Origin: Dictyobacter kobayashii
GTDB taxonomy: Bacteria > Chloroflexota > Ktedonobacteria > Ktedonobacterales > Ktedonobacteraceae
Assembly: GCF_003967555.1 (NCBI RefSeq)
Contig: NZ_BIFS01000001.1
Span: 744,001-808,000, forward strand
Reading direction: 5' to 3'
Length of the DNA: 64,000 bases
In this document: piece by piece, positions 1-64,000 of the stretch
Layout: every line of letters begins with the position of its first letter
Numbering within the stretch: the stretch's first letter is position 1
The notes under the pieces: generated by a model
What the model saw: only the letters and a program-made list of their open reading frames with translations
What the model was told of the DNA's origin: nothing
Databases searched by the model: none
Translations under genes and position numbers: made by a program

Positions 1-812
1 GCATGTCCGGTCTGATCATGCCCCGTGTCTTCAAACACCTTCCTTGTGAACTGGTTCCCCTGTACTTTGAATTGGATGGCACCTTCCCACATCATCCTGC
101 CAGCCCGATCGAACCAGAAAACATGGTTGATGTTCAGAAAAAGGTACGCGAGGTAGGGGCAGACGTAGGAGCCGCCTTTGATGGCGATGCCGACCGTATG
201 TTCCCGGTCGATGAGTACGGCAATCTGATCGATGGCTCAATGGTTACCCTGGCCGTCACCAATAGCCTGCTACAGAAACAGCCCGGCTCAACGATCCTCT
301 ACAACCTGATCGTTTCCAAGAGCGTGCCAGAATTGATCGAGAAGCTAGGCGGCAAAGGCCTGCGCACCCGCGTTGGTCACTCCTTCATCAAAGCTGATAT
401 GCGCAAAGCCAATGGTATCTTCGGTGGAGAGCACTCTGGACACTTCTACTTCCGCGACAACTGGTTCGCTGACTCCGGCCTGATTGCGTTGCTGATCATG
501 CTGGAATTGATCTCTGTCGAGGACAAACCCCTGTCTGAGATCATCAAGCCCCTGGATCACTGGGTGCGCAGTGGCGAAATCAATAGCACCGTCAAAGATG
601 CGCAATCCAAGCTCAAGGACTTAGAGGAACACTTTGGCAAATCCGCTAAAGCTGTTGATAAGCTGGATGGCCTGACCGTTGACTACGGCGACTGGTGGTT
701 CAATGTACGTCCCTCGAACACAGAGCCCCTGCTGCGCCTGAATGTCGAAGCCAGAGATCAAAAGCAACTGGAGGAGAAACGCGACGAAGTCCTGGCCTTC
801 ATTCGCGGATAG
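1..812 (+). CDS. Phosphomannomutase/phosphoglucomutase, C-terminal part (5' truncated by window edge)
   Basis: This is the C-terminal ~270 residues of an alpha-D-phosphohexomutase, which interconverts hexose-1- and hexose-6-phosphates for sugar-nucleotide and cell-envelope synthesis. Seen directly: the metal-binding loop DGDADR (about residues 60-65 of the visible part), the sugar-binding GGEHSGH motif, and the C-terminal phosphate-binding motif RPSNTEPLLRLNVEA. The family is about 450-460 residues long, so the catalytic-serine domain lies upstream of base 1, and the first visible ATG (base 3) is internal rather than a start. The stop is TAG at 810-812. Whether it prefers mannose or glucose cannot be told from this fragment. 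Confidence 0.93.
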   Translation, partial: MSGLIMPRVFKHLPCELVPLYFELDGTFPHHPASPIEPENMVDVQKKVREVGADVGAAFDGDADRMFPVDEYGNLIDGSMVTLAVTNSLLQKQPGSTILYNLIVSKSVPELIEKLGGKGLRTRVGHSFIKADMRKANGIFGGEHSGHFYFRDNWFADSGLIALLIMLELISVEDKPLSEIIKPLDHWVRSGEINSTVKDAQSKLKDLEEHFGKSAKAVDKLDGLTVDYGDWWFNVRPSNTEPLLRLNVEARDQKQLEEKRDEVLAFIRG

Positions 813-898
813 CCCTCTTTCCACCTGTCAGGATTGCTCTCCAGGTGGTATATTACAGACAGGAAAAAAGCGGGAGTGTAGAAGAAAATAATCTCATC

Positions 899-950
899 AG
901 GAGGTAATTGGAGCATAGCCCCGATTACCTCCTATCTACCGCCCTTTTTT
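899..950 (+). terminator. Hairpin and T-run after the phosphohexomutase
   Basis: A 10-bp perfect stem (899-908 with 924-933; AGGAGGTAAT and its complement) with a 15-nt loop is followed 11 nt later by six T (945-950). The distance to the T-run is longer than in a classical intrinsic terminator, so it may be weak. Confidence 0.5.
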
Positions 951-996
951 GCCTTCATAGGCGGCATAGGAGAAATCCCAGGCACTATATTCTCTC

Positions 997-1025
997 TTGC
1001 GCATGATAAGTAATTTCTTTAAAAT
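997..1025 (+). promoter_or_regulatory. Sigma-70-type promoter for sucCD
   Basis: TTGCGC at 997-1002 and TAAAAT at 1020-1025 are separated by 17 nt, a good match to a housekeeping promoter. They lie about 50 nt upstream of the sucC TTG start. Predicted from sequence only. Confidence 0.5.
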
Positions 1026-1073
1026 AGTGAGGAGTACAATGGTGTACGACAAGTATCACAAGGAGCAACTATT

Positions 1074-2223
1074 TTGAAAATTCATGAATATCAGGCCAAA
1101 GATATTCTGGGGAAGTATGGCGTTCCGGTCCAGCCGGGAAAAGTCGCCCATACACCAGAAGAGGCCGAAGCCATTGCCCGTGAATTGGGCGGTCCAGTTG
1201 TCATTAAAGCTCAGGTCTATGTTGGGGGACGCGGTAAGGCTGGCGGTATCCAGTTTGGCGATACTCCCGAGCAGGCTCGCGAGGCAGCCTCACGCGTGCT
1301 CGGTATGAATATTAAAGGGCTTACCGTTGAAAAGGTACTGGTAACTTCTAAAATTGATATTAAAGAAGAATACTATCTAGGTATCGTCCTCGACCGCAAA
1401 ACTCAGGCACCGGTAGTGATGGTTTCGACCGCTGGTGGTATCGATATCGAAGAGGTTGCGGAAAAGACGCCAGAAAAAATCATCAAACAGCCTATTGATA
1501 TGCGTTGGGGCCTGCGCCACTTCGAAGCTCTGGATATCGTGGCACGCGCTGGCTTCCCCTCTTATGTGCTCCGCCAATCAGCCGCTATTCTAGCCGCCCT
1601 GGCCAAAGCATTCATTGAGAGCGATGCCAACCTGGCTGAGATCAATCCACTGGCCTATACCGCCGATGGAAAAGTGATGGCCGCCGACGGCAAGATTGTG
1701 ATCGACGATAACGGTCTATTTCGACCAGAAAGAATATGCCACCTGGGCCGAACCAGAAGAGGCCAATCCATTGGAATACGAAGCCAAGCAGGCCGGTCTG
1801 ACCTATGTCAAACTGGATGGCGATGTGGGTATCATCGGCAATGGCGCGGGCCTGGTTATGACCACGCTCGATATGGTGGCCCGTTCAGGTGGGAAACCCG
1901 CTAACTTCCTCGACATCGGTGGCGGTGCCAAAGCCGAAGTCATGTATAAGTCACTCACGTTTGTGGCTCGGGACCCCCAGGTTAAAGGCATTCTCGTCAA
2001 CATCTTCGGTGGTATCACCCGCGGAGAAGAGGTCGCCAAGGGCGTTATCATGGCTCAGGCTGAGCTCCCCAAGGGCTTGCCCATCGTGGTCCGACTCTCT
2101 GGCACCGGTGCAGAAGAAGGACGAGCCTTGCTCAAAGACGCAGGACTGGACTGGGGTAAAGATATGCGCGACGCATCAGAGAAGATCGTGGCCGCGATCG
2201 CTCGAACGGAAAAAGGACTGTAA
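1074..2223 (+). CDS. sucC: Succinyl-CoA synthetase (ADP/GDP-forming) beta subunit, with a frameshift
   Basis: This is the beta subunit of succinate-CoA ligase in the TCA cycle (succinyl-CoA + ADP/GDP + Pi to succinate + ATP/GTP). It partners SucD, encoded 5 nt downstream. The N-terminal ATP-grasp starts [12 protein letters not shown], and [14 protein letters not shown] is the nucleotide-binding loop. The C-terminal half carries NFLDIGGGA and [15 protein letters not shown]. The TTG start (1074) has AAGGAG at 1060-1065. The reading frame changes near 1721-1727. Removing one base (for example A1724) gives continuous [28 protein letters not shown], after which the protein is about 383 residues, the normal length. 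As written the first frame stops at 1904 and the second runs 1771-2223. A sequencing or assembly error is likelier than a pseudogene because both halves are otherwise well conserved. Confidence 0.93.
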
Positions 2224-2228
2224 GGGAC

Positions 2229-3092
2229 ATGAGTATTCTATTAGATAACACAACACGAGTCATCGTTCAGGGTATCACTGGCCGCGAAGGTCAATACCAT
2301 ACCCGCAATATGATTGCCGCCGGCACCAACATTGTGGGCGGCGTGACCCCATCCAAGGGTGGACAGACCGTCGAAGGTGTGCCGGTCTTTGATACGGTCT
2401 TCCAGGCAAAGGCCGCTACCGATGCCAATGCCAGTTGTATCTTCGTTCCCCCAGCCGGGGCCGCTGATGCGATTATGGAAGCGGCCACTGCTGGTATCGA
2501 ACTGATCGTGTGTATTACCGAAGGCATTCCCGTCGTAGACATGACCCGTGCCATGCTGGTTGTGCGCGAAAAGGGTGCCCGCCTGATCGGCCCCAACTGC
2601 CCGGGCATGTGTACCCCAGGTTTTGGAAAAATCGGTATCATCCCTTATCAGATCTTTAATCCAGGACCGGTAGGCTTTATCTCTCGCTCAGGCACACTGA
2701 CCTACGAGGTCGTCTCTCTGCTTACAGAGGCCGGCATTGGTCAGTCAACCTGTATCGGTATTGGTGGTGATCCCATCATCGGCTCGACCTTTGCGGACTA
2801 CCTCAGCCTCTTTGAGAATGATCCACAGACCAGGGTTGTAGTGATGTGTGGTGAGATCGGTGGCAGTGATGAAGAAGACGCGGCAGAGTTCATCAAAACG
2901 ATGACCAAGCCAGTTGTCGCTTTCGTCTCCGGTCGTACCGCGCCCGCCGGCAAACGCATGGGACATGCAGGAGCGATCATCTCTGGCAATACCGGTACCG
3001 CTCAGGGAAAAGTAGCCGCCTTACAGGCCGCGAACGTCCCTGTCGCAGACACCATTTTTGATATTCCTGAATTAGTTAAAAAAGTACTCTAA
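2229..3092 (+). CDS. sucD: Succinyl-CoA synthetase alpha subunit
   Basis: This is the CoA-binding, phosphohistidine-carrying alpha subunit of succinate-CoA ligase (287 residues, normal length). Seen: the Rossmann CoA-binding N-terminus ([13 protein letters not shown]), [12 protein letters not shown], and the C-terminal RMGHAGAI segment carrying the active-site His that is transiently phosphorylated. It starts at ATG 2229, 5 nt after the sucC stop, so the two are translated as a pair. The open frame is intact. Confidence 0.97.
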
Positions 3093-3100
3093 CATAACGC

Positions 3101-3135
3101 TGGAGTATCCATGTCTGACCGGCATGGGTACTCCA
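3101..3135 (+). terminator. Hairpin after sucD
   Basis: A 13-nt arm (3101-3113) pairs with 3123-3135 with one mismatch and a 9-nt loop, just after the sucD stop. The T content downstream is modest (TGTTTTATC). Confidence 0.55.
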
Positions 3136-3288
3136 CCTGGTGTTTTATCATCAGACCTTTTTTGCATCGTATGTATACTGGAAGTAGGGCGAGAGGGCCA
3201 CAACGTGCATGCTTTCACGATCCACTTCGAGGATACTGCAATAGAACACAACCAGGCAGTCACTTATAAGCCTGACCAAAGGAAATCT

Positions 3289-4518
3289 ATGACAACGGCC
3301 CTCGTCTACGACCCAATATTTATGGAACATCGCGTTCCCAAAGGACATCCCGAACGTCCGCAAAGAATGGAGATGTCGATCGGTTACCTGAAAGCCCTGA
3401 AATGGCTTGAACGCCCGGGACTCGTGCAACTGGCACCACGTGCCGCCAGTATCGATGAACTGGCAACTGTGCATGAGCGCGACTATATTCAAGAGATTGC
3501 AGAGCTCAGTCAGCAAGCCGCTGAAACTGAGGCGACCAGCGGGCTCCCCACCAGTCTGCAATTGGGAACCGATACTTATGTATCCTCCAAAACATATGAA
3601 GCGGCCCTCAAGGCGGCCGGGGCTCCCCTGACAGCCCTCGATGCCATCATGAATGGCGAGATCAAGAATGCCTACTGCCTGGTACGCCCTCCAGGCCATC
3701 ATGCCGTCGCGGAAGCAGGCTTTGGTTTTTGTATCTTCAATAATGTGGCGGTCGCAGCCCGCTATGCCCTGGATCACTATGGCCTGGAACGGGTCATGAT
3801 CATCGATTACGATGTGCACCATGGTAATGGTACCCAGGAAACTTTCTACGAAGATCCACGCGTCCTCTATTTTTCAGTCCACCAGGCCCCTTTCTTCCCT
3901 GGCACCGGAGAATCCGACGAGCGGGGTGAAGGCGCAGGTGAAGGTACGACCATCAATATTCCTTTACCAGCTGGCTCAGGCTATGAAATCTACGAACCCA
4001 TCTTCCGCCAGGTCCTGGCACCAGCCGCTGACCGCTTTAATCCACAATTGATCCTGGTTTCAGCCGGCTATGATGCCCATTGGAAAGAGGCAGAGGGCCA
4101 TACAGGAGTGCAACCTGGAATGCGGATCTCCACGGCTGGCTTCGCCAAGCTCAATGAGATCATTATCAAGCTAGCCGACAACCTCTGTGATGGCAAGTTG
4201 ATCATGGTACAAGAGGGTGGCTATGACCTGGATGTTGTCGCCAGCGGCGTCGCGACCAGCCTCAACCAGCTCCTCGGTGGAGACGAAGCCGTTGATAAAT
4301 ATGGCCAGGCTCCCGATATCGAATATCAGATCAACACCGACGTCATTATTTCAGAGCTGCGCCGCATACACCAGCTCACTGGCTATCGTATGCGCAACCA
4401 GGCCAGACCCGACCGTGAGAAGCTCTTGAATGAAGTTAAAGGTCCCGTGATCACCAAAACTCCAGCCTCTGAACCCACAGAAGCAGATAGCGATAGCTGC
4501 TGCCAGAACGAAGAATAA
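3289..4518 (+). CDS. Class II histone-deacetylase-family zinc amidohydrolase
   Basis: This is a 409-residue member of the HDAC/acetoin-utilisation/acetylpolyamine amidohydrolase superfamily. Catalytic landmarks seen: RPPGHHA with the His pair at residues 137-138, IIDYDVHHGNGTQ with zinc ligands D175 and H177, SAGYDAH with the third ligand, and the QEGGYD loop. It likely removes acetyl groups from protein lysines or polyamines; the substrate is not visible. The start chosen is ATG 3289 with AAGGAAA just upstream. The frame is open back to 3124, but that extra sequence is low quality and overlaps the sucD terminator. The last ~80 residues lie beyond the core, ending in an acidic, Cys-containing tail (DSDSCCQNEE). 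It may belong with protein-acetylation control near sucCD, but that is only proximity. Confidence 0.92.
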   Translation: MTTALVYDPIFMEHRVPKGHPERPQRMEMSIGYLKALKWLERPGLVQLAPRAASIDELATVHERDYIQEIAELSQQAAETEATSGLPTSLQLGTDTYVSSKTYEAALKAAGAPLTALDAIMNGEIKNAYCLVRPPGHHAVAEAGFGFCIFNNVAVAARYALDHYGLERVMIIDYDVHHGNGTQETFYEDPRVLYFSVHQAPFFPGTGESDERGEGAGEGTTINIPLPAGSGYEIYEPIFRQVLAPAADRFNPQLILVSAGYDAHWKEAEGHTGVQPGMRISTAGFAKLNEIIIKLADNLCDGKLIMVQEGGYDLDVVASGVATSLNQLLGGDEAVDKYGQAPDIEYQINTDVIISELRRIHQLTGYRMRNQARPDREKLLNEVKGPVITKTPASEPTEADSDSCCQNEE

Positions 4519-4536
4519 CCCGACTTGTCTTTTAAA

Positions 4537-4590
4537 AAAGGCGTGGATAAACACACATGTTTCGTATGCTTATCCACGCCTTTGCTTTTT
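4537..4590 (+). terminator. Strong intrinsic terminator after the HDAC-like gene
   Basis: A perfect 14-bp stem (4537-4550 with 4570-4583) and a 19-nt loop are followed by GCTTTTT. Confidence 0.8.
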
Positions 4591-4695
4591 ATCTTCCTGT
4601 TGACTCATGGGCAGATTAAGAGATACACTACAAATAATTTCAACTTAGGACAGAGATGGGAAATAATGCAAAAGGGCCGCGTGCACAGAGGACAT

Positions 4696-5562
4696 ATGCA
4701 AAATAAACCGAGACAGATACGAGTACTCAGCGAGGAAGATATCCCTGCGATTGAACGGCTGCTGCGTACATCTGAGTATGTCTACCAGCGCTTTACACTC
4801 AATGAGCTACCCTTGTTACTCAAACGCTATCCTGCTGTTGGCCTGTGGAATGATAGCACTCTTTATGGCTTCCTACTTTCGCAGATTATCAATCCGCCTC
4901 TGGCCTGGTTTAGCGGCTTTGGTGTCAGCTGGACTGAGAGCAGGGAGTATGTAGCGGTGCTGGCACGATTGCTTGATCAGCTTTATGAGCAATTGCGCGC
5001 CCAGGGCGTACACTATTTTCACTATTCAGGCAATGATAGCGAGAATGACTGGCTCCGCACCCTGCTATTGGGGCGTGGTTTTATTCCTTATCGCAATCTC
5101 TATTCCTACGACAAATTTGATTACAAGGTTCCCACCAGCGGAAATCAGAACGTAACGATCCGCAATGTAGATCTGGCCCATGACATGCCGGCCTTGCTGC
5201 GTATTGAAGAGGCCTGCTTTGAAGACCTGTGGCGCTACGATGCACTCGCGTTTCAAGATATCGCCAGCACGCATCCCTACTTCGTCGTCAGCGAGCTACA
5301 GGGTGAGGTAGTGGGCTATCAATTCAATGCCCTGGACGATGATTACGGTTACCTGATCCGCATAGCCGTCCATCCCTCCGCTGCGAGCCAGGGGGTTGGA
5401 GCACGCTTAATGGTCGAGGCAATCCGCTTTTTTGAGCGCGCGCATGTCTCACGTATTATGCTCAACACGCAGGAAGATAACTACCATGCCCACCGTCTCT
5501 ATGAGTGGTTTGGCTTTATACGCTTGCAGCAAAAAGGCTTTGTACTGCGCAAACATCTTTAG
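4696..5562 (+). CDS. GNAT-family N-acetyltransferase
   Basis: This is an acetyl-CoA-dependent acyltransferase of about 288 residues with a duplicated GNAT layout. The N-terminal half is divergent. The C-terminal half (from about residue 155) has the acetyl-CoA motif with IRIAVHPSAASQGVGARLM and the RimI-like ending NTQEDNYHAHRLYEWFGF. The substrate is unknown. ATG 4696 has AGAGGA at 4687-4692; an in-frame ATG at 4666 would add ten residues and cannot be excluded. It is convergent with the minus-strand cyclase: its TAG (5560-5562) overlaps the cyclase's restored stop codon. Confidence 0.85.
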   Translation: MQNKPRQIRVLSEEDIPAIERLLRTSEYVYQRFTLNELPLLLKRYPAVGLWNDSTLYGFLLSQIINPPLAWFSGFGVSWTESREYVAVLARLLDQLYEQLRAQGVHYFHYSGNDSENDWLRTLLLGRGFIPYRNLYSYDKFDYKVPTSGNQNVTIRNVDLAHDMPALLRIEEACFEDLWRYDALAFQDIASTHPYFVVSELQGEVVGYQFNALDDDYGYLIRIAVHPSAASQGVGARLMVEAIRFFERAHVSRIMLNTQEDNYHAHRLYEWFGFIRLQQKGFVLRKHL

Positions 5563-7513
5563 GGCAAGCCCAATACATAGCGAACCGTTAGAGGAGCGCT
5601 CTTATTCTTCACGGAGAGAGCATAAGGCTTACCAGTATGGACCTGATGCATGACTTGCTGGTAAGTCGTATCGTTGAGCAAAATATTATTATCGGATACA
5701 TTATTTTGTAACCGCGAGGCGACATTGACCGCATCTCCGATAGCGGTATAGTTCTGTAAACGCTCTTGTGCCCCACATTTCCCACTGTAGCAGGTCCGGT
5801 ATTCACCCCAATCCCAAACGAAACCTGAATCTCCTGCGGCTGTGAACGCTGATAATCCAATACCGCCATACGCATCTTCCAGGCCGCCCGGACCGCGCGC
5901 AACGCATGGTCCGACTGGGGCAGAGGAGCATTAAAGATAGCCATCAATGCATCGCCCTGAAAGGCGGTCAGTGTACCGGACTCTTCCCAGATCGCATCGC
6001 ACATGATCTTGAGGTAGCGATTAATCATATGCATGACCTCTTCCGGCCGCATATTCTCACTCAGGCGCGTGTAGCCCCGGATATCGGCAAAAACAACGGA
6101 GATCTCTTTTGTTTCTCCACCCAGATTCAGGGCCATAGGATCGCGTATCAATTGTTCCACCACATGGGGATGGACATAGCGTTCAAAGATGCCACGTACC
6201 TGCCTGGCTCTTGCCTCAGAACGCTTCAGCTCGGTCTGATCATCAATCACCAGCGCCATACCAATATGCGCCCCCTGCGTATCGCGCAATGAGCTAACAT
6301 AGTAATTTAAGCTCACAACATCATCGCGCTCACGACCTGGAACCTTGCAATTGATGGCTTGCTTGATCAAGGTACCATGCTCATGGTGAGCCTGCGCATT
6401 ATACAGCGTATCAATAATACCGACATTAGGAGGCAAGAACTTGAAGGCCTCGCGATAATGTTTGCCCAGGGCCTGGTTAGGATGCACATGCAGGATAATA
6501 CTGGCGGCCGCATTAAAGGTGGTAATCACACCAGCGGAATTGGTAGTAATCACCCCATTAGCGATAGAACCAAAGATATTATCCATGTACTGTTTATCTT
6601 CACGTACCGTACGAATAGCCCGATTGAGATCGGCAAAGAGGCGTGCATTATCGATCGCAATAGCAGCCTGATTACAGAAAGCCAGCAATAACTCCAGGTG
6701 CTTTTTACTAAATAATCTGGTATTGTAACGACTATCAACATAGACAGCGCCAATGCAATTATTGCGCACGATCAAGGGGGCGCACATAATGGAACGAATT
6801 CCATAGACCAGTATGCTTTGATTATCTTTCAAACCCGCATCCAACTGCGCATCATCGGTCAACAATGGCTGGCGGCTCTCGATAACTTTTTTAATCGTAT
6901 TGCGACTGATCTGGGCTGTGGCAAAGGTGGTTTCAGGAATGGTATTGGCGTTCTTATCGCGTGCGACCGTCAATTCCGAAGCTCCGGAGGTTGTATTCAC
7001 CAACATCAACACACCGCGCTCAGCCTTCACAAATTGGATCACACGATCCATCACCAGCGTCAGAACTTCATCGAATTCCAGGGTCGAATTTAGCGTACGG
7101 GCAATTTCTGAGAGGGTCTCCAGTTCATCGCGCTGCTGCTCCAGATTAAAGATACTGGTTGCCATAGCCTCGCGCTCATGCTCAAAAGAGCTCCTGGAAG
7201 GTGAGGGATTGGCGGAAAGATTGGCCATTTGTACCGGGCTAGTAGGCGTAGGTGACTGCGACTGGGCCGCATTTACCGTGCGCTGCATAGCCTGATAGAT
7301 GCGACCTAATTCTAAATCCGCACTCCGGCTCACATTTAAAGCGTCACTCAGTAAACGCACCCGAGGATCGCTGCCCTCGCTTGCAAAGGTCCCTTCAACA
7401 GCTATTCCCAGTCTCTCAGAACTCTCATGGATGAGGCGCGAAATGCGGATTACCCTTTCACTGATAGCGCGTAATTCATCGCCTGCTTTGCCAGATAAAT
7501 CGGCAGAGATCAC
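5559..7513 (-). CDS. GAF-PAS-class III adenylate/guanylate cyclase, with a frameshift near the C-terminus
   Basis: This is a soluble signalling cyclase making a cyclic nucleotide from NTP. The order seen is an N-terminal helical region with a Ser/Pro-rich linker, a GAF domain (from LNSTLEFDEVLTLVMDRV to NQAAIAIDNARL), a PAS domain (IFGSIANGVITTNSAGVI), then a class III catalytic domain with VVFADIRGYTRLSE (first metal Asp), GDALMAIFNAP and GIGVNTGPATVGNVG. As written the frame fails at the GGGG run (plus CCCC, 5771-5774). Adding one G gives GNVGAQERLQNYTAIGDAVNVASRL and a normal cyclase ending VRYVLGLP with stop at 5559-5561. Start: GTG 7513, because GGAGGGAGG lies 7 nt upstream. The upstream ATG at 7558 has no ribosome site and would translate that Shine-Dalgarno as EGG. 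ATP versus GTP specificity cannot be assigned. Confidence 0.88.
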
Positions 7514-7640
7514 GCAGATTCCTCCCTCCAGATGGAGCATTGGCCTTCGCCGGGTCATTCCGAAAAATCAGCCACAGTCAAATAGATACATAGCCAGATA
7601 AAGTTACGATACAGCTACATGTTAAATAGTGCAAATCAAA

Positions 7641-7678
7641 GTGGGCATATTCTTTTATTCTTAAACGAATATGCCCAC
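7641..7678 (-). terminator. Terminator-like hairpin downstream of the epimerase-like gene
   Basis: A perfect 12-bp stem (7641-7652 with 7667-7678) and a 14-nt loop lie in the gap after the minus-strand gene ending at 7734. On the minus strand it is followed by a weak T-rich stretch (TTTGATTT). Confidence 0.55.
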
Positions 7679-7733
7679 CTATTATAGCACAGCAACTTTT
7701 GTGTTGCCTGATCATCCCTTACGCCACCTGCTT

Positions 7734-8633
7734 TTAGAGGCCTTGTGTTTGTAGATAGATTTTGAAGGATTGGGGTTTAAAACCGAAATCGCGCTCAACA
7801 CTGTTCAGGTCGGTTGTATTGTCGAAAGAGAATAGAGCCATAGCGGCTTTAGTCAACGGTGGTTTGGGTAAGACAGCCTCCATCACGGCGGCGCCTATAC
7901 CTACCAGCGGCAATGGTGCATAAACCTTTGGCCGGCTCTTGTGGGTAGCCTGGAGCAACAGATCAAAAATCTGGCTAAAGGAATAGTATTCAGGCCCACC
8001 AATAGTGAAGATCTTACGATTTGTCTGGGCAGGATTTTGCAAGACTTTAAGGATAACCGTCACCACATCGTCCACCGCAATGGGCTGGAACATGATCTTG
8101 CCACCACCAATTAGAGGCACGACGGGAGCCGTCTGAATGAGATCGACCAACCCTTTAATAAAGGGAGCTCCCTTGCCAAAAAGGACTGAGGGGCGAATAA
8201 TAGTCCAGTCCAGTCCACTGTCGATCAACATCTTTTCGGACAAATAGCGTCCTTGCATATAACTGCCCGGTTTATCCGGTTTGGTGCCCAGGCCGCTGAC
8301 CTCAATAATACGCCTGACACCAGCCGCTTTGGCCGCCAGTATTAGATTTGAGGTACCGCCCACATTCGTCTCTTCATAGTGATTGCCCTCAGATTGTTTG
8401 CGGTCAGCAGTCATAAAGGCGGCATGTACAATGGTATCGACGCCCTGCAATACGGACTCCAGGGTAGAAGGTTGGGTGGTTGCTCCCTGCACCAACTCTA
8501 CTTTATCTGCAGGTAGGATGTTGGCGGCCTGGCGCAGATCGCGTACCAGGCAGCGCGGTCGCTCGCCCTGGGCCACCAGGCGCGCGACCAGGTGTCGTCC
8601 AATAAAACCAGTTGCCCCTGTAATGAGTAACAT
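7734..8633 (-). CDS. NAD(P)-binding epimerase-like protein (atypical SDR, NDUFA9-like)
   Basis: This is an extended short-chain dehydrogenase/reductase fold of 299 residues. The N-terminal TGATGFIGRHL is the dinucleotide-binding glycine motif, VHAAF and VSGLGT are the following strands, and YLSEK fits the YxxxK pattern. The C-terminal half matches the NmrA/complex-I-39-kDa-like subgroup (IRPSVLFGKG, QPIAVDDVV, FTIGGPE). These proteins act as quinone-, sugar- or carotenoid-related redox enzymes or as NAD(P) sensors; the substrate is not visible. It starts at ATG 8633. It lies between two signalling genes on the same strand but has its own flanking gaps, so it is probably a single-gene unit. 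Confidence 0.85.
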   Translation of the reverse strand: MLLITGATGFIGRHLVARLVAQGERPRCLVRDLRQAANILPADKVELVQGATTQPSTLESVLQGVDTIVHAAFMTADRKQSEGNHYEETNVGGTSNLILAAKAAGVRRIIEVSGLGTKPDKPGSYMQGRYLSEKMLIDSGLDWTIIRPSVLFGKGAPFIKGLVDLIQTAPVVPLIGGGKIMFQPIAVDDVVTVILKVLQNPAQTNRKIFTIGGPEYYSFSQIFDLLLQATHKSRPKVYAPLPLVGIGAAVMEAVLPKPPLTKAAMALFSFDNTTDLNSVERDFGFKPQSFKIYLQTQGL

Positions 8634-8856
8634 TAGCCGTACTCCTCCCTCGAAATAATCTCTTTACGCTAGAGATGCCGGGTAAGCGTGGTTCAGGTAG
8701 CATTAGCTTCCTACTGTTGATATCTCGAAAATAGTTGCAAGATCATCAGTACCAGCATCCCATGCTCATCCTCTTTTAAGTGTAGTCCTGGAGCAATATC
8801 AGGGCCAGGGTATGGCAACATGAGTCGAATGGTGAGCCTGCACAGGAAAGCATTGG

Positions 8857-11225
8857 CTAGCGCAGGGCTTCACTGGGGAGGAAAATGCGGACGCTAACCC
8901 CTTCGTTTGGGGTGGTCTTGATGGTGACATTACCACCGGCAATCGCCAATAGCGCGCTATGGGTCAACAATCCACCACCAGTGCCGGTAGTTGAGCTGCT
9001 GGGAGCGACGATGCCAACACCATCATCAGCCACCACGACCTCCAGATGCGGATTACAGGAGGCAGAGAGGGTCAGTTGGAGACGGCGATGGACATCTGTA
9101 CCCCGTGCGTGGCGCGCGGCATTGCGTAACGCCTCCTGCACGGCAGCAAAGATCAGTTCAGCAATAGCGGGGGAACCATATCATCGATAAGATGGGCCGT
9201 TTCTTCAGAAACCTTCCATTCAACGACATCAAAGGCATGCTGGAAATCCTGTTCAAGCATAGTATGGATGGCGGTCATCATCCCATCCCGCTCCAGGCGA
9301 TGGGGTGCGCCGGTCGACATAGCTCGCATCATGGACGCGAGCTGGCGATGGACAGAGCTGATAGAGCCGATTGCTTCATGTAGGACCTGCTCAAAACGCT
9401 CAGGAGACTCTGTATCCTGATGATGCAGAGAACGCACAGTCTCCAGGCGTAACAGAGCCAGATGTAGCATGGGCAAGGTCTCATCATGCAGCACGCGGCG
9501 CTGCTGAGCACCTAATAACTTCACGTCTACGACACGCCGCCGCAATAGCCCGGCCACCGCCAGCATAGCTTCATGATCGCGCAAGGTATCCAGAATACGT
9601 TGCCCGCACGCCTGTGCCAGGTCCATATCCTCATTGGTAAAGGCTCCTCCATCCTGACGGGGCCCCAGATAGAGTTTGGCGACCAACCCCAATTCATCAT
9701 AGATTGGTAGGACCCAACAAATAACGGGCAAGCCATGCAGCAACACGCGAATCCGATAGGCATGCAAATCCGAACGCAAAGTTTGCGGCCCATGGCCATC
9801 GCTCAATATATGTTCATTGACCACGCTGCTACCCAATTCATCAGTATTCCCGGCGGGGTCTACAATCGACCAACGATATGAGAAGCTTCTCCTGACTGGT
9901 CCAGTCAGTACCACCAGACGAGCACAACGGACCTCTAAAACCTCTTTACATAGATGGAAGAAGAGAGCTTCCATATTCTGCTCAGTTTTCTGCAGATCTG
10001 TATTGAGCCAGTGGCGCACGCTCGTACTGCGCAAGAAGGGTCCTAATAATGAGACATAGCGATCGTGCGCCGTATAGCTACTCCAGGTAAAGAGTGCATA
10101 GGTACCCGTGGCAATGATAGTGATTAGCAAAAGGCTGCCCAGTGAACTATGAGTAATCAGCATCAGGAAGGAGATAAAAAGCGCAATAGTAGCCGCCACA
10201 ATGACGATACCACGCCATTGCTCAAAGAAGCCGCGCCTGGCCAGGGGTCGCTCGATCAGAATCCCATGTCGCACAATTGAATATCCAATCAGTAAAACAA
10301 TTAAAGCAACGCACCCGGTAGCATAGATATCCAGCATGATCAGATTAGCGGGAATGGTATTGGGATCGGTAAAAGAGATGGCGGGCTGCGCGCCAGTCTC
10401 CTGGACCTTTACCCAGTTGATCATTGACCAGACACCCAGCACACCCAGGCTTAATGTCAGACAGACCATTAATAAGGCGGCCAATAGCAACACAGGCCGG
10501 GCCAGGTGCCAGGAAAGGATGGGTTCATCCAGATTACCCACATCAATCTGATCATCCCAAAAAGCATCTACCAGTGAGCGACGCAAAGAACGCGTACGAG
10601 CACGCATAATGCCAAAACGCCAGAGGGCGTTAAGCAAACGTCCCACTCGTGCCGGTGTAAACCAGGGTCCAATCACACAGAATGTCACATAAGCTAGAAA
10701 AATCGGCAACACCAGCAGTGGCAAAGATAGGCTTCCAGGCAATCCCCCATCGATATCCTTGCCATAAGCCAGCAATAACAGTGTTTCTTTAAACGTAAAT
10801 GTTGATTGATTAAAGAGCAGTATCAAGAGCACACTACAGCCCAGTACTGCGCTACTAACCAATAAATATGGCCGTCGCCGACGCCATTTATTGTTGAGGA
10901 AGGAGGCATAATACAGGCCAATCACAAACCAGATATAAGGGACCCCGACGGCTGGAAACCAGACCAGGTGCCACAAAAAATCAGTGGAAATGGGTCCCCC
11001 TGTTGTTTTGGATAGAGGACCAGAAATCAACAGTGCATGAATAAAGAAGAAGAGGGCAGCCAGGCCCAATCCCACCACGCCTACGCGCGCGATCATACTA
11101 CGCCGATCGCCATTTAGCCATACGGTGAATGCCAACCACAAAAAAGCAATCAGATTAAAAATCGATAGGGCCAGAGAAACGGTTTGTAGAAACAAAACAG
11201 GAGTTTGAAAAAACAGTACAGGCAT
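8857..11225 (-). CDS. Multi-pass membrane sensor histidine kinase (NarL/DesK type), with a frameshift
   Basis: This sensor kinase is about 789 residues after repair. About nine or ten hydrophobic segments fill the first ~400 residues, then comes a GAF-like region (ALFFHLCKEVLEVR to QACGQRILDTL), a HisKA_3-type phosphoacceptor helix (RRVLHDETLPMLHLALLRLE), and a HATPase_c domain (QEALRNAARHARG, VVADDGVGI, TGTGGGLL). The frame breaks at plus GGGGG 9169-9173. One extra base restores VPPAIAELIFAAVQEALRNAARHARG and joins the kinase core to its ATPase. The start is ATG 11225, which overlaps the response-regulator stop as TAATG, so the pair is translationally coupled. An in-frame start at 11255 would overlap that gene by 31 nt and is less likely. 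Confidence 0.88.
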
Positions 11226-11995
11226 TAGTATTCTTCTTTGTAGAGAGGTACCCATTCTCCCCGGCGATCTTGCACCAGAGCAACGCCCTCCTCATCCCAC
11301 ATTACCATACGATTTAGCATATAAATCAAGGTTGCCCTCGCACGCGCAACCTTGTCATCCACAGCGTTCTCACTTAATCCCCAGGCCGCATAAATACGCC
11401 CGTTAGTCCGACTTACCGCTCGCTTATCATGAAGATTTAAGCGTGTAGCAATCTGCTCATTGGTCATACCCTGCGCCATTAGCTCAGCCACCCGTAACTC
11501 GTTTGGCTCCAATAAAGCTCGTGGAGACTGCTCATCCAGATCGCGCACCTCTTGTACACGATCTTCAATCTCAGGATCTACCAGGCTACGACCGCTCACC
11601 GCATCGCGTAAAAGAGGCACCAGCATGCTAGGCAATAGATAATTACTTTTACGCACGTAAGCGTAATGGGTTAGAATACCAGAGGCTCGAAACTCGCGAT
11701 AATACTCGTCATCATCCTGAATCGAATAAAACACGACCGGCATACGAGGACGTTCACGGCGAATGGCGACCGCAGCACCAACGCCGCTCAAGGCACGCCG
11801 ACCCTCCTGGGGATCGCGCAACTGCACATCCATCAGGATCACATCCATATCTAATTCGAGCGCGCGCATCACTGCCTCGCGACCCGTTGCCGCCTCTCCC
11901 AGAACTAGCACATCTCTGGTGGCTTCCAATCCTTCAAATAATGCTTTACGTAAAGGACCGTGATCATCAACCAGCAATACTTTCAGTGTTCCCAT
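11225..11995 (-). CDS. NarL/LuxR-type response regulator
   Basis: This is the partner regulator of the downstream histidine kinase (stop and start overlap as TAATG). About 256 residues: an N-terminal receiver domain with acidic pair D10-D11 and phosphoacceptor D56 (DVILMDVQL), and a C-terminal LuxR-type helix-turn-helix (NELRVAELMAQGMTNEQIATRLNL). The start chosen is ATG 11995 (MGTLKVLLVDDHG), because the receiver fold begins there. The frame is open to 12109, but the extra 38 residues have no domain. It probably controls its own operon and unlinked targets. Confidence 0.9.
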   Translation of the reverse strand: MGTLKVLLVDDHGPLRKALFEGLEATRDVLVLGEAATGREAVMRALELDMDVILMDVQLRDPQEGRRALSGVGAAVAIRRERPRMPVVFYSIQDDDEYYREFRASGILTHYAYVRKSNYLLPSMLVPLLRDAVSGRSLVDPEIEDRVQEVRDLDEQSPRALLEPNELRVAELMAQGMTNEQIATRLNLHDKRAVSRTNGRIYAAWGLSENAVDDKVARARATLIYMLNRMVMWDEEGVALVQDRRGEWVPLYKEEY

Positions 11996-12565
11996 ACAGA
12001 TAACCTGGCTACTCCATGCGATGATGCCAGCCAACAGCTGACTTTTCTCATATGCAGACCAATCCTGCATTTCGCTTTTCACATCTATACATATTGCCAA
12101 GTATAGCAATTTTTGGCATAAGAAGATAGCATCCGAAACCCAAAAATCTGCACCCGCGAACCGCCCAGGTTATTTGTGGAGTCGTACAACTGCGTGAAAC
12201 GGGGATGCAAGGGATCGCAGGATTTAACCAGAAAGTCAGAAACAGCGCACCCAAAACCTCTCCACTCGTCTTCTACCACCATCCCTCGGTCAAAGAGAGA
12301 AGTAGAATAACCCTGCCAGAATGTGCATGCTATATTGAAATTAGGCTGAGAAAACTATACTATAGCACCGTACATAGTAGAGGCATTGCGCAAAGGGAGG
12401 CCACGTACCCACAGGCGTGATAATACATGCAACAGTGCATAGTATGCATACACATGTGGCAATGTGCACTCCTTTTTACAGCATAAATAGTACAGCGAGA
12501 ACCGCGGCAACAGCAGGTTGCTTATAAGATAGCCACTACAGACGAAACATAGAGGATAAAGAGAA
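11996..12565. other. Divergent intergenic region between the response regulator and GH57 gene
   Basis: About 570 bases with no convincing gene on either strand. It should hold two divergent promoters. The only clear element is a 13-nt perfect palindrome TGCATA-G-TATGCA at 12436-12448, which looks like a protein-binding operator. No repeat, RNA gene or terminator was recognised. Confidence 0.4.
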
Positions 12566-14764
12566 ATGACAACAGGGTCAAATCAACACAAGAGCATTCA
12601 TATCGGGCTGCTTTTACATAATCACCAACCAGTTGGGAATTTCCCCTGGGTATTTCAACAGGTGTACGAAGAATCTTACCTGCCAATGATTGAGGCACTG
12701 GAACGACATCCAAATGTACGCCTCTCACTCCACTATACGGGTTCACTCCTGGATTGGTTGGAAGAGGCCCATCCAGAATTCTTGCGCCGCGTAGCTGAGC
12801 TCGTGGCCCGCCAACAGGTTGAGATTGTGGGTGGTGGCTACTATGAGCCAATCCTCCCCTCTATTCCTGATAGTGACAAGGTAACCCAGATTCGCCGCCT
12901 GACCGAACGTGTAGAGGCCGACTTTGGGACTCATCCAACCGGCATGTGGTTAGCTGAGCGCGTCTGGGAGCCCAGTTTACCTCGCTATCTAACAGAAGCG
13001 GGTATCGAATGGACGATTCTGGACGACATCCATTTTAAGAATGTGGGTCTGGAAGATAAAGATCTCTATGGCTACTATGCCACCGAGGATCAAACAGGCA
13101 TCTTGAAGGTCTATGCGACCAGCCAATCGTTGCGCTACACCATTCCATGGCGCCCTCCCCAGGAGACGATTGATACATTGAAAAAGCTGGCGACCACGGA
13201 TGGCAATCGCATTGTGGTCATGGGCGATGATGGCGAAAAATTTGGTAGCTGGCCCGATACACATCCATATTGTTGGGGACCCGACGGCCACTCTGGGTGG
13301 GTAGATCAGTTCTTCAGTGCGCTGGAAGAGAATAGCGACTGGCTGCACACTACCCCATTGGGAGAATATGCCAATCAGCACTCAGCCCTGGGACGGGTTT
13401 ATATTCCCACATCATCCTATATTGAAATGACCGAGTGGGCCCTACCAGCTCAGCGCTCTTATCAATTTTCACAGCTCGTACATCAACTGGAACACGAAAA
13501 ACGCAATGATATCCTCCAGTTTATGCGCGGTGGCTTCTGGCGCAGTTTCCTGGTGCGCTATCCTGAGATCAACAACCAGCATAAGAAAATGTTGCGTGTC
13601 CATGACGCCGTCTATAAGGCTGGTGCCAGCGAAGAGGTTGGCTTAACCCATCTATTAAAGGCTCAGGCCAACGATACCTACTGGCATGGTCTCTTTGGTG
13701 GCATTTATATGGCCCATGTGCGCTCAGCTATTTATCACCACTTGATCAAAGCAGAGAATGCCGCCGACCGTGTCAAGCACGGATCAGCATCATGGCAACA
13801 ATATGAATTCACCGATTTTGAGCGCAACACGCTCCAGCAACTGATCATTGAAAGCGACCAACAAAACCTCTATCTGGACCCCCAGCATGGTGGCAGTCTG
13901 TTCGAATGGGACTTGAGACGTAGCGCCCATAATATGCTCAGCGTCATGACACGGCAAGAAGAGAGCTATCACCAGACACTGCGCACCTACGAGCAGGAGC
14001 GACGTCGTAACGCCGCCAGCAAGGAACAAGAGCAGGCCAGTGGCGATCCAGGCAATCCACACAGCACCATCCGTACCAAAGAAGCGGATCTGGACCAGCA
14101 TCTGGTGATGGATCGCTATCGCCGTAGTAGCCTGGTAGATCATTTCTTACCTGCCGGCCTGCCACTCGCCAGTTTTGCGCAGGTGCGCTATGAGGAGCAG
14201 GGCAACTTTGCCAACGAACCCTATCAGACAGAAATTGCGCAGGACGAGACCGGCATCACGGTTGTAATGAGTCGCGATGGCCAGGTTAAACGTGCCGGAG
14301 CGCTAAGCCCCTTACCAGTACGCCTGACCAAAACACTCTTTGTTCCTAAGGGAGAGGAAAAGCTGGTCATCCGTTACCAGATTGAGAACCAGGGTCAGGC
14401 ACGCCTACAAAGCACGTTCGCCACTGAATTAAATGTGAACCTGCTCGGCGGCGGTGGCAATCCACAAGCCTACTGTTTCGTTGACGGACAACAGTTAGAT
14501 AGTCACAGCTTTGATAGCACAGGAGAGGTCAATAATGTCCAGGCTATGCACATTGGAAATAGCTGGCTACAACAAGACCTGGGCATCTCACTAAATCAAC
14601 CCGCAACCCTCTGGCACTACTCAATCGATACCGTCACTGGATCAGAAGCAGGCTTTGAACGTACCCATCAGGGAAGCAACTTCACCTTCCTCTGGACACT
14701 ATCCCTGGATGGTGGTGAAAGCTGGCATGTCGAAATTACTGCCCTGGGCAAGCAGTCAAGGTAA
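12566..14764 (+). CDS. GH57 4-alpha-glucanotransferase/alpha-amylase
   Basis: This is a 732-residue glycoside hydrolase family 57 enzyme acting on alpha-1,4-glucans (glycogen, maltodextrin) by a retaining mechanism. Seen: N-terminal LLLHNHQPVGNF (HQP motif), GGGYYEPILPSIP, the nucleophile Glu at 131 in WLAERVWEP, and the DDGEKFGSWP motif at 221-230 carrying the acid/base Asp. The C-terminal half has the DUF1925/DUF1926-type beta-sandwich found in the Thermococcus glucanotransferase group. There is no signal peptide, so it is cytoplasmic. ATG 12566 is preceded by GAGGATAAAGAGAA. With the GH13 enzyme at 58-60 kb it suggests internal glycogen metabolism. Confidence 0.92.
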   Translation: MTTGSNQHKSIHIGLLLHNHQPVGNFPWVFQQVYEESYLPMIEALERHPNVRLSLHYTGSLLDWLEEAHPEFLRRVAELVARQQVEIVGGGYYEPILPSIPDSDKVTQIRRLTERVEADFGTHPTGMWLAERVWEPSLPRYLTEAGIEWTILDDIHFKNVGLEDKDLYGYYATEDQTGILKVYATSQSLRYTIPWRPPQETIDTLKKLATTDGNRIVVMGDDGEKFGSWPDTHPYCWGPDGHSGWVDQFFSALEENSDWLHTTPLGEYANQHSALGRVYIPTSSYIEMTEWALPAQRSYQFSQLVHQLEHEKRNDILQFMRGGFWRSFLVRYPEINNQHKKMLRVHDAVYKAGASEEVGLTHLLKAQANDTYWHGLFGGIYMAHVRSAIYHHLIKAENAADRVKHGSASWQQYEFTDFERNTLQQLIIESDQQNLYLDPQHGGSLFEWDLRRSAHNMLSVMTRQEESYHQTLRTYEQERRRNAASKEQEQASGDPGNPHSTIRTKEADLDQHLVMDRYRRSSLVDHFLPAGLPLASFAQVRYEEQGNFANEPYQTEIAQDETGITVVMSRDGQVKRAGALSPLPVRLTKTLFVPKGEEKLVIRYQIENQGQARLQSTFATELNVNLLGGGGNPQAYCFVDGQQLDSHSFDSTGEVNNVQAMHIGNSWLQQDLGISLNQPATLWHYSIDTVTGSEAGFERTHQGSNFTFLWTLSLDGGESWHVEITALGKQSR

Positions 14765-14804
14765 CCTAAAAGTCCTGTCCATATAGGATCAAACAGGCAT
14801 AGTT

Positions 14805-14913
14805 GAAAAAGAAACATATATGTGACGTTGATTACAAGGAGGAAAGAATTTGCCTCATGGCATATCTTTCTAATTCTCTGCACAAGAGATGACATATTAT
14901 ATGTTTCTTTTTC
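14805..14913. repeat. 16-bp perfect inverted repeat enclosing 77 nt
   Basis: Arms 14805-14820 and 14898-14913 are exact reverse complements (16 of 16; GAAAAAGAAACATATA). The 77-nt interior contains AAGGAGGAAAGAA but no gene. It lies 40 nt after the GH57 stop. It could be a long-loop terminator (the right arm carries TTTCTTTTTC), an untranslated regulatory RNA, or a degenerate miniature element. Confidence 0.6.
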
Positions 14914-15039
14914 TTATCGCTTGCACAGACAACCAGGCATATGGACGAAGCCGGCATCAGCTTACGTATCTATAAGGTGATGTATTTATGTTGCTGAGAT
15001 AATTATCGATTATTCTGTATATAGAAAGGAGGAAAGGAC

Positions 15040-15756
15040 GTGCAGAAGGTCTTCGTGCTACAGCATGAGTGGGGCAATCCCATGGGCTATCTGGGAGAAC
15101 TTTTAGAGGCTCATGACATTGCATATGATGTCGCAGAGATCGAAAAAGATACGCTCCCAGATCCATCCGCCTATAGCGCCATTATTGCGCTGGGTGGCTC
15201 CCAACATGTATATGCAGTACAAGAATATCCTTACCTGGTACAGGAAAAAGTCTGGCTACACGACATCGTTGCTCAAAATATTCCTTACCTGGGCATCTGC
15301 CTGGGCTGCCAGTTACTGGCTGATGCATTTGGAGGGCTAGTGCGCCAGCATATAATGGCTGAAATTGGATTTTTTGACGTGCAACTTACCCCACAAGGGC
15401 AACAAGATCCCTTGTTTAATGGCTTACCTGGCTACCAGAAGGTATTTCACTGGCATGAAGATACTTTCGACCTGCCAGATGGCGCAGTACTGCTAGCAAC
15501 CAGCGCAAACACAGAGAATCAGGCCTTTCGCTATGGGCGCTACGCCTATGGACTCCAGTATCATATAGAACTTGATAATGATACTCTTAATACCTGGCTT
15601 TATCATCCGTCAATGAAAGAGAGTATGATTACCACTTTAGGAATTCCAGCCTACCAGGCTATCGAGCAAGAGCGAAAAAAACAGTTTCCTATCTATCAAC
15701 AGCATACAAAAATGCTATTTGAGAATTTTCTAAGAATATGTAATCTGATCCATTGA
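15040..15756 (+). CDS. Class I glutamine amidotransferase-like protein
   Basis: This 238-residue single-domain class I amidotransferase is similar to the stand-alone GMP-synthase-like group. The triad is visible: nucleophile C87 in LGICLGCQ, and H175/E177 in LQYHIELD. Such proteins release ammonia from glutamine or act as gamma-glutamyl hydrolases on small molecules; the partner and substrate are unknown. The start is GTG 15040 with a near-perfect AAAGGAGGAAAGG ribosome site at 15026-15038. It is a single-gene unit with its own terminator. Confidence 0.87.
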   Translation: MQKVFVLQHEWGNPMGYLGELLEAHDIAYDVAEIEKDTLPDPSAYSAIIALGGSQHVYAVQEYPYLVQEKVWLHDIVAQNIPYLGICLGCQLLADAFGGLVRQHIMAEIGFFDVQLTPQGQQDPLFNGLPGYQKVFHWHEDTFDLPDGAVLLATSANTENQAFRYGRYAYGLQYHIELDNDTLNTWLYHPSMKESMITTLGIPAYQAIEQERKKQFPIYQQHTKMLFENFLRICNLIH

Positions 15757-15790
15757 AAAGGGCATTCCAGAATGCAAAACCCTTTTCTTT
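15755..15790 (+). terminator. Intrinsic terminator after the amidotransferase gene
   Basis: An outer stem (15755-15762 with 15780-15787) and an inner stem CATTC/GAATG are followed by TTTT at 15788-15791. A five-base bulge interrupts the right arm. Confidence 0.7.
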
Positions 15791-15965
15791 TCATCCAACA
15801 ATCTGCTATACTTGCACTCAATAGTTTATGTACCAACCACACAGAGGTTCGACCAATACATCAATCTAACGAACCCAAAATGTATACAGCAGGCCGTTGG
15901 GGGTTGTGACAAAGTAGAGCAAGTATAGGACTTGAAGAACCAACTTTAATGGTATCCTGGACCAT

Positions 15966-16997
15966 GTGGTCTGTTCTATTGTTAATGGTATAGACATGAA
16001 TTATCAAGTGATGAGAAAAAGTACAACATCTATAGTAAAATCATTCGAAAGGCAGCAATCGACGAAGATGCCACACAAAACCAGACATTATAAACGTACT
16101 ACTATTCATCATCTTCATAAGCGATCACCTTTCGCTACTTCTAGTCGCAGCATCGCCAACGAACGCCACCCGACCCGTAATGAAGACAGTATGATTATCG
16201 ATGAACTCGGTGGCCTCTTTGCTGTCTTTGATGGCGTAGGTGGTAGCGCAGCTGCTGAAATCGCTTCCCAGACGGCTGCCCACTCTACCCGCCAGGCCTG
16301 GAAACGCATACTTACACGCGAGCGCAACCGTCGCAAAATCTATACATTTCTGGAAGATTGCAGCAAGCGCGATCTCTGCGAGATTCTGGAAAAACTCATC
16401 TTAGAAGCAGACGAACAGGTACGAACCAGCGGCGCCCAGCGAGCAGGCACAGATGATCTTGCTACGACCGTGGCCCTGGCAGCTTTTTGCGGCCAACCTG
16501 GCTCGCATGACTATATGATGGTCTATGCCCATGTGGGAGATAGCCGCATCTATCTATTGCGTGGAGATGAACGCATCAAGCGCCTCACCCACGATGATGG
16601 TCTATTAACCAAGCTGGTCGAGAATCAGATTGTTAATGAATATCACGCTTTTCGCATTGACCAGGCGATGCGAGCTGACCAGCTCTCTGAAGTCGAATAC
16701 AGCTACTTTAGATTACGCGGCGGCATTACACAAGCACTGGGAGGCCCGATACCACCTACTATCCACACCGATAAGATAAGTATACGTCCGGGAGATCGCA
16801 TCCTCTTATGTACTGATGGTATCCATGATAATTTAACAGACGAAGAGATTGAAGATATCCTGAGAACAAGTCCGCGTCCTTCTGCTGCACGCGTTCTGGT
16901 TGAGAGTGCACGCCAACGGTCACACGAAGATCGCAGCCAGACTATTCGTTCCAAACCAGATGATATGAGCGCCATCGTTATGACATGTCGCTTTTAG
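15966..16997 (+). CDS. PP2C-family (PPM) Ser/Thr protein phosphatase
   Basis: This is a metal-dependent protein phosphatase likely opposing the PknB-type kinases in this window. Motifs in order: RNEDS (metal Asp region), FAVFDGVGGSAAAE, AHVGDSRIYLLRGD, LCTDGIHDNLTDEEI and DDMSAIVM. It is soluble, with no membrane segment. A basic, Thr/His-rich stretch of about 65 residues precedes the domain, and the start is uncertain: ATGs at 15966, 15996 and 16068 are all in frame and none has a strong ribosome site. The first is used here. A ~40-residue insertion between the VGDSR and GGPIPP strands is slightly longer than usual. Confidence 0.9.
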   Translation: MVCSIVNGIDMNYQVMRKSTTSIVKSFERQQSTKMPHKTRHYKRTTIHHLHKRSPFATSSRSIANERHPTRNEDSMIIDELGGLFAVFDGVGGSAAAEIASQTAAHSTRQAWKRILTRERNRRKIYTFLEDCSKRDLCEILEKLILEADEQVRTSGAQRAGTDDLATTVALAAFCGQPGSHDYMMVYAHVGDSRIYLLRGDERIKRLTHDDGLLTKLVENQIVNEYHAFRIDQAMRADQLSEVEYSYFRLRGGITQALGGPIPPTIHTDKISIRPGDRILLCTDGIHDNLTDEEIEDILRTSPRPSAARVLVESARQRSHEDRSQTIRSKPDDMSAIVMTCRF

Positions 16998-17318
16998 TAA
17001 ATCTATTAAAAGCCAGCGCAATAAGAAAGGAAGCGTGGCGCTACATTTGCAACTGATCTGCTTGCAAGTGCCATTCTAAACAGACAGCAACACGTATCCG
17101 CATGAACGGCAAGCTGGGGTCGTCAACGACCCCTGGGTGCTCTTTTCCCTTTTTTGGCCATTCCTCCTCACAAACAGAAAACATCACAGACTCAATCCAG
17201 AGAAAGCCAGCTCAGGATCATAGAATTTTTCAGTAATACAATCAAATACATCAACATATTTATTAGACTATCCGATAAAGAATAGTGCTTAACACTGATA
17301 GCACATAGAGGAGGTCTT
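16998..17318. other. Gap between the PP2C and nucleotidyltransferase genes, with a terminator
   Basis: This stretch holds a hairpin at 17116-17133 (GGGGTCGT paired with ACGACCCC), followed by TCTTTTCCCTTTTTT, a likely terminator for the phosphatase gene. The rest is AT-rich and presumably carries the promoter of the next gene; AGGAGG lies just before ATG 17319. Confidence 0.6.
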
Positions 17319-18059
17319 ATGAACGCTGTTGATATTGCGCGTACCTTTGTGGATCGAGAGTTTCCCAATTGTAAAGCCGCTATTCTTGCTGGTAGTGCCG
17401 CTCGGGGAGAAGAAACAGAGCAGTCGGATCTAGATATTCTAGTGATCAATGAAGAGGGTGCGTCTGCTTATGAAGAGTCATTAAGTGCCTTAGGACGTTC
17501 TATTGATGTTCTGTTTTATACCCATAAGACATGCCTCAAGCTCTTCAAGCAGGAAATCCAGCGACGCCGACCAGTGTTATCGCACATGTGCGCGCAAGGT
17601 ATTATCCTTAAAGACACTGATGGGCTGGCACAACAAATTCAGCATGAAGCCAGGCAAGTACTACAATATGGCCCGGAACCAATAAGTCAGGAAGAACAAA
17701 ATATACATCGCAATGAGCTTACAGACTATCTTGACGATCTTATTGGATCAAAGAACCCCTATGAGAACTACATCATTGCTTTTCACGTGATCGTCGGGTC
17801 CATTGTTATCCAACTCAATGCCCATAAACACTGGCTTGGTGCAGGCAAATGGCTCCTACGCGAATTCCAGCATTATGATCCCCAGCAGGCCCAACAATGC
17901 TTGCACGCAATGGATAGCTTCTATAAACATGGAAGGAAAGAGGATTTAATTGCTTTTGCCGAACAATCATTGCAATCAACCGGTGGCAGATTACACACTA
18001 TTGTTCATGGTCAAAAAGAGCAGCCTCAGCAAGAAGATCTTCTGACATCTGAAGCATAA
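17319..18059 (+). CDS. Pol-beta-fold nucleotidyltransferase domain protein
   Basis: This 246-residue protein has an N-terminal nucleotidyltransferase core: ILAGSAARGEETEQSDLDILV carries the GS and DxD metal-binding signature, followed by RSIDVLFY with the third acidic position. The C-terminal ~130 residues are alpha-helical, as in aminoglycoside-nucleotidyltransferase-like and KNTase-C-like proteins. The possible activity is transfer of NMP to a small molecule or protein, and the substrate is unknown. There is no antitoxin-like partner beside it, so a MNT-HEPN pair is not supported. The ribosome site GAGGAGG at 17310-17316 fixes the start. Confidence 0.8.
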   Translation: MNAVDIARTFVDREFPNCKAAILAGSAARGEETEQSDLDILVINEEGASAYEESLSALGRSIDVLFYTHKTCLKLFKQEIQRRRPVLSHMCAQGIILKDTDGLAQQIQHEARQVLQYGPEPISQEEQNIHRNELTDYLDDLIGSKNPYENYIIAFHVIVGSIVIQLNAHKHWLGAGKWLLREFQHYDPQQAQQCLHAMDSFYKHGRKEDLIAFAEQSLQSTGGRLHTIVHGQKEQPQQEDLLTSEA

Positions 18060-18080
18060 AACATAGCGCAATAAGACAGA

Positions 18081-18119
18081 TAGTATCTTCAACAGCTATA
18101 AACACTGTTGAAGATACTA
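18081..18119. terminator. Bidirectional hairpin between convergent genes
   Basis: A perfect 15-bp stem (18081-18095 with 18105-18119) and a 9-nt loop lie between the nucleotidyltransferase (plus) and ftsH (minus). There is no strong T-run on either side. Confidence 0.6.
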
Positions 18120-18131
18120 CCTACCTACCAG

Positions 18132-20432
18132 CTAGCCCTGTATAATAGTTTCAAACTGGGTACGATCCAGCTGCTCATGCTCTATCAACGCGTCAGCTAA
18201 CGTGGTTAGTTGTGTGGCATGTTCGGTAAGAATGGCGCGGGCCATGGCACGGCCATCGTTAAGAATGCGCTGTACTTCCGCATCAATCAGTGCATTCATC
18301 ATCACACCGCCCGAGGACCTGGAGGCCATGGTTTGCGCATAATAGCGGCCCTGAGCAGGCTGTGAACCATTCAGGTACAGATTGCCCCGGACATCGGCCA
18401 CAAGAGATCGAGATTGTGAGGGAATAGCATCGGGGTCAATACTACGCATATTCATAGCATATGACTCCTCAGGCTGATAGTCAGCGAATACGACACCCAC
18501 ACGTTCGCTCATTCCCCAGCGTGTCACCATCTTACGCGCGAGATCAGTCACAACCTGCAAATCATTTTCAGCACCAGTTGTGATACGCTCAGGTCCAAAG
18601 GTCAATTCTTCTGCGACTCGACCCCCCAGGCCAACAGCGATACGCGCCATCAGGGTTTCACGGCTATAATTATAACGATCCATTTCAGCACTAAACTGGG
18701 TCACGCCCAGACTTTGTCCGCGCGGTAAAATGGTTACGCGGTTCACACGATCAGCTTCAGGTAAATGATGGGCCACCAATGCGTGTCCACCTTCGTGCAC
18801 AGCGATAATGCGGCGCTCAGACTCACTCATCACCAGAGGCCGTAACGCGCCTAATTGAATGCGGGCCAGGGCATCTTCAAAGCAATCATGATTAATGGCC
18901 ATCAAATCACGCCGGGCAGCCGAAAGGGCGGCTTCATTCACCAGGTTGGCCAGGTCAGCTCCAGTCATACCAGTAGTCAAACGGGCCAGGCGCTCCAGAG
19001 AGACATCTTCGGACAGCGGTGTCTGACGCGCATGCACACGTAAAATGGCTTCGCGACCTACGCGATCTGGTGCTGACACCGTAATCCGACGGTCAAAACG
19101 ACCTGGCCGCAACAGGGCTTTGTCCAGAATATCTACGCGGTTTGTCGCCGCCATCACAATTACAGCCTGGCGAGCATCAAAACCATCCAATTCAACCAGC
19201 AGTTGATTAAGGGTTTGATCTCTTTCGTCGTTGCCCGAGGCCCTCATAGAACGTTTACGGCCCACGGCATCAAGCTCGTCGATAAAAACAACGCAGGGAG
19301 CAACGCGCCGCGCCTGCTGGAAAAGATCACGTACCCGGCTCGCGCCCACACCCACAAACATCTCAACGAACTCTGAGGCACTCATACTAAAAAAGGGTAC
19401 CTGCGCTTCGCCCGCCACTGCCTTGGCCAGTAAGGTCTTACCGGTACCAGGAGCACCTACCAGTAAGGCTCCACGCGGAATATGCGCGCCTAGGCGACTA
19501 AATTTGCCGGGCTCACGCAGAAATTGCACCATTTCAACCAGTTCAGATTTAACCTCATCGATGCCAGCCACATCAGCGAAAGTCACCGAAGGGATGGCCA
19601 CAACAGGGGCCGCCGCGGATTTGGCTACCGCAGAAGCAGGACTCCTGCCACCCGTCAATAGCTTGGGACTGGTTACCTGAGGCTTTGTAGGTGGTGTTGT
19701 CCCTTCAGGCAAACGATCAAAGCGCCTGGCGCGACTCTTACCAATCTGACTGATACGATCATCCATAGAACCCAGGGGGTTCTGCTTCTGCCTTATGGAA
19801 AAGAATACAAGTAGTAACACAATGACAAGCAGCAGGGGGGCGAAACGTCCCAACACTGTTAACAAAGGTGAAGGTTGAGGAGTAGGAAGAATATTCACAT
19901 CAACATGGGCAGACTCCAGCTGAGTCATTAAGAGGTCTTTCCCACCAGCAGGAATGTGAATATAAACCGTGTGACGATCAAAAGCTGTGGTATCTTGCGA
20001 GGCCGTCAGAAGAGTATCACTGTTGGTAAGCATGTGATACCAGCTTGCTGGATCAATGGGCGCATCCGACGACGACTGAGCACCAGCCTTAGAAGCTATA
20101 GTTTTTGTAGATTGTAGGGGATTTTTAAGTAAAGCATGGATATTGTCATCTTGAATTGCTACCGCAGAAACATTACCATTTTGAATCTGGTGTACCAGTA
20201 TTGTATAATCGACAACTTGCGCCCCATCAGATTGATCACTGGCTCCAGGCGCAGGGAGCCGCGCACAGATGCCTAGCAATAATGCGCACAGTGCGATAAT
20301 AAGTGTACCTGTGAGAATAGCATTACGATGACTATACAAAAATTTCCACCACATCCGACCATTATCTTTTATAGACCGCCGTTGACGCCGCCGATTGCCC
20401 AGATTCATGCGACGACTAGCTTTATCATCCAT
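18132..20432 (-). CDS. ftsH: ATP-dependent zinc metalloprotease FtsH
   Basis: This membrane-anchored AAA+ protease degrades misfolded membrane and regulatory proteins. It has 766 residues: a basic N-terminus, TM1 at about 38-58, an extracytoplasmic region to about 188, TM2 at about 190-212, a flexible Pro/Ala linker, then AAA. Walker A GAPGTGKT is at 326-333, Walker [14 protein letters not shown] near 381-393 and the SRH region at ATNRVDILD. The zinc site HEGGH is at 546-550 (the usual form is HEAGH). The extracytoplasmic segment and linker are longer than in E. coli FtsH (644 residues). It starts at ATG 20432. Confidence 0.97.
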
Positions 20433-21182
20433 ACCTTCACCTCGCCTAAAACAGGTTGTTGTTCTATTACTAAAAAAAATGTTTTGCTAGTCCCAATGAA
20501 AAACAGAACTACTCATAAACCAGAAAAGTAAAGTGATTAACCAGCACTTCTATATGGTATAGAGCACTCCATATCATCATCACAACCCTATGGCTGCAAG
20601 CTTGCCTTCTCATATGCTGTCTTCTTTTCCTTAGACCCGCCCTTCCACATCCTCTTTCATGATAAGGAATAGACAATGACAAACCCATGTCGGAAAAACA
20701 AACGCTGCTTGGAGTCAAACTAGCTGTAGTTTACCGCGTTTCATTGTGTCCTGTGATACTCGCGGTACTTTCTTCTCATCACAGGGTAATTCAAGATGTT
20801 TCAAAGCACGCCATTAAGTATTTTTTCATAGCTCAGGATAGCCCGAATAGCGCTATCGATAGAATCGACCGCGCTTGTTTCAGTAAAAATCAGTCAGAAC
20901 CCATTACACGTTATCAGTACTACTAATACGTTGCTATTGTCTCTACTTGATACACATTTCACCCATAATGGGTACTGCCACTACCAAAAAGGGGTGGGAC
21001 ATCTGTCAAGGTGTCTTACTCTTTTTTGCTTTTCAAATCATAAAAAATAGAAGTTATCTTGAAGCTTTTTATGGGAAGTACTCTATTTTTGTCGCTCTGC
21101 TATAGCATTATAATAAAAAACACGATATCCATAGATCTGATCTTCAGCAAAAGATCTATGGATATCGTGTTTAGCAGGATCT
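20433..21182. other. 750-base gap between ftsH and the S9 peptidase gene
   Basis: No convincing gene. A 79-codon plus-strand frame (20687-20926) has no ribosome site and no recognisable domain. There is a short hairpin (CCTGTGAT paired with ATCACAGG, roughly 20749-20785). The right end holds the strong terminator listed separately. The stretch is AT-rich and upstream of ftsH, so it should include the ftsH promoter. Confidence 0.4.
21112..21172 (-). terminator. Very strong intrinsic terminator of the tex-peptidase operon
   Basis: A perfect 21-bp stem (21118-21138 with 21152-21172) and a 13-nt loop. Read on the minus strand it is followed by six T and TATTATAA. It starts 11 nt after the peptidase stop. 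Confidence 0.88.
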
Positions 21183-23024
21183 TTAGGCATGAGAGGCGAG
21201 TTGCTGTTCGAGGAAGCGTGCGATGGCAGGGTAGGCAATCAGGCGGTTACTACGCTTGATCAACCCATGCCCTTCATCTTCAAAGCGGAGATATTCAACC
21301 GGAACCTGGCGCTGACGTAGCGCGGACACGATCTGCTCAGCCTCCCCAACAGGAACGCGTGGATCATTGGCGCCATGTACGACAAACAGTGGGGCCGTGA
21401 TCTTGTCTACCGAGCGGATAGGCGAGATCTGCTCTAGAAACTCGCGATCGTTTTCCAGGCTCCCATATTCTGACTCTCGTAACTTACGGCGCCAGGGGCC
21501 AGTATTTTCCAGGAAGGTCACAAAATTGGCGATACCTACAATATCTACCGCAGCGGCCCACAGATCTGGATAGGTCGTGATCGCCGACAGCACCATAAAG
21601 CCACCGTAGCTCCCCCCCATCACGATAATACGCTTGCTATCAGCGATACTACTCTGACTTAGCCAGAGCGCGGCATGCTGGAGATCGGCGACCGAGTCCA
21701 TACGCAGGCGCACATCATCGAGGCTCTGATACTCATAGCCATAGCCTGTACTACCACGTACATTGGGGACCAGTACCGCATAACCCTGAGACACAAAATA
21801 CTGCGTCACGGGATCAAAAACAGGTCGCGATTGCCCCTCTGGTCCGCCATGCACATTGATAATTACAGGCAGTTGTTGCTGCTGCTCCGCAGGCAGATAG
21901 AGGAAGGCGGGTATTTCACGACCATCAAAGGTTGGATAGTGGACGAGCGACGGATTGACAAAAGAGCTCTGTGGAATTCCGCCGCGTGAGCTTTGGGTAG
22001 CACGTGTAATAGCGCCAGCCTCTAGATCCCAGACCCAGACATCCAGTGCATCGTCTGCGGTTGTATAGGACAAGGCCAGGCGTGAACCATCTTCAGACCA
22101 GGTTAATTCATAGACGACACCCCGGGGTAAAGTTGGAGTCAGCAATGGTTGGCGCTGCTCCCAACCCTGAGCTATATCAAAAAGCGTTAGCGTGGAATAA
22201 CCATCCTCATTGACACTCATCGCCAACCGGGTACCATCTTTTGTCACTTCAAGCAACTCTACATCCCAACGATCTTCACCCAGGTAATGCAAATCCAGTG
22301 TAGATAGATCCAGGTAGGCAAGCGAATGAAACTGTCTGTCACAGTTGCTCAATAGATAAAGTCCCTGGCCATCAGCCGACCACGCAGCCGCTTGGTAAAC
22401 GACACCACGTACATCCGCATCTGGCTCCGGGGTCAAGGCTCGTACGGCACCCGTAGCCCGCTCCACCAGTAAGATTTGACTGCGCGTATTGGAGAGCCAG
22501 CGTGACACCTGTATCTGTGAACCATCAGGGGAATAACCATGGACGTAATTTGTGCCATCATGCTGCAATAATAAACGGCGCTCGCCAGTCGCGACTTCCA
22601 TCTCATAGACATCGAAATAGCGAGCATCGCGCTCATTGCTACTATATGTGATGTACTGACCATCAGGAGACCAGTCGCCAAAAATATGCATTACCTCAAG
22701 GTTAGAGGTTAATGCAGTTAGACGTGAACCATCAGCCTCCAATAAGAAAAGCTGGGCACGTTCATTCCCCCCGATATCGCCCGAAACCAGCAAAACATCG
22801 GCGTGTGGCGCATACACCGCACTCGACACGCGCTCACCCCGGAAGGTTAGCTGGTCTGGCCAGAGTGGGGTTGCAGCCTGTAAATTCAGCGGCACACTCC
22901 ATACCTCAGCCACACCAGTGATATTCGTCAAAAAACTTAGCTTCTTGCCATCCGGAGAGAAATGGGGGCCGAAGGCTGTACGTACATTGAGGTAACGCTC
23001 AAAACTATATGCCTCTTTTACCAT
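21183..23024 (-). CDS. S9-family prolyl oligopeptidase/acylaminoacyl-peptidase-like serine peptidase
   Basis: This is a 613-residue S9C-type peptidase with an N-terminal WD40-like beta-propeller (repeated SPDG motifs such as PHFSPDGKKLSF and DWSPDGQYITY) and a C-terminal alpha/beta-hydrolase. The catalytic triad read from the sequence is S472 in GGSYGGF, D554 in GANDPRVP and H586 in EDEGHGL. It has no signal peptide and is cytoplasmic. It cleaves short peptides that enter through the propeller. It starts 26 nt after the tex stop on the same strand and shares its terminator, so the two form an operon. Confidence 0.93.
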   Translation of the reverse strand: MVKEAYSFERYLNVRTAFGPHFSPDGKKLSFLTNITGVAEVWSVPLNLQAATPLWPDQLTFRGERVSSAVYAPHADVLLVSGDIGGNERAQLFLLEADGSRLTALTSNLEVMHIFGDWSPDGQYITYSSNERDARYFDVYEMEVATGERRLLLQHDGTNYVHGYSPDGSQIQVSRWLSNTRSQILLVERATGAVRALTPEPDADVRGVVYQAAAWSADGQGLYLLSNCDRQFHSLAYLDLSTLDLHYLGEDRWDVELLEVTKDGTRLAMSVNEDGYSTLTLFDIAQGWEQRQPLLTPTLPRGVVYELTWSEDGSRLALSYTTADDALDVWVWDLEAGAITRATQSSRGGIPQSSFVNPSLVHYPTFDGREIPAFLYLPAEQQQQLPVIINVHGGPEGQSRPVFDPVTQYFVSQGYAVLVPNVRGSTGYGYEYQSLDDVRLRMDSVADLQHAALWLSQSSIADSKRIIVMGGSYGGFMVLSAITTYPDLWAAAVDIVGIANFVTFLENTGPWRRKLRESEYGSLENDREFLEQISPIRSVDKITAPLFVVHGANDPRVPVGEAEQIVSALRQRQVPVEYLRFEDEGHGLIKRSNRLIAYPAIARFLEQQLASHA

Positions 23025-23050
23025 GCGCTATTTCTCCAATTATCCTTGCC

Positions 23051-25372
23051 TTATGCATTGATTCCGCGCATACTTAGTTGTATACGGCTACGTTTAACAT
23101 CGATTTCCAGCACACGCACCTGCACCACCTGGCCGACAGAGACCACGGTCAAAGGATCACGCACAAAGCGGTCTGCCATCTCAGAAACATGTACCAGCCC
23201 ATCATGCTTGACGCCAATATCAACAAAGGCTCCAAAATCGACCACATTACGCACCGTTCCTTGCAGCAGCATGCCTGGCTGTAAATCTTCCATCTTCAAC
23301 ACATCATGACGCAAAATGGGTGCGGGAAGCTCATCACGAGGATCCAGCCCAGGTTTCTCCAGGTTCTCTAGAATATCGTTGAGGGTTGGTAGACCTACGC
23401 CAACTTTATCGGCCAGGTCGCGCCACGCAGCGGCCTCATTACCAGCCTCCGCATTGCCTCGGTTACGATTGGAGCGGCCTAAACTATTTTGTAGCTTGAT
23501 AAATTGCCTGAACTGCGCAATACGTTCCGCTGGCCTGCTCTGCTTCCCTTCACCCTCGGGTAACATTTTAAGCAGAGTACGCGTTGACTGATAGCTCTCG
23601 GGGTGAATAAAAGTATTATCCAGTGGCTCAGCGCCATTGGCAATCTTTAAGAAACCAGCCGCCTGCACAAAGGTCGCCTGACCCAGACCTGGAACCTTCA
23701 AGAGATCCTTACGTGTTTTAAAGGGCCCATTAGCTTCGCGATATTTGACGATCGCATTGGCGACGCGTGTGTTAATGCCCGATACATGCTTTAGCAGGGC
23801 GGCAGAAGCCGAGTTGACTTCTACACCAGCAAAGTTGACGCACGATGCCACCACACGTTCCAGGGTAGCGGCCAGTTCCTTCTGATCCACATCATGTTGA
23901 TAGAGGCCCACACCTACTGCTTTAGGATCGATCTTCACCAGCTCTGCCAGTGGATCCTGTAAGCGGCGGGCAATCGAGATCGTGCCACGCTGGGTAGCAT
24001 CCAGGTCAGGAAACTCTTCACGGGCGGCCTCCGAGGCTGAATAGACCGAAGCTCCTGCCTCATTAACAATCATATACCCAATTTTTTCTGACCCTTGTTC
24101 GCGCTCAGCCAGTTCGCGCAACAACTCGGCCACTAACTGCTCAGTCTCGCGCGAGGCAGTGCCATTGCCAATCGCAATCACACTGATACCGTAATCTGAA
24201 AGCATCTGCTGCAACAGTTTGCGTGCCTTATCGGACTGATACAGGTACATGGTGTCAGAAGTAATATATTTACCGGTCTCATCCACCACAGTGAGCTTAC
24301 AGCCGGTGCGGAAACCAGGATCAATGCCCAGCACCTTCTTGCCACGCAGAGGAGGCTGCAACAAAAGATTACGCAGGTTGGTGGCAAAAACATTGATGGC
24401 ATGCTCTTCAGCCTGGCGTGTCAGCTCCACGCGTACTTCACGCTCCATTGAAGGAGAGAGCAGGCGTTTATATCCATCTTCCATGGCCTCGGACAACAGA
24501 GAAGCAAAAGGAGAGGTGGCTTTAATGGGATAGTGGGCTGTAATGTCGCGCTGTGCCTGTTCATATGGCAGTGAAATATTTACGCGCAGCACGTCTTCGC
24601 GCTCGCCGCGATTGAGCGCCAGCACACGATGGGGGACCAGTTTCGTCACATTCTCATTAAATTCATAATAAAGCCGATAGACTCCATTGGGATCTTTCTC
24701 AGCCACTTTTTCTGGATCTGTTACCCGGGCGCCAACGGCTGAACTTTTAAAAAATGTCGAGCGTACAGAGCCACGCACGGTAGCATCCTCGGCAATCATT
24801 TCTGCCACAATATCACTGGCACCAGCATAAGCTTCCAGGCTGGTCTCCACACCTTTATCGGCATCCAGGAACGGAAGGGCCTGTTCCTCCAGAATAGCCT
24901 GAGCATCACCAGCAGTCTCCAACTGACTCAAAATAATCTCAGCCAGTGGGGCCAGTCCTTTTTCGCGCGCTACACTGGCGCGCGTCTTCCGCTTTGGCCG
25001 ATATGGCAGATACAGATCTTCAACCTCTTGTAAGGTCTTTGCCGCCTCAAGCGCAGCCGTCAACTCAGGAGTTAACTTGCCCTGGCCATCAATTAAGCGA
25101 TGCACATCCTGCTTGCGCTCAAATAATGCCCGCAAGGCCGCCGCCCGATCAGTAATAGCCTGAATCTGAACCTCATCCAAACTCCCCGTTACCTCTTTAC
25201 GATAACGCGCAATAAACGGGGTCGTATTTCCCTCATCGATAAGGGCAATCGTACGTGCGATCTGCCCCTGACCAAGATTTAACTCGGTACTGAGTGTACG
25301 TGCAATATCTTCAACAGACAACACAGCTATAGGTTCGACTGCTGCCTGCTTCAGCGGTTCTTGAGTTGCCAA
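23051..25372 (-). CDS. tex: Tex-family transcription accessory RNA-binding protein
   Basis: This 773-residue Tex protein has an N-terminal helical domain, a YqgF/RNase-H-like fold (LGIDPGFRTGCKLTVVD), the helix-hairpin-helix pair (VSGINTRVANAIV, LLKVPGLGQATFVQAAGF), and a C-terminal S1 RNA-binding domain (GMLLQGTVRNVVDFGAFVDIG). It is known as a conserved nucleic-acid-binding factor of the transcription machinery. The length and domain order are normal. Its low-complexity insert (SRPAERIAQFRQFIK onward) lies before S1. It is the first gene of the operon with the S9 peptidase. Confidence 0.96.
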   Translation of the reverse strand: MATQEPLKQAAVEPIAVLSVEDIARTLSTELNLGQGQIARTIALIDEGNTTPFIARYRKEVTGSLDEVQIQAITDRAAALRALFERKQDVHRLIDGQGKLTPELTAALEAAKTLQEVEDLYLPYRPKRKTRASVAREKGLAPLAEIILSQLETAGDAQAILEEQALPFLDADKGVETSLEAYAGASDIVAEMIAEDATVRGSVRSTFFKSSAVGARVTDPEKVAEKDPNGVYRLYYEFNENVTKLVPHRVLALNRGEREDVLRVNISLPYEQAQRDITAHYPIKATSPFASLLSEAMEDGYKRLLSPSMEREVRVELTRQAEEHAINVFATNLRNLLLQPPLRGKKVLGIDPGFRTGCKLTVVDETGKYITSDTMYLYQSDKARKLLQQMLSDYGISVIAIGNGTASRETEQLVAELLRELAEREQGSEKIGYMIVNEAGASVYSASEAAREEFPDLDATQRGTISIARRLQDPLAELVKIDPKAVGVGLYQHDVDQKELAATLERVVASCVNFAGVEVNSASAALLKHVSGINTRVANAIVKYREANGPFKTRKDLLKVPGLGQATFVQAAGFLKIANGAEPLDNTFIHPESYQSTRTLLKMLPEGEGKQSRPAERIAQFRQFIKLQNSLGRSNRNRGNAEAGNEAAAWRDLADKVGVGLPTLNDILENLEKPGLDPRDELPAPILRHDVLKMEDLQPGMLLQGTVRNVVDFGAFVDIGVKHDGLVHVSEMADRFVRDPLTVVSVGQVVQVRVLEIDVKRSRIQLSMRGINA

Positions 25373-25563
25373 TTATCTAAGCCTACCTTCCCTGGACAAT
25401 AGAGAGGAGTATATTCTATTGCAATTATAAGTAAACGTTTCCTCTTTGCGTGTGTGAACGTCTACCCAGTATAACACTTCACATAAGTTGTTTCTACGCC
25501 ATGTCTATGTACGCGCCTGTAAGGCCTTTATAAAGCATCTGCCAGCATAGCCTTCAGGCCCAC

Positions 25564-27368
25564 CTACACGCGCCGGGATTCTTGCATATGGGCATTGCCC
25601 CATAACCCACCCAGCAAACCGAGGACCCAGGCCACAATCAGTCCAAGCAGCATCAAGAAGAGGAAGTTAACGAAAGGGGTCTGTTTAGCAAGCAGCATAG
25701 GGACAGCAGGCCAGTGCGGTTGCACGAAGCTCCAGGCCTGTGAAAATAGTTCCCGCGGATCATTCTGAGGATTATAAGTAATCAGAGTTTGATAGCGTTG
25801 TGTGGCACTGATTAATAAACCCAGTAAGATACCCACCCAGAAGACGATTGTGCTCCAGATACCTGCCCAATAACCGGCCCAGGCTCCACGAAGTGAGCCA
25901 CCACCACGGCGTGTGGTCATATAACCGGAGAGGACGTAGAATAAAAAGCCGAGCACAGTAGCCAGGTAGAAATCCGCCGATTCCTTCAATGCCAATACCA
26001 TAAACACTGCCATACATCCCTGGATTAATCCCCATAAGCAGCCCTGACTGGAAGGGGTTGGCAAAGGTCGATTCTGGGCAGCCTGGGCGCGGGCCCGCTT
26101 CTTCTGCTCAGCTGGCGACAGAGGAGGTGCGATTGGTGTTGGATTTGGATAAGGATAAGCAGGAGTTCCAGGCAAGGCCGGTCCCATATAGCCCTGGCCC
26201 GGAGGAAAGGGAGGTTGCCCAGGATAGCTCATCTGCTGTGGATTGCTGCCTGCGCCATAACCGTAAGATTGCTGTGGTGGAATAGGCGAATATGGTCCTC
26301 GATTATACGCCTGTGGAGCGAGCACCTGGTGGGGCGAGCTTACTGGTCCCGGCGGCATTGCGTTTGAAGATGTACTGGCAGCCACAGTCGGCTCATAAGG
26401 CGTGCCAGCATAGCTCTGTAACTGAGACGGAGGCTGAGAGGTCACAATGGGACCAGCAGGACCCATCTGGACCGCGACAGTCTGATCGTTATAGGCATCA
26501 AATGATGGCTCGCGCAAAATACGGGCCAGATCACCCATACTCTGGAAACGCTCATCAGCGTGCAGGGATAGCGCCTTCAGCAAAACCCATTCCACATTAG
26601 GTGAAATAGATGGATTGAGCAAACGAGGAGCAATCAACTCATCGCGCACACTTCGACTGGTAGCAACGGGAGGGAGGCGATTGGTCAATAAAATATACAT
26701 CGTCGCTCCCAGCGAATAGATATCTGACTGCGGAGAGGTCTTGCCTATATATTGCTCAAGCGGACTAAAACCCTCGGTCACTGCACGCCCTAATGTCTGT
26801 GTGCTCGCATCAGGATCATAAAGCTTGGTCAGGCCAAAATCCAGCAAGACAGCGGTATTATTAGGCGTCAAGACAATATTGCCTGGCTTAATATCGCGAT
26901 GCATTACTGGTGGGCGGCGACTATGCAACTCCTGCAGCGCATCCATCAGCGGCAATAGCCAGCTCAACACCTCTTGTTCACTGCATGGTCCGCTCGCTAA
27001 CTGACCAGGCTTCTGCTCACCAACACGGCCACCAGGCGCACGCGAACGTAGCAGCTGTAGCAAATTCTGCCCTCAATTAGCTGCATAATCAAATAAAAAC
27101 GCCCATTAGCCTCAAGCGCATCATATACCTCTGGAAGATGAGGACTCCTCACAGTAAACAGAACACTCGCCTCCATCAAAGCCTGGCGACGTGCCGCGGG
27201 CGTCACATCATATGTTTCCTTAATCGCGCAAGGACGATTCTTTTCGCTTGTATCGACCCCGCGATAAACCGCACCGAAGCCACCCTGATTAATCAGATTG
27301 CCAATAATATAGTGGCCCCGATAAGAGTTCCTGGTGTTAATGCGACTGGTAAGCTCATAGCCGAGCAA
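25564..27368 (-). CDS. PknB-type Ser/Thr protein kinase 1 with a four-helix membrane tail, frameshifted
   Basis: The N-terminal kinase lobe starts MLGYELTSR, with glycine loop NQGGFGAVYRG and the Lys of CAIKE. The C-lobe has MHRDIKPGN, LLDFGLTK and a GFSPLEQY activation region. A Pro/Gln/Tyr-rich linker of about 130 residues follows, then about four membrane segments at the C-terminus. The frame breaks at plus CCC 27070-27072. One more base gives LIEGQNLLQLLRSRAPGG and joins the two lobes into a ~601-residue protein. Having the kinase N-terminal and the membrane segments C-terminal is the usual PknB topology. The ligand is unknown. Its C-terminal membrane bundle is not a PASTA or beta-propeller sensor. 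Confidence 0.88.
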
Positions 27369-27639
27369 GCTCCTCTACTTTCCGCGAGACATAAACTGGG
27401 ATTTAAACCAGACGGGAAGACACGCAACATATTTACGTTACAGTGATCCAGGTGGTTACAGCAAACCATCCTTTTTGAACATTTGTGTCATCCATTCCAG
27501 CCATTATCATAGCACACCATAACTTATTGGGTGAACAAACCACCTGTATTCTCTATATATCCCCGAAAGAATGCCACTTTTTTTATATTTCCTTTCAACC
27601 ACCCTATATCTTTTCACCCGTTCCTCTCAAATGGTTTTT

Positions 27640-27858
27640 GCGTACGTGCGCTGGCTCACCCGAGCTTTTATTTGTGTGGTGCAAACAGTGCGCCGGGCGC
27701 ACTGTTTGCACCACACAAATAAAAGCTCGGGCGGGAAGATCCCAGTGATCATGAGAATTGGATACACTTTTAATAACCTGATGAGAAAAATGCGCCCCGG
27801 CGCATTTTTCTCATCAGGTTATTAAAAATTCAGATCGGGCGCGTCAGCGCACGTACGC
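27640..27858. repeat. Forked palindromic element 1 (outer stem plus two long perfect hairpins)
   Basis: Outer arms 27640-27653 and 27845-27858 are perfect complements (GCGTACGTGCGCTG). They continue inward imperfectly through CCCGA/TCGGG. Inside are two near-perfect palindromes: 27659-27731 (36-bp arms around a single base) and 27768-27827 (29-bp arms around two bases), separated by 36 nt. The inner hairpins are unrelated to each other. The folded shape is a stem with two branches. A second copy with the same outer motif is at 57.8 kb. Confidence 0.85.
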
Positions 27859-28061
27859 CAGAGCAGTGAAAACACTCATCCATAGATCGAGATCCGGAAT
27901 AACAAAAAACAAAATACTGTTCTTATGGGTATACTTAAACAAAGGCGAGAATACCTCACGCAGCCAGGTGTGCAGACCTGTTGAGAACAGACAGAAAGTC
28001 GACACAATAATAAACACATTAAACGTGGGGAAACAATCTTCAGAAGAGAGGACGTTGTTGC

Positions 28062-28089
28062 TTGCAATACCATCTACGTATGATACAAT
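28062..28089 (+). promoter_or_regulatory. Possible sigma-70 promoter of the sigma-factor gene
   Basis: TTGCAA at 28062-28067 and TACAAT at 28084-28089 with a 16-nt spacer, about 50 nt upstream of the start codon. Confidence 0.4.
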
Positions 28090-28142
28090 AAGCCAAGACT
28101 GAACTGATCTACGTACATGTTGCAGGAGAAGAGAGCAAGCAC

Positions 28143-29066
28143 TTGGAACGAAATGTGATGTTTAACGCAGAACGCGACCGTGATAAGGCGGCTGAACCTG
28201 AACGCGAAAATGTAGCGGAAGCTGATCTCAGTAACCTGGCACAAAGCGATAGCTTACGCCTCTATCTTCGTGAGATTTCACGCATTCCTCTGCTCTCTGC
28301 AGCAAGCGAATCGCGCATTGCAGAGAGAGCCGAGCAAGGCGATAAGGATGCCCGAAACCATCTCATTGAAGCCAATTTGCGTCTGGTTGTCAGCATTGCC
28401 AAAAAATATGTTGGTCAGGGACTTTCCCTGGAAGATCTCATTGGTGAGGGCAACATCGGTCTCATCAGGGCTGTTACCAAATTTGACTATCGCAAAGGTT
28501 TTCGTTTCTCCACCTATGCAACGTGGTGGATTAAACAAGCCATTACACGTGCCATCCTTGAGGGCACGCGTGTTGTGAGACTCCCTGTGTATATTATGGA
28601 AGAAGTGATGCGTGTCAAACGTACCACACGCCAGCTATACCAGGAAATGGGGCGAGAGCCAACTCCTGAGAGTATCGGTGAACGACTCGGCATGACTGCA
28701 GAACGTGTGAGCGAATTGCTCATCTGGGCAGAAAAGGTCTTCTCACTCGACGCTCCTCTTTCAGAAGAAGAGGAAAATACGCTTGGCGATATTATAGAGG
28801 ATATGCACGAGCGAGGGCCAACCGAAATTACAGATCAACAATTATTGCGCGAAGAGATTCGCAAAGTTCTTGGACAACTTACAGTGCGTGAACGTCAGGT
28901 TATTGAACTGCGCTTCGGCCTCATCGATGACCATGACCATACATTAGAAGAAGTGGGCAAAAAGTTAAAAGTTACGCGTGAGCGTGTACGACAGATCGAA
29001 GAGCGTGCGATTCGTAAATTACGACATCCGCAGGCCAGTCGGATTTTGAAAGATTATCTCGATTAA
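28143..29066 (+). CDS. RNA polymerase sigma-70 family factor (RpoD/SigA-like)
   Basis: This 307-residue sigma factor lacks region 1.1. Region 1.2 is seen as [16 protein letters not shown], regions 2.1-2.4 as [14 protein letters not shown] to [16 protein letters not shown], region 3 as MREPTP-like helices, and region 4 as [15 protein letters not shown] with the [22 protein letters not shown]. The -10- and -35-recognition helices match group 1/2 sigmas, so it should read standard promoters. A TTG start at 28143 (AGGAG at 28124-28128) and an ATG at 28158 are both possible. It may be a primary or a stress-conditional paralogue; the window does not decide. Confidence 0.92.
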
Positions 29067-29088
29067 GTAGGTGCAATAAATTCATTGA

Positions 29089-29130
29089 GAGTGCAAGGCA
29101 TATCACGTCTTTGCACTCTTTTTTGCCCTT
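29089..29130 (+). terminator. Intrinsic terminator after the sigma-factor gene
   Basis: GAGTGCAA (29089-29096) pairs with TTGCACTC (29111-29118), followed at once by TTTTTTGCCCTTTTTTT. Confidence 0.82.
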
Positions 29131-29576
29131 TTTTTCTGCTATGATAGAAATGTCATGCAAAAACCTCTAGACGTACGCTGTATTGGGCTATAAAATAACA
29201 TATAGGATAGGAGTAGAATTAGCAGCTTCGTCATCTCCTGTCACGGCAATAATCATTCATTCACACCGCGCAATCGTGGCAAACTGCATCCATAGGGATA
29301 CACGACAACATAGAAACATGCATTGCACAATCTAAAAAGCAGATAACCCCACAGCTAAAGATTGAATGAATAAAGTACTTTTGGTCCCGGCTACTCTTGA
29401 AGTAGGCATCATCCGTCTATATCTATAGAAATGTTTGGACCATAGGTAGCCGGGGGTATTTGCTGCAGCCGTAGGGCCGTTATCCATCGCTACGGATGGA
29501 CAATTCTTCATACCAGAAAGGAGAGCGACATTCTGCATAGCCGCTAACGCTGTTATTGTGTCTGTCGCAACCTATC
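29131..29576. other. Untranslated region upstream of Ser/Thr kinase 2 with a long-range hairpin
   Basis: No gene was seen in about 445 bases. A 9-bp perfect pairing CCCGGCTAC (29386-29394) with GTAGCCGGG (29446-29454) closes a 51-nt loop that itself holds GGACC complementary to the GGTCC just before the left arm. A small hairpin CCATC/GATGG lies near 29482-29497. It could be a structured 5' leader of the kinase gene. No known riboswitch family was recognised. Confidence 0.4.
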
Positions 29577-31141
29577 ATGAATGAACTGGCAGGGCAAAGT
29601 CTTGGTGGATATTACCTGGAAGAGGAAGTTGGTCGAGGGGCGATGGGGGTTGTGTATCGGGCAAAACAACTTGCATTAGGACGTGAGGTGGCTATTAAAG
29701 TGCTACCACAGGGCCTGGCGCGAGATGCTTCTTATGTGGCTCGTTTTACTCGCGAAGCACAAATTATCGCAGGTCTTAATCATCCCAATATTGTGCAGAT
29801 CTATGATGCAGGACAACAGCGTAAGCTGCTCTATTTTGCAATGGAGTTCGTGCAAGGCCCGACCCTGGCGAGCCTCCTTAATCTAGATGGCACCATTGCC
29901 ACTTACTTTGCTGTAGAATATGCGGCCCAGATTGCCGATGCACTTGATGCAGCCTATCGCGAACGAAATGTCATTCATCGTGATATCAAGCCAGAAAATC
30001 TGATGCTCAATCGGTGGGGCAAGATTAAAGTAATGGATTTTGGCCTGGCGCGAGCCCCTGGCCTTCAGGTTATTACAGTGGCGCGTACACTGGTAGGAAG
30101 CATCTACTATTCCTCTCCCGAACAGATCTGGGGCTATACTATCGACAATCGTAGTGATATCTATGCATTGGGCGTTGTGCTCTACGAAATGGTTTGTGGA
30201 CGACGTCCTTTTGCCGGTCGCTCAATGCCTGAGGTAACACAAGCGATTATTCAAGGTCAGCTACAACCACCGCGCCTCCACAATCCAGCTCTACCAATTG
30301 AGTTGGAACAGATCATCCTGACAGCCCTGTCACGCGATCGCCATTATCGCTATCGAGAAGCGGCCATCATGGCGCAGGAACTACGTGCCCTGAATCTACA
30401 GCCCCAACCTCAGATCCTCGTGTGCCTCAATCTTCCTATGGTGCGCAACATAAAATAAACTCGCAGCCACCCAGGCGGCCACAAGCAGCGCTGCCGCGTT
30501 ATATGACAACCATTGAACAACAGCATACACGTCCCACGCCATCGGTACCAAGACAATCGACCCAGGGCTTTACACCCATCCAGTCGGCCCAACCAACACA
30601 GCCCCATCCAGCACAATCCACCCAGGATTTTGCGCCCATTTCGAGAGAGCCATCTCAATCTACATTCAGGCAATCAACCCGGGACATGGCAAGGCTTACA
30701 TCCAATGCACAGCAGTCTGTGCCACCACAGTCAACCCAGGGCTTTCCACGCCAGCAGCAGCCTGCGCCACCACAATCCACCCAGGGCTTTCCACGCCAGC
30801 AGCAGCCTGCGCCACCACAATCCACCCAGGGCTTTCCGCGTCAGCAACAGCCTGCGCCACCACAATCCACCCAGGGTTTTGCTCGTATAACAGAACAGCC
30901 ATATCAACAGCCTGCGCCTCCACAATCCACGCAAGGCTTTGCTCGTATGCCTGCCGAACAATCACAACCAACCAATGGCGTACCGGTTACTCCCGTCCTG
31001 CCAACCTTTGAAAGCAGCCAACCAGAACTGAGTTCGGGAAATTATGGCAGGCTGATTCGTCCGTCACAGAAAGAAAAAGAGGTTCCCAGCCTCAATTTCT
31101 GGGATCAATTACACAAATTATTTAAGATGCCCGATCACTAA
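29577..31141 (+). CDS. PknB-type Ser/Thr protein kinase 2 with tandem PPQSTQGF repeats, frameshifted
   Basis: The kinase domain is complete: glycine loop VGRGAMGVVYRA, Lys in VAIKVL, catalytic VIHRDIKPENLM, MDFGLA, SPEQIWG and the C-lobe to about residue 275. The frame breaks near 30411-30414. Adding one G after CAG gives PQPQDPRVPQSSYGAQH and continues into a Gln/Pro-rich tail with tandem PPQSTQGFPRQQQPA units (five copies of QSTQGF-type repeats at 30721-30950), ending in FWDQLHKLFKMPDH. The total is about 521 residues. There is no membrane segment, so it is cytoplasmic, with the tail as a likely docking or phospho-target region (Ser/Thr in each repeat). The start is ATG 29577, because the family begins with this MNELAGQSLGGYYLEEEVG-like layout. 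An upstream TTG at 29556 is less likely. Confidence 0.87.
30721..30950 (+). repeat. 45-bp in-frame tandem repeat in kinase 2 tail
   Basis: Units of 45 nt encode PPQSTQGFPRQQQPA. Three adjacent units are nearly identical and two further ones are diverged (ending GFARITEQ and GFARMPAE). The near identity suggests recent slippage and makes this a spot where assembly copy number could be wrong. Confidence 0.8.
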
Positions 31142-31242
31142 AAGTGTAGGAGAAGCAAAGGTTCCAGAAAGAGGAAAAAAATACAAGGCCTGCATATACA
31201 AGAAAAGTGAACAAATTTTGGGAAACAGTTACACTAATACAA

Positions 31243-31273
31243 GGCACCGTTAACCAGAGTGATCAACGGTGCC
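31243..31273 (+). terminator. Hairpin after kinase 2
   Basis: GGCACCGTT (31243-31251) pairs perfectly with AACGGTGCC (31265-31273). There is no strong T-run. Confidence 0.45.
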
Positions 31274-31356
31274 ACATGTGTTGGTTTCTTGCATTTAAAT
31301 AATGGCGGCATTCAGACAACCAGCATCCAGTGCAAAAGAAAGCGTATTTGTGGTCT

Positions 31357-33042
31357 ATGCAGCAAGAAAGCATTCAGGCGGCGCTCGCTCTCCTCCTTGG
31401 TCCAAAAACAGAATATCGAACCCGTCTACGCGCCAGTCGTCGGCTCGCTAAACAAGGATCAACAATACTCCCGCTCATACTCAGTACATTCAGCAATTAT
31501 CCAGAGATTACCAGGCCAGCATGGCCCTGGTGGCCACCACAGTACGAACATACCAGCCGGCTCTTACTCCATCTCTGTCAATTGGAGAAGATCAGTCTGG
31601 CCGAGCTCTTACAGCATCCTATCCTGGGCGATGCACCCGGACCCGTATTATGGACCAGCATTATGGAGGCAGCCAGCCTGGTACCACAAGAGGACAATGA
31701 AGAGCTTCTATGCCAGGGACTTCACACAGGCTGGGCCTCAGTCCGCTACGCGGCCGCCATGGCCCTGGCGACACGTGCCAGAACCCATAGCTTGCATCCT
31801 TCCACCTGTACCATACTCCATCACCATCAAGGAGAACAGGAAACATATCCGGTCCGCCTCACCGCCTCTTATGCTTTACTGAATAATGGAGATCCTGCCG
31901 GACTGGAGATACTTATGTGCTTATTGCTGGCAGAGATTCCCGCAGAAATACGTAAGGCCGCCACATTTATTCTGGCAACGGAGGTCCCGCTACAACTTAC
32001 CACTGACCAACAGGAGCGCCTCAGCGCCCACTTGATCCAACTGCTGGGCGACCCCGATATTGACATCGCTCAGCAGGCAGCCCATGCGCTCAGCAAGATC
32101 GCTAGCGCACAAACCGTTACGGTGCTCTATCCTTTGTTAGAGACAACTGATGAACGACTCCAAATTATTATCCTGACAGTACTGGAAGAGATTGCGCAGC
32201 ACAATAAAACTCTCCGTCATCAGATGCGTCAGCATACATTGACCATGCGGCTCTTACCTATGCTCAAATCCATTCATCCAGACTTACGGCGCCAGGCATG
32301 CTATACACTGGCAGCCTGTGGGGGTGAATATGTGGCGGCAGTATTGGGTACGATTGTCATGAACAAAGAGCATCCGGGACAGGGAGAAGTTATCGAGTGT
32401 TTGCGCTGTTTTCATGGCGCCCTGCGTGCACCATTGCGTGGACATATTGTACGCTGGCTACTTCGCGTCCTGGCCACTCCCCAGGAAGAGATTCAGGTGA
32501 CGGCCCTGGACTCGCTGGCCCAACTGCTCTGGCAAGCTCGCAACAGCGGCCGACAACCAGCGTGGCAGGAGATTAGCCAGGAAATTATTCAAGATGGCAC
32601 CATTATAGAGTTGCTCCACGCTAACAGTCCGCTATTACGGCAGCGAGCACTGGAATTGTGCGCGGCCCTGGGCAATTTCTTACACACCACCAAAGATCTT
32701 CATCCCTATTGCCAGTTTTTACTTTTAAATGATAGCGATAGCGGCGTGCGTGCTTGCGCCGCCTATGTCTACGGACAGATAGGAGCGCGCTGGGCTATTA
32801 GCAGCCTGCTACAGGCCCTGCTGGATGCCGATGAGCATGTCGCCTCCACCGCCCTACATGCTCTGGGTGAGATTGCCACCACGGAAGATACTATTGTCGT
32901 CTACGCCTTGCTCGAACTGGCGCGCCTACAAGAAGAACCCTCTTCCGCCCATAATCTGGCCCGCGAAGCTCAGGCAATTCTAAAAAAATGGCAAAAAGCA
33001 GAGCAAAATGAGGCGCGCAAGACGTTGCACAGTTTGAATTAA
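31357..33042 (+). CDS. HEAT-repeat (armadillo-like) scaffold protein
   Basis: This 561-residue all-helical protein is built of repeated ~30-40-residue helix pairs with the HEAT pattern (for example DPDIDIAQQAAHALSKIASAQ, DSGVRACAAYVYGQIGA, DEHVASTALHALGEIATTED). There is no catalytic motif, signal peptide or membrane segment. Such proteins bind partners or carry regulated complexes. The start chosen is ATG 31357; the frame is open to a GTG at 31330. It sits between Ser/Thr kinase 2 and a CcdA-like gene on the same strand, 48 nt before the latter, so it is probably co-transcribed with it. Confidence 0.85.
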   Translation: MQQESIQAALALLLGPKTEYRTRLRASRRLAKQGSTILPLILSTFSNYPEITRPAWPWWPPQYEHTSRLLLHLCQLEKISLAELLQHPILGDAPGPVLWTSIMEAASLVPQEDNEELLCQGLHTGWASVRYAAAMALATRARTHSLHPSTCTILHHHQGEQETYPVRLTASYALLNNGDPAGLEILMCLLLAEIPAEIRKAATFILATEVPLQLTTDQQERLSAHLIQLLGDPDIDIAQQAAHALSKIASAQTVTVLYPLLETTDERLQIIILTVLEEIAQHNKTLRHQMRQHTLTMRLLPMLKSIHPDLRRQACYTLAACGGEYVAAVLGTIVMNKEHPGQGEVIECLRCFHGALRAPLRGHIVRWLLRVLATPQEEIQVTALDSLAQLLWQARNSGRQPAWQEISQEIIQDGTIIELLHANSPLLRQRALELCAALGNFLHTTKDLHPYCQFLLLNDSDSGVRACAAYVYGQIGARWAISSLLQALLDADEHVASTALHALGEIATTEDTIVVYALLELARLQEEPSSAHNLAREAQAILKKWQKAEQNEARKTLHSLN

Positions 33043-33090
33043 CCCCCTATACTATAAAGCAAAAGACAAAAGACTGTTCAAGGAGCATGC

Positions 33091-33818
33091 ATGAATCCAA
33101 CACAAATTAGCCTGGGCATAGCTTTTATCGCGGGTTGGCCTCGTTCCTCTCTCCCTGTGTCCTGCCCCTGGTTCCTATCTACCTGGCACAATTGGTAGGG
33201 CCCAGCGTTTATCAAGCATCCAATAATACCCAGCAGACTTTCTCGACACGCCTGACAACATTTCTGCATGCCGCTACTTTTGTTCTGGGTTTTACTATCG
33301 CATTCGTAGCCCTGGGGGCTACCGCCAGTACATTGGGAAGTTTTTTAAGAGACCATCTGACCATCCTACGCCAGGCGGGAGGCATCATCATGGTTCTCTT
33401 CGGCCTCCACCTGACAGGCCTGCTTACAATTCCATTTCTTAATCAACAGAAGCGCTTTACATTCATACCTGAGCGACCTGGTTATCCAGCCTCGCTACTG
33501 GTCGGGCTTATTTTTGGCATCGCCTGGACACCCTGTATCACGCCTATCCTGGCTGGTATTTTGATTCTGGCCGCAAACGCGACGACCCTGCAACAAGGGG
33601 TTGGCTTACTACTTATCTATTCGCTCGGCCTGGGCGTTCCCTTCTTAATTTTGGGGCTGGGTGTTAATCAGATGAGCCGGGCACTTAAATGGTTTAAGCC
33701 TCATCTCGGAAAAATAGAGATTGGTACGGGGATCTTGATGATGATCGTGGGTTGTATGATCTTCTTTAATGTACTTACCTATATCAATTCGCTTTTTAAT
33801 ATGGGCTTTAATGTATAG
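33091..33818 (+). CDS. ccdA: CcdA/DsbD-type thiol-disulfide membrane transporter, frameshifted
   Basis: This six-helix membrane protein passes reducing equivalents from cytoplasmic thioredoxin to extracytoplasmic thiols, for example in cytochrome c maturation. The paired cysteine-proline motifs are seen: SPCVLPLVP near residue 22 and WTPCITPI near residue 150. The true N-terminus is ATG 33091 (AAGGAG at 33080-33085). As written that frame breaks at TT 33135-33136. One extra T gives MNPTQISLGIAFIAG followed by LASFLSPCVLP, the usual start of the family. The total is about 242 residues. The DUF2085 gene follows 13 nt later. Confidence 0.88.
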
Positions 33819-33831
33819 ATCGGAAAATAAT

Positions 33832-34673
33832 ATGACCCAGAAGGGTATGGTGGTGCGTCAGTATAGAAAGAAGACGCCCGAAACTGGTGGACTATCGCCC
33901 TGGTTCACTGGTCTGCTTGCATTACTCTATGTGGCGCTCCTGGCCACCCTTATATGGTGGCCAGGAGCGAATTTACTCGAGCGTTTGCGCTGGTTAGATA
34001 GTGGGATCTGTGCGCAATTGGCAACCCACTCACTGTATCTGGGAGGCGAAAGATTACCACTGTGCTCACGAAACACGGGGATCTATCTGGGTTTCATTGT
34101 TACATTGATTATCTTGTATACAAGGAAACGCGGACGTGCTCAGGCACTTCCAGATAAACCCAAAATTGCCATGCTTAGCGCGGGCATTCTCTTTCTTGCC
34201 ATCGATGGCATCAACTCATTTTTAGTTGATCTGGGTCTACCCCACCTCTACCATCCAGATAACTTACTGCGCTTGAGCAGTGGCCTTTTAACGGGCTTTG
34301 CGATGGGGATTTTTGTGCTCCCAGTTATCAACGGCTAATCTGGCGTCAGAGCAACATGCAACGCAGCTTACCAGATTGGAAGGAGTTGGGCTGGTTCTTG
34401 CCAATATTGCTCTTATGTTTCTATGCTGCTATATCCCAGAGCTGGCTAGTTCTCTATCCATTAGCAATACTGAGCTCATTGGGTCTGCTCAGTGCCATAG
34501 GTGGCGTCAACCTCATCTTTCTCCTCTTGCTCAAACATCGCGATGAATCATTCACGCGCTATTACGAGCTCATCCCGTTCTGCGGCCTTGCATTGCTGGC
34601 TGCTGCTGGAGAACTGCTCATATTGGCCCAACTCAAATTACTACTCTTCCAGGCTCTTGGAATTCCTCTCTAA
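33832..34673 (+). CDS. DUF2085 multi-pass membrane protein, frameshifted
   Basis: This is a membrane protein of about 280 residues after repair. The DUF2085 signature is visible: CAQLATHSLYLGGERLPLC followed by SRNTGIYLGF, with conserved Cys and His in the order expected for the family. There are about seven hydrophobic segments. The frame ends early at 34338. Adding one G at GG 34333-34334 gives VLPVINGLIWRQSNMQRSLPDW and reads to 34673 through two or three more membrane segments. The function is unknown. It sits directly after the CcdA-like gene, so a thiol-redox or cofactor link is possible but inferred only from position. Start ATG 33832; ATG 33811 would overlap ccdA. Confidence 0.8.
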
Positions 34674-34781
34674 CGCACGCGATAGAACAGCCAAGCATTA
34701 TAAGAATACATAACCGCCAGGAACTTACCAATGTCCACCGGCTACTCTCTGGTTAGGAATCCCAAGGGGAAAGAGTAATAC

Positions 34782-35084
34782 CTAGCAACCTTCGAGATCA
34801 GCCTTAATTTCTTTCTTGATCTCATGGGCCAGATCAGCATCAATTGTACCACGGTCGCCACGAGCCAGGCGCATTACAGCTTCCCTTAGATGAGTAGGGG
34901 CACGCTGGATAGTGCAACGCTCATGAATGAGTCTCTTTAGTTGCAAATCGAAATGAAAACGGCATTCACAATGTGGGCAACCTTCTAAATGCTGCTGCAC
35001 GATCGTCACTTCCTCAGCGGTGAGTTCACGATCGATATAAAGATGCAGACGTGCTGTCGCCTCAACACAATCTAAACATTCCAT
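34782..35084 (-). CDS. Zinc-finger anti-sigma factor (RsrA-like, ZAS family)
   Basis: This 100-residue protein has the ZAS pattern: His within the first helix and HLEGCPHCECRF with the HxxxCxxC core (here Q-H-L-E-G-C-P-H-C). An N-terminal CLDC pair and later Cys fit a redox-sensitive zinc site. It should bind the ECF sigma encoded divergently next door and release it on thiol oxidation, as described for RsrA. The facing arrangement differs from the usual sigma-anti-sigma operon. Confidence 0.85.
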   Translation of the reverse strand: MECLDCVEATARLHLYIDRELTAEEVTIVQQHLEGCPHCECRFHFDLQLKRLIHERCTIQRAPTHLREAVMRLARGDRGTIDADLAHEIKKEIKADLEGC

Positions 35085-35130
35085 AGTAAAACTTCTCCTA
35101 CACTAGCTCGCCACTCTATCTGTTCATTCT

Positions 35131-35158
35131 AACATAATTAGGTAGCCCTTTCATTCCC
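35131..35158 (-). promoter_or_regulatory. Possible SigR/SigH-type ECF promoter for the anti-sigma gene
   Basis: On the minus strand GGGAAT (plus 35153-35158) and GTT (plus 35131-35133) are 19 nt apart. This is close to the GGAAT-N18/19-GTT pattern known for SigR-group factors. It would place transcription about 40 nt before the anti-sigma start and give autoregulation by the neighbouring ECF sigma. Confidence 0.4.
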
Positions 35159-35211
35159 TGGACCTATAAGATATACTGATAATACTTTCCGTAAGAAAGT
35201 AGGAGGACCTC

Positions 35212-35907
35212 GTGGTGAGCCCCTTGTCAGAGGAGTATTTAATGCAGGATAAGTCACATTTCGACGAGCTACCCACAGAAGAAATAACAGAAACGACTGA
35301 AGAAGATAGAGAAAACGAACCAACACAGAGGAATGAGCCACCTTCGGAGGATTTTGAGGCAGGATTACTGGCCCAACTGGATAGCCTTTACCGCACAGCT
35401 TTGCGGATGACGAATAATCCACAAGAAGCTGAAGACCTGGTACAGGAAACTATGCTAAAAGCCATCCGTTTTGCTCATACCTATCAACCAGGTACGAACC
35501 TACGTGCATGGCTTTTTCGCATACTTAATACATCTGCTATCAACCGTTATCGCAAGCAGGCAAACCACCCGACGCCTATCGCATTACCTGAAGGTGAGGA
35601 GTTCTACCTCTACAACCAGATTCGCGACTTAAGCGGTCAGGAACGCAGCCAGGGGGCCGAAGAAGAAGTTTTAAATCAATATCTGGATGAAGATGTCTAT
35701 AAGGCGCTCAACGATCTCCCTCCCAACTTTAGAATGGCTATCATCCTGGCAGATATTGAGGGGCTCTCCTATAAAGAGATAGCCGAAGCATTACAAATTC
35801 CAATCGGAACCGTAATGAGTCGCATCTCACGTGCCCGCCGACAATTACAGAAATCCTTATGGCAATATGCTAAGGACAGAGGGTATGTCAAAACGGAAGC
35901 TTCTTAA
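35212..35907 (+). CDS. ECF RNA polymerase sigma factor (SigR/SigH-like)
   Basis: This is a 231-residue group 4 sigma. An acidic N-terminal extension of about 45 residues comes first, then region 2 (LYRTALRMTNNPQEAEDLVQETMLKA, LRAWLFRILN) and region 4 (LPPNFRMAIILADIEGLSYKEIAEAL, IGTVMSRISRARRQLQ). It pairs with the divergent ZAS anti-sigma and probably governs a thiol or oxidative-stress regulon. GTG 35212 has AGGAGG at 35201-35206. ATG 35242 also has a good AGAGGAG site and would drop ten residues. Confidence 0.92.
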   Translation: MVSPLSEEYLMQDKSHFDELPTEEITETTEEDRENEPTQRNEPPSEDFEAGLLAQLDSLYRTALRMTNNPQEAEDLVQETMLKAIRFAHTYQPGTNLRAWLFRILNTSAINRYRKQANHPTPIALPEGEEFYLYNQIRDLSGQERSQGAEEEVLNQYLDEDVYKALNDLPPNFRMAIILADIEGLSYKEIAEALQIPIGTVMSRISRARRQLQKSLWQYAKDRGYVKTEAS

Positions 35908-36112
35908 ATCCCACTAACTGGGATGCGATGAAATACAATTGGGAACACCGCTCAGTCGCGGCTAGCGCCGTCACTACATCTCAACCGTTGCAACGCGTAT
36001 CAGATGATAGGAGACGTGCCAGCCACCAGGCGGGCAGGCTTATCCAATTGAATGGCCATAAGATCTTCCGCGCTGGCAATACCGCCAGAGAATATATACC
36101 AGGAGGATGCTT

Positions 36113-36385
36113 TTACACGGATTTAGCAATGTGACGTATAGCATCATTGCCCGCACGCGTAATACGCACATTGACACAACGCCGATCCATCATATCCACC
36201 GAACGTGTTACTAATCCTTTACGCTCTAGACGAGCAATTGCCTTTGTCGCTGCCGCAGAACTCACACCGAGAGCGGATGCAACCTCACCAACAAGCCAGT
36301 GTTCGCGTCGTGCCAGAAATGCCAGAACTTCTAGTTGACGAGAGGTAACACTGGTAGATGTCCGGCGCACCATAGTCATACGCAT
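36113..36385 (-). CDS. Short MarR-like winged-helix regulator
   Basis: A 90-residue protein made almost only of the winged helix: TSRQLEVLAFLARREHWLVGEVASALGVSSAAATKAIARLERKGLVTR gives the recognition helix, and DRRCVNVRITRAG the wing. It lacks the long N- and C-terminal dimerisation helices of full MarR (about 140 residues), so it is either a minimal type or truncated. No frameshift rescue was seen. It lies 113 nt downstream of the large histidine kinase on the same strand. Confidence 0.75.
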   Translation of the reverse strand: MRMTMVRRTSTSVTSRQLEVLAFLARREHWLVGEVASALGVSSAAATKAIARLERKGLVTRSVDMMDRRCVNVRITRAGNDAIRHIAKSV

Positions 36386-36498
36386 TTTCTCCTACACATG
36401 AAATTTTCTTATGCATATACCAACTATATGCGTTCATGGAAAATGACGTTGTGTACAAGAAAAGCGGGTACCGTTCCTGAAAGCATTGAGGGAGAGAA

Positions 36499-39378
36499 TT
36501 ATACGGGAAGTTGTACTGTCTCTGTTTCTGCAGCGTGCTTTTTCGGCGCCAGTTGCAAAGCGAAGGAAAAGATACAGCCATCGCCAGGCAGCCCGCTGCT
36601 CTCTAACCAGATGCGACCACCCATTACGTCTAATAAGCGGCGGCAGATAAAGAGTCCCAGGCCCGCTCCACGCACCGGACTATTGATGTCTCGCTCCAGA
36701 CGTACAAAGCGCTCGAAGAGACGCTGCTGATCGGTTGGAGGAACACCCGGACCATAATCACGAATAGACATAATAACCTGCTGCTGCTCACTGGTGGCCG
36801 AAAATAGCAGTGGAGTACCTGCTGGAGAATATTTGAGGGCATTACTGATCAAGTTGAGCAACACCTGGCGCAAGCGTACATCATCGGCTGCGACATAAAG
36901 ATCTTTAGCAATCTCTACGTTGATACTACGCTGCTCACCAGTCAGGGTCGCCTCGACAATTTCTAATACATGGGACAATGCATCTAACAAGGCAATCGGT
37001 CGCAGGTGTACTACTTCAGTATCCAGGTTGACACGGCCGGCATCCATAATGTTACTCACCAATAACGAAAGCTCGTCACAGCCACGTTGTGCCTTCTCAA
37101 TAAATTCGGCCCGCGATTCCGCTTCTAACTTTTCATGGTATTGATCTAACAGTTCAATATAACCCAGTACGGTAGTCAGGGGTGTCCGAAGTTCATGCGA
37201 GGCCGTCATAATAAACTGATCCTTCAGTTGATCCAGCTCTTTCTGGCGTTCATAGGTTGCGCGCAGCTCAGTGGTCATCTGGACATTCTCCAATGCAACC
37301 AGGCATTGGCTGGCAAACATCTCTAGAGCTCTCATCTCTTCTCTCAAAAAATAATGGGGATGTGAGTAGGTTACCACCAGCACTCCTAAAAAGCGCTCAT
37401 TTTTCTGTAAAGGCAACCAGGCAAAAGGAGAAATAGGTCTGCCAGGGAGGCATGGCGGAATAACAGCTGCCTGGTCATCCTCCAGAAAAGTCCTTTTGCC
37501 TTGAAAGAAATAGGTCATCCAATCCTTTGACTGCACATTGGAGAGCAGCGACTGCTCAACCAGACTTGAGCCACGACCTGTAGCAGCCACCAGTTGTAGT
37601 TGCTGGAGACGGTGATCGTATAACCACATCTCAGCCGCCGCGGCCGTAGCTTCAGCAGCTACTATGGTGTAGGTATTGATGGCTTCTTGTAAGGTATTGA
37701 ACGCCGAGTTGGGTAGGCTACTTATCGAATAGAGGGTATTGAGTAGCGAGGTATGCCGGGTGGTACGCGCATAGAGCCGCGCCGTCTCCAACAATGTTGA
37801 GAACTGCGTCACCAACAACTGCGCAACTTCTAACTCAGGCCCTGCATAGGTCTGGTCCCCGCGCTCGCCCAGCACCAGTATGCCAATCATCCTTCCCTGA
37901 GCCCGGATAGGGGCCAGCAGCCATTCTTTTTCGCCCAGAGAGGAAGGTGAGGTCAGATAGCGCTCCAGGCCAACCGGCTCATCATCCACCGAACGAACAA
38001 CCTCACTGATTAAAAGGGGGCGGCGGGCTGCCTCCAGGCGTTGTACCGCCGGTAAGAAGGTATCCAGATAATCCACCCTGGTTTCATGGATGCGTTCTGG
38101 TACATGCAATGTCTGCAACAGCGCGCATAACAACGAGCGCCGTGCCTCATCGCTTGCATTATCTACCAGTGCGGGTGAGAGGCAGTACTGTTCACGACTC
38201 TCGTCAAAGACAAAAACGCACACCTGGGCTGTCTCAAAGATGCGGATCGCCACCGCTGTAATAAGGCTGGCTGCATCACGTACCTCCAGGGTTTCATCTG
38301 TGAGCATAGTTGAGTCAACAAGCAAACGGCGATAACGCGAGATCTCGCGAAAGAAAATTTTCTCACTCAACATTTTCGCCAGCCACCAGACTGCGGGAGC
38401 CAGAAAAGTGACCAGGCAGACAATCAGCAACTCGTAGAGATTACGGTGCGGAAGAACTGGATTGATGAGAAAAATATTGCCCAGGGCGACGATTACATAG
38501 GTCAGAGTAGCAAAAACCACGACACCAAAAATAATAGAAACAGCCTTACAGATATACGAATCAAAGATCAAAATCTGGTAACGTAGAATCGAATACCCCA
38601 GTGCCAGCGGGAAAAAGCAGAGCGTCGCTGCCGTGAGACGACCATTAAACGGCGCCATGCCCAAAGCTATAGGAAATACGGTAAATATCAACAGGGGGAT
38701 TGCAACTATAATGACCCCACCCACAAATAACAAGATCTGCTGGCGCTCACGGTACAACGATGAAATGCGATACGAATAGATGAGAAGAAAGAAAATGCCC
38801 ACAAAAGCGAGCGAGAAATAGACACAATTACTCAGATATAACCAGGATGATACTTTTATCATCAATACATAGGAGACAAAAAACAGGGAGATCATCCATG
38901 CGCCGCTCAGGCTAATAATCCAGAGATAGAGCCGTGATAACCAGGACACAAGCTTTGATACATGTGGTTCAGTGAGTTGGAGAAGATTATGAGGGAAGAT
39001 CATCAGAAAAGCGCTCAGGAAAATAACCGATAAGCTACTGCTCGTCCCCGTCAAAAAATCTAACCACCCGTTTGTAGGATCTCTCCCCTGCAATGTAAAT
39101 GCAACCCCTAACGATAAACATAAACCTAACACAGGAGATGCTACCTGCCGGTTGCGTGCATATAACCAGACAAAGACACCCACCACGAGAAACGACATGG
39201 AGAGGATAAGTGAAAAACCGAAGCTTGCCCCTAAAACAACTCCTTCCACCTCATTGCGCACCGTAGCATAAAAAATATAATTTCCATCAATCAGCAATAG
39301 GAGAATAAAGGCCACAATAGCCAGCAATATGATCAGGAGACGCTGAGATTTCATAAATATTTGATGTATACGTGGCAT
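36499..39378 (-). CDS. Large membrane sensor histidine kinase with two GAF-like domains
   Basis: This 959-residue kinase has about ten hydrophobic segments in residues 1-340, then two GAF-like modules (about 370-540 and 565-715), a HisKA dimerisation helix with MTASHELRTPLTTVLGYIELL, and HATPase_c with N box LRQVLLNLISNALKYSPAG, G1 box RDYGPGVPP and G2 GAGLGLFICRRLLDVMGG. No response regulator is adjacent, so it is an orphan. The start ATG 39378 is preceded by GAGGCG; an in-frame ATG at 39354 is an alternative. The N-terminal membrane part resembles the 7TM/MASE-like sensors of Chloroflexota but was not assigned to a family. Confidence 0.9.
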   Translation of the reverse strand: MPRIHQIFMKSQRLLIILLAIVAFILLLLIDGNYIFYATVRNEVEGVVLGASFGFSLILSMSFLVVGVFVWLYARNRQVASPVLGLCLSLGVAFTLQGRDPTNGWLDFLTGTSSSLSVIFLSAFLMIFPHNLLQLTEPHVSKLVSWLSRLYLWIISLSGAWMISLFFVSYVLMIKVSSWLYLSNCVYFSLAFVGIFFLLIYSYRISSLYRERQQILLFVGGVIIVAIPLLIFTVFPIALGMAPFNGRLTAATLCFFPLALGYSILRYQILIFDSYICKAVSIIFGVVVFATLTYVIVALGNIFLINPVLPHRNLYELLIVCLVTFLAPAVWWLAKMLSEKIFFREISRYRRLLVDSTMLTDETLEVRDAASLITAVAIRIFETAQVCVFVFDESREQYCLSPALVDNASDEARRSLLCALLQTLHVPERIHETRVDYLDTFLPAVQRLEAARRPLLISEVVRSVDDEPVGLERYLTSPSSLGEKEWLLAPIRAQGRMIGILVLGERGDQTYAGPELEVAQLLVTQFSTLLETARLYARTTRHTSLLNTLYSISSLPNSAFNTLQEAINTYTIVAAEATAAAAEMWLYDHRLQQLQLVAATGRGSSLVEQSLLSNVQSKDWMTYFFQGKRTFLEDDQAAVIPPCLPGRPISPFAWLPLQKNERFLGVLVVTYSHPHYFLREEMRALEMFASQCLVALENVQMTTELRATYERQKELDQLKDQFIMTASHELRTPLTTVLGYIELLDQYHEKLEAESRAEFIEKAQRGCDELSLLVSNIMDAGRVNLDTEVVHLRPIALLDALSHVLEIVEATLTGEQRSINVEIAKDLYVAADDVRLRQVLLNLISNALKYSPAGTPLLFSATSEQQQVIMSIRDYGPGVPPTDQQRLFERFVRLERDINSPVRGAGLGLFICRRLLDVMGGRIWLESSGLPGDGCIFSFALQLAPKKHAAETETVQLPV

Positions 39379-39797
39379 GTGTAAAGTCGCCTCTTTTCAA
39401 GCAGACCATATTGATGCTTGTTCTCGTTTTTAAGACTCCACTACTAATAATACAATTTCCTTCAGCTTATAAAAGATAATAGAAAGTATACGCATTATTG
39501 TCAAGTTTAGATGCCATTCGAGCACCCTATCTAGTACTGATAGCTCGCCTATTGCCAATCCCACTGATCCGAGCAAAAGGCACAAAGACATGGACAATTA
39601 CGTGCCCTGTGTGCTTGCAACAAAGAGAAAGCGATAATCGTTATATGAAAAGCAAGGCATCGCCGATAGAACAGCTGACAACGAAGCATGCGAATCAGCC
39701 GATATTACCTATATCATCCATCCATTGATGGATGAATGATTGACGAAACGCGGGTTTGTTTGTAGAATCGAAGCGAAAAAAGCAGAGAGGCGCGATT
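39379..39797. other. Divergent intergenic region before the queuosine-salvage gene
   Basis: About 420 bases without a supported gene. It holds a perfect 8-bp hairpin CATCCATC/GATGGATG at 39715-39734 with a 4-nt loop, 60 nt upstream of the next ATG, which may be an operator or a short terminator. A 76-codon open frame at 39498-39728 shows no domain and has no ribosome site. Confidence 0.4.
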
Positions 39798-40838
39798 ATG
39801 GCAGAGCTTACACATTGGCCCGAGGATGAGGGTAATGAGAGCTTCACAATACAAACAAGCGATCCATTGGGTATCCTGACCAGCACACGTACTGTCGTTG
39901 AACTCGGTGAAGATGTATGGATTAATACAGATCAGATAGAGAAACTCAGTAAACGCTGGCTACAAGCAGATACACAGGGACAGAAGCTGGATATCCCCTT
40001 ATGGGATGAACGCTATCATTTCTCAGATGGTACAGCACGTACTGTCAACTGGTTGCTGCTGCTGGATGCACTGAATTTTTGTTTCTGGGCTGAAAAAGGT
40101 CAAGCCCGCTGGTCCATTGACTATCAAGGGCAAACCCTTAATGGCTACTGGGCTGAAGCGGCCGCCCTGAAACGAGCCGTAGAAGAAGGTCTACCACTCT
40201 GGGACGCTGAATATTTACGCACGATACCAGAAGAAACCATAGCCCATATTTTTCGTGGCTCTGGCACAATTCCTCTCTTTGAACAACGCGTTCACAACGC
40301 ACGCGAAGTTGGACAGGTGTTACTTGATCGCTACGCAGGCCAATTTACCAATGCGATAGAAGAAGCCGATAGAAATGCGATCAAACTCGTTCTCTTACTG
40401 GAACGGGATTTTCCCTCGTTCCGCGATATCACATCCTATCGTGGTCAACAGGTGCGTTTCTTGAAACGAGCACAAATTACAGTCGCCGATATCAGTGGTT
40501 CTTTTCATGGCCAGGACTGGGGAAAGTTTGCTGACCAGGACCAATTGACCATTTTCGCTGATTATAAACTACCTCAGGTGTTGCGCGAATATAATGTACT
40601 GGAATATGAGTTACACCTGGCTCAAAAAGTTGACAATAAAGAGCTTATTCAGGCTGGTAGTGAGGAAGAAGTGGAGATCCGCGCCTGTACGATCTGGGCA
40701 TGTGAGCTCTTGCGCCAGTCGTTACAACGACAGGGACATGCTATGACTGCCGCAGAGATCGATATGCGTCTCTGGTTACTCGGGCAACGTTCAGAAGAGA
40801 TGCATCCCTATCATCGGACACGCACGATATACTATTGA
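39798..40838 (+). CDS. Queuosine salvage protein (DUF2419; Qng1-type queuosine-5'-phosphate N-glycosylase)
   Basis: This 346-residue protein of the DUF2419 family is known from eukaryotes and from Sphaerobacter (Chloroflexota) to release queuine base from queuosine nucleotide. Seen: the substrate-pocket region LLLLDALNFCFWAEKG, the family motif FRGSGTIPLFEQRV, and FADYKLPQVLREYNVLEYE with the catalytic-region Asp. It would supply queuine for tRNA modification from salvaged nucleotides. The start is ATG 39798 behind AGAGAGGCG; the frame is open to 39756. It is followed 73 nt later by murE, but a functional link is unlikely. Confidence 0.87.
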   Translation: MAELTHWPEDEGNESFTIQTSDPLGILTSTRTVVELGEDVWINTDQIEKLSKRWLQADTQGQKLDIPLWDERYHFSDGTARTVNWLLLLDALNFCFWAEKGQARWSIDYQGQTLNGYWAEAAALKRAVEEGLPLWDAEYLRTIPEETIAHIFRGSGTIPLFEQRVHNAREVGQVLLDRYAGQFTNAIEEADRNAIKLVLLLERDFPSFRDITSYRGQQVRFLKRAQITVADISGSFHGQDWGKFADQDQLTIFADYKLPQVLREYNVLEYELHLAQKVDNKELIQAGSEEEVEIRACTIWACELLRQSLQRQGHAMTAAEIDMRLWLLGQRSEEMHPYHRTRTIYY

Positions 40839-40911
40839 TGCGTACAGGACACTACCATACGACCAGTCGTTTTACTGATAAATACAAATACTGATGGTAA
40901 AATAACAACTT

Positions 40912-42447
40912 ATGCAATTACAAACATTACTGACAGCGCTAGAAAATTATTCATGGCGCACACAACAAGACGATTCACTCGATACGACGAGCGAGATTAC
41001 AGCCATCGCTTACGACTCTAGAAAAGTTGTAGAGCATGGACTCTTTGTGGCCGTACCGGGTACCCATACAGATGGTCAATTCTATCTCGCAGATGCTGCG
41101 GCACGCGGTGCCAGTATAGCGGTGGGCGAAAAAATTTCTGCCGCGACTACACAGACATTGCCGCTGCCATACATCGAGGTTCCCAATGTTCGCATTGCCC
41201 TGGCTGATCTGGCTCGCGCTTTTTATGGCTATCCCGCTGATCAGCTCTGTACGATCGGTATTACTGGTACAGACGGAAAAACTACGACCAGTAACCTGAT
41301 CAGCACGCTATTTGATACGGCAGGACGACGCAATGGGTTGATGACCACTGCAAATTTTAAGATGGCCGGGCAAGAGTGGGAGAATGCTACCCGCCAGAGT
41401 ACGCTGGAGGCACTGGAGATCCAGGAGTTTCTCCAACGGCTGGTCTCGGCGCAGGTCCCCTATGCGATTGTCGAGGCAACTTCACATGGGCTGGAACTGG
41501 GTCGTGTCCATGGCTGTAATTTCGATGTCGGCGTGGTTACAAATATTACCCATGAGCATCTGGATTTTCATAAAACCATTGAGGCCTATCGACGAGCTAA
41601 GGCACGCCTGTTTGAGATGCTCGATCCTAAACGCGACAAAGGTATCAATGCTCATCCAGTCGCTATCCTGAACCGTGATGATGTTAGTTATGAGGTGCTT
41701 AAGCCTTACTGCCAAGTACCTATATTAGATTATGGGATCGACACACCAGCCGCTGTACGCGCCGTTGATCTTAATCTGGGTGCACAGAGTACCAGTTTCC
41801 GCGTACTACTGCCCGATGGAGAGGCACATATCGAAACTCGCCTGGTTGGGCGCTTTAATGTCAGTAATAGCCTGGCAGCTATTGCTACAGCGTACAGTCA
41901 GGGTATCAGTATTGCTGACATCGAACGCGGCATGGCATCAGTATCCGGCGTCACTGGACGCATGGAGACAATCGCGGAAGGGCAGCCGTTCTCAGTGATT
42001 GTGGACTATGCCCATACACCTGATAGTTTGCAAAAAGTAATTGCGACATTAAGGCCTTTGACAACGGGCAAATTGATCCTGGTCTTTGGGTCCGCCGGTG
42101 AGCGCGACCTGCAAAAACGGCCCATAATGGGACGCATCGCCGCTGAACAGACTGAATTCTTTGTGATCACCGACGAAGATCCACGCGACGAAGATAGAGA
42201 AGCTATTTTACAAGAAATTGCCGCTGGGGCTAGCGCGACCGGGAAACGTGAGGGCAAAGATTTCCTGCGTATCGCAGACCGTACCCAGGCCATCGCCGCC
42301 GCTTTTGAACACGCACAGGCTGGCGATACGGTGCTCCTGGCAGGCAAAGGACATGAGCAGAGCATCATCATGGGAAGGGAAAAGCTTCCCTGGGATGACC
42401 GCCGGGTTGCGCGCGAACAGCTCAAAAAGCAGGGATGGCTGGCGTGA
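40912..42447 (+). CDS. murE: UDP-MurNAc-tripeptide synthetase (MurE)
   Basis: This 511-residue Mur ligase adds the third residue to UDP-MurNAc-L-Ala-D-Glu in peptidoglycan precursor synthesis. Seen: N-terminal uridine-binding region, P-loop GTDGKTTT at 119-126, ATSHGLELGR, NITHEHLDFH, VDYAHTPDSL and the C-terminal substrate motif region. Where diaminopimelate-adding enzymes have DNPR, this protein has EDPR at 422-425. That argues against meso-DAP and fits another diamino acid such as ornithine or lysine. The next gene is an MraY-like transferase, consistent with a small wall cluster. Confidence 0.94.
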   Translation: MQLQTLLTALENYSWRTQQDDSLDTTSEITAIAYDSRKVVEHGLFVAVPGTHTDGQFYLADAAARGASIAVGEKISAATTQTLPLPYIEVPNVRIALADLARAFYGYPADQLCTIGITGTDGKTTTSNLISTLFDTAGRRNGLMTTANFKMAGQEWENATRQSTLEALEIQEFLQRLVSAQVPYAIVEATSHGLELGRVHGCNFDVGVVTNITHEHLDFHKTIEAYRRAKARLFEMLDPKRDKGINAHPVAILNRDDVSYEVLKPYCQVPILDYGIDTPAAVRAVDLNLGAQSTSFRVLLPDGEAHIETRLVGRFNVSNSLAAIATAYSQGISIADIERGMASVSGVTGRMETIAEGQPFSVIVDYAHTPDSLQKVIATLRPLTTGKLILVFGSAGERDLQKRPIMGRIAAEQTEFFVITDEDPRDEDREAILQEIAAGASATGKREGKDFLRIADRTQAIAAAFEHAQAGDTVLLAGKGHEQSIIMGREKLPWDDRRVAREQLKKQGWLA

Positions 42448-42556
42448 AATACAACGCTTACTGCTCCTGGCAGATCTGCCAGGAAATAAGTGCCCTGCGT
42501 AGGGCGAGACAACAACAATTGTTTGAATAGGCCATCATTACGTCTTGGGAGTACAT

Positions 42557-44509
42557 ATGAATCCAAATTCTCCGTGGTTATTACTACTCGTGTTTATCGG
42601 CTGTGCCATAGTAAGTACCTTGCTATGCCAGGTGGCCAGATTGCTTTTTCCCAAGTTTCGCAGTGGTGAGCACAAACCCGGCACCCATCGCGCTGACCTT
42701 CCTACCGGGAAACGCGAAATCAGAACTATCGAATTGCCATTGGTAGGCGGTCCGGCCTTTACATTGGCAATCATTGGGGTCGGCATCGCCTCTGGCTACT
42801 TGCTTGATTTCTCCCTGGATCAATGGATATTACTCTTCATTTCCCTGGGAGCAATGCTGGGCTATGTACTGGTCGGCTTTCTTGATGATTGGCGTAAAGT
42901 CTATCGCAATGAAGGCCTCTCAGAGATCGCCAAGTTCTCTGGCGTATTCCTGGTAGGCGCGATAGCTGCGGCACTCTATTTTTACCTGCTACCGCAAAGT
43001 GGACAAATCTCTTACAGCCTGTGGAAAGATCTCCCTATCCTCAATACATTTCTCTGCCCCACCCCTATCGCGCATCATCCAGAAATTTGTTCGGTTGCGG
43101 GCAATCCCGTGGCCTACTACGGCTGGTTGATCTTTCTGATGCTTATGACCGGAGTAATCGGAAGCCTCACTTCGGTCTCGGTCGACTTTAGCGATGGACT
43201 GGATGGGCTGGCTGGTGGGCTGGTCTTCAGTGCTTCATTAGGATTGGGTATCGTAGTCACAGGTCTGGTAGGGACCCAGCCTAATGGTGTTGTGTTAGAG
43301 GTGCTGGCGCTTTTAGGGGCCGGCGCGATTCTGGGCTACCTGCCATGGAACTGGCCCTCGGCCTGGGCGGCCCGCCGTGGACATGCCACCCGGCGCGCGA
43401 AAATCTATATGGGAGATAGCGGCGCTCTCGGCATGGGTGGTCTACTGGCCATGATCGCCATCTTCTCACGCAATGAAACCTTGCTATTGATGATCGGCGG
43501 CGCCTTTGTGCTGGAGGGCCTTTCGGCTCTGATTTCAGCCCGTGTACTGACCCGCTTCTTCCGCCGTTATCTGACCATCCTGCGCTTCGCACATACAGAA
43601 ACCTTTGTGCCACATACAGAATTTCCTTTGCCCTTTCTGGCAACACCACTCCACCATCATTTCGATCTGCTAGGGTGGGATCGCCGGCGCCTGGTTTATG
43701 CCGCCTGGGCCCTGGGAGCCTGCTTCGCCGTACTTGGAATCATGGTCAGCCTGGTACCATTCTCATGGCAACGCTATATTGGACGTTTCCTGATTATACT
43801 CCTGGCTATCTTGATCTGGTCCAGTGGCTCCTGGTCAAAAAATTACTTTGTTGGTAAACATCTTGTGGCAGGCGCCCGCCGTTACCGCCTGGCCCTCTAC
43901 TACGGTTATCCTTTCCGCATTATGGGCCTAAGACTCTATCACCTGGTCGAGGTAGTAGAGGCCAGTGAAGACGTGATTGAGACGCCAGCAGAAGAACTGG
44001 CCCTCTGGCAGCGTATGACCATCTTTGATGCCAGAGCGATGTTAGGTCTCTATTGCTACCGTGCCGGCTATTATCCAGCCGCGCAGGCGCAGTGGACCCG
44101 CATTCCGGAACGCAATCGTATCTTGCGGCCCGAAATAGTTCATCTACTCAATGAACTGGAAAGCCAATTAGCGCTCGAAAAACAAGAGACGCAGCCGATT
44201 CGACGCCAGGATATTCTGCGCAAAAAAGAAGAGCCTATTCTGGAGGGCAACTTGCCGCCGGCAGATCTGCCCAATCCTTATGAGCCTGTCAGCGAGGAAG
44301 AGAGTCACAGTGGGCCTCTCCAGATATGGACCACTAATACTCCAGATTATCCTATTGAGAGCGATGATGAAGAGCTAAGGATAACAACACCGCTCAACGG
44401 TGAGGTGCTGGTGAGTAAGCAGACAAAAGAGCTGCCGAACAAGGAGAATAGCCCATCCACCAATAACCGCACCCATACCTCGCGCCGGCAGGAGCTACCG
44501 AAAAAATAG
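42557..44509 (+). CDS. mraY: MraY-type phospho-N-acetylmuramoyl-pentapeptide transferase with long C-terminal extension
   Basis: This integral membrane enzyme transfers phospho-MurNAc-pentapeptide to undecaprenyl phosphate (lipid I). Motifs: D110-D111 in GFLDDWRKV, DFSDGLDG at 210-217, MGDSGALGMGG from 285, and the MraY-specific TPLHHHFDLLGW with His 366-368. There are about ten membrane segments. It has 650 residues against about 320-360 in typical MraY. The excess is a cytoplasmic tail from about residue 440: first a helical, TPR-like part (RAMLGLYCYRAGYYPAAQAQW), then an acidic disordered end. The start is ATG 42557 with TTGGGAG at 42545-42551. Confidence 0.88.
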   Translation: MNPNSPWLLLLVFIGCAIVSTLLCQVARLLFPKFRSGEHKPGTHRADLPTGKREIRTIELPLVGGPAFTLAIIGVGIASGYLLDFSLDQWILLFISLGAMLGYVLVGFLDDWRKVYRNEGLSEIAKFSGVFLVGAIAAALYFYLLPQSGQISYSLWKDLPILNTFLCPTPIAHHPEICSVAGNPVAYYGWLIFLMLMTGVIGSLTSVSVDFSDGLDGLAGGLVFSASLGLGIVVTGLVGTQPNGVVLEVLALLGAGAILGYLPWNWPSAWAARRGHATRRAKIYMGDSGALGMGGLLAMIAIFSRNETLLLMIGGAFVLEGLSALISARVLTRFFRRYLTILRFAHTETFVPHTEFPLPFLATPLHHHFDLLGWDRRRLVYAAWALGACFAVLGIMVSLVPFSWQRYIGRFLIILLAILIWSSGSWSKNYFVGKHLVAGARRYRLALYYGYPFRIMGLRLYHLVEVVEASEDVIETPAEELALWQRMTIFDARAMLGLYCYRAGYYPAAQAQWTRIPERNRILRPEIVHLLNELESQLALEKQETQPIRRQDILRKKEEPILEGNLPPADLPNPYEPVSEEESHSGPLQIWTTNTPDYPIESDDEELRITTPLNGEVLVSKQTKELPNKENSPSTNNRTHTSRRQELPKK

Positions 44510-44522
44510 GGAAACACACATT

Positions 44523-44666
44523 AAAAAGCCCTGAGATCGCGAGCAAGCGATACGATGGACCTTCTTTCAGGTGTGGAGTGTGCGTGGTGGGCGGTCGCGA
44601 CCGCCCACCACGCACACTCCACACCCGGCTCCGCAGGCGCCAAAGAGGAAAAATAAAAAGCCCTGT
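44523..44666 (+). repeat. Palindromic dispersed repeat, copy A (left border)
   Basis: The core is a perfect 56-nt palindrome, 44570-44625, with 28-bp arms and no loop. It is flanked by GATACGATGGACCTTCTTTC on the left and CCGCAGGCGCCAAAGA on the right. AAAAAGCCCTG occurs at both outer ends (44523-44533 and 44655-44665). A homologous copy in the opposite orientation is at 50183-50332. The left-flank and right-flank blocks align over about 35 and 38 nt with few differences. Confidence 0.85.
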
Positions 44667-44760
44667 TTTTTTCTTACCTATATTTGCTTATTGGAGCATC
44701 TTTTGTCATAATGCATATCAAGTATAGGAAATCCAGCGGGAAAAGAGGATTATATAAAAA

Positions 44761-46065
44761 ATGTCCAGGGCTCCTACCTTACCAGAACAACCCTCGCAAG
44801 AAAGATCCACAAAAAGAGGTATTTCTACCCTGCGTGCTTTGCGCTACCGCAATTTTCGACTTTTATGGATCAGCCTGGTAGTCTCTTCAATTGGCACCTG
44901 GCTCCAGATTGTAAGCCAGAGTTTATTAGTATTAAAGATTACCCATAATTCGCCAGTGGCGCTAGGCATCGTCTCATTGGCCCAGGCCATTTCATTCTTT
45001 TTATTTGCTTTTATTGGAGGGAGCATTGCCGATCAGAGCGATAAACGGCGCTTTTTATTGATAACTCAAACGCTATCAATGCTCCTGGCATTTATCCTGG
45101 GTATCATTACTATTACTGGCATCGTACAGGTCTGGATGATTGTTCTGCTGGCTTTCTGCTCCGGCACCGTGCTCAGTTTTGATCAACCGGCCCGCTCTTC
45201 ACTTGTCCCAACCCTGGTTCCACGTGAAGATCTGATGAACGCGATCTCACTCCAATCAATTGTCTTCAATGGTGCAGCCTTCGTCGGACCTACGCTGGCG
45301 GGTGTGCTGATTGTTATTTTTAGCAGTGCCAGAAACGGGAATAGCCTCTTTCCCTATGCCGGTAACTTCTTTCTCAATGGTATCAGCTTTCTCGGGGTGC
45401 TGGTTGTACTGTATATGCTCCAGATACCACCGGATGCAGCAGAACAGAGTACAGCCAGGCGGGGCCCCTTACTGGCCTCCATACGCGCCTCCCTCGGCAC
45501 AGTAGGCCGGGATGAGGTGCTCCCATGGGTGCTGTCTGGCTATGGAGCCTTGCTCTTCTTCGGACCATCCAATACTTTAATCTTACCGATCTTCGGGACA
45601 CAAATCCTGCACTTGAATGCGGCACAATTGGGCCTGTTATTCTCTGCCGCCGGATTGGGTACAATATTGGGAGCCCTGGCGGTGGCCTCATTGGGAGATT
45701 TTCAACATAAAGGCTTGCTACTCCTTCTCTCCCTGCTGGTCTGGACAAGCTCGTTGCTTATCTTTTCACTCAGTCATCTTTTCTGGCTCTCGTTGTTGGC
45801 CCTCCTGCTCTTTGGTATCGCTCAGAACGGAGTGGGAGCAACGACAATTACGCTGCTCCAAACACGGGTACCACCCCAGATGAGGGGACGCGTCATGAGC
45901 CTGAATACCCTGATGATTATGGGAATACGCCCACTGGGTGATTTCCCCGCCAGCGGCCTGATCGCTCTGGTGGGTGGACCACTCACCGTGTTAATATGCG
46001 CCTCAATTGTAGGGCTCTACTCGCTCTACCTGTTGCTGGCTCGGCCTATTATACGTAGCTTGTAA
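44761..46065 (+). CDS. MFS transporter (EntS/MFS_3-type exporter)
   Basis: A 434-residue twelve-helix major facilitator. Seen: the N-terminal LRYRNFRLLWISLVVSSIGTWLQ typical of the EntS/enterobactin-exporter-like group, the loop 2-3 motif GGSIADQSDKRR, LSFDQPARSSLVPTLVPREDL between helices 4 and 5, and the C-half VPPQMRGRVMSLNTL. It probably exports a hydrophobic compound or siderophore, but the substrate is unknown. It lies between repeat copy A and the convergent CHAT gene and has a shared terminator. The start ATG 44761 has AGAGGA upstream. Confidence 0.9.
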   Translation: MSRAPTLPEQPSQERSTKRGISTLRALRYRNFRLLWISLVVSSIGTWLQIVSQSLLVLKITHNSPVALGIVSLAQAISFFLFAFIGGSIADQSDKRRFLLITQTLSMLLAFILGIITITGIVQVWMIVLLAFCSGTVLSFDQPARSSLVPTLVPREDLMNAISLQSIVFNGAAFVGPTLAGVLIVIFSSARNGNSLFPYAGNFFLNGISFLGVLVVLYMLQIPPDAAEQSTARRGPLLASIRASLGTVGRDEVLPWVLSGYGALLFFGPSNTLILPIFGTQILHLNAAQLGLLFSAAGLGTILGALAVASLGDFQHKGLLLLLSLLVWTSSLLIFSLSHLFWLSLLALLLFGIAQNGVGATTITLLQTRVPPQMRGRVMSLNTLMIMGIRPLGDFPASGLIALVGGPLTVLICASIVGLYSLYLLLARPIIRSL

Positions 46066-46066
46066 A

Positions 46067-46119
46067 CAAAAGAAGATAGCAGGGGAGTCAGGTTGCTCTT
46101 CCGCTGCCATCTTCTTTTG
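46067..46119. terminator. Bidirectional terminator between the MFS and CHAT-STAND genes
   Basis: Arms 46067-46082 and 46103-46119 pair over about 15 bp with one mismatch. Flanking CTTTT (plus) and TTTGTTT (minus) runs let it serve both convergent genes. Confidence 0.7.
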
Positions 46120-46139
46120 CTTTTATGGTTGCTTTTACG

Positions 46140-49100
46140 TTAAACCAGGTTAAAACGGTTTCTGGAGGCGCGATATTCAGCCTCTAAATGCTGCTCTGCC
46201 ACAAGAGCCTGGATTTTGTCCTGTACTTCTGCATGGAGGTCTGAAGTGTCCTCTAAGCGCAGCGTCAAGGCCTGAACCCAGACATCCAGGGCATCCTGGT
46301 AGCGTTGCCGGGTTTGATACACTATCCCTAACCGATATAAAACGTTGAAACGCTCTCGATCCAGTGGAATGTCCCTTAATAAACGCTCGGCTTCGCGATA
46401 ATAGCGTTCCGCATCAGCAAACTGACTCAACACAACTGCGACATCGCCCTGGCCGGCGAGAGCCAGCCCTTGAATGTAGATTACGGCATTCTCCTGTGCC
46501 AGAAATTGTGCCTGCTCATAGCGCTCTCTGGCCTCTAAATAGACGCCTTCAGCAAAGTAGAGGGAACCAATTGCCTGTAAGGTACTGGCGGTGTTTAAGC
46601 GATCCCCCAGGACATTAAATAATTTCCAGGACTCATTATATGACGAATGCGCGCGCTGCATATCTTGCTTCTGGCGATAGAGATCTCCCATAGTACGCAA
46701 TACCAGAGCTTCACCACGGCGCAACTGCTGATCCCGAAAATATGGTAACACCTCAAGACAGGCCTGCTCTGCCAGATCTAACTTGCCCTGCTGGATATGG
46801 ACAGCACTTTTAGCAAGCATAGCCCAATATTGATCCACCGGCCGATTTAATTCGTTAAACAGGCGTAGTGCCTCTTCAAAATTACGCACAGCCCGGCTAT
46901 ACTGACCCAATGCGCCATAGGCGGTCCCACGATCATAATGGGCCCAGGCATGTCCAATACTATCCCCCTGCTGAGAACAGGCATTGATGCATTGCTCAAA
47001 GCAATGCAATGCCTCAGCATAACGGGCCTGTCCACGGTACACCATGCCCTGTACATCCAGGATGCGCGCTAAGCCACGCTCTTGCCCACAGTTCTTAAAT
47101 TGCGTTTGAGCCTGTTGGATATAAGTAAGGGTCGTCGGAAAATTTCCTTGATCATGCAACAGGAGGGCCAGTTCATATTGTGCCCAACCGGCGTACTCGG
47201 CCTTGCCATCATTGCGTTGATGGATAGCCAGGCTATTTCTCAAGCATGCTTCAGCCTCGGCATAGTTTCCTAATTGTCGCAGCAAGGCACCCAGGCGGCA
47301 CTGGAGCAGGCCAACACTCGTTTGATCATTCAGGCGTGCCGCATAGCCAGAGGCCCGGCGCAATAATTTTTGCAAGCTCGCAAACTGACCCTGGCCCTCA
47401 AGAGGTTGCGCCGCGCGCAAAACAATCTGAATTGCCTCCTGCAGATCTTTTGCCTCAGCCGCCGCCTCTAGATGCTCAAAGGCCTCAATCCATTCTTCTA
47501 CTCCTGGCTGAGATAGGCCATAATAGTAAGCAGCCACCACACGATGCACGCGGCGGCGTTCTTCCAGAGGGAGGCGAGAGAGAGCAAAATGACGTATCTG
47601 TGGATGAATTGAGTACACGTAGCCATCGAATAAGACAATCGAGGCCTGCACCAATTCGTCGCGGGCTGCTCGCCAGTGCTGAGGAGGACGCAATGTAGTC
47701 AGACGTAGCGGCGGTTCAGTCTGGTCAGCGACATCTTCTTTTGTGGCGGCCGATCCCGGCTCACGTCCGGCCAACAATGTATCAGAAGAGATTAAAGTCG
47801 CGATCTGCTCGCTATTAAAGGGAATACGAAATGCAGCCAGATAAGAAAGCAACACACGGGCCGGAGAGCTTAAACGCTGATAAGAGACTTCCAGAACCGC
47901 CATAATTCCAGCCAGGGGATTACTATACAGATCGTCGCGTACCTCTTCTAAGGAGCGCGTAGCCGCTTCTGGAGTATAAACCTGACCGCCAATTGAACGT
48001 GCGGTACCAAAGATCAGTTCGGCCCCCAGAGGATAACCATCCAGTAAGGCACAGATCTCTTTTAAAATGATTTGCTGGCGCGGATTATCCAACTGGATGC
48101 GCTGATCGAGGCCGCTGGTGGCCGCGAGATCGGTAAAAAGCGTTAACAGGTCGGCGCTGGTCATCTTCCCAATTCGATATTCATACCAGCGACCCAGCAC
48201 ACCATCCATCACCAGCATACTCTCAGGATTAGAATGCGAGGTAACGACCACCACCACTTCCTGAGGCAGGCCATTCAAAAAGGCCAGCCATTGTTCTAAC
48301 TCAGCTCTATCTTTGACTTCTTCAAAGCTATCCAGCAACAGGAGGCAGGGGAGTTCGCGGCTAGCCAGGGAGCGCAAGGTCCCTTGAACCAGGCGGGAAC
48401 GCTGCCTGGCATCGCTATTCGTCACATTACGTGCGGGAATCTGCAGGGCATGAATAATTTCCAGCAGCCCATCATTAAATAGCTTACCGTTCTCTAGCGA
48501 AATCCCGATAATGCCACCTAAGAATTTATCACGATTGCGTCGAATAGCCTCTAACGCTAACGCGCTTTTACCGATGCCAGGCGAACCAGTCAAGGCAATA
48601 TGATGATACCCCTGTTGCTTGCGTGCCCCCTGCGGGCCGTCGGCCCAGACCAATCGGTGGCGGCCAGGGTTAAGAGTTGCTCGATATCATGCAACTCTCT
48701 TTCGCGCCCCACAAACGACGCAGGAGGACCCAGATGGGCCAGTGGATGAGCATGTTCATCCTGCGCATCCGAAGCTATCATCAAAGCTACAGGACCCTCG
48801 TCATCTTCAGCAACGTGGCGATAGAGCACCGGGATAAACCAGCTTTTCTGCTGCATTGGCAACATCGCCTGGCGTGCCCGCGCTAAAGCTTCCTCCAGGG
48901 TTCGACCATCGGCAAGAGCCTCGTAAAAATGGTACATAAACGTTGGACTCAGATCATCCTGCAACGAAAATGGCATCGCCACTACAGCTGGAACTTGAGC
49001 TGTCACCAGTGAGGTAGCCAATGTCGAATCCACGGCAGTCAGGTGCTGAGATGACGGCGCAGTCCCTCCAGCGGCCTTATCATTAGTAACGGTCGCGGTC

Positions 49101-50053
49101 TCACAGGCAGCGAAGACGGCCAGGTGAACATCGCTACTAACCAGGACACCACGCAATGATTGGGTATCGATAAAATTGTTGTAACCCTCATCATCACAAA
49201 AACAGAGATAGGTCTGAGCCTGCACGCGACTTAAGGAGGTGCCACACTTGCTGCATTTGCGTGCGTCTGGATTATTGACTGTCTCACAACCATCTTTGGG
49301 GCAAAGCTTGCCATAAGCTCCATGGCCATCAAAATGCACCACATAACAGGGGAGCGTGGTATCACTATCATCGAAAGTACCGGCCCCGCCATAAGAATTA
49401 AGATAACGTACAAACTGGCTAAAGGTTGGGGGTTCCAGGCGATCCAAAAACACCTGACCGGTCTCGATCAAAGGGTTTAACGCCTCTTCCATCGCTTCAA
49501 AACTACGCTCGGTCTCCAAGGGGGCAAAATTTGAAGGGGAGGCGCTGATATATAATATGCGAAAAGGTGGATGTACCGGTAACTCGGAGCCGACGGGAGC
49601 ATCTGGACGCAACAGTGCCCGGCTGAGCGTAAAAATGCCAGAAGCGATCAAAAAGTGATTTCCATTATAGAGTAATTCCCAGGGGAAACGCACAAACTCT
49701 TCACAGCCAGGAGCAAAAATCAGCGTTAAAGCCACCGTTCCACGCCGTTTCAATGTGCGTTGAATCACATTGCGCAAAACCGCAGCCACCGAACCTTCGG
49801 CTGGCGGCGACGGCTGACATTGTGAAGGATCGGTCCCCGAAATAGCACAAAAGAGACGATAGCCAATCCCACGTAGCTCCGTATCACTACTTTCCAGGGT
49901 ATTGAGTTTTTTTTGCAATGCGCCTATCTGTTTAGATGTGTAAGGAGGAACAAAACATCCACTCACCGCATGCCCCGACCAGCTCTCCTTTAGTTGTACC
50001 TCGTACGAACCATCCTCACGCGCACAAAATAATAAGCTTAATGTTTCTCCCAT
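46140..50053 (-). CDS. CHAT peptidase - zinc ribbon - STAND NTPase - TPR protein, frameshifted
   Basis: After repair this is about 1,304 residues. (1) An N-terminal region to about 160. (2) A caspase-like CHAT domain with catalytic His in VVHFDGHGAYG (H244) and Cys in AVFAACETA (C317). Between them sits an inserted zinc ribbon with CxxxxC and CxxC (C251, C256, C267, C270). (3) A linker FVGRERELHDIEQLL leading into a STAND/NB-ARC-type NTPase: P-loop GSPGIGKS at 490-497, Walker B LLLLDSFEEV, and an arginine-rich winged-helix part. (4) At least nine TPR repeats to the C-terminus (YAEAEACLRNSLAIH, YAEALHCFEQCINA). The frame breaks at plus CCCCC 48626-48630, and adding one base gives TARRGARKQQGYHHIALTGSPG. 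As written the pieces are 48590-50053 and 46140-48653. The architecture is that of a ligand-sensing NTPase controlling a protease. Confidence 0.88.
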
Positions 50054-50182
50054 GGGCTTAAGTGATCTCGCATTCCATTGCTTTTCGCGCTAATGCACGA
50101 TGACAAATGCTGAATATGCCGTTTTCTCACGTACAAGTATACCACACATGTGTTTGCAATGATCTCAAAAAGACCATTACAA

Positions 50183-50332
50183 CAGGGCTTTTTACTTTTC
50201 TTCTTTGGCGCCTGCGGCGCCGAGTTGGGACTGTGGAGTGTGGTGGGCGGCCGTAGCCGCCCACCACACTCCGGAAAGAATGTCCATCGTATCGTTTGCG
50301 CGTGATCTCTGGAAGAGCATGAAAAAGCCCTG
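50183..50332 (-). repeat. Palindromic dispersed repeat, copy B (right border), opposite orientation
   Basis: A 17-bp perfect hairpin (50235-50251 with 50256-50272, loop CGTA) forms the core. The ends are 11-nt perfect terminal inverted repeats, CAGGGCTTTTT at 50183-50193 and AAAAAGCCCTG at 50322-50332. On the minus strand it aligns with copy A through GATACGATGGAC-TTCTTTC and CCGCAGGCGCCAAAGA. The terminal inverted repeats and ~150-bp size resemble a miniature inverted-repeat element. Confidence 0.85.
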
Positions 50333-50422
50333 CCATTGCAAACAGAAGGGTACATCTTTTTTTGGGCCGTTGATAGGGCCGATCGGGCCAGAGAGGGAAT
50401 GTCCGAGAGTTATATTGGGATG

Positions 50423-51745
50423 CTACTCACCCCAATATAGCTCAACTTTTCCGAACCGTACCGTGTCACCAACTTTAACTCCGGCTTCTTCGAGAGCTTT
50501 GGTAACACCCATCTTTTCGAGCTGGACCTGCATGCGATCCATGCCTTCTTCACTTTCCTGATTAGTCATATTGACCATGCGCTCAACGCGCTTACCATGG
50601 ACAACGAAGATACCCATTTCTTTGGAAATGGTGAAAGCATCGTCAGGCATCGGACGTAGAATGGGGCTCTCGCCTTCGCGCAGATCGACAACCACCTGGG
50701 CCGCGGCACGCTCGGCCTCTTCACGCGCGATTTCATGCAAGCGCCGTGAGGCTTCGGCCATCAGTTCCTCGGTTCCCTGGTGGGCAGCAGCCGAGATGGC
50801 GAAAGCTGAATAACCTGCCGCCTCGACCCTGGCTTTAAATTCAGGCCAGCGCTCCTGGGACTCGGGCACATCCATCTTATTGAGTACTACCAGTTGTGGG
50901 CGCTCAGCCAGTTGTGCATCGTACTCGCGCAGCTCTTTATTGATAGCCTCAAAATCCTGCCAGGGATCGCGCTCGATAGCCGAACCATCAACCATATGAC
51001 AACAACGTGTACGGCGAATATGGCGTAGGAATTCATGACCAAGTCCAACACCCTGGGCGGCGCCCTCAATCAAACCTGGAATATCGGCTACGACAAAACC
51101 AAACCCATCGCCGCTACGTGGTTGACCAACCTCAACAACTCCCAGGTTCGGCTCTAAAGTAGTAAAAGGATAATTAGCGATTTTTGGACGGGCCGCTGAG
51201 ACAACCGAGAGTAGCGTCGATTTGCCAGCATTTGGATAACCTACCAGGCCCACATCAGCAATCACGCGTAGCTCCAGTTTGAGCCAGCGCTCTTCACCGG
51301 GCTCACCACGCTGAGCCTCCTTCGGAGTCTGACGCGTTGAGGTCGCAAAGTGCACATTGCCCAGGCCACCACGCCCACCACGAGCAACCATCACCTGTTG
51401 TCCAGGCTCAGTCAAATCAGCAACCAGTGCGTCCGTTTCAGCATCCCTAATAATCGTGCCACAGGGCACACGTAGAATAATATCGTCCCCTTTAGCTCCA
51501 TGCATCTTTTGACGCACACCAGGAGCCCCGAATCAGCTTTGAACTGCTGTTTATAGCGGTAATCAATCAGGGTATTTAACCCATTTGAGCTTCAAAGTAG
51601 ATACTTCCACCTCTTCCACCATCTCCACGAGCCACTTCATCACCATTGGACCACCAAATGGAGCAAACTTCTCACGACGAAAATGTATTGATCCGTCGCC
51701 TCCATTTCCGGCCTTAACAAAAATCTTTGTATGATCGTAAAACAT
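50423..51745 (-). CDS. obg: ObgE/CgtA GTPase, with three single-base frameshifts
   Basis: This is an essential ribosome-associated GTPase in 50S assembly and the stringent response. The order is an N-terminal Obg glycine-rich fold ([23 protein letters not shown]), a G domain with [32 protein letters not shown] and NKMDVPE, and a C-terminal OCT domain ([20 protein letters not shown]). Restoring one base each at plus TT 51646-51647, CCC 51580-51582 and CCCC 51526-51529 gives an unbroken Obg fold with [29 protein letters not shown]. That makes a protein of about 441 residues, a normal length. It starts at ATG 51745. As written only the two outer pieces are open. Because the gene is normally essential, sequence error is the likeliest cause. 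Confidence 0.92.
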
Positions 51746-51823
51746 AATCCATCCCCAATGCATTGTGCAGGCATTAAAATCTGTATCTTTGTGGCGAGTG
51801 GAGTATATCACAAATGAACCGCA

Positions 51824-51879
51824 GGCACAAAAATAGCCCGGCAGGGGCTGTGAACAGATGTGTTCGATCCTGCCAGGCT
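51824..51879 (-). terminator. Intrinsic terminator of the Gln/Gly-rich protein gene
   Basis: AGCCCGGCAGG (51835-51845) and CCTGCCAGGCT (51869-51879) form a 10-bp stem with one mismatch. On the minus strand ATTTTTGTG follows. Confidence 0.75.
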
Positions 51880-51925
51880 TGTATCCTCATGGGAAATGAA
51901 AAAGCTTTGGGATGGATTATCTCTA

Positions 51926-52456
51926 CTACAACAAACCGTTATCGTTGTTCTGATTGCCTCCACCAAAACCGCCCTGATTTCCACCAAAGCCGCCTTGATT
52001 TCCTCCACCAAAGCCACCGCCTAAAAATTGCTTGGCGGCAAAAGCAGCCACTCCGGCAACAGCTAATTTAGCCCAGGGACTACCCAAAGCGCCACCAGGA
52101 CTGAATACCTGATGTAAAACATCGGGTTGCTGCTGCTGGGCATAACTGGTCACTCGTGCGGCATCCGCGGGAGACATGGTATAAGGGTCAGTATTCTGGA
52201 CACCCATCTGCTGCGGACTCACCCCACGTTGCGTCAAACCACCCAGGATATTCTGGAGCAATCCGCCACGCTGCTCAGGAGGCATCTGCTCATAAACCTG
52301 CTGATGAGCCTGCTCAAACACTTGTGGTGGAACATTCTGAGCAAATTGATTATAGTTTTGCCAGGCCTCTTGATGAGGGATCTGATTATAGGTCCCTTGA
52401 TCCCAGGCATTAGCATACTGTTGATTAAACTGAGAATTGTTCTGGTATGGATTCAT
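51926..52456 (-). CDS. Gln/Asn- and Gly-rich protein of unknown function
   Basis: A 176-residue protein. The first ~60 residues are Asn/Gln/Tyr-rich (MNPYQNNSQFNQQYANAW). The middle has a helical part with VPPQVFEQAHQQVYEQMPPE and DPYTMSPADAARV. A short hydrophobic helix (LAVAGVAAFAAKQFL) leads into a Gly/Phe/Asn-rich tail with two GGFGG-type repeats. There is no signal peptide at the N-terminus. The composition is prion-like or aggregation-prone. The family was not recognised. It is transcribed away from kinase 3 and ends in its own terminator before obg. Confidence 0.75.
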   Translation of the reverse strand: MNPYQNNSQFNQQYANAWDQGTYNQIPHQEAWQNYNQFAQNVPPQVFEQAHQQVYEQMPPEQRGGLLQNILGGLTQRGVSPQQMGVQNTDPYTMSPADAARVTSYAQQQQPDVLHQVFSPGGALGSPWAKLAVAGVAAFAAKQFLGGGFGGGNQGGFGGNQGGFGGGNQNNDNGLL

Positions 52457-52532
52457 AAGCGTTCACTCTTTCTATCGCTCTATAAACAATACTGCTATAG
52501 TGATTTCATTTGTGATTGCATGTGACCGTTAT

Positions 52533-52575
52533 AATACGAGACGCTTTAATCAGAAGTTTCAAAGCGTCTCGTATT
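52533..52575 (-). terminator. Terminator-like hairpin after kinase 3
   Basis: A perfect 15-bp stem (52533-52547 with 52561-52575) and a 13-nt loop lie 6 nt past the restored stop of kinase 3. There is no T-run. Confidence 0.6.
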
Positions 52576-52580
52576 CATCT

Positions 52581-54315
52581 TCACAACATAAACCATGAAT
52601 CTCTGGTGGAATAGGCCATACGTCCAGGACTGGACGAAGGGACCAGCGAGCCACCATTATTCCCGTTTGGCTCAACCTTCCAGCTGCCATACCCGGCACC
52701 ATTGGCATTATTACATTGATTATTCTGGTAACTACAATACGATCCATTAATAGAGCCATCGCGCTGAACCTGCCCCTGGAAAAAGAGGGAAGATGTCCCG
52801 CAAAGCCAGGTACCAAAAACTGGATTTTATTGTCCGTGGTAACCGTACCAGTAAAATCTCCATCACCTTGCAGGCCCGGACCCAGGGCCAGATGGCCCGA
52901 AATCGCCCCTTGCTGCTGACGCATCTGCGTCAACGTCATAGTAGAATCCACAGCCGCCGGTGTATTATGGATGGTACCATTGTAGGCCGCTACAATGGCA
53001 GGGAAATTTTTTGCTGGCTGCGTTGGTGTATGGGTAGGTACACTGGTAGGTGTATGGGTAGGTGCACTGGTAGGCCTGGTTGTGGGTACGGCTGTCTTTT
53101 GCGCGACGGGTGTATGCTGTATACCCGTTGTGGGATGTACAGGAGCGGCATGAGGCAGATTAAACCAGACCGCGGCACTCGCTCCACCCCCAAGCAGAAG
53201 CAGCAACACAATCACCAGAACTATCAGTCCTGTCTTGCGTGGCCGCCGCCGCTGTGGCACAGGAGGCGTTGAATGCGGCATATTACCCGCAGGCATCCCC
53301 CTACAGGCAAGGTCTCCAATTCCGTAAAATCTTCACGTGTGTCAGGTCCACTAGCTCTATCAACGACAGGTGGCGACATCAGGCGCCCAGCCGCAGGCAA
53401 GACGGCCGGTGCCAGTGCAGGCCGAGCCTCTTCTTGAACAGGCAGAGGGCCAGTTGGCAGACCTGACCGCTCACCTGGCACTTGCATGGTTTTCTGTAAT
53501 GTCTGCCAGAAATCCTCGATAGTCGCAAAGCGATCGCTACTATTGACAGCCAGAGAACGCTGGATAGCCTCGGCAAAGTCAGGAGGGAGATCCGGCACAA
53601 TCTCACGTATAGGTACCAGAGGATCAGCTCTATTCACGCTCATACGCGTAATGCGATAGAGCGCATCAATCGGGATGACACCTGACAGTAACGTATAGAG
53701 AGTCGCCCCAAAGCCATAAATATCAGTCCGGGTCTCCGTGCCACTAACATACTGTTCAGGAGCACCATATCCGGGAGAACAATGCCGTACCGCTGTCGTC
53801 GTAGCATCTTGATCGTATTCTTTGGCGATCCCAAAATCGACGAGCACGGCGTTTTCACCTGAAGTTGGGACAATAATATTGGATGGTTTGACATCGCGAT
53901 GAATAATGGGTGGCTGCTGAGTATGCAAATATGTGAGAGCTGAGGCGATAGGCTCCATCATTTGCATAACCTGAGGCAGAGAAAAACGCTTATCAGGTTG
54001 CTTCGAGCGTAACTGCTCCAGATTAGGACCAGCCACATAATCCATTAACATACAGATGCGATCACGCTTTGGCTCTTCGAAGATTCGATAGACACGAGGT
54101 AGGGCTGGATGATCCACGCGCCGGAGAACCTCCCCTTCAAATAGAAGGTTCTCCCGCTGACGCCGCTCTACACTCTCTACCTCTTTGAGCGCAAAGACAT
54201 TTCCTTTGACACGTCTGTCCCTGACGCGGTACACTGCCCCAAATCCACCTTGCCCCAACAAATCTTCAATAATATAACGGTCTCGGACTATCTTGCCCTT
54301 TGGAAAATCTTGCAT
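52581..54315 (-). CDS. PknB-type Ser/Thr protein kinase 3 with one membrane helix and an outer domain, two frameshifts
   Basis: The kinase domain has glycine loop LGQGGFGAVYRV, FALKEV, IIHRDVKPSN, LVDFGIAKEY and the APEQY activation region, to about residue 265. A Pro/Ala-rich linker follows, then a membrane helix (GLIVLVIVLLLLLGGGASA), a Thr/Pro spacer with HTPT repeats, and an outer domain of about 130 residues. Two repairs are needed: one base at plus CCCCC 53297-53301 (gives LPVGGMPAGNMPHSTPP), and one at GGG 52787-52789. The second turns an unnatural Met/Arg-rich ending into FQGQVQRDGSINGSYCSYQNNQ and ends at 52581. The protein is about 578 residues after repair. The outer domain is Gly/Asn-rich and resembles no sensor family that I recognise. 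It is membrane-bound with the kinase inside the cell. Confidence 0.88.
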
Positions 54316-54385
54316 CCCTTCACCTCAAGTTCTCGTTGTTTTGCGCACGTGACACTCTGTATACGAAGGGGCGAAGATTAAAGCT

Positions 54386-55774
54386 CTATCTTGGCTGTAG
54401 TTCCCGCTCTCCTGACTTTGTCTTTGCGATCGCTGGCTGATGCTCATGCGTAATCAAACGAGCGTTGCGCTGGAAAGTAATATATCCCCAGAATGACTGG
54501 AACAGAACCATAAAGCGATTGCGGAAACCAATCAAAAAGAAAATGTGGGCTACGATCCAGAATACCCAGGCCGGGAAGCCGGTAAATTTCACTTTACCAA
54601 GATCGGCGATACCATAGGAACGTCCCACCGTTGCCAGATTGCCCCTATTATGATAACGGAATGGCTGACTATTTAGTTTACCTGCGACACGCTCTTTAAT
54701 AACAGAAGCAGCATAGATACCACCCTGCATCGCGGCAGGCGCAATGCCTGGAATGGGTTTGCCGTCCTGGGTAGCCGAGGAGGTATCACCGATAATAAAG
54801 ATGTTGGCATAGCCAGGCAGGTTGAGATACTCATCTACTTTGGCACGACCAGCACGATCCAATTCAGCTCCCAGCCATTTACCAGCCGGAGAAGCGGAAA
54901 CGCCAGCGGTCCAGATGACGGTCCCGGCCTCGATCTGCTGGCCAGCAATCACGACACCATGCTCGTTGACTTCCTGTACAGCTGAACTGGTGCGAACTTC
55001 AACACCCAACTGATGCAGACCATCCTGGGCCTTTTTGGCTAGTTTCTCATCAAAGGCCGGCATAATACGTGGCAAGGCTTCAACCAGGATAATGCGAGCG
55101 GATTTGGGATCGATATTGCGGAAATCCGAAGCCAGGGCTACGTGAGCCAGCTCAGCAATGGCACCGGACATCTCAACGCCGGTCGGACCAGCTCCAATCA
55201 AAATAAACGTCAACAGTGCACGCTGACGATCAGGATCGGTCTCCTGCTCGGCTTCCTCGAAAGCCAGCAAAATTTTATGCCTCAAGGCAGTCGCATCGGC
55301 TATCGATTTCAAGCCGGGCGCAAAAGGGGCCCAATGATCATTGCCAAAATAGCTATGACTGGCGCCAGTAGCCACAATCAAATAATCATAGGGAATCGAG
55401 CGATCAGCCGTCAGTACCACTTGCTGATCACGATCAATACCTGTCACTTCAGCCAGCAATACCTTTGTATTCTTTTGTTTGCGCAAGATATGGCGAATAG
55501 GCGCCGAAATATCCGCCGGAGACAGTACAGCTGTAGCAACCTGATACAATAAAGGTTGGAAGAGGTGATGATTATTGCGGTCGATAACAGTAATATCGAC
55601 GGGTGCATCCTTTAAAGCTTGAGCAGCATTCAAACCGCCAAAGCCAGCACCAACAATAACAACATGAGGTCGTTTTGCAGCACCAGTAATAGTCGTCGAG
55701 CCACGTTGAGTATGTAAAGCGTCCAAAGTGTGTCTCTTCTCCCTAGCCTCATCCGAGAGATAATAGTTCCTCAC
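54386..55774 (-). CDS. ndh: Type II NADH:quinone oxidoreductase (NDH-2)
   Basis: A 462-residue flavoprotein that oxidises NADH and reduces membrane quinone without proton pumping. Seen: FAD-binding VVIVGAGFGGLNAAQAL (GxGxxG), NAD-binding ILIGAGPTGVEMSGAIAE, the FAD-contacting IIGDTSS motif, and an AQP-like quinone region near PAAMQGGIYAA. The C-terminal amphipathic helical part (PAWVFWIVAHIFFLIGFRNR) anchors it to the membrane face. An N-terminal extension of about 35 residues precedes the FAD motif. It is transcribed alone, with AT-rich sequence upstream. Confidence 0.95.
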   Translation of the reverse strand: MRNYYLSDEAREKRHTLDALHTQRGSTTITGAAKRPHVVIVGAGFGGLNAAQALKDAPVDITVIDRNNHHLFQPLLYQVATAVLSPADISAPIRHILRKQKNTKVLLAEVTGIDRDQQVVLTADRSIPYDYLIVATGASHSYFGNDHWAPFAPGLKSIADATALRHKILLAFEEAEQETDPDRQRALLTFILIGAGPTGVEMSGAIAELAHVALASDFRNIDPKSARIILVEALPRIMPAFDEKLAKKAQDGLHQLGVEVRTSSAVQEVNEHGVVIAGQQIEAGTVIWTAGVSASPAGKWLGAELDRAGRAKVDEYLNLPGYANIFIIGDTSSATQDGKPIPGIAPAAMQGGIYAASVIKERVAGKLNSQPFRYHNRGNLATVGRSYGIADLGKVKFTGFPAWVFWIVAHIFFLIGFRNRFMVLFQSFWGYITFQRNARLITHEHQPAIAKTKSGERELQPR

Positions 55775-56260
55775 TGAACCATGTTCGATCGATTAGCTAT
55801 AAATTTGATGGGTATATACCAGCATATAAAATTATCACTAGTATATTTATACTCTCTAGCTTACCATGTTTTCTCTTTTTACAAAACACCCTTTACTAAT
55901 CACCTATACCTTTCGGGGAAGTTCCGTAAAGATTGTTTAGCTACTATGTATAAATCATCCATAGAATTTCAACACGAAAAACTGTAAATTATCTTTCTAC
56001 TCTGTATACACTTTGTACATATTTAAAAAACTGTTTTGCATATTTTTTATACTCAAGCCATAATCCTTGCGCTTCTAAAAATTGCCTGTATACTATGAAA
56101 TAGATTTGATCAGAAAAACTTGGACAATTTCGTCTACATCTTGTATCATGAAGACATATAACTCACCTTTTAGAAATGCTACCCGTGCCATCTTGCGACA
56201 AAGAGGAGCGCGTTTTCCATCCGGGGATGGAAAGATAAATGTTTGTTATCAGGAGCGAAT
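55775..56260. other. AT-rich divergent region between ndh and clpP
   Basis: About 486 bases that should hold the promoters of both genes. There are no convincing ORFs, repeats or RNA genes. A 68-codon frame at 55781-55987 is AT-driven and has no ribosome site. Confidence 0.4.
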
Positions 56261-56908
56261 ATGAGTGCATTCAATCCACGGGATCCAAAATGGATCAAGG
56301 AATCTCGCGAATATCTCGAGCCACGAGGGATCATACCATATGTTGTGGAAACCACGCCGCGCGGCATTGTCAGCCATGACCTCTTCTCCCGCCTGCTCCA
56401 GGACCGTATCATCTTTGTAGGAACCCAGATCGATGATATGGTTGCCAATAGTGTCGTAGGTCAGTTACTCTATCTACAAAATGAAGATGCAACTAAGGAT
56501 ATCAGCATGTATATCAACAGCCCAGGTGGAGTCATTTATGCTGGCCTGGCTATCTATGACACTATGCAGTCTCTGAAAGCTGATGTCTCAACCGTTTGTA
56601 TGGGTATGGCTATGAGCATGGGGGCCGTACTGCTGGCGGTGGGAGCCAAGGGAAAACGCTTTGCGCTCCCCAATTCGACCATCCTTATCCACCAACCATT
56701 AGGCGGTGCAGAAGGACAGGCTTCCGATATCGAAATTACGGCGCGTGAGATTATTCGTTTACGGCAAAGCCTGCTAGGAATCCTTTCCAAGCATACAGGT
56801 CAGCCGATCGAACGCATTCAAAAAGATGCCGACCGTAATTACTACCTTTCCGCACCTCAGGCTGTAGAGTACGGGATTATCGACGAAGTGCTCACCCGAG
56901 AAGATTAA
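56261..56908 (+). CDS. clpP: ATP-dependent Clp protease proteolytic subunit
   Basis: This 215-residue serine protease core assembles as a tetradecamer with ClpX or ClpC. The triad is visible: S119 in [15 protein letters not shown]144 in ILIHQPLGG and D189 in [19 protein letters not shown]. The start is ATG 56261 with AGGAGC at 56251-56256; the frame is open to 56243. There is no clpX next to it. The N-terminal ~35 residues are longer than in E. coli and may be a propeptide. Confidence 0.96.
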
Positions 56909-56929
56909 TCAATGCCCAAAAAAAGCACA

Positions 56930-56962
56930 CAGTGCCACCGAACAAATTGTCCGGTGGCACTG
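56930..56962. terminator. Hairpin between clpP and the His-rich gene
   Basis: CAGTGCCACCG (56930-56940) pairs with CGGTGGCACTG (56952-56962). Read on the minus strand it is followed by GTGTGC and seven T, so it mainly ends the His-rich gene. Confidence 0.75.
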
Positions 56963-57023
56963 CTGTATTTCAGTGATACACTATAGCTCATTCAACGACC
57001 TGGCATTTACTATATGCTTTATA

Positions 57024-57500
57024 TTAGTGGTGAGCTGCTCCATGATGGGCTGCTCCATGATGGGCTGCTCCATGATGGGCTGCGCCACCGTGGTGAGCTG
57101 CGCCACCGTGGTGAGCTGCTCCGCCATGATGGGCTGCGCCACCGTGATGGGCTGCGCCATGATGGCCACCACCATGAGGAGCTGGAGCCATTGGTGATGT
57201 TGGAGCGGCTTCAATCATCGCGCCACTAATAATGTGATGACCAGCAACGCCATGATGGGCGGCTGTACCATGATGGGTTGCGCCGCCGTGATGCGCTGCT
57301 GTACCATGATGGGCCGCGCCACCATGATGGGCTGCGCCGTGATGGGCTGCGCCATGATGTCCAGCAACATGGTGTCCACCACCATGAGGAGCTGGGGCAG
57401 CATGAATACCAATCTGCGCAGGAACGAAGGCCAGGAATCCACTTAAAGCAACTCCGGCGGCAATAGAAACCAATTTACGTGTAATATTATGCATAGACAT
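57024..57500 (-). CDS. Exported His/Gly/Ala-rich repeat protein
   Basis: A 158-residue protein. A signal peptide is seen (basic MSMHNITRK, then SIAAGVALSGFLAFVPAQI, cleavage likely near HAAPAP). The mature part is almost only H, G and A in units of HHGGAA and HHGAA, in two blocks around a central non-repeat stretch (IISGAMIEAAPTSPMAPAP). Each block begins with APAPHGGGHH. About 50 His suggest binding of Ni, Zn, Cu or heme outside the cell. The start has GGAGG at 57509-57513. The repeats make the copy number uncertain. The family was not recognised. Confidence 0.82.
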   Translation of the reverse strand: MSMHNITRKLVSIAAGVALSGFLAFVPAQIGIHAAPAPHGGGHHVAGHHGAAHHGAAHHGGAAHHGTAAHHGGATHHGTAAHHGVAGHHIISGAMIEAAPTSPMAPAPHGGGHHGAAHHGGAAHHGGAAHHGGAAHHGGAAHHGAAHHGAAHHGAAHH

Positions 57501-57807
57501 CGAGAGTAAACCTCCATTAATCGGAACATTTTGTTATTGTAGAAAACATTATTTGACAGGTCTAGAATGTGCATCAGAAGAGTGTTAGTGCTACTCTCCT
57601 GACAATTTCCATTGCGTGTAAGACATACATGTTCTGGAAATCTAATAGTAATTATCGGTAAGGCTGATCTATTAAATAGATCTATTAAATAGTGGTAGAG
57701 CGATTCTAAAAAGATCACACTTTTTTAGAATCGTCTGGAGCATGCCTCAAAGAGTGTGATTATTTCCTATGGTGCGGGGAATCGTGCTGCACCTTGTATA
57801 CGTGCGA

Positions 57808-57951
57808 TGTCGCGCCCGAACTGGTTTAAATGGTATGTTGTCGAAACGGGGCCGAGCCCCGTTTCGACAACATACCATTTAATTAATTGAGCACCGCAGA
57901 CGCAAAAGCCCGAACTGGTTTATTCGGTAATAAACCAGTTCGGGCGCGACA
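57808..57951. repeat. Forked palindromic element 2
   Basis: Outer arms 57808-57828 and 57931-57951 are perfect complements over 21 bp (core CGCGCCCGAACTGG). Inside are hairpin A, 57826-57852 with 57856-57882 (27 bp, 3-nt loop), and hairpin B, 57909-57924 with 57929-57944 (16 bp, 4-nt loop). The right arm of B is also part of the outer right arm, so the two pairings compete. The outer motif matches element 1 at 27.6 kb (CGTGCG, CCCGA, TCGGGCGCG-CAGCGC), but the inner hairpins do not. Confidence 0.82.
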
Positions 57952-58019
57952 GCGCGCGCCTGTATAACAACGACATGCTTTCCCATAAATATGGAAGTCT
58001 GACACGCTGAAAAGGGGAA

Positions 58020-58079
58020 TGATCAACGAAAAAAGAGCAGGAAAAGGTGACACTTTTCCTGCTCTTTTTTCGTTGATCA
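58020..58079 (-). terminator. 27-bp perfect hairpin after the GH13 gene
   Basis: Arms 58020-58046 and 58053-58079 pair over 27 bp with a 6-nt loop. It lies 8 nt from the GH13 stop. Part of each arm is an A6/T6 run, so it can end transcription on the minus strand. Confidence 0.75.
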
Positions 58080-58086
58080 ATACCAG

Positions 58087-59958
58087 CTATTCTTTGATAA
58101 AGACAAAGCCATAGTGGCCGGGAACTTCGACTTCAAACATCTGGTTCTCCTCGGAGACCGTGATCTCATAGGGCTCGGGCCGTTTTGTCTGATCGATCAT
58201 CTCACGATATGTGCCTGTCAGGGGAAACGGGACACTAATCTTTTGAGGCTCATCAGAAAAATTAAGGAAAACCAGCGCGACCTGACCACTTTCGCAGTGA
58301 TGACGTCGGTAAGCAACAATCTTATCCTCGATACGCGACTCAGCACTATAGTAGAAGGATTCACGGCTGCGCAGCGCGACATAATTACGGCGTAAAAAGC
58401 CTAGAGTACGATAGAGTTGGACCAGGGGGGTACCATACTCATCATAGAAGTATTCCCAGTTGACATTACGCTGGTAGCAGACGCGAGCACGTCCCTTTGC
58501 TGGCAGGACATAGTTCTGAGCGAACTCCTGACCTTGCCAGAGCATCGGTGTCCCCTCGCTGGTGTAAAGAGCAATCGCAAACGGCTGCAGCTTATAGAAT
58601 TGACTCCGATCCCCAAATGGCACATCATCTGGAAGGATTGCCACATGCGAGATCAACTGACTATTGTCATGATTCTCCAGATACTGGAATGGCATCACCG
58701 GCATATCTACCGGCTGCCCCTCTATATCCTGTACAGTCTTAGTGTAAGGATAACCGGTATAGTTTTGATCCAGCACCACATTATGCACAAAATGTTCATC
58801 CACGGTCCCGGTCTCGGCCATCCCTTCCGCCATACAGCGCAGGCTATCCTGCCAGGTGCTGGTTGAAAAGGTATCTTTGAGAATCTCCTGTGGCCGGTTC
58901 TGGGCCTCGGTGCATTGAATCAAGCGGCTATACTCACCAGCCTTGCCTGTGGGCGTAAAACGCGCAATCTTCAATGACTCATTATAAGTATTGTAGGCAA
59001 TCTGCGCGTACTGGATACCCATCGGACCGTCATAGAGATCGGTCACTTCATCATAACGGAAGCCGTCGATATGATATTCGTGCAGCCAGTGGCAATTGGC
59101 CGCCTGGATATACTCACGAGCAAAGTCCTTAGAGAAATCGATCTCCGGACCAAAGGGACCGTCCCCTCCAATCATGGGGCTCTCCAGCCCTGTATCCTTA
59201 TAAATGAGGTTATAAGGAAAACTGGGATCTACGTGCTGATAAACAACATCCAGAATGACCGCAATGCCTTCACTGTGACAGGCATCGACCAGCTGCTTTA
59301 AGCCCTGGATACCACCCCAGCGCTCGTAAGGGGCAAAGTAGTGCAGTGGCTCATAACCCCAGTTAAAATTCAATTTCAGACTGGTAATCGGCATCAGCTC
59401 CAGACAATTCACGCCCAGGCTCTTCAGATAGGGGATACGCTCGACCACACCTCCGAAGTTGCTGTTGAACTCTTCAACATTTAACTCATAAACCACCAGA
59501 TCAGCCAGCTCGGGCGTCTTCCATTCCTCATCAGTCCATTCGAAAGGCGGAAAACTCTCAGGAGTTACTACCGATGAGAGGAGACCAATATCAGTTGCCA
59601 GCGCGAAAGGATCTGTAAACCAGCGTGTCACAATACGCTTTTGGTCAGTATCAGGCTCGCTCTGTAACAACTGGTAGCGATAAAGATAGGTGCCGGAGAG
59701 GCCAAAATGGGTCCCTTCCTCCAGCGAAAGGTGCACATCCGCATGCCAGCGGTCATTGGTGGACCCTTCTTTATACTGTAGAGTAAAATCTCGCGGGAGA
59801 ACGCTTTCATAGAAGTGGTCTGCTTTATGCAACACCTGCACATGCACCTCGTAGCCATCCTGAGCAGTAATACCGGGAAGATAAATGCCAAAGGTTATAT
59901 CCACACCATCCTGGTTGGCTGGCCGGGCATAGGCGCCAACTTCACGCAAATTGATCAT
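58087..59958 (-). CDS. GH13 alpha-amylase-family enzyme (trehalohydrolase/branching-enzyme-like)
   Basis: This 623-residue cytoplasmic enzyme has an N-terminal CBM48-like sandwich (residues 1-130), a TIM barrel with the four GH13 blocks, and a C-terminal beta domain. Blocks: DVVYQH at 237-242, GFRYDEVTD with nucleophile D303, CTEAQN with acid E351, and LENHDN with D431. It resembles malto-oligosyltrehalose trehalohydrolases and branching-type enzymes, but no partner TreY is nearby, so the reaction is not settled. It acts on alpha-glucans, like the GH57 enzyme at 12.6 kb. It starts at ATG 59958. Confidence 0.9.
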   Translation of the reverse strand: MINLREVGAYARPANQDGVDITFGIYLPGITAQDGYEVHVQVLHKADHFYESVLPRDFTLQYKEGSTNDRWHADVHLSLEEGTHFGLSGTYLYRYQLLQSEPDTDQKRIVTRWFTDPFALATDIGLLSSVVTPESFPPFEWTDEEWKTPELADLVVYELNVEEFNSNFGGVVERIPYLKSLGVNCLELMPITSLKLNFNWGYEPLHYFAPYERWGGIQGLKQLVDACHSEGIAVILDVVYQHVDPSFPYNLIYKDTGLESPMIGGDGPFGPEIDFSKDFAREYIQAANCHWLHEYHIDGFRYDEVTDLYDGPMGIQYAQIAYNTYNESLKIARFTPTGKAGEYSRLIQCTEAQNRPQEILKDTFSTSTWQDSLRCMAEGMAETGTVDEHFVHNVVLDQNYTGYPYTKTVQDIEGQPVDMPVMPFQYLENHDNSQLISHVAILPDDVPFGDRSQFYKLQPFAIALYTSEGTPMLWQGQEFAQNYVLPAKGRARVCYQRNVNWEYFYDEYGTPLVQLYRTLGFLRRNYVALRSRESFYYSAESRIEDKIVAYRRHHCESGQVALVFLNFSDEPQKISVPFPLTGTYREMIDQTKRPEPYEITVSEENQMFEVEVPGHYGFVFIKE

Positions 59959-60200
59959 TGATGCTCCTACTATAAATCATATATATCATTAGAGAAAATA
60001 ATAAGGTTGTCAGTTGGGCATCCAATCCTCCACGAATATTACACCCAGACAAACCCCAACCATATCTAGCACGTGGCAGAGCTTTTACAGGTTTCAACCA
60101 ACGATTGTTGGGATAGATAAGCGCGATGAAGTGCCCTTTTTCTACGTTCTTCAATCTGTAGTAAGATATACAAGTAGCCGTTTCAGAATAGCATGGTTAA

Positions 60201-61110
60201 GATCTTATCCGAAAACCTAATGATGAGAAGCATACTGAAAACAAATGAGTCCGCAAGCCAGCTGCAAGAACGCTTGATACGTTTGACCAAGCTTTTCCCA
60301 GCGGACCAGCAAGCGGCGCCACCGATTGAGCCAGGAGAAAAAGCGCTCGACCACCCATCGACGCGGCGTTTTTCCTGGTTCCAGGCTGTTGGCTTCTTCC
60401 TGGGGAGGCTGATACCACGTGTGGTACTTCCGGTTGAGCCGCACGTGTGGTTCATAGCCTCGTTCATAGAGCTCACCATAGATTGCCTCATGATCATACG
60501 CCGCATCCAAGCACAGGTTTTGAGGATGCTCCACGGTGGGTTCTGGTTGTTCAGCGACGAGAGCATCCAGGGTGGAGAAAAGCAGCTTGCTATCATGGCG
60601 GTTGGCCCCATCAATGCACAGCGCCAGGGGCAAGCCACGGCGATCACACAGAATGCTCCGTTTGGTTCCCTGTTTGCCGCGATCGGTGGGAGCGGGGCCG
60701 ACGGCGGCTCTGGCGAAAGGGGCTTTCACGGTCGAGCTGTCGGCGCTCTGCCAGTCCCAGCTGATGCCGACCAAGTCGTCATAGTGTTGCAGGCCAGCCT
60801 GCCACAAGCGCTCAAAGACGCCTTGGGCTTCCCACTCGCGGAAGCGGTCATAGACGGTGCTGGATGCTCCCAACTCACGAGGCAGGGCGTTCCATTGAAT
60901 GCCGGTTCGCAACACATAGACGATGGCGGCAAACATCTTGCGATCATCGGCTGCAGGCCTTCCGCCTTTGGGATGCGGCGGCCGTTCTGGGATCAGGGGG
61001 CGTACGCGTTCCCACAGTTCATCGCTGACTTCCCACGGTCGTGTTCGTACCATCGTTGTTCACCTCATCGTTTTTTGTCTGTATTGTATCACTGGTTTTC
61101 GGATAAGGTC
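60201..61110. mobile_element. Complete IS5-family insertion sequence
   Basis: A 910-bp element with imperfect terminal inverted repeats matching at 16 of 17 positions (GATCTTATCCGAAAACC at the left, complement of GGTTTTCGGATAAGGTC at the right). It is flanked by a TAA on both sides (60198-60200 and 61111-61113) that fits a 3-bp target duplication of the IS427/IS1031 type. It contains a single intact transposase gene. It lies between the GH13 and methyltransferase genes. Confidence 0.92.
60217..61053 (-). CDS. IS5-family DDE transposase
   Basis: A 278-residue transposase, complete and without frameshift. The IS5-type N-terminus is PHPKGGRPAADDRKMFAAIVYVLRTG. The DDE residues are D105 (SADSST), D183 (CLDAAYD) and E236 (RRWVVERFFSWLNRWRRLLV). 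It catalyses cut-and-paste or copy-type movement of the element. The start is ATG 61053 and the stop lies 16 bp inside the left terminus. Confidence 0.95.
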   Translation of the reverse strand: MVRTRPWEVSDELWERVRPLIPERPPHPKGGRPAADDRKMFAAIVYVLRTGIQWNALPRELGASSTVYDRFREWEAQGVFERLWQAGLQHYDDLVGISWDWQSADSSTVKAPFARAAVGPAPTDRGKQGTKRSILCDRRGLPLALCIDGANRHDSKLLFSTLDALVAEQPEPTVEHPQNLCLDAAYDHEAIYGELYERGYEPHVRLNRKYHTWYQPPQEEANSLEPGKTPRRWVVERFFSWLNRWRRLLVRWEKLGQTYQAFLQLACGLICFQYASHH

Positions 61111-61133
61111 TAATATATTAGATAGGAAAAAGC

Positions 61134-61928
61134 ATGCAACCCAAACCTGAAAACTTTAGTCGCCAATACGCAGAGTCATTCAAAAATCAACATGTCGTGG
61201 ATGCTTATCGCTATCGCGCTCCCTATCCACCAGAGACCTTTGCCATCTTAGCTGACCTGATCAAGGATGAGCCCCGCACACTGTTAGATGTAGGCGCAGG
61301 TTCAGGAGATGTAGCACGACAATGTGTACACTTTGTCGAACGTGTGGACGCGGTGGACTTCTCTCAAAATATGATCGAGCGTGGGAAACAATTGCCCGAT
61401 GGCAACCATCCCCACCTGAATTGGATCTATGGTAAGATTGAAGAAGTGCCGCTTACACCACCTTACGCATTAATTACTGCCGGCTCCAGCATCCACTGGA
61501 CGGATTGGGAAGTCGCCTTCCCACGCTTCCATGATCTGCTGACCCCCAATGGTGTGCTGGCCCTGGTGCACCGCCGCACATTATCGATGCCCTGGAATGA
61601 AGAGCTCTCACAATTGCAGGCTCAATATTCCACCCGTCGTGGACACCGCTCAACCTATGTACGCAAAGAACTGGAAGAACGCGGCCTGTTTCACACCGTG
61701 GGGGAAACAGAGACCACGCCAATCGATTTCCACCAGAGCATCGACGATTTCATCGAAGGTCTGCACTCGCGCAGCAACTTTGCCCGTGAACGCATGGGGC
61801 AGGAAGCTGCCCAAAGTTTCGATCAGCAGGCCAGGTCCCTCCTCTTACGCTACCAACCCAATGGTATCCTTCCCCTACAGGTCATCGGCACCGTCGCCTG
61901 GGGCCATCCCCTTAAACCCACCCACTAA
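61134..61928 (+). CDS. Class I SAM-dependent methyltransferase
   Basis: A 264-residue methyltransferase of the UbiE/Methyltransf_11 type. The SAM-binding motif I is LLDVGAGSGDVARQ, motif II VDAVDFSQNMIERG, and IEEVPLTPPYALITAGSSIHW is the acceptor-strand region. The substrate is unknown. The start codon is only 23 bp from the right end of the IS element, so its natural promoter has probably been displaced. The ribosome site AGGAAAA at 61124-61130 is kept. Confidence 0.9.
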   Translation: MQPKPENFSRQYAESFKNQHVVDAYRYRAPYPPETFAILADLIKDEPRTLLDVGAGSGDVARQCVHFVERVDAVDFSQNMIERGKQLPDGNHPHLNWIYGKIEEVPLTPPYALITAGSSIHWTDWEVAFPRFHDLLTPNGVLALVHRRTLSMPWNEELSQLQAQYSTRRGHRSTYVRKELEERGLFHTVGETETTPIDFHQSIDDFIEGLHSRSNFARERMGQEAAQSFDQQARSLLLRYQPNGILPLQVIGTVAWGHPLKPTH

Positions 61929-61965
61929 AACAAAAACAAAACATACTGTTCGCGCCTACGACGCT

Positions 61966-62018
61966 CAAAATTTTCAGGTAGTGTTGCGCGTTTTCTGCAA
62001 CACTACCTGAAAATTTTG
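61966..62018 (+). terminator. 22-bp perfect hairpin after the methyltransferase gene
   Basis: Arms 61966-61987 and 61997-62018 pair over 22 bp with a 9-nt loop. It starts 38 nt after the stop. TTTTGG at the end gives weak terminator character. Confidence 0.65.
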
Positions 62019-62040
62019 GAAACATTGGCACTTTAGACGG

Positions 62041-62118
62041 CTTAAAACAGGCTAGCTACAATACCTGAAAAAGATTGGGAACATCAATATTCCAGGCTAC
62101 TTAAAACAGGCTGGCAAC
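62041..62118. repeat. Pair of direct repeats CTTAAAACAGGCT-GC
   Basis: CTTAAAACAGGCTAGCTAC begins at 62041 and CTTAAAACAGGCTGGCAAC at 62100, 59 bp apart, 17 of 19 identical. The second copy covers the last codons of the 48-residue membrane protein, so it may come from a partial duplication of that gene's 3' end. Confidence 0.6.
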
Positions 62119-62247
62119 GTAGGGCCAGAAAAAATAGAGTAGACAGGCCAGGATAATAAATGTGACTATAAGAGCAAGGCGTATAAAGCGGCTCTTAGGA
62201 TAACTTTCTTGTGCATAGGATGGGCGCCGCCTATCATTATCTTCCAT
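62101..62247 (-). CDS. Small single-pass membrane protein (48 residues)
   Basis: An ATG at 62247 follows GGGAGATGTGAG. The protein starts MEDNDRRRPSYAQ, has a basic stretch RFIR, one hydrophobic helix LALIVTFIILACLLYFFW and ends YVASLF. This is an inner-membrane small protein of type II-like topology (charged N-terminus inside). No family was recognised. The composition, ribosome site and position in a gene-sized gap support it. It is on the opposite strand from the methyltransferase and 95 nt upstream-facing from the 62343 gene. Confidence 0.6.
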   Translation of the reverse strand: MEDNDRRRPSYAQESYPKSRFIRLALIVTFIILACLLYFFWPYVASLF

Positions 62248-62342
62248 AAATCTCACATCTCCCGCTAAAAAAATTAATCTGGTATGGTAAGCAACTTAAA
62301 AATCTATTCTCTCATTATCCGTGGCCAGTGGTGCAACACAGG

Positions 62343-62741
62343 TCACTCGCTCAAAGGAAAGACACGCGAGATGCGTTCAAGCGAGACGAAACGTCCCAGG
62401 ATATTCCAGGATTTGATGGTATGGTCATGGCCACGGGCAGTGACGATGTAGGTGATGTTTTCAGGGTCCAGGTACCAGCGCTGGATAGCTTTCTCCTGGC
62501 CCTCTACTGGACCATATACACCACCACGCAGGAACACTCGGCGCACAACTCCTTCACGTGCGCAGGTCTCATCGCGCACAAATTGTACCCGGTCACCCTC
62601 ACTATACTCAGGAACAGGTAAAGTCGCGGGATCGAAACCGGCTGGCCAGCCTACTATGCGTTGCCCATGGCGAAAATCAACTGCCTCCCAGTGTGCCGTC
62701 GAACTGTTCCAGACCGGGACGGGTAAATATTTCTCAGCCAT
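62343..62741 (-). CDS. Small protein of unknown function
   Basis: A 132-residue soluble protein starting MAEKYLPVPVWNSSTAHW. It is rich in Trp/Tyr and charged residues, with a beta-rich pattern (VQFVRDETCAREGVVRRVF, VYGPVEG, YLDPENITYIVTARG). There is no signal peptide or membrane helix. Start: ATG 62741; a TTG at 62756 is also open. It may be a small beta-barrel fold, but this is not assigned. It is followed downstream on the same strand by the small membrane protein. Confidence 0.6.
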   Translation of the reverse strand: MAEKYLPVPVWNSSTAHWEAVDFRHGQRIVGWPAGFDPATLPVPEYSEGDRVQFVRDETCAREGVVRRVFLRGGVYGPVEGQEKAIQRWYLDPENITYIVTARGHDHTIKSWNILGRFVSLERISRVFPLSE

Positions 62742-62815
62742 TCTTACGTCTATCAACCTTCACTATAAACATTAAGTCATCACGCCAACAAGCGCTACTC
62801 TGATAGGAGTCGAAT

Positions 62816-62856
62816 AAAAAACAACTGCCTCCAATCTTATCATAGAATCGGAGGCA
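62816..62856 (-). terminator. Intrinsic terminator after the EEP gene
   Basis: TGCCTCC (62826-62832) pairs with GGAGGCA (62850-62856). On the minus strand GTTG and six T follow. Confidence 0.8.
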
Positions 62857-62864
62857 TTTAGAGG

Positions 62865-63896
62865 TCACACAGAAAATTGGCCAATCAAGATACAATGCTG
62901 GCTACCACGTGAGACACAATCGGTATCTAGATTCAGTGGTTTAATATTGGGCGAGACAAACATGTAGTCGATACGGAAAACGGCCCAGACGCGGTTTAAG
63001 GAGTTTATCCCCCAGGATTCCCCGCTACCACTGCCTACCTGTAACTGAGTATCTTCAAGGCCGGACGCTAGATCATGATAGGCAAGTTCACGATCAGTCA
63101 AATTCATATCACCCAACAACAAGAGCCGCTCTCCACGTGTCAGTAGCGGCTGCAAGAATTGGTGTAGCTCTTTGACCTGGTTGTCGCGCCGCTGGGGGCA
63201 ATAGAGACAACCATAAACCGTATTTACCGCTGAGATTGGATGCGCATTAACCACAAGCATCGTACGTCCATGGCCCAGATCCAGCCGCACCCAGAGGACC
63301 CGTGGGATATCCCAGACTGTACGTGAACCATCCGAGGCTTGCAGTATACCATGATCAACAATCGGATATTTACTTAACAAGGCTTCGCCCGGAGGGACAT
63401 CATTGGGTTGATAGAGATGATAAGGATAGGCTTGCAATATATCAGTCGCCAGGTCGATACCTGACCAATCAGCTTCCTGTAATGCGATGATACCCGGATC
63501 CTTCTCATCAATGATTTGTCTGAGGTAACCATCGCGCTTATTCCTACCGCGATAATTCCAGGTCAGCGCGGTTACAGTCTGGCCTGTAGCTGACTCTTGT
63601 GCGCCTCCATTGCCCAAACGCGGCGGGAACCATAGACAAAAGAGAACAATGCCAAGCACAAATACCACACGCAGCACAGAGGTAAAGCGCCAAAGGAGGA
63701 AAGGGATGAGGATTAGCAGTGGGATAAACAGGTATGGCGCGAAAATAGCCAGCAAGGCCAATATACCTTCACGTTGAGGTACGAAAACATGAGCAACGAT
63801 AATTATGTCAACTACCAGTAGATAGCAAAGGGTTCCAATAATCAATGTCTTGAAACGTTGTTTCTGCCAAACACGTAAAAACCAGTTCCCAACCAT
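62865..63896 (-). CDS. Membrane-anchored endonuclease/exonuclease/phosphatase-family protein
   Basis: A 343-residue protein with three N-terminal membrane helices (TLIIGTLCYLLVVDIIIVAHVF, LLAIFAPYLFIPLLILIPFLL, LRVVFVLGIVLFCLW) and an outer EEP domain. Motifs: LTWNYRGRN, IIALQEADW, VNAHPISA, GDMNLTDRE and RIDYMFVS. The final SDH position reads RGSQHCIL, so the Asp expected before His is replaced (SQH). The family includes DNases, phosphodiesterases and sphingomyelinases. The outer location suggests extracellular nucleic acid or lipid as substrate. It starts at ATG 63896. Confidence 0.82.
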   Translation of the reverse strand: MVGNWFLRVWQKQRFKTLIIGTLCYLLVVDIIIVAHVFVPQREGILALLAIFAPYLFIPLLILIPFLLWRFTSVLRVVFVLGIVLFCLWFPPRLGNGGAQESATGQTVTALTWNYRGRNKRDGYLRQIIDEKDPGIIALQEADWSGIDLATDILQAYPYHLYQPNDVPPGEALLSKYPIVDHGILQASDGSRTVWDIPRVLWVRLDLGHGRTMLVVNAHPISAVNTVYGCLYCPQRRDNQVKELHQFLQPLLTRGERLLLLGDMNLTDRELAYHDLASGLEDTQLQVGSGSGESWGINSLNRVWAVFRIDYMFVSPNIKPLNLDTDCVSRGSQHCILIGQFSV

Positions 63897-64000
63897 TACT
63901 TAAAAATCCTTTACTAGCAAATGCATAGTAATGATACTATATGATCCTTTATCAATCCAGGCTTTTTAGCTGTTTTATTGAGTTCTACATTCTGCGACGT

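Follow-up and report, generated by a model that had tools for sequence, protein, structure and literature searches.

A MITE-like repeat family with forked inverted copies and concerted hairpin arms in Dictyobacter kobayashii

Why does an intergenic DNA fork carry two long hairpins whose arms pair without a single mismatch, and how are such arms kept identical? We address this question for a locus of Dictyobacter kobayashii (assembly GCF_003967555.1, contig NZ_BIFS01000001.1). The window is the whole stretch of DNA analysed, 64,000 nucleotides long (positions 744,001 to 808,000 of the forward strand). The genome comprises 8.85 Mb in two contigs and is close to that of Dictyobacter vulcani (sigma factor 97% identical).

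A forked locus and its dispersed family

The features of the window discussed first are the following.

25564..27368, minus strand: protein-kinase ORFs in two overlapping frames, diverging from the fork
27640..27858, no strand: forked element 1, a compact fork, read as a pair of inverted family units whose tails abut
27645..27663, plus strand: left outer motif, CGTGCGCTGRCGCGCCCGA, with 2 mismatches
27659..27731, plus strand: hairpin 1, perfect 36-bp arms, loop of 1 nt
27732..27766, plus strand: decayed right end of a long-form unit between both hairpins (by alignment, 27 of 35 bases equal the unit right end)
27768..27827, minus strand: hairpin 2, belonging to the second, inverted unit, perfect 29-bp arms, loop of 2 nt
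27835..27853, minus strand: right outer motif, inverted copy, exact
28143..29066, plus strand: RpoD-like sigma-70 factor, neighbour of the fork
57801..57958, no strand: second fork of the same family, outer arms 57801-57828/57931-57958

The initial annotation had described an outer 14-bp stem, imperfectly extended to about 27 bp, that holds two long palindromes between divergent genes, and each of these elements is present. The outer arms (27640-27666/27832-27858) span 27 nt at 85% complementarity with the first 14 bp perfect, and the arms of hairpin 1 (27659-27694/27696-27731, 36 nt) and hairpin 2 (27768-27796/27799-27827, 29 nt) are both 100% complementary. The fork lies between the minus-strand kinase ORF, which starts near 27368, and the plus-strand sigma-70 gene, which begins at 28143. 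Folded as single-stranded DNA, it reaches -103.9 kcal/mol, compared with -38.0 +/- 3.6 for shuffled sequences (z = -18.5). The palindrome of hairpin 1 runs into the outer motif (CCCGAGC/GCTCGGG), as do those of 17 of 134 copies in total. The second fork bears hairpins at 57826-57882 (27 bp) and 57908-57945 (17 bp). The two palindromes of the first fork, taken at the outset to be unrelated, are not wholly so, both belonging to a continuum of hairpins with a TGCGC-type tip. An intrinsic terminator was considered and rejected: in a unit read by eye, no T-run follows the 3′ arm on either strand.

The surroundings of the fork provide some additional observations. The protein kinase gene to its left is split over two frames near 26997-27063, and alignment with D. 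vulcani suggests the loss of one base, either as a frameshift or as a sequencing error. In D. vulcani, the element is absent upstream of the sigma factor gene, the spacer being too diverged to give the exact junction.

When used as a DNA query, the window fork matches dozens of places in its own genome. The genome-wide search for its outer motif, proposed with the initial annotation, turned out to be decisive: the half-motif CGTGCGCTGRCGCGCCCGA occurs at 255 sites with at most 2 mismatches, compared with 0 for the reversed control. The repeat is thus broader than initially stated, and it includes the second fork of the window. There is a strong case that the window fork is one copy of a dispersed MITE-like family, a small non-coding jumping element with roughly 200 copies in the genome of this soil bacterium; a regulatory element specific to the locus finds no support. 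In the loci that we fetched, outside which about 80 of the 255 motif sites lie, 174 half-sites were read with up to 4 mismatches, and 151 were used where no more than 3 were allowed. Once merged, about 86% of the elements fall outside crude ORFs (18 of 126 inside), whereas 70% of random points fall inside. Most sites are unpaired; about 22 inverted half-site pairs, 140-609 bp apart, were found among those examined. Any benefit of the family to host or element is only conceivable, and its function putative.

Long-form units, forks and the compact form

The long form of the unit measures ~203 bp and has inverted ends. It opens with a AGAATGTGTCTTAC-type end and a small TCCCAT/ATGGGA stem; the outer motif, then a T-run and the long hairpin come next, and a GAGCGCC/GGCGCTC stem precedes the inverted end. 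The 3-bp target duplications of this form are identical in 22 of 38 cases and equal in the central base in 31 of 38; TNA is their usual form, and the right ends read TNA in 33 of 38. The same ends occur on an insertion sequence (IS) of ~1.08 kb with five copies in the genome, located as follows.

C1:70288, C1:71368 and C1:2405657: partner IS copies flanked by terminal inverted repeat (TIR) pairs
C2:1848967 and C2:1371916: further partner IS copies

One MITE end is identical to the IS end over 31/31 bp, and many others match over 30-38 bp. The partner transposase is encoded in two overlapping frames and belongs to the IS5 family; its N-terminal part matches NF033580 (transpos_IS5_3) with 117 bits against a cut-off of 110, and matches to PF13340 and PF01609/PF13586 are also found. 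TNA is the insertion site of IS1031-group elements, which produce 3-bp duplications there; a -1 frameshift is used by some of them (PMC12016507). The long form uses the ends of a resident IS5-family (IS1031-type) element, and we infer that it was probably spread in trans by the transposase of this element. The absence of an adjacent transposase, which the initial annotation had pointed out, holds; the enzyme is encoded elsewhere in the genome. The proposed analogy to transposon ends survives in the IS5-type ends and target duplications of the long form, while that to T-shaped viral or replication-origin ends is not supported. At C1:2405000-2406740 and C1:70200-72450, units and IS copies lie directly against one another as arrays in which a single TNA site separates neighbours, which suggests insertion at or beside existing ends. 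A different IS5-family transposase lies in the window at 60217-61053; it is one of seven equally scoring genome copies, and its subgroup differs from that of the partner IS.

Each fork has two half-sites, inverted relative to each other and bearing one hairpin apiece. Several forks (C1:665929, C1:1745723 and C1:2405095) retain, between the hairpins, the two unit right ends in direct contact, and forks are therefore best read as dimers of two inverted units joined tail to tail. The compact form accounts for 78 of the 151 half-sites, and its conservation begins sharply at TGCGKACG. Neither IS5-type ends nor a target duplication accompany this sharp end, at TGCGKACGTGCGC. Both sides of the window fork are of the compact form, and the internal decayed unit end is its only IS5-type trace; no TIR was found outside 27640 and 27858. 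Since it lacks IS ends, it represents a derivative or compact relative and not a complete MITE. A search for target duplications of forks gave none above chance. The IS5 route leaves the compact form, including the window copy, unaccounted for.

One could account for the compact form, and for the inverted half-sites, high copy number, intergenic position and lack of target duplication that go with it, by a REPIN-like process in which an inverted REP-like pair is moved by a Y1 (RAYT) transposase; compensatory changes have indeed been reported in REPIN spacers (PMC3116915). We consider this quite improbable: the genome has only two Y1_Tnp genes, the outer motif occurs at neither locus, the GTAG tag is absent, and half of the family carries IS5-type ends. 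The ORFs that follow the better Y1 gene resemble TnpB of IS200/IS605.

Concerted change of the hairpin arms

The long hairpin differs from copy to copy and yet matches itself. The 134 first hairpins contain 132 different arm sequences, while 3590 of their 3607 arm pairs are perfect and the 17 mismatches include 4 G-T pairs. Mismatches amount to 0.5% within the arms of one copy and to 42% when the arms of different copies are paired. Arms keep a length near 25-30 bp, and a TGCGC-type tip with a short loop is found again and again, whereas the remainder drifts. Across 28 aligned units, the 13 loop-distal pairs have undergone 21 double changes and 0 single ones, and none of them is broken. For the remaining helices of these units, the counts are 11 double and 52 single changes (Fisher p = 4e-12 compared with the distal arm). 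These helices serve as an internal control and set the long hairpin apart from the rest of the unit. The mismatches concentrate near the loop (33 of 780 versus 6 of 2694 farther out, with a hairpin finder that cuts off mismatches where they lie at the far end of an arm).

Individual copies display further rearrangements. Between the close copies L029 and L032 there is one patch of difference, ACTTCTTGAGCGCC in one corresponding to AAAAGCTCGGGCGCC in the other, in which the 3′ flank of L029 has come to be the reverse complement of that copy's 5′ flank. In two individual copies, L029 and L010, GCGCC is shared at the putative return point, which may indicate a junction at microhomology. Extra tandem arms repeat the 3′ arm in 16 copies and the 5′ arm in 1, with a hairpin finder that under-detects 5′ duplications; C1:178667 probably carries 5′ arm copies that it missed. 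Extra 3′ arms occur on either chromosome strand, with up to about eight repeats at C1:2481922, and the polarity of arm duplication tracks the element and not the chromosome strand.

Similar hairpins occur beyond this family. The outer motif itself has 0-3 matches in same-genus genomes, near the control level, because the relatives have other outer motifs; these genomes hold full-length relatives with 67-73% identity, whose hairpins are mostly perfect and differently spelled. A second, unrelated high-copy family, TCTTTCNNGTGTGGAGTGTGTG, has 169 sites in the D. kobayashii genome and 0-4 in relatives; its hairpins are variable, almost perfect and precede a GGCGCC-GCA-GGCGCC stem. Copies of this family are located as follows.

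44570-44625 of the window: TCTTTCNNGTGTGGAGTGTGTG family copy
50235-50272 of the window: TCTTTCNNGTGTGGAGTGTGTG family copy
L312:1161: TCTTTCNNGTGTGGAGTGTGTG family copy outside the window

In the D. kobayashii genome, hairpins with arms of at least 16 are also frequent outside the first family, with 62 in about 690 kb of retrieved DNA, a few of them being unlisted members of that family; in loci from other bacteria they are rare (3 in 270 kb), the sampling being non-random.

That each copy has its own near-perfect and differently spelled hairpin suggests that the two sides have repeatedly been copied from each other. Perfect arms had been recognised at the outset as demanding an active explanation; we agree, and copying akin to gene conversion fits best. 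We infer that the arms are probably kept identical by intrastrand template switching and not by selection on an RNA. As synthesis passes through the unit, the nascent DNA strand would fold back at the loop-proximal stem, template the 3′ arm on its own 5′ arm and then resume the real template. Mutations of one arm would thereby be passed to the other, so that copies drift while their arms stay perfectly complementary. Such fold-back copying could in some cases carry the palindrome on into the adjoining motif, and in others produce additional 3′ arms in tandem. In E. coli, template switching on the nascent strand perfects quasipalindromes (PMC7202029), and for mitochondria it has been put forward to explain palindrome arms that evolve in concert (PMC6649704). 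The mechanism predicts paired changes without intermediates, no wobble preference, residual mismatches on the loop side and patches. The first three are found across copies, and patches in single examples; mismatches would cluster near the loop, as they do, if copying is primed by the loop-proximal stem. What counts against the mechanism is that the polarity of arm duplication tracks the element, which simple slippage during replication would not lead one to expect.

This polarity, together with the recurrence of arm length and tip and of the same architecture in other genomes of the genus, is also consistent with selection at the DNA level, in which a transposase or nuclease would recognise the extruded hairpin or cruciform and mismatched copies would fail to move. 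Such selection remains a partial rival to template switching and could produce part of the arm pattern, but as the explanation of the arms it appears rather unlikely. It would have to purge every single mutation over ~25 pairs, even in old copies that no longer move, and yet mismatches are tolerated near the loop and 17 palindromes continue into a neighbouring motif that recognition does not need. We also entertain, as a speculative and on balance doubtful reading, that the genus possesses an element-directed re-synthesis of arms, triggered by the outer motif or the extruded hairpin. The palindromes would then be actively rewritten and renewed as part of the replication or movement of the repeat. 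If true, this would account both for the polarity of 3′-arm duplication and for two unrelated high-copy families behaving alike in one genome.

Selection at the RNA level, in which the element is transcribed and its hairpin kept as a stable RNA stem, for example as an RNase III site or mRNA stabiliser, might be suspected from the stable fold, the many base-paired double changes and the intergenic position described above, and other bacterial MITEs do act as RNA (PMC2229807). It is nevertheless improbable here. RNA stems tolerate G-U pairs, and these are common in the other helices of the unit, yet amount to only 4 of 3607 in the long hairpin; it is because wobble pairs are missing from this hairpin alone that the RNA reading fits poorly. 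Single-side changes, moreover, are absent from the distal arm, and a search of the window against Rfam gave no family at the curated gathering thresholds. The matches obtained at low thresholds, to eukaryotic miRNA precursor models, were rejected as triggered by any perfect hairpin.

Fold-back during assembly or sequencing can create perfect palindromes, but such an artefact is very unlikely indeed, given that 134 hairpins, perfect or nearly so and independently spelled, occur in this genome together with shared flanks, target duplications and context, and that the assemblies of three others of the genus contain similar ones.

Relation to known systems

The family resembles MITEs of the IS5 family (IS1031 subgroup), which are likewise ~200-bp, non-coding, intergenic elements with many copies, 3-bp TNA duplications and ends in common with a resident IS5-family element. 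It differs from them by its copy-specific perfect hairpin, its forks of inverted units and its compact form without IS5-type ends. A search of the open-access literature found no bacterial MITE with copy-specific perfect hairpins. With REPINs, it shares the hundreds of small, inverted, intergenic elements and the variable spacers with compensatory changes (PMC3116915); unlike them, it shows no RAYT link or GTAG tag, and its hairpins, one per half-site, contain hardly any mismatches or wobble pairs. The CIR elements of Caulobacter also consist of two long stem arms and a linker (PMC2229807), but they show GANTC in the loop, and the window fork, as read from its sequence, has none.

Parallels to the arms come from mitochondria. 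The coding palindromes of Nematomorpha are abundant perfect inverted repeats with concerted arms, for which template switching has been proposed (PMC6649704), and double-hairpin or repetitive hairpin-forming elements are mobile hairpin repeats (PMC2800124). These belong to organelle genomes and do not form a bacterial, IS-linked family with IS5-type ends. The present family bears on RNA discovery based on covariation: a stem with double base changes does not have to function as RNA, and the scarcity of G-T pairs together with missing single-change intermediates offers a simple means of telling the two apart. Quasipalindrome correction in E. coli, yeast and phage T4 similarly perfects imperfect inverted repeats via the nascent strand (PMC7202029). 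It is described there as single mutation events, whereas here its signature recurs in more than 100 copies scattered through the genome, along with a polar tandem duplication of arms. These natural copies of one hairpin, each with its own arm sequence and almost no mismatches, would already constitute an unusually clear bacterial record of how one arm is copied into the other, and make the rate, direction and enzymes of palindrome rewriting testable.
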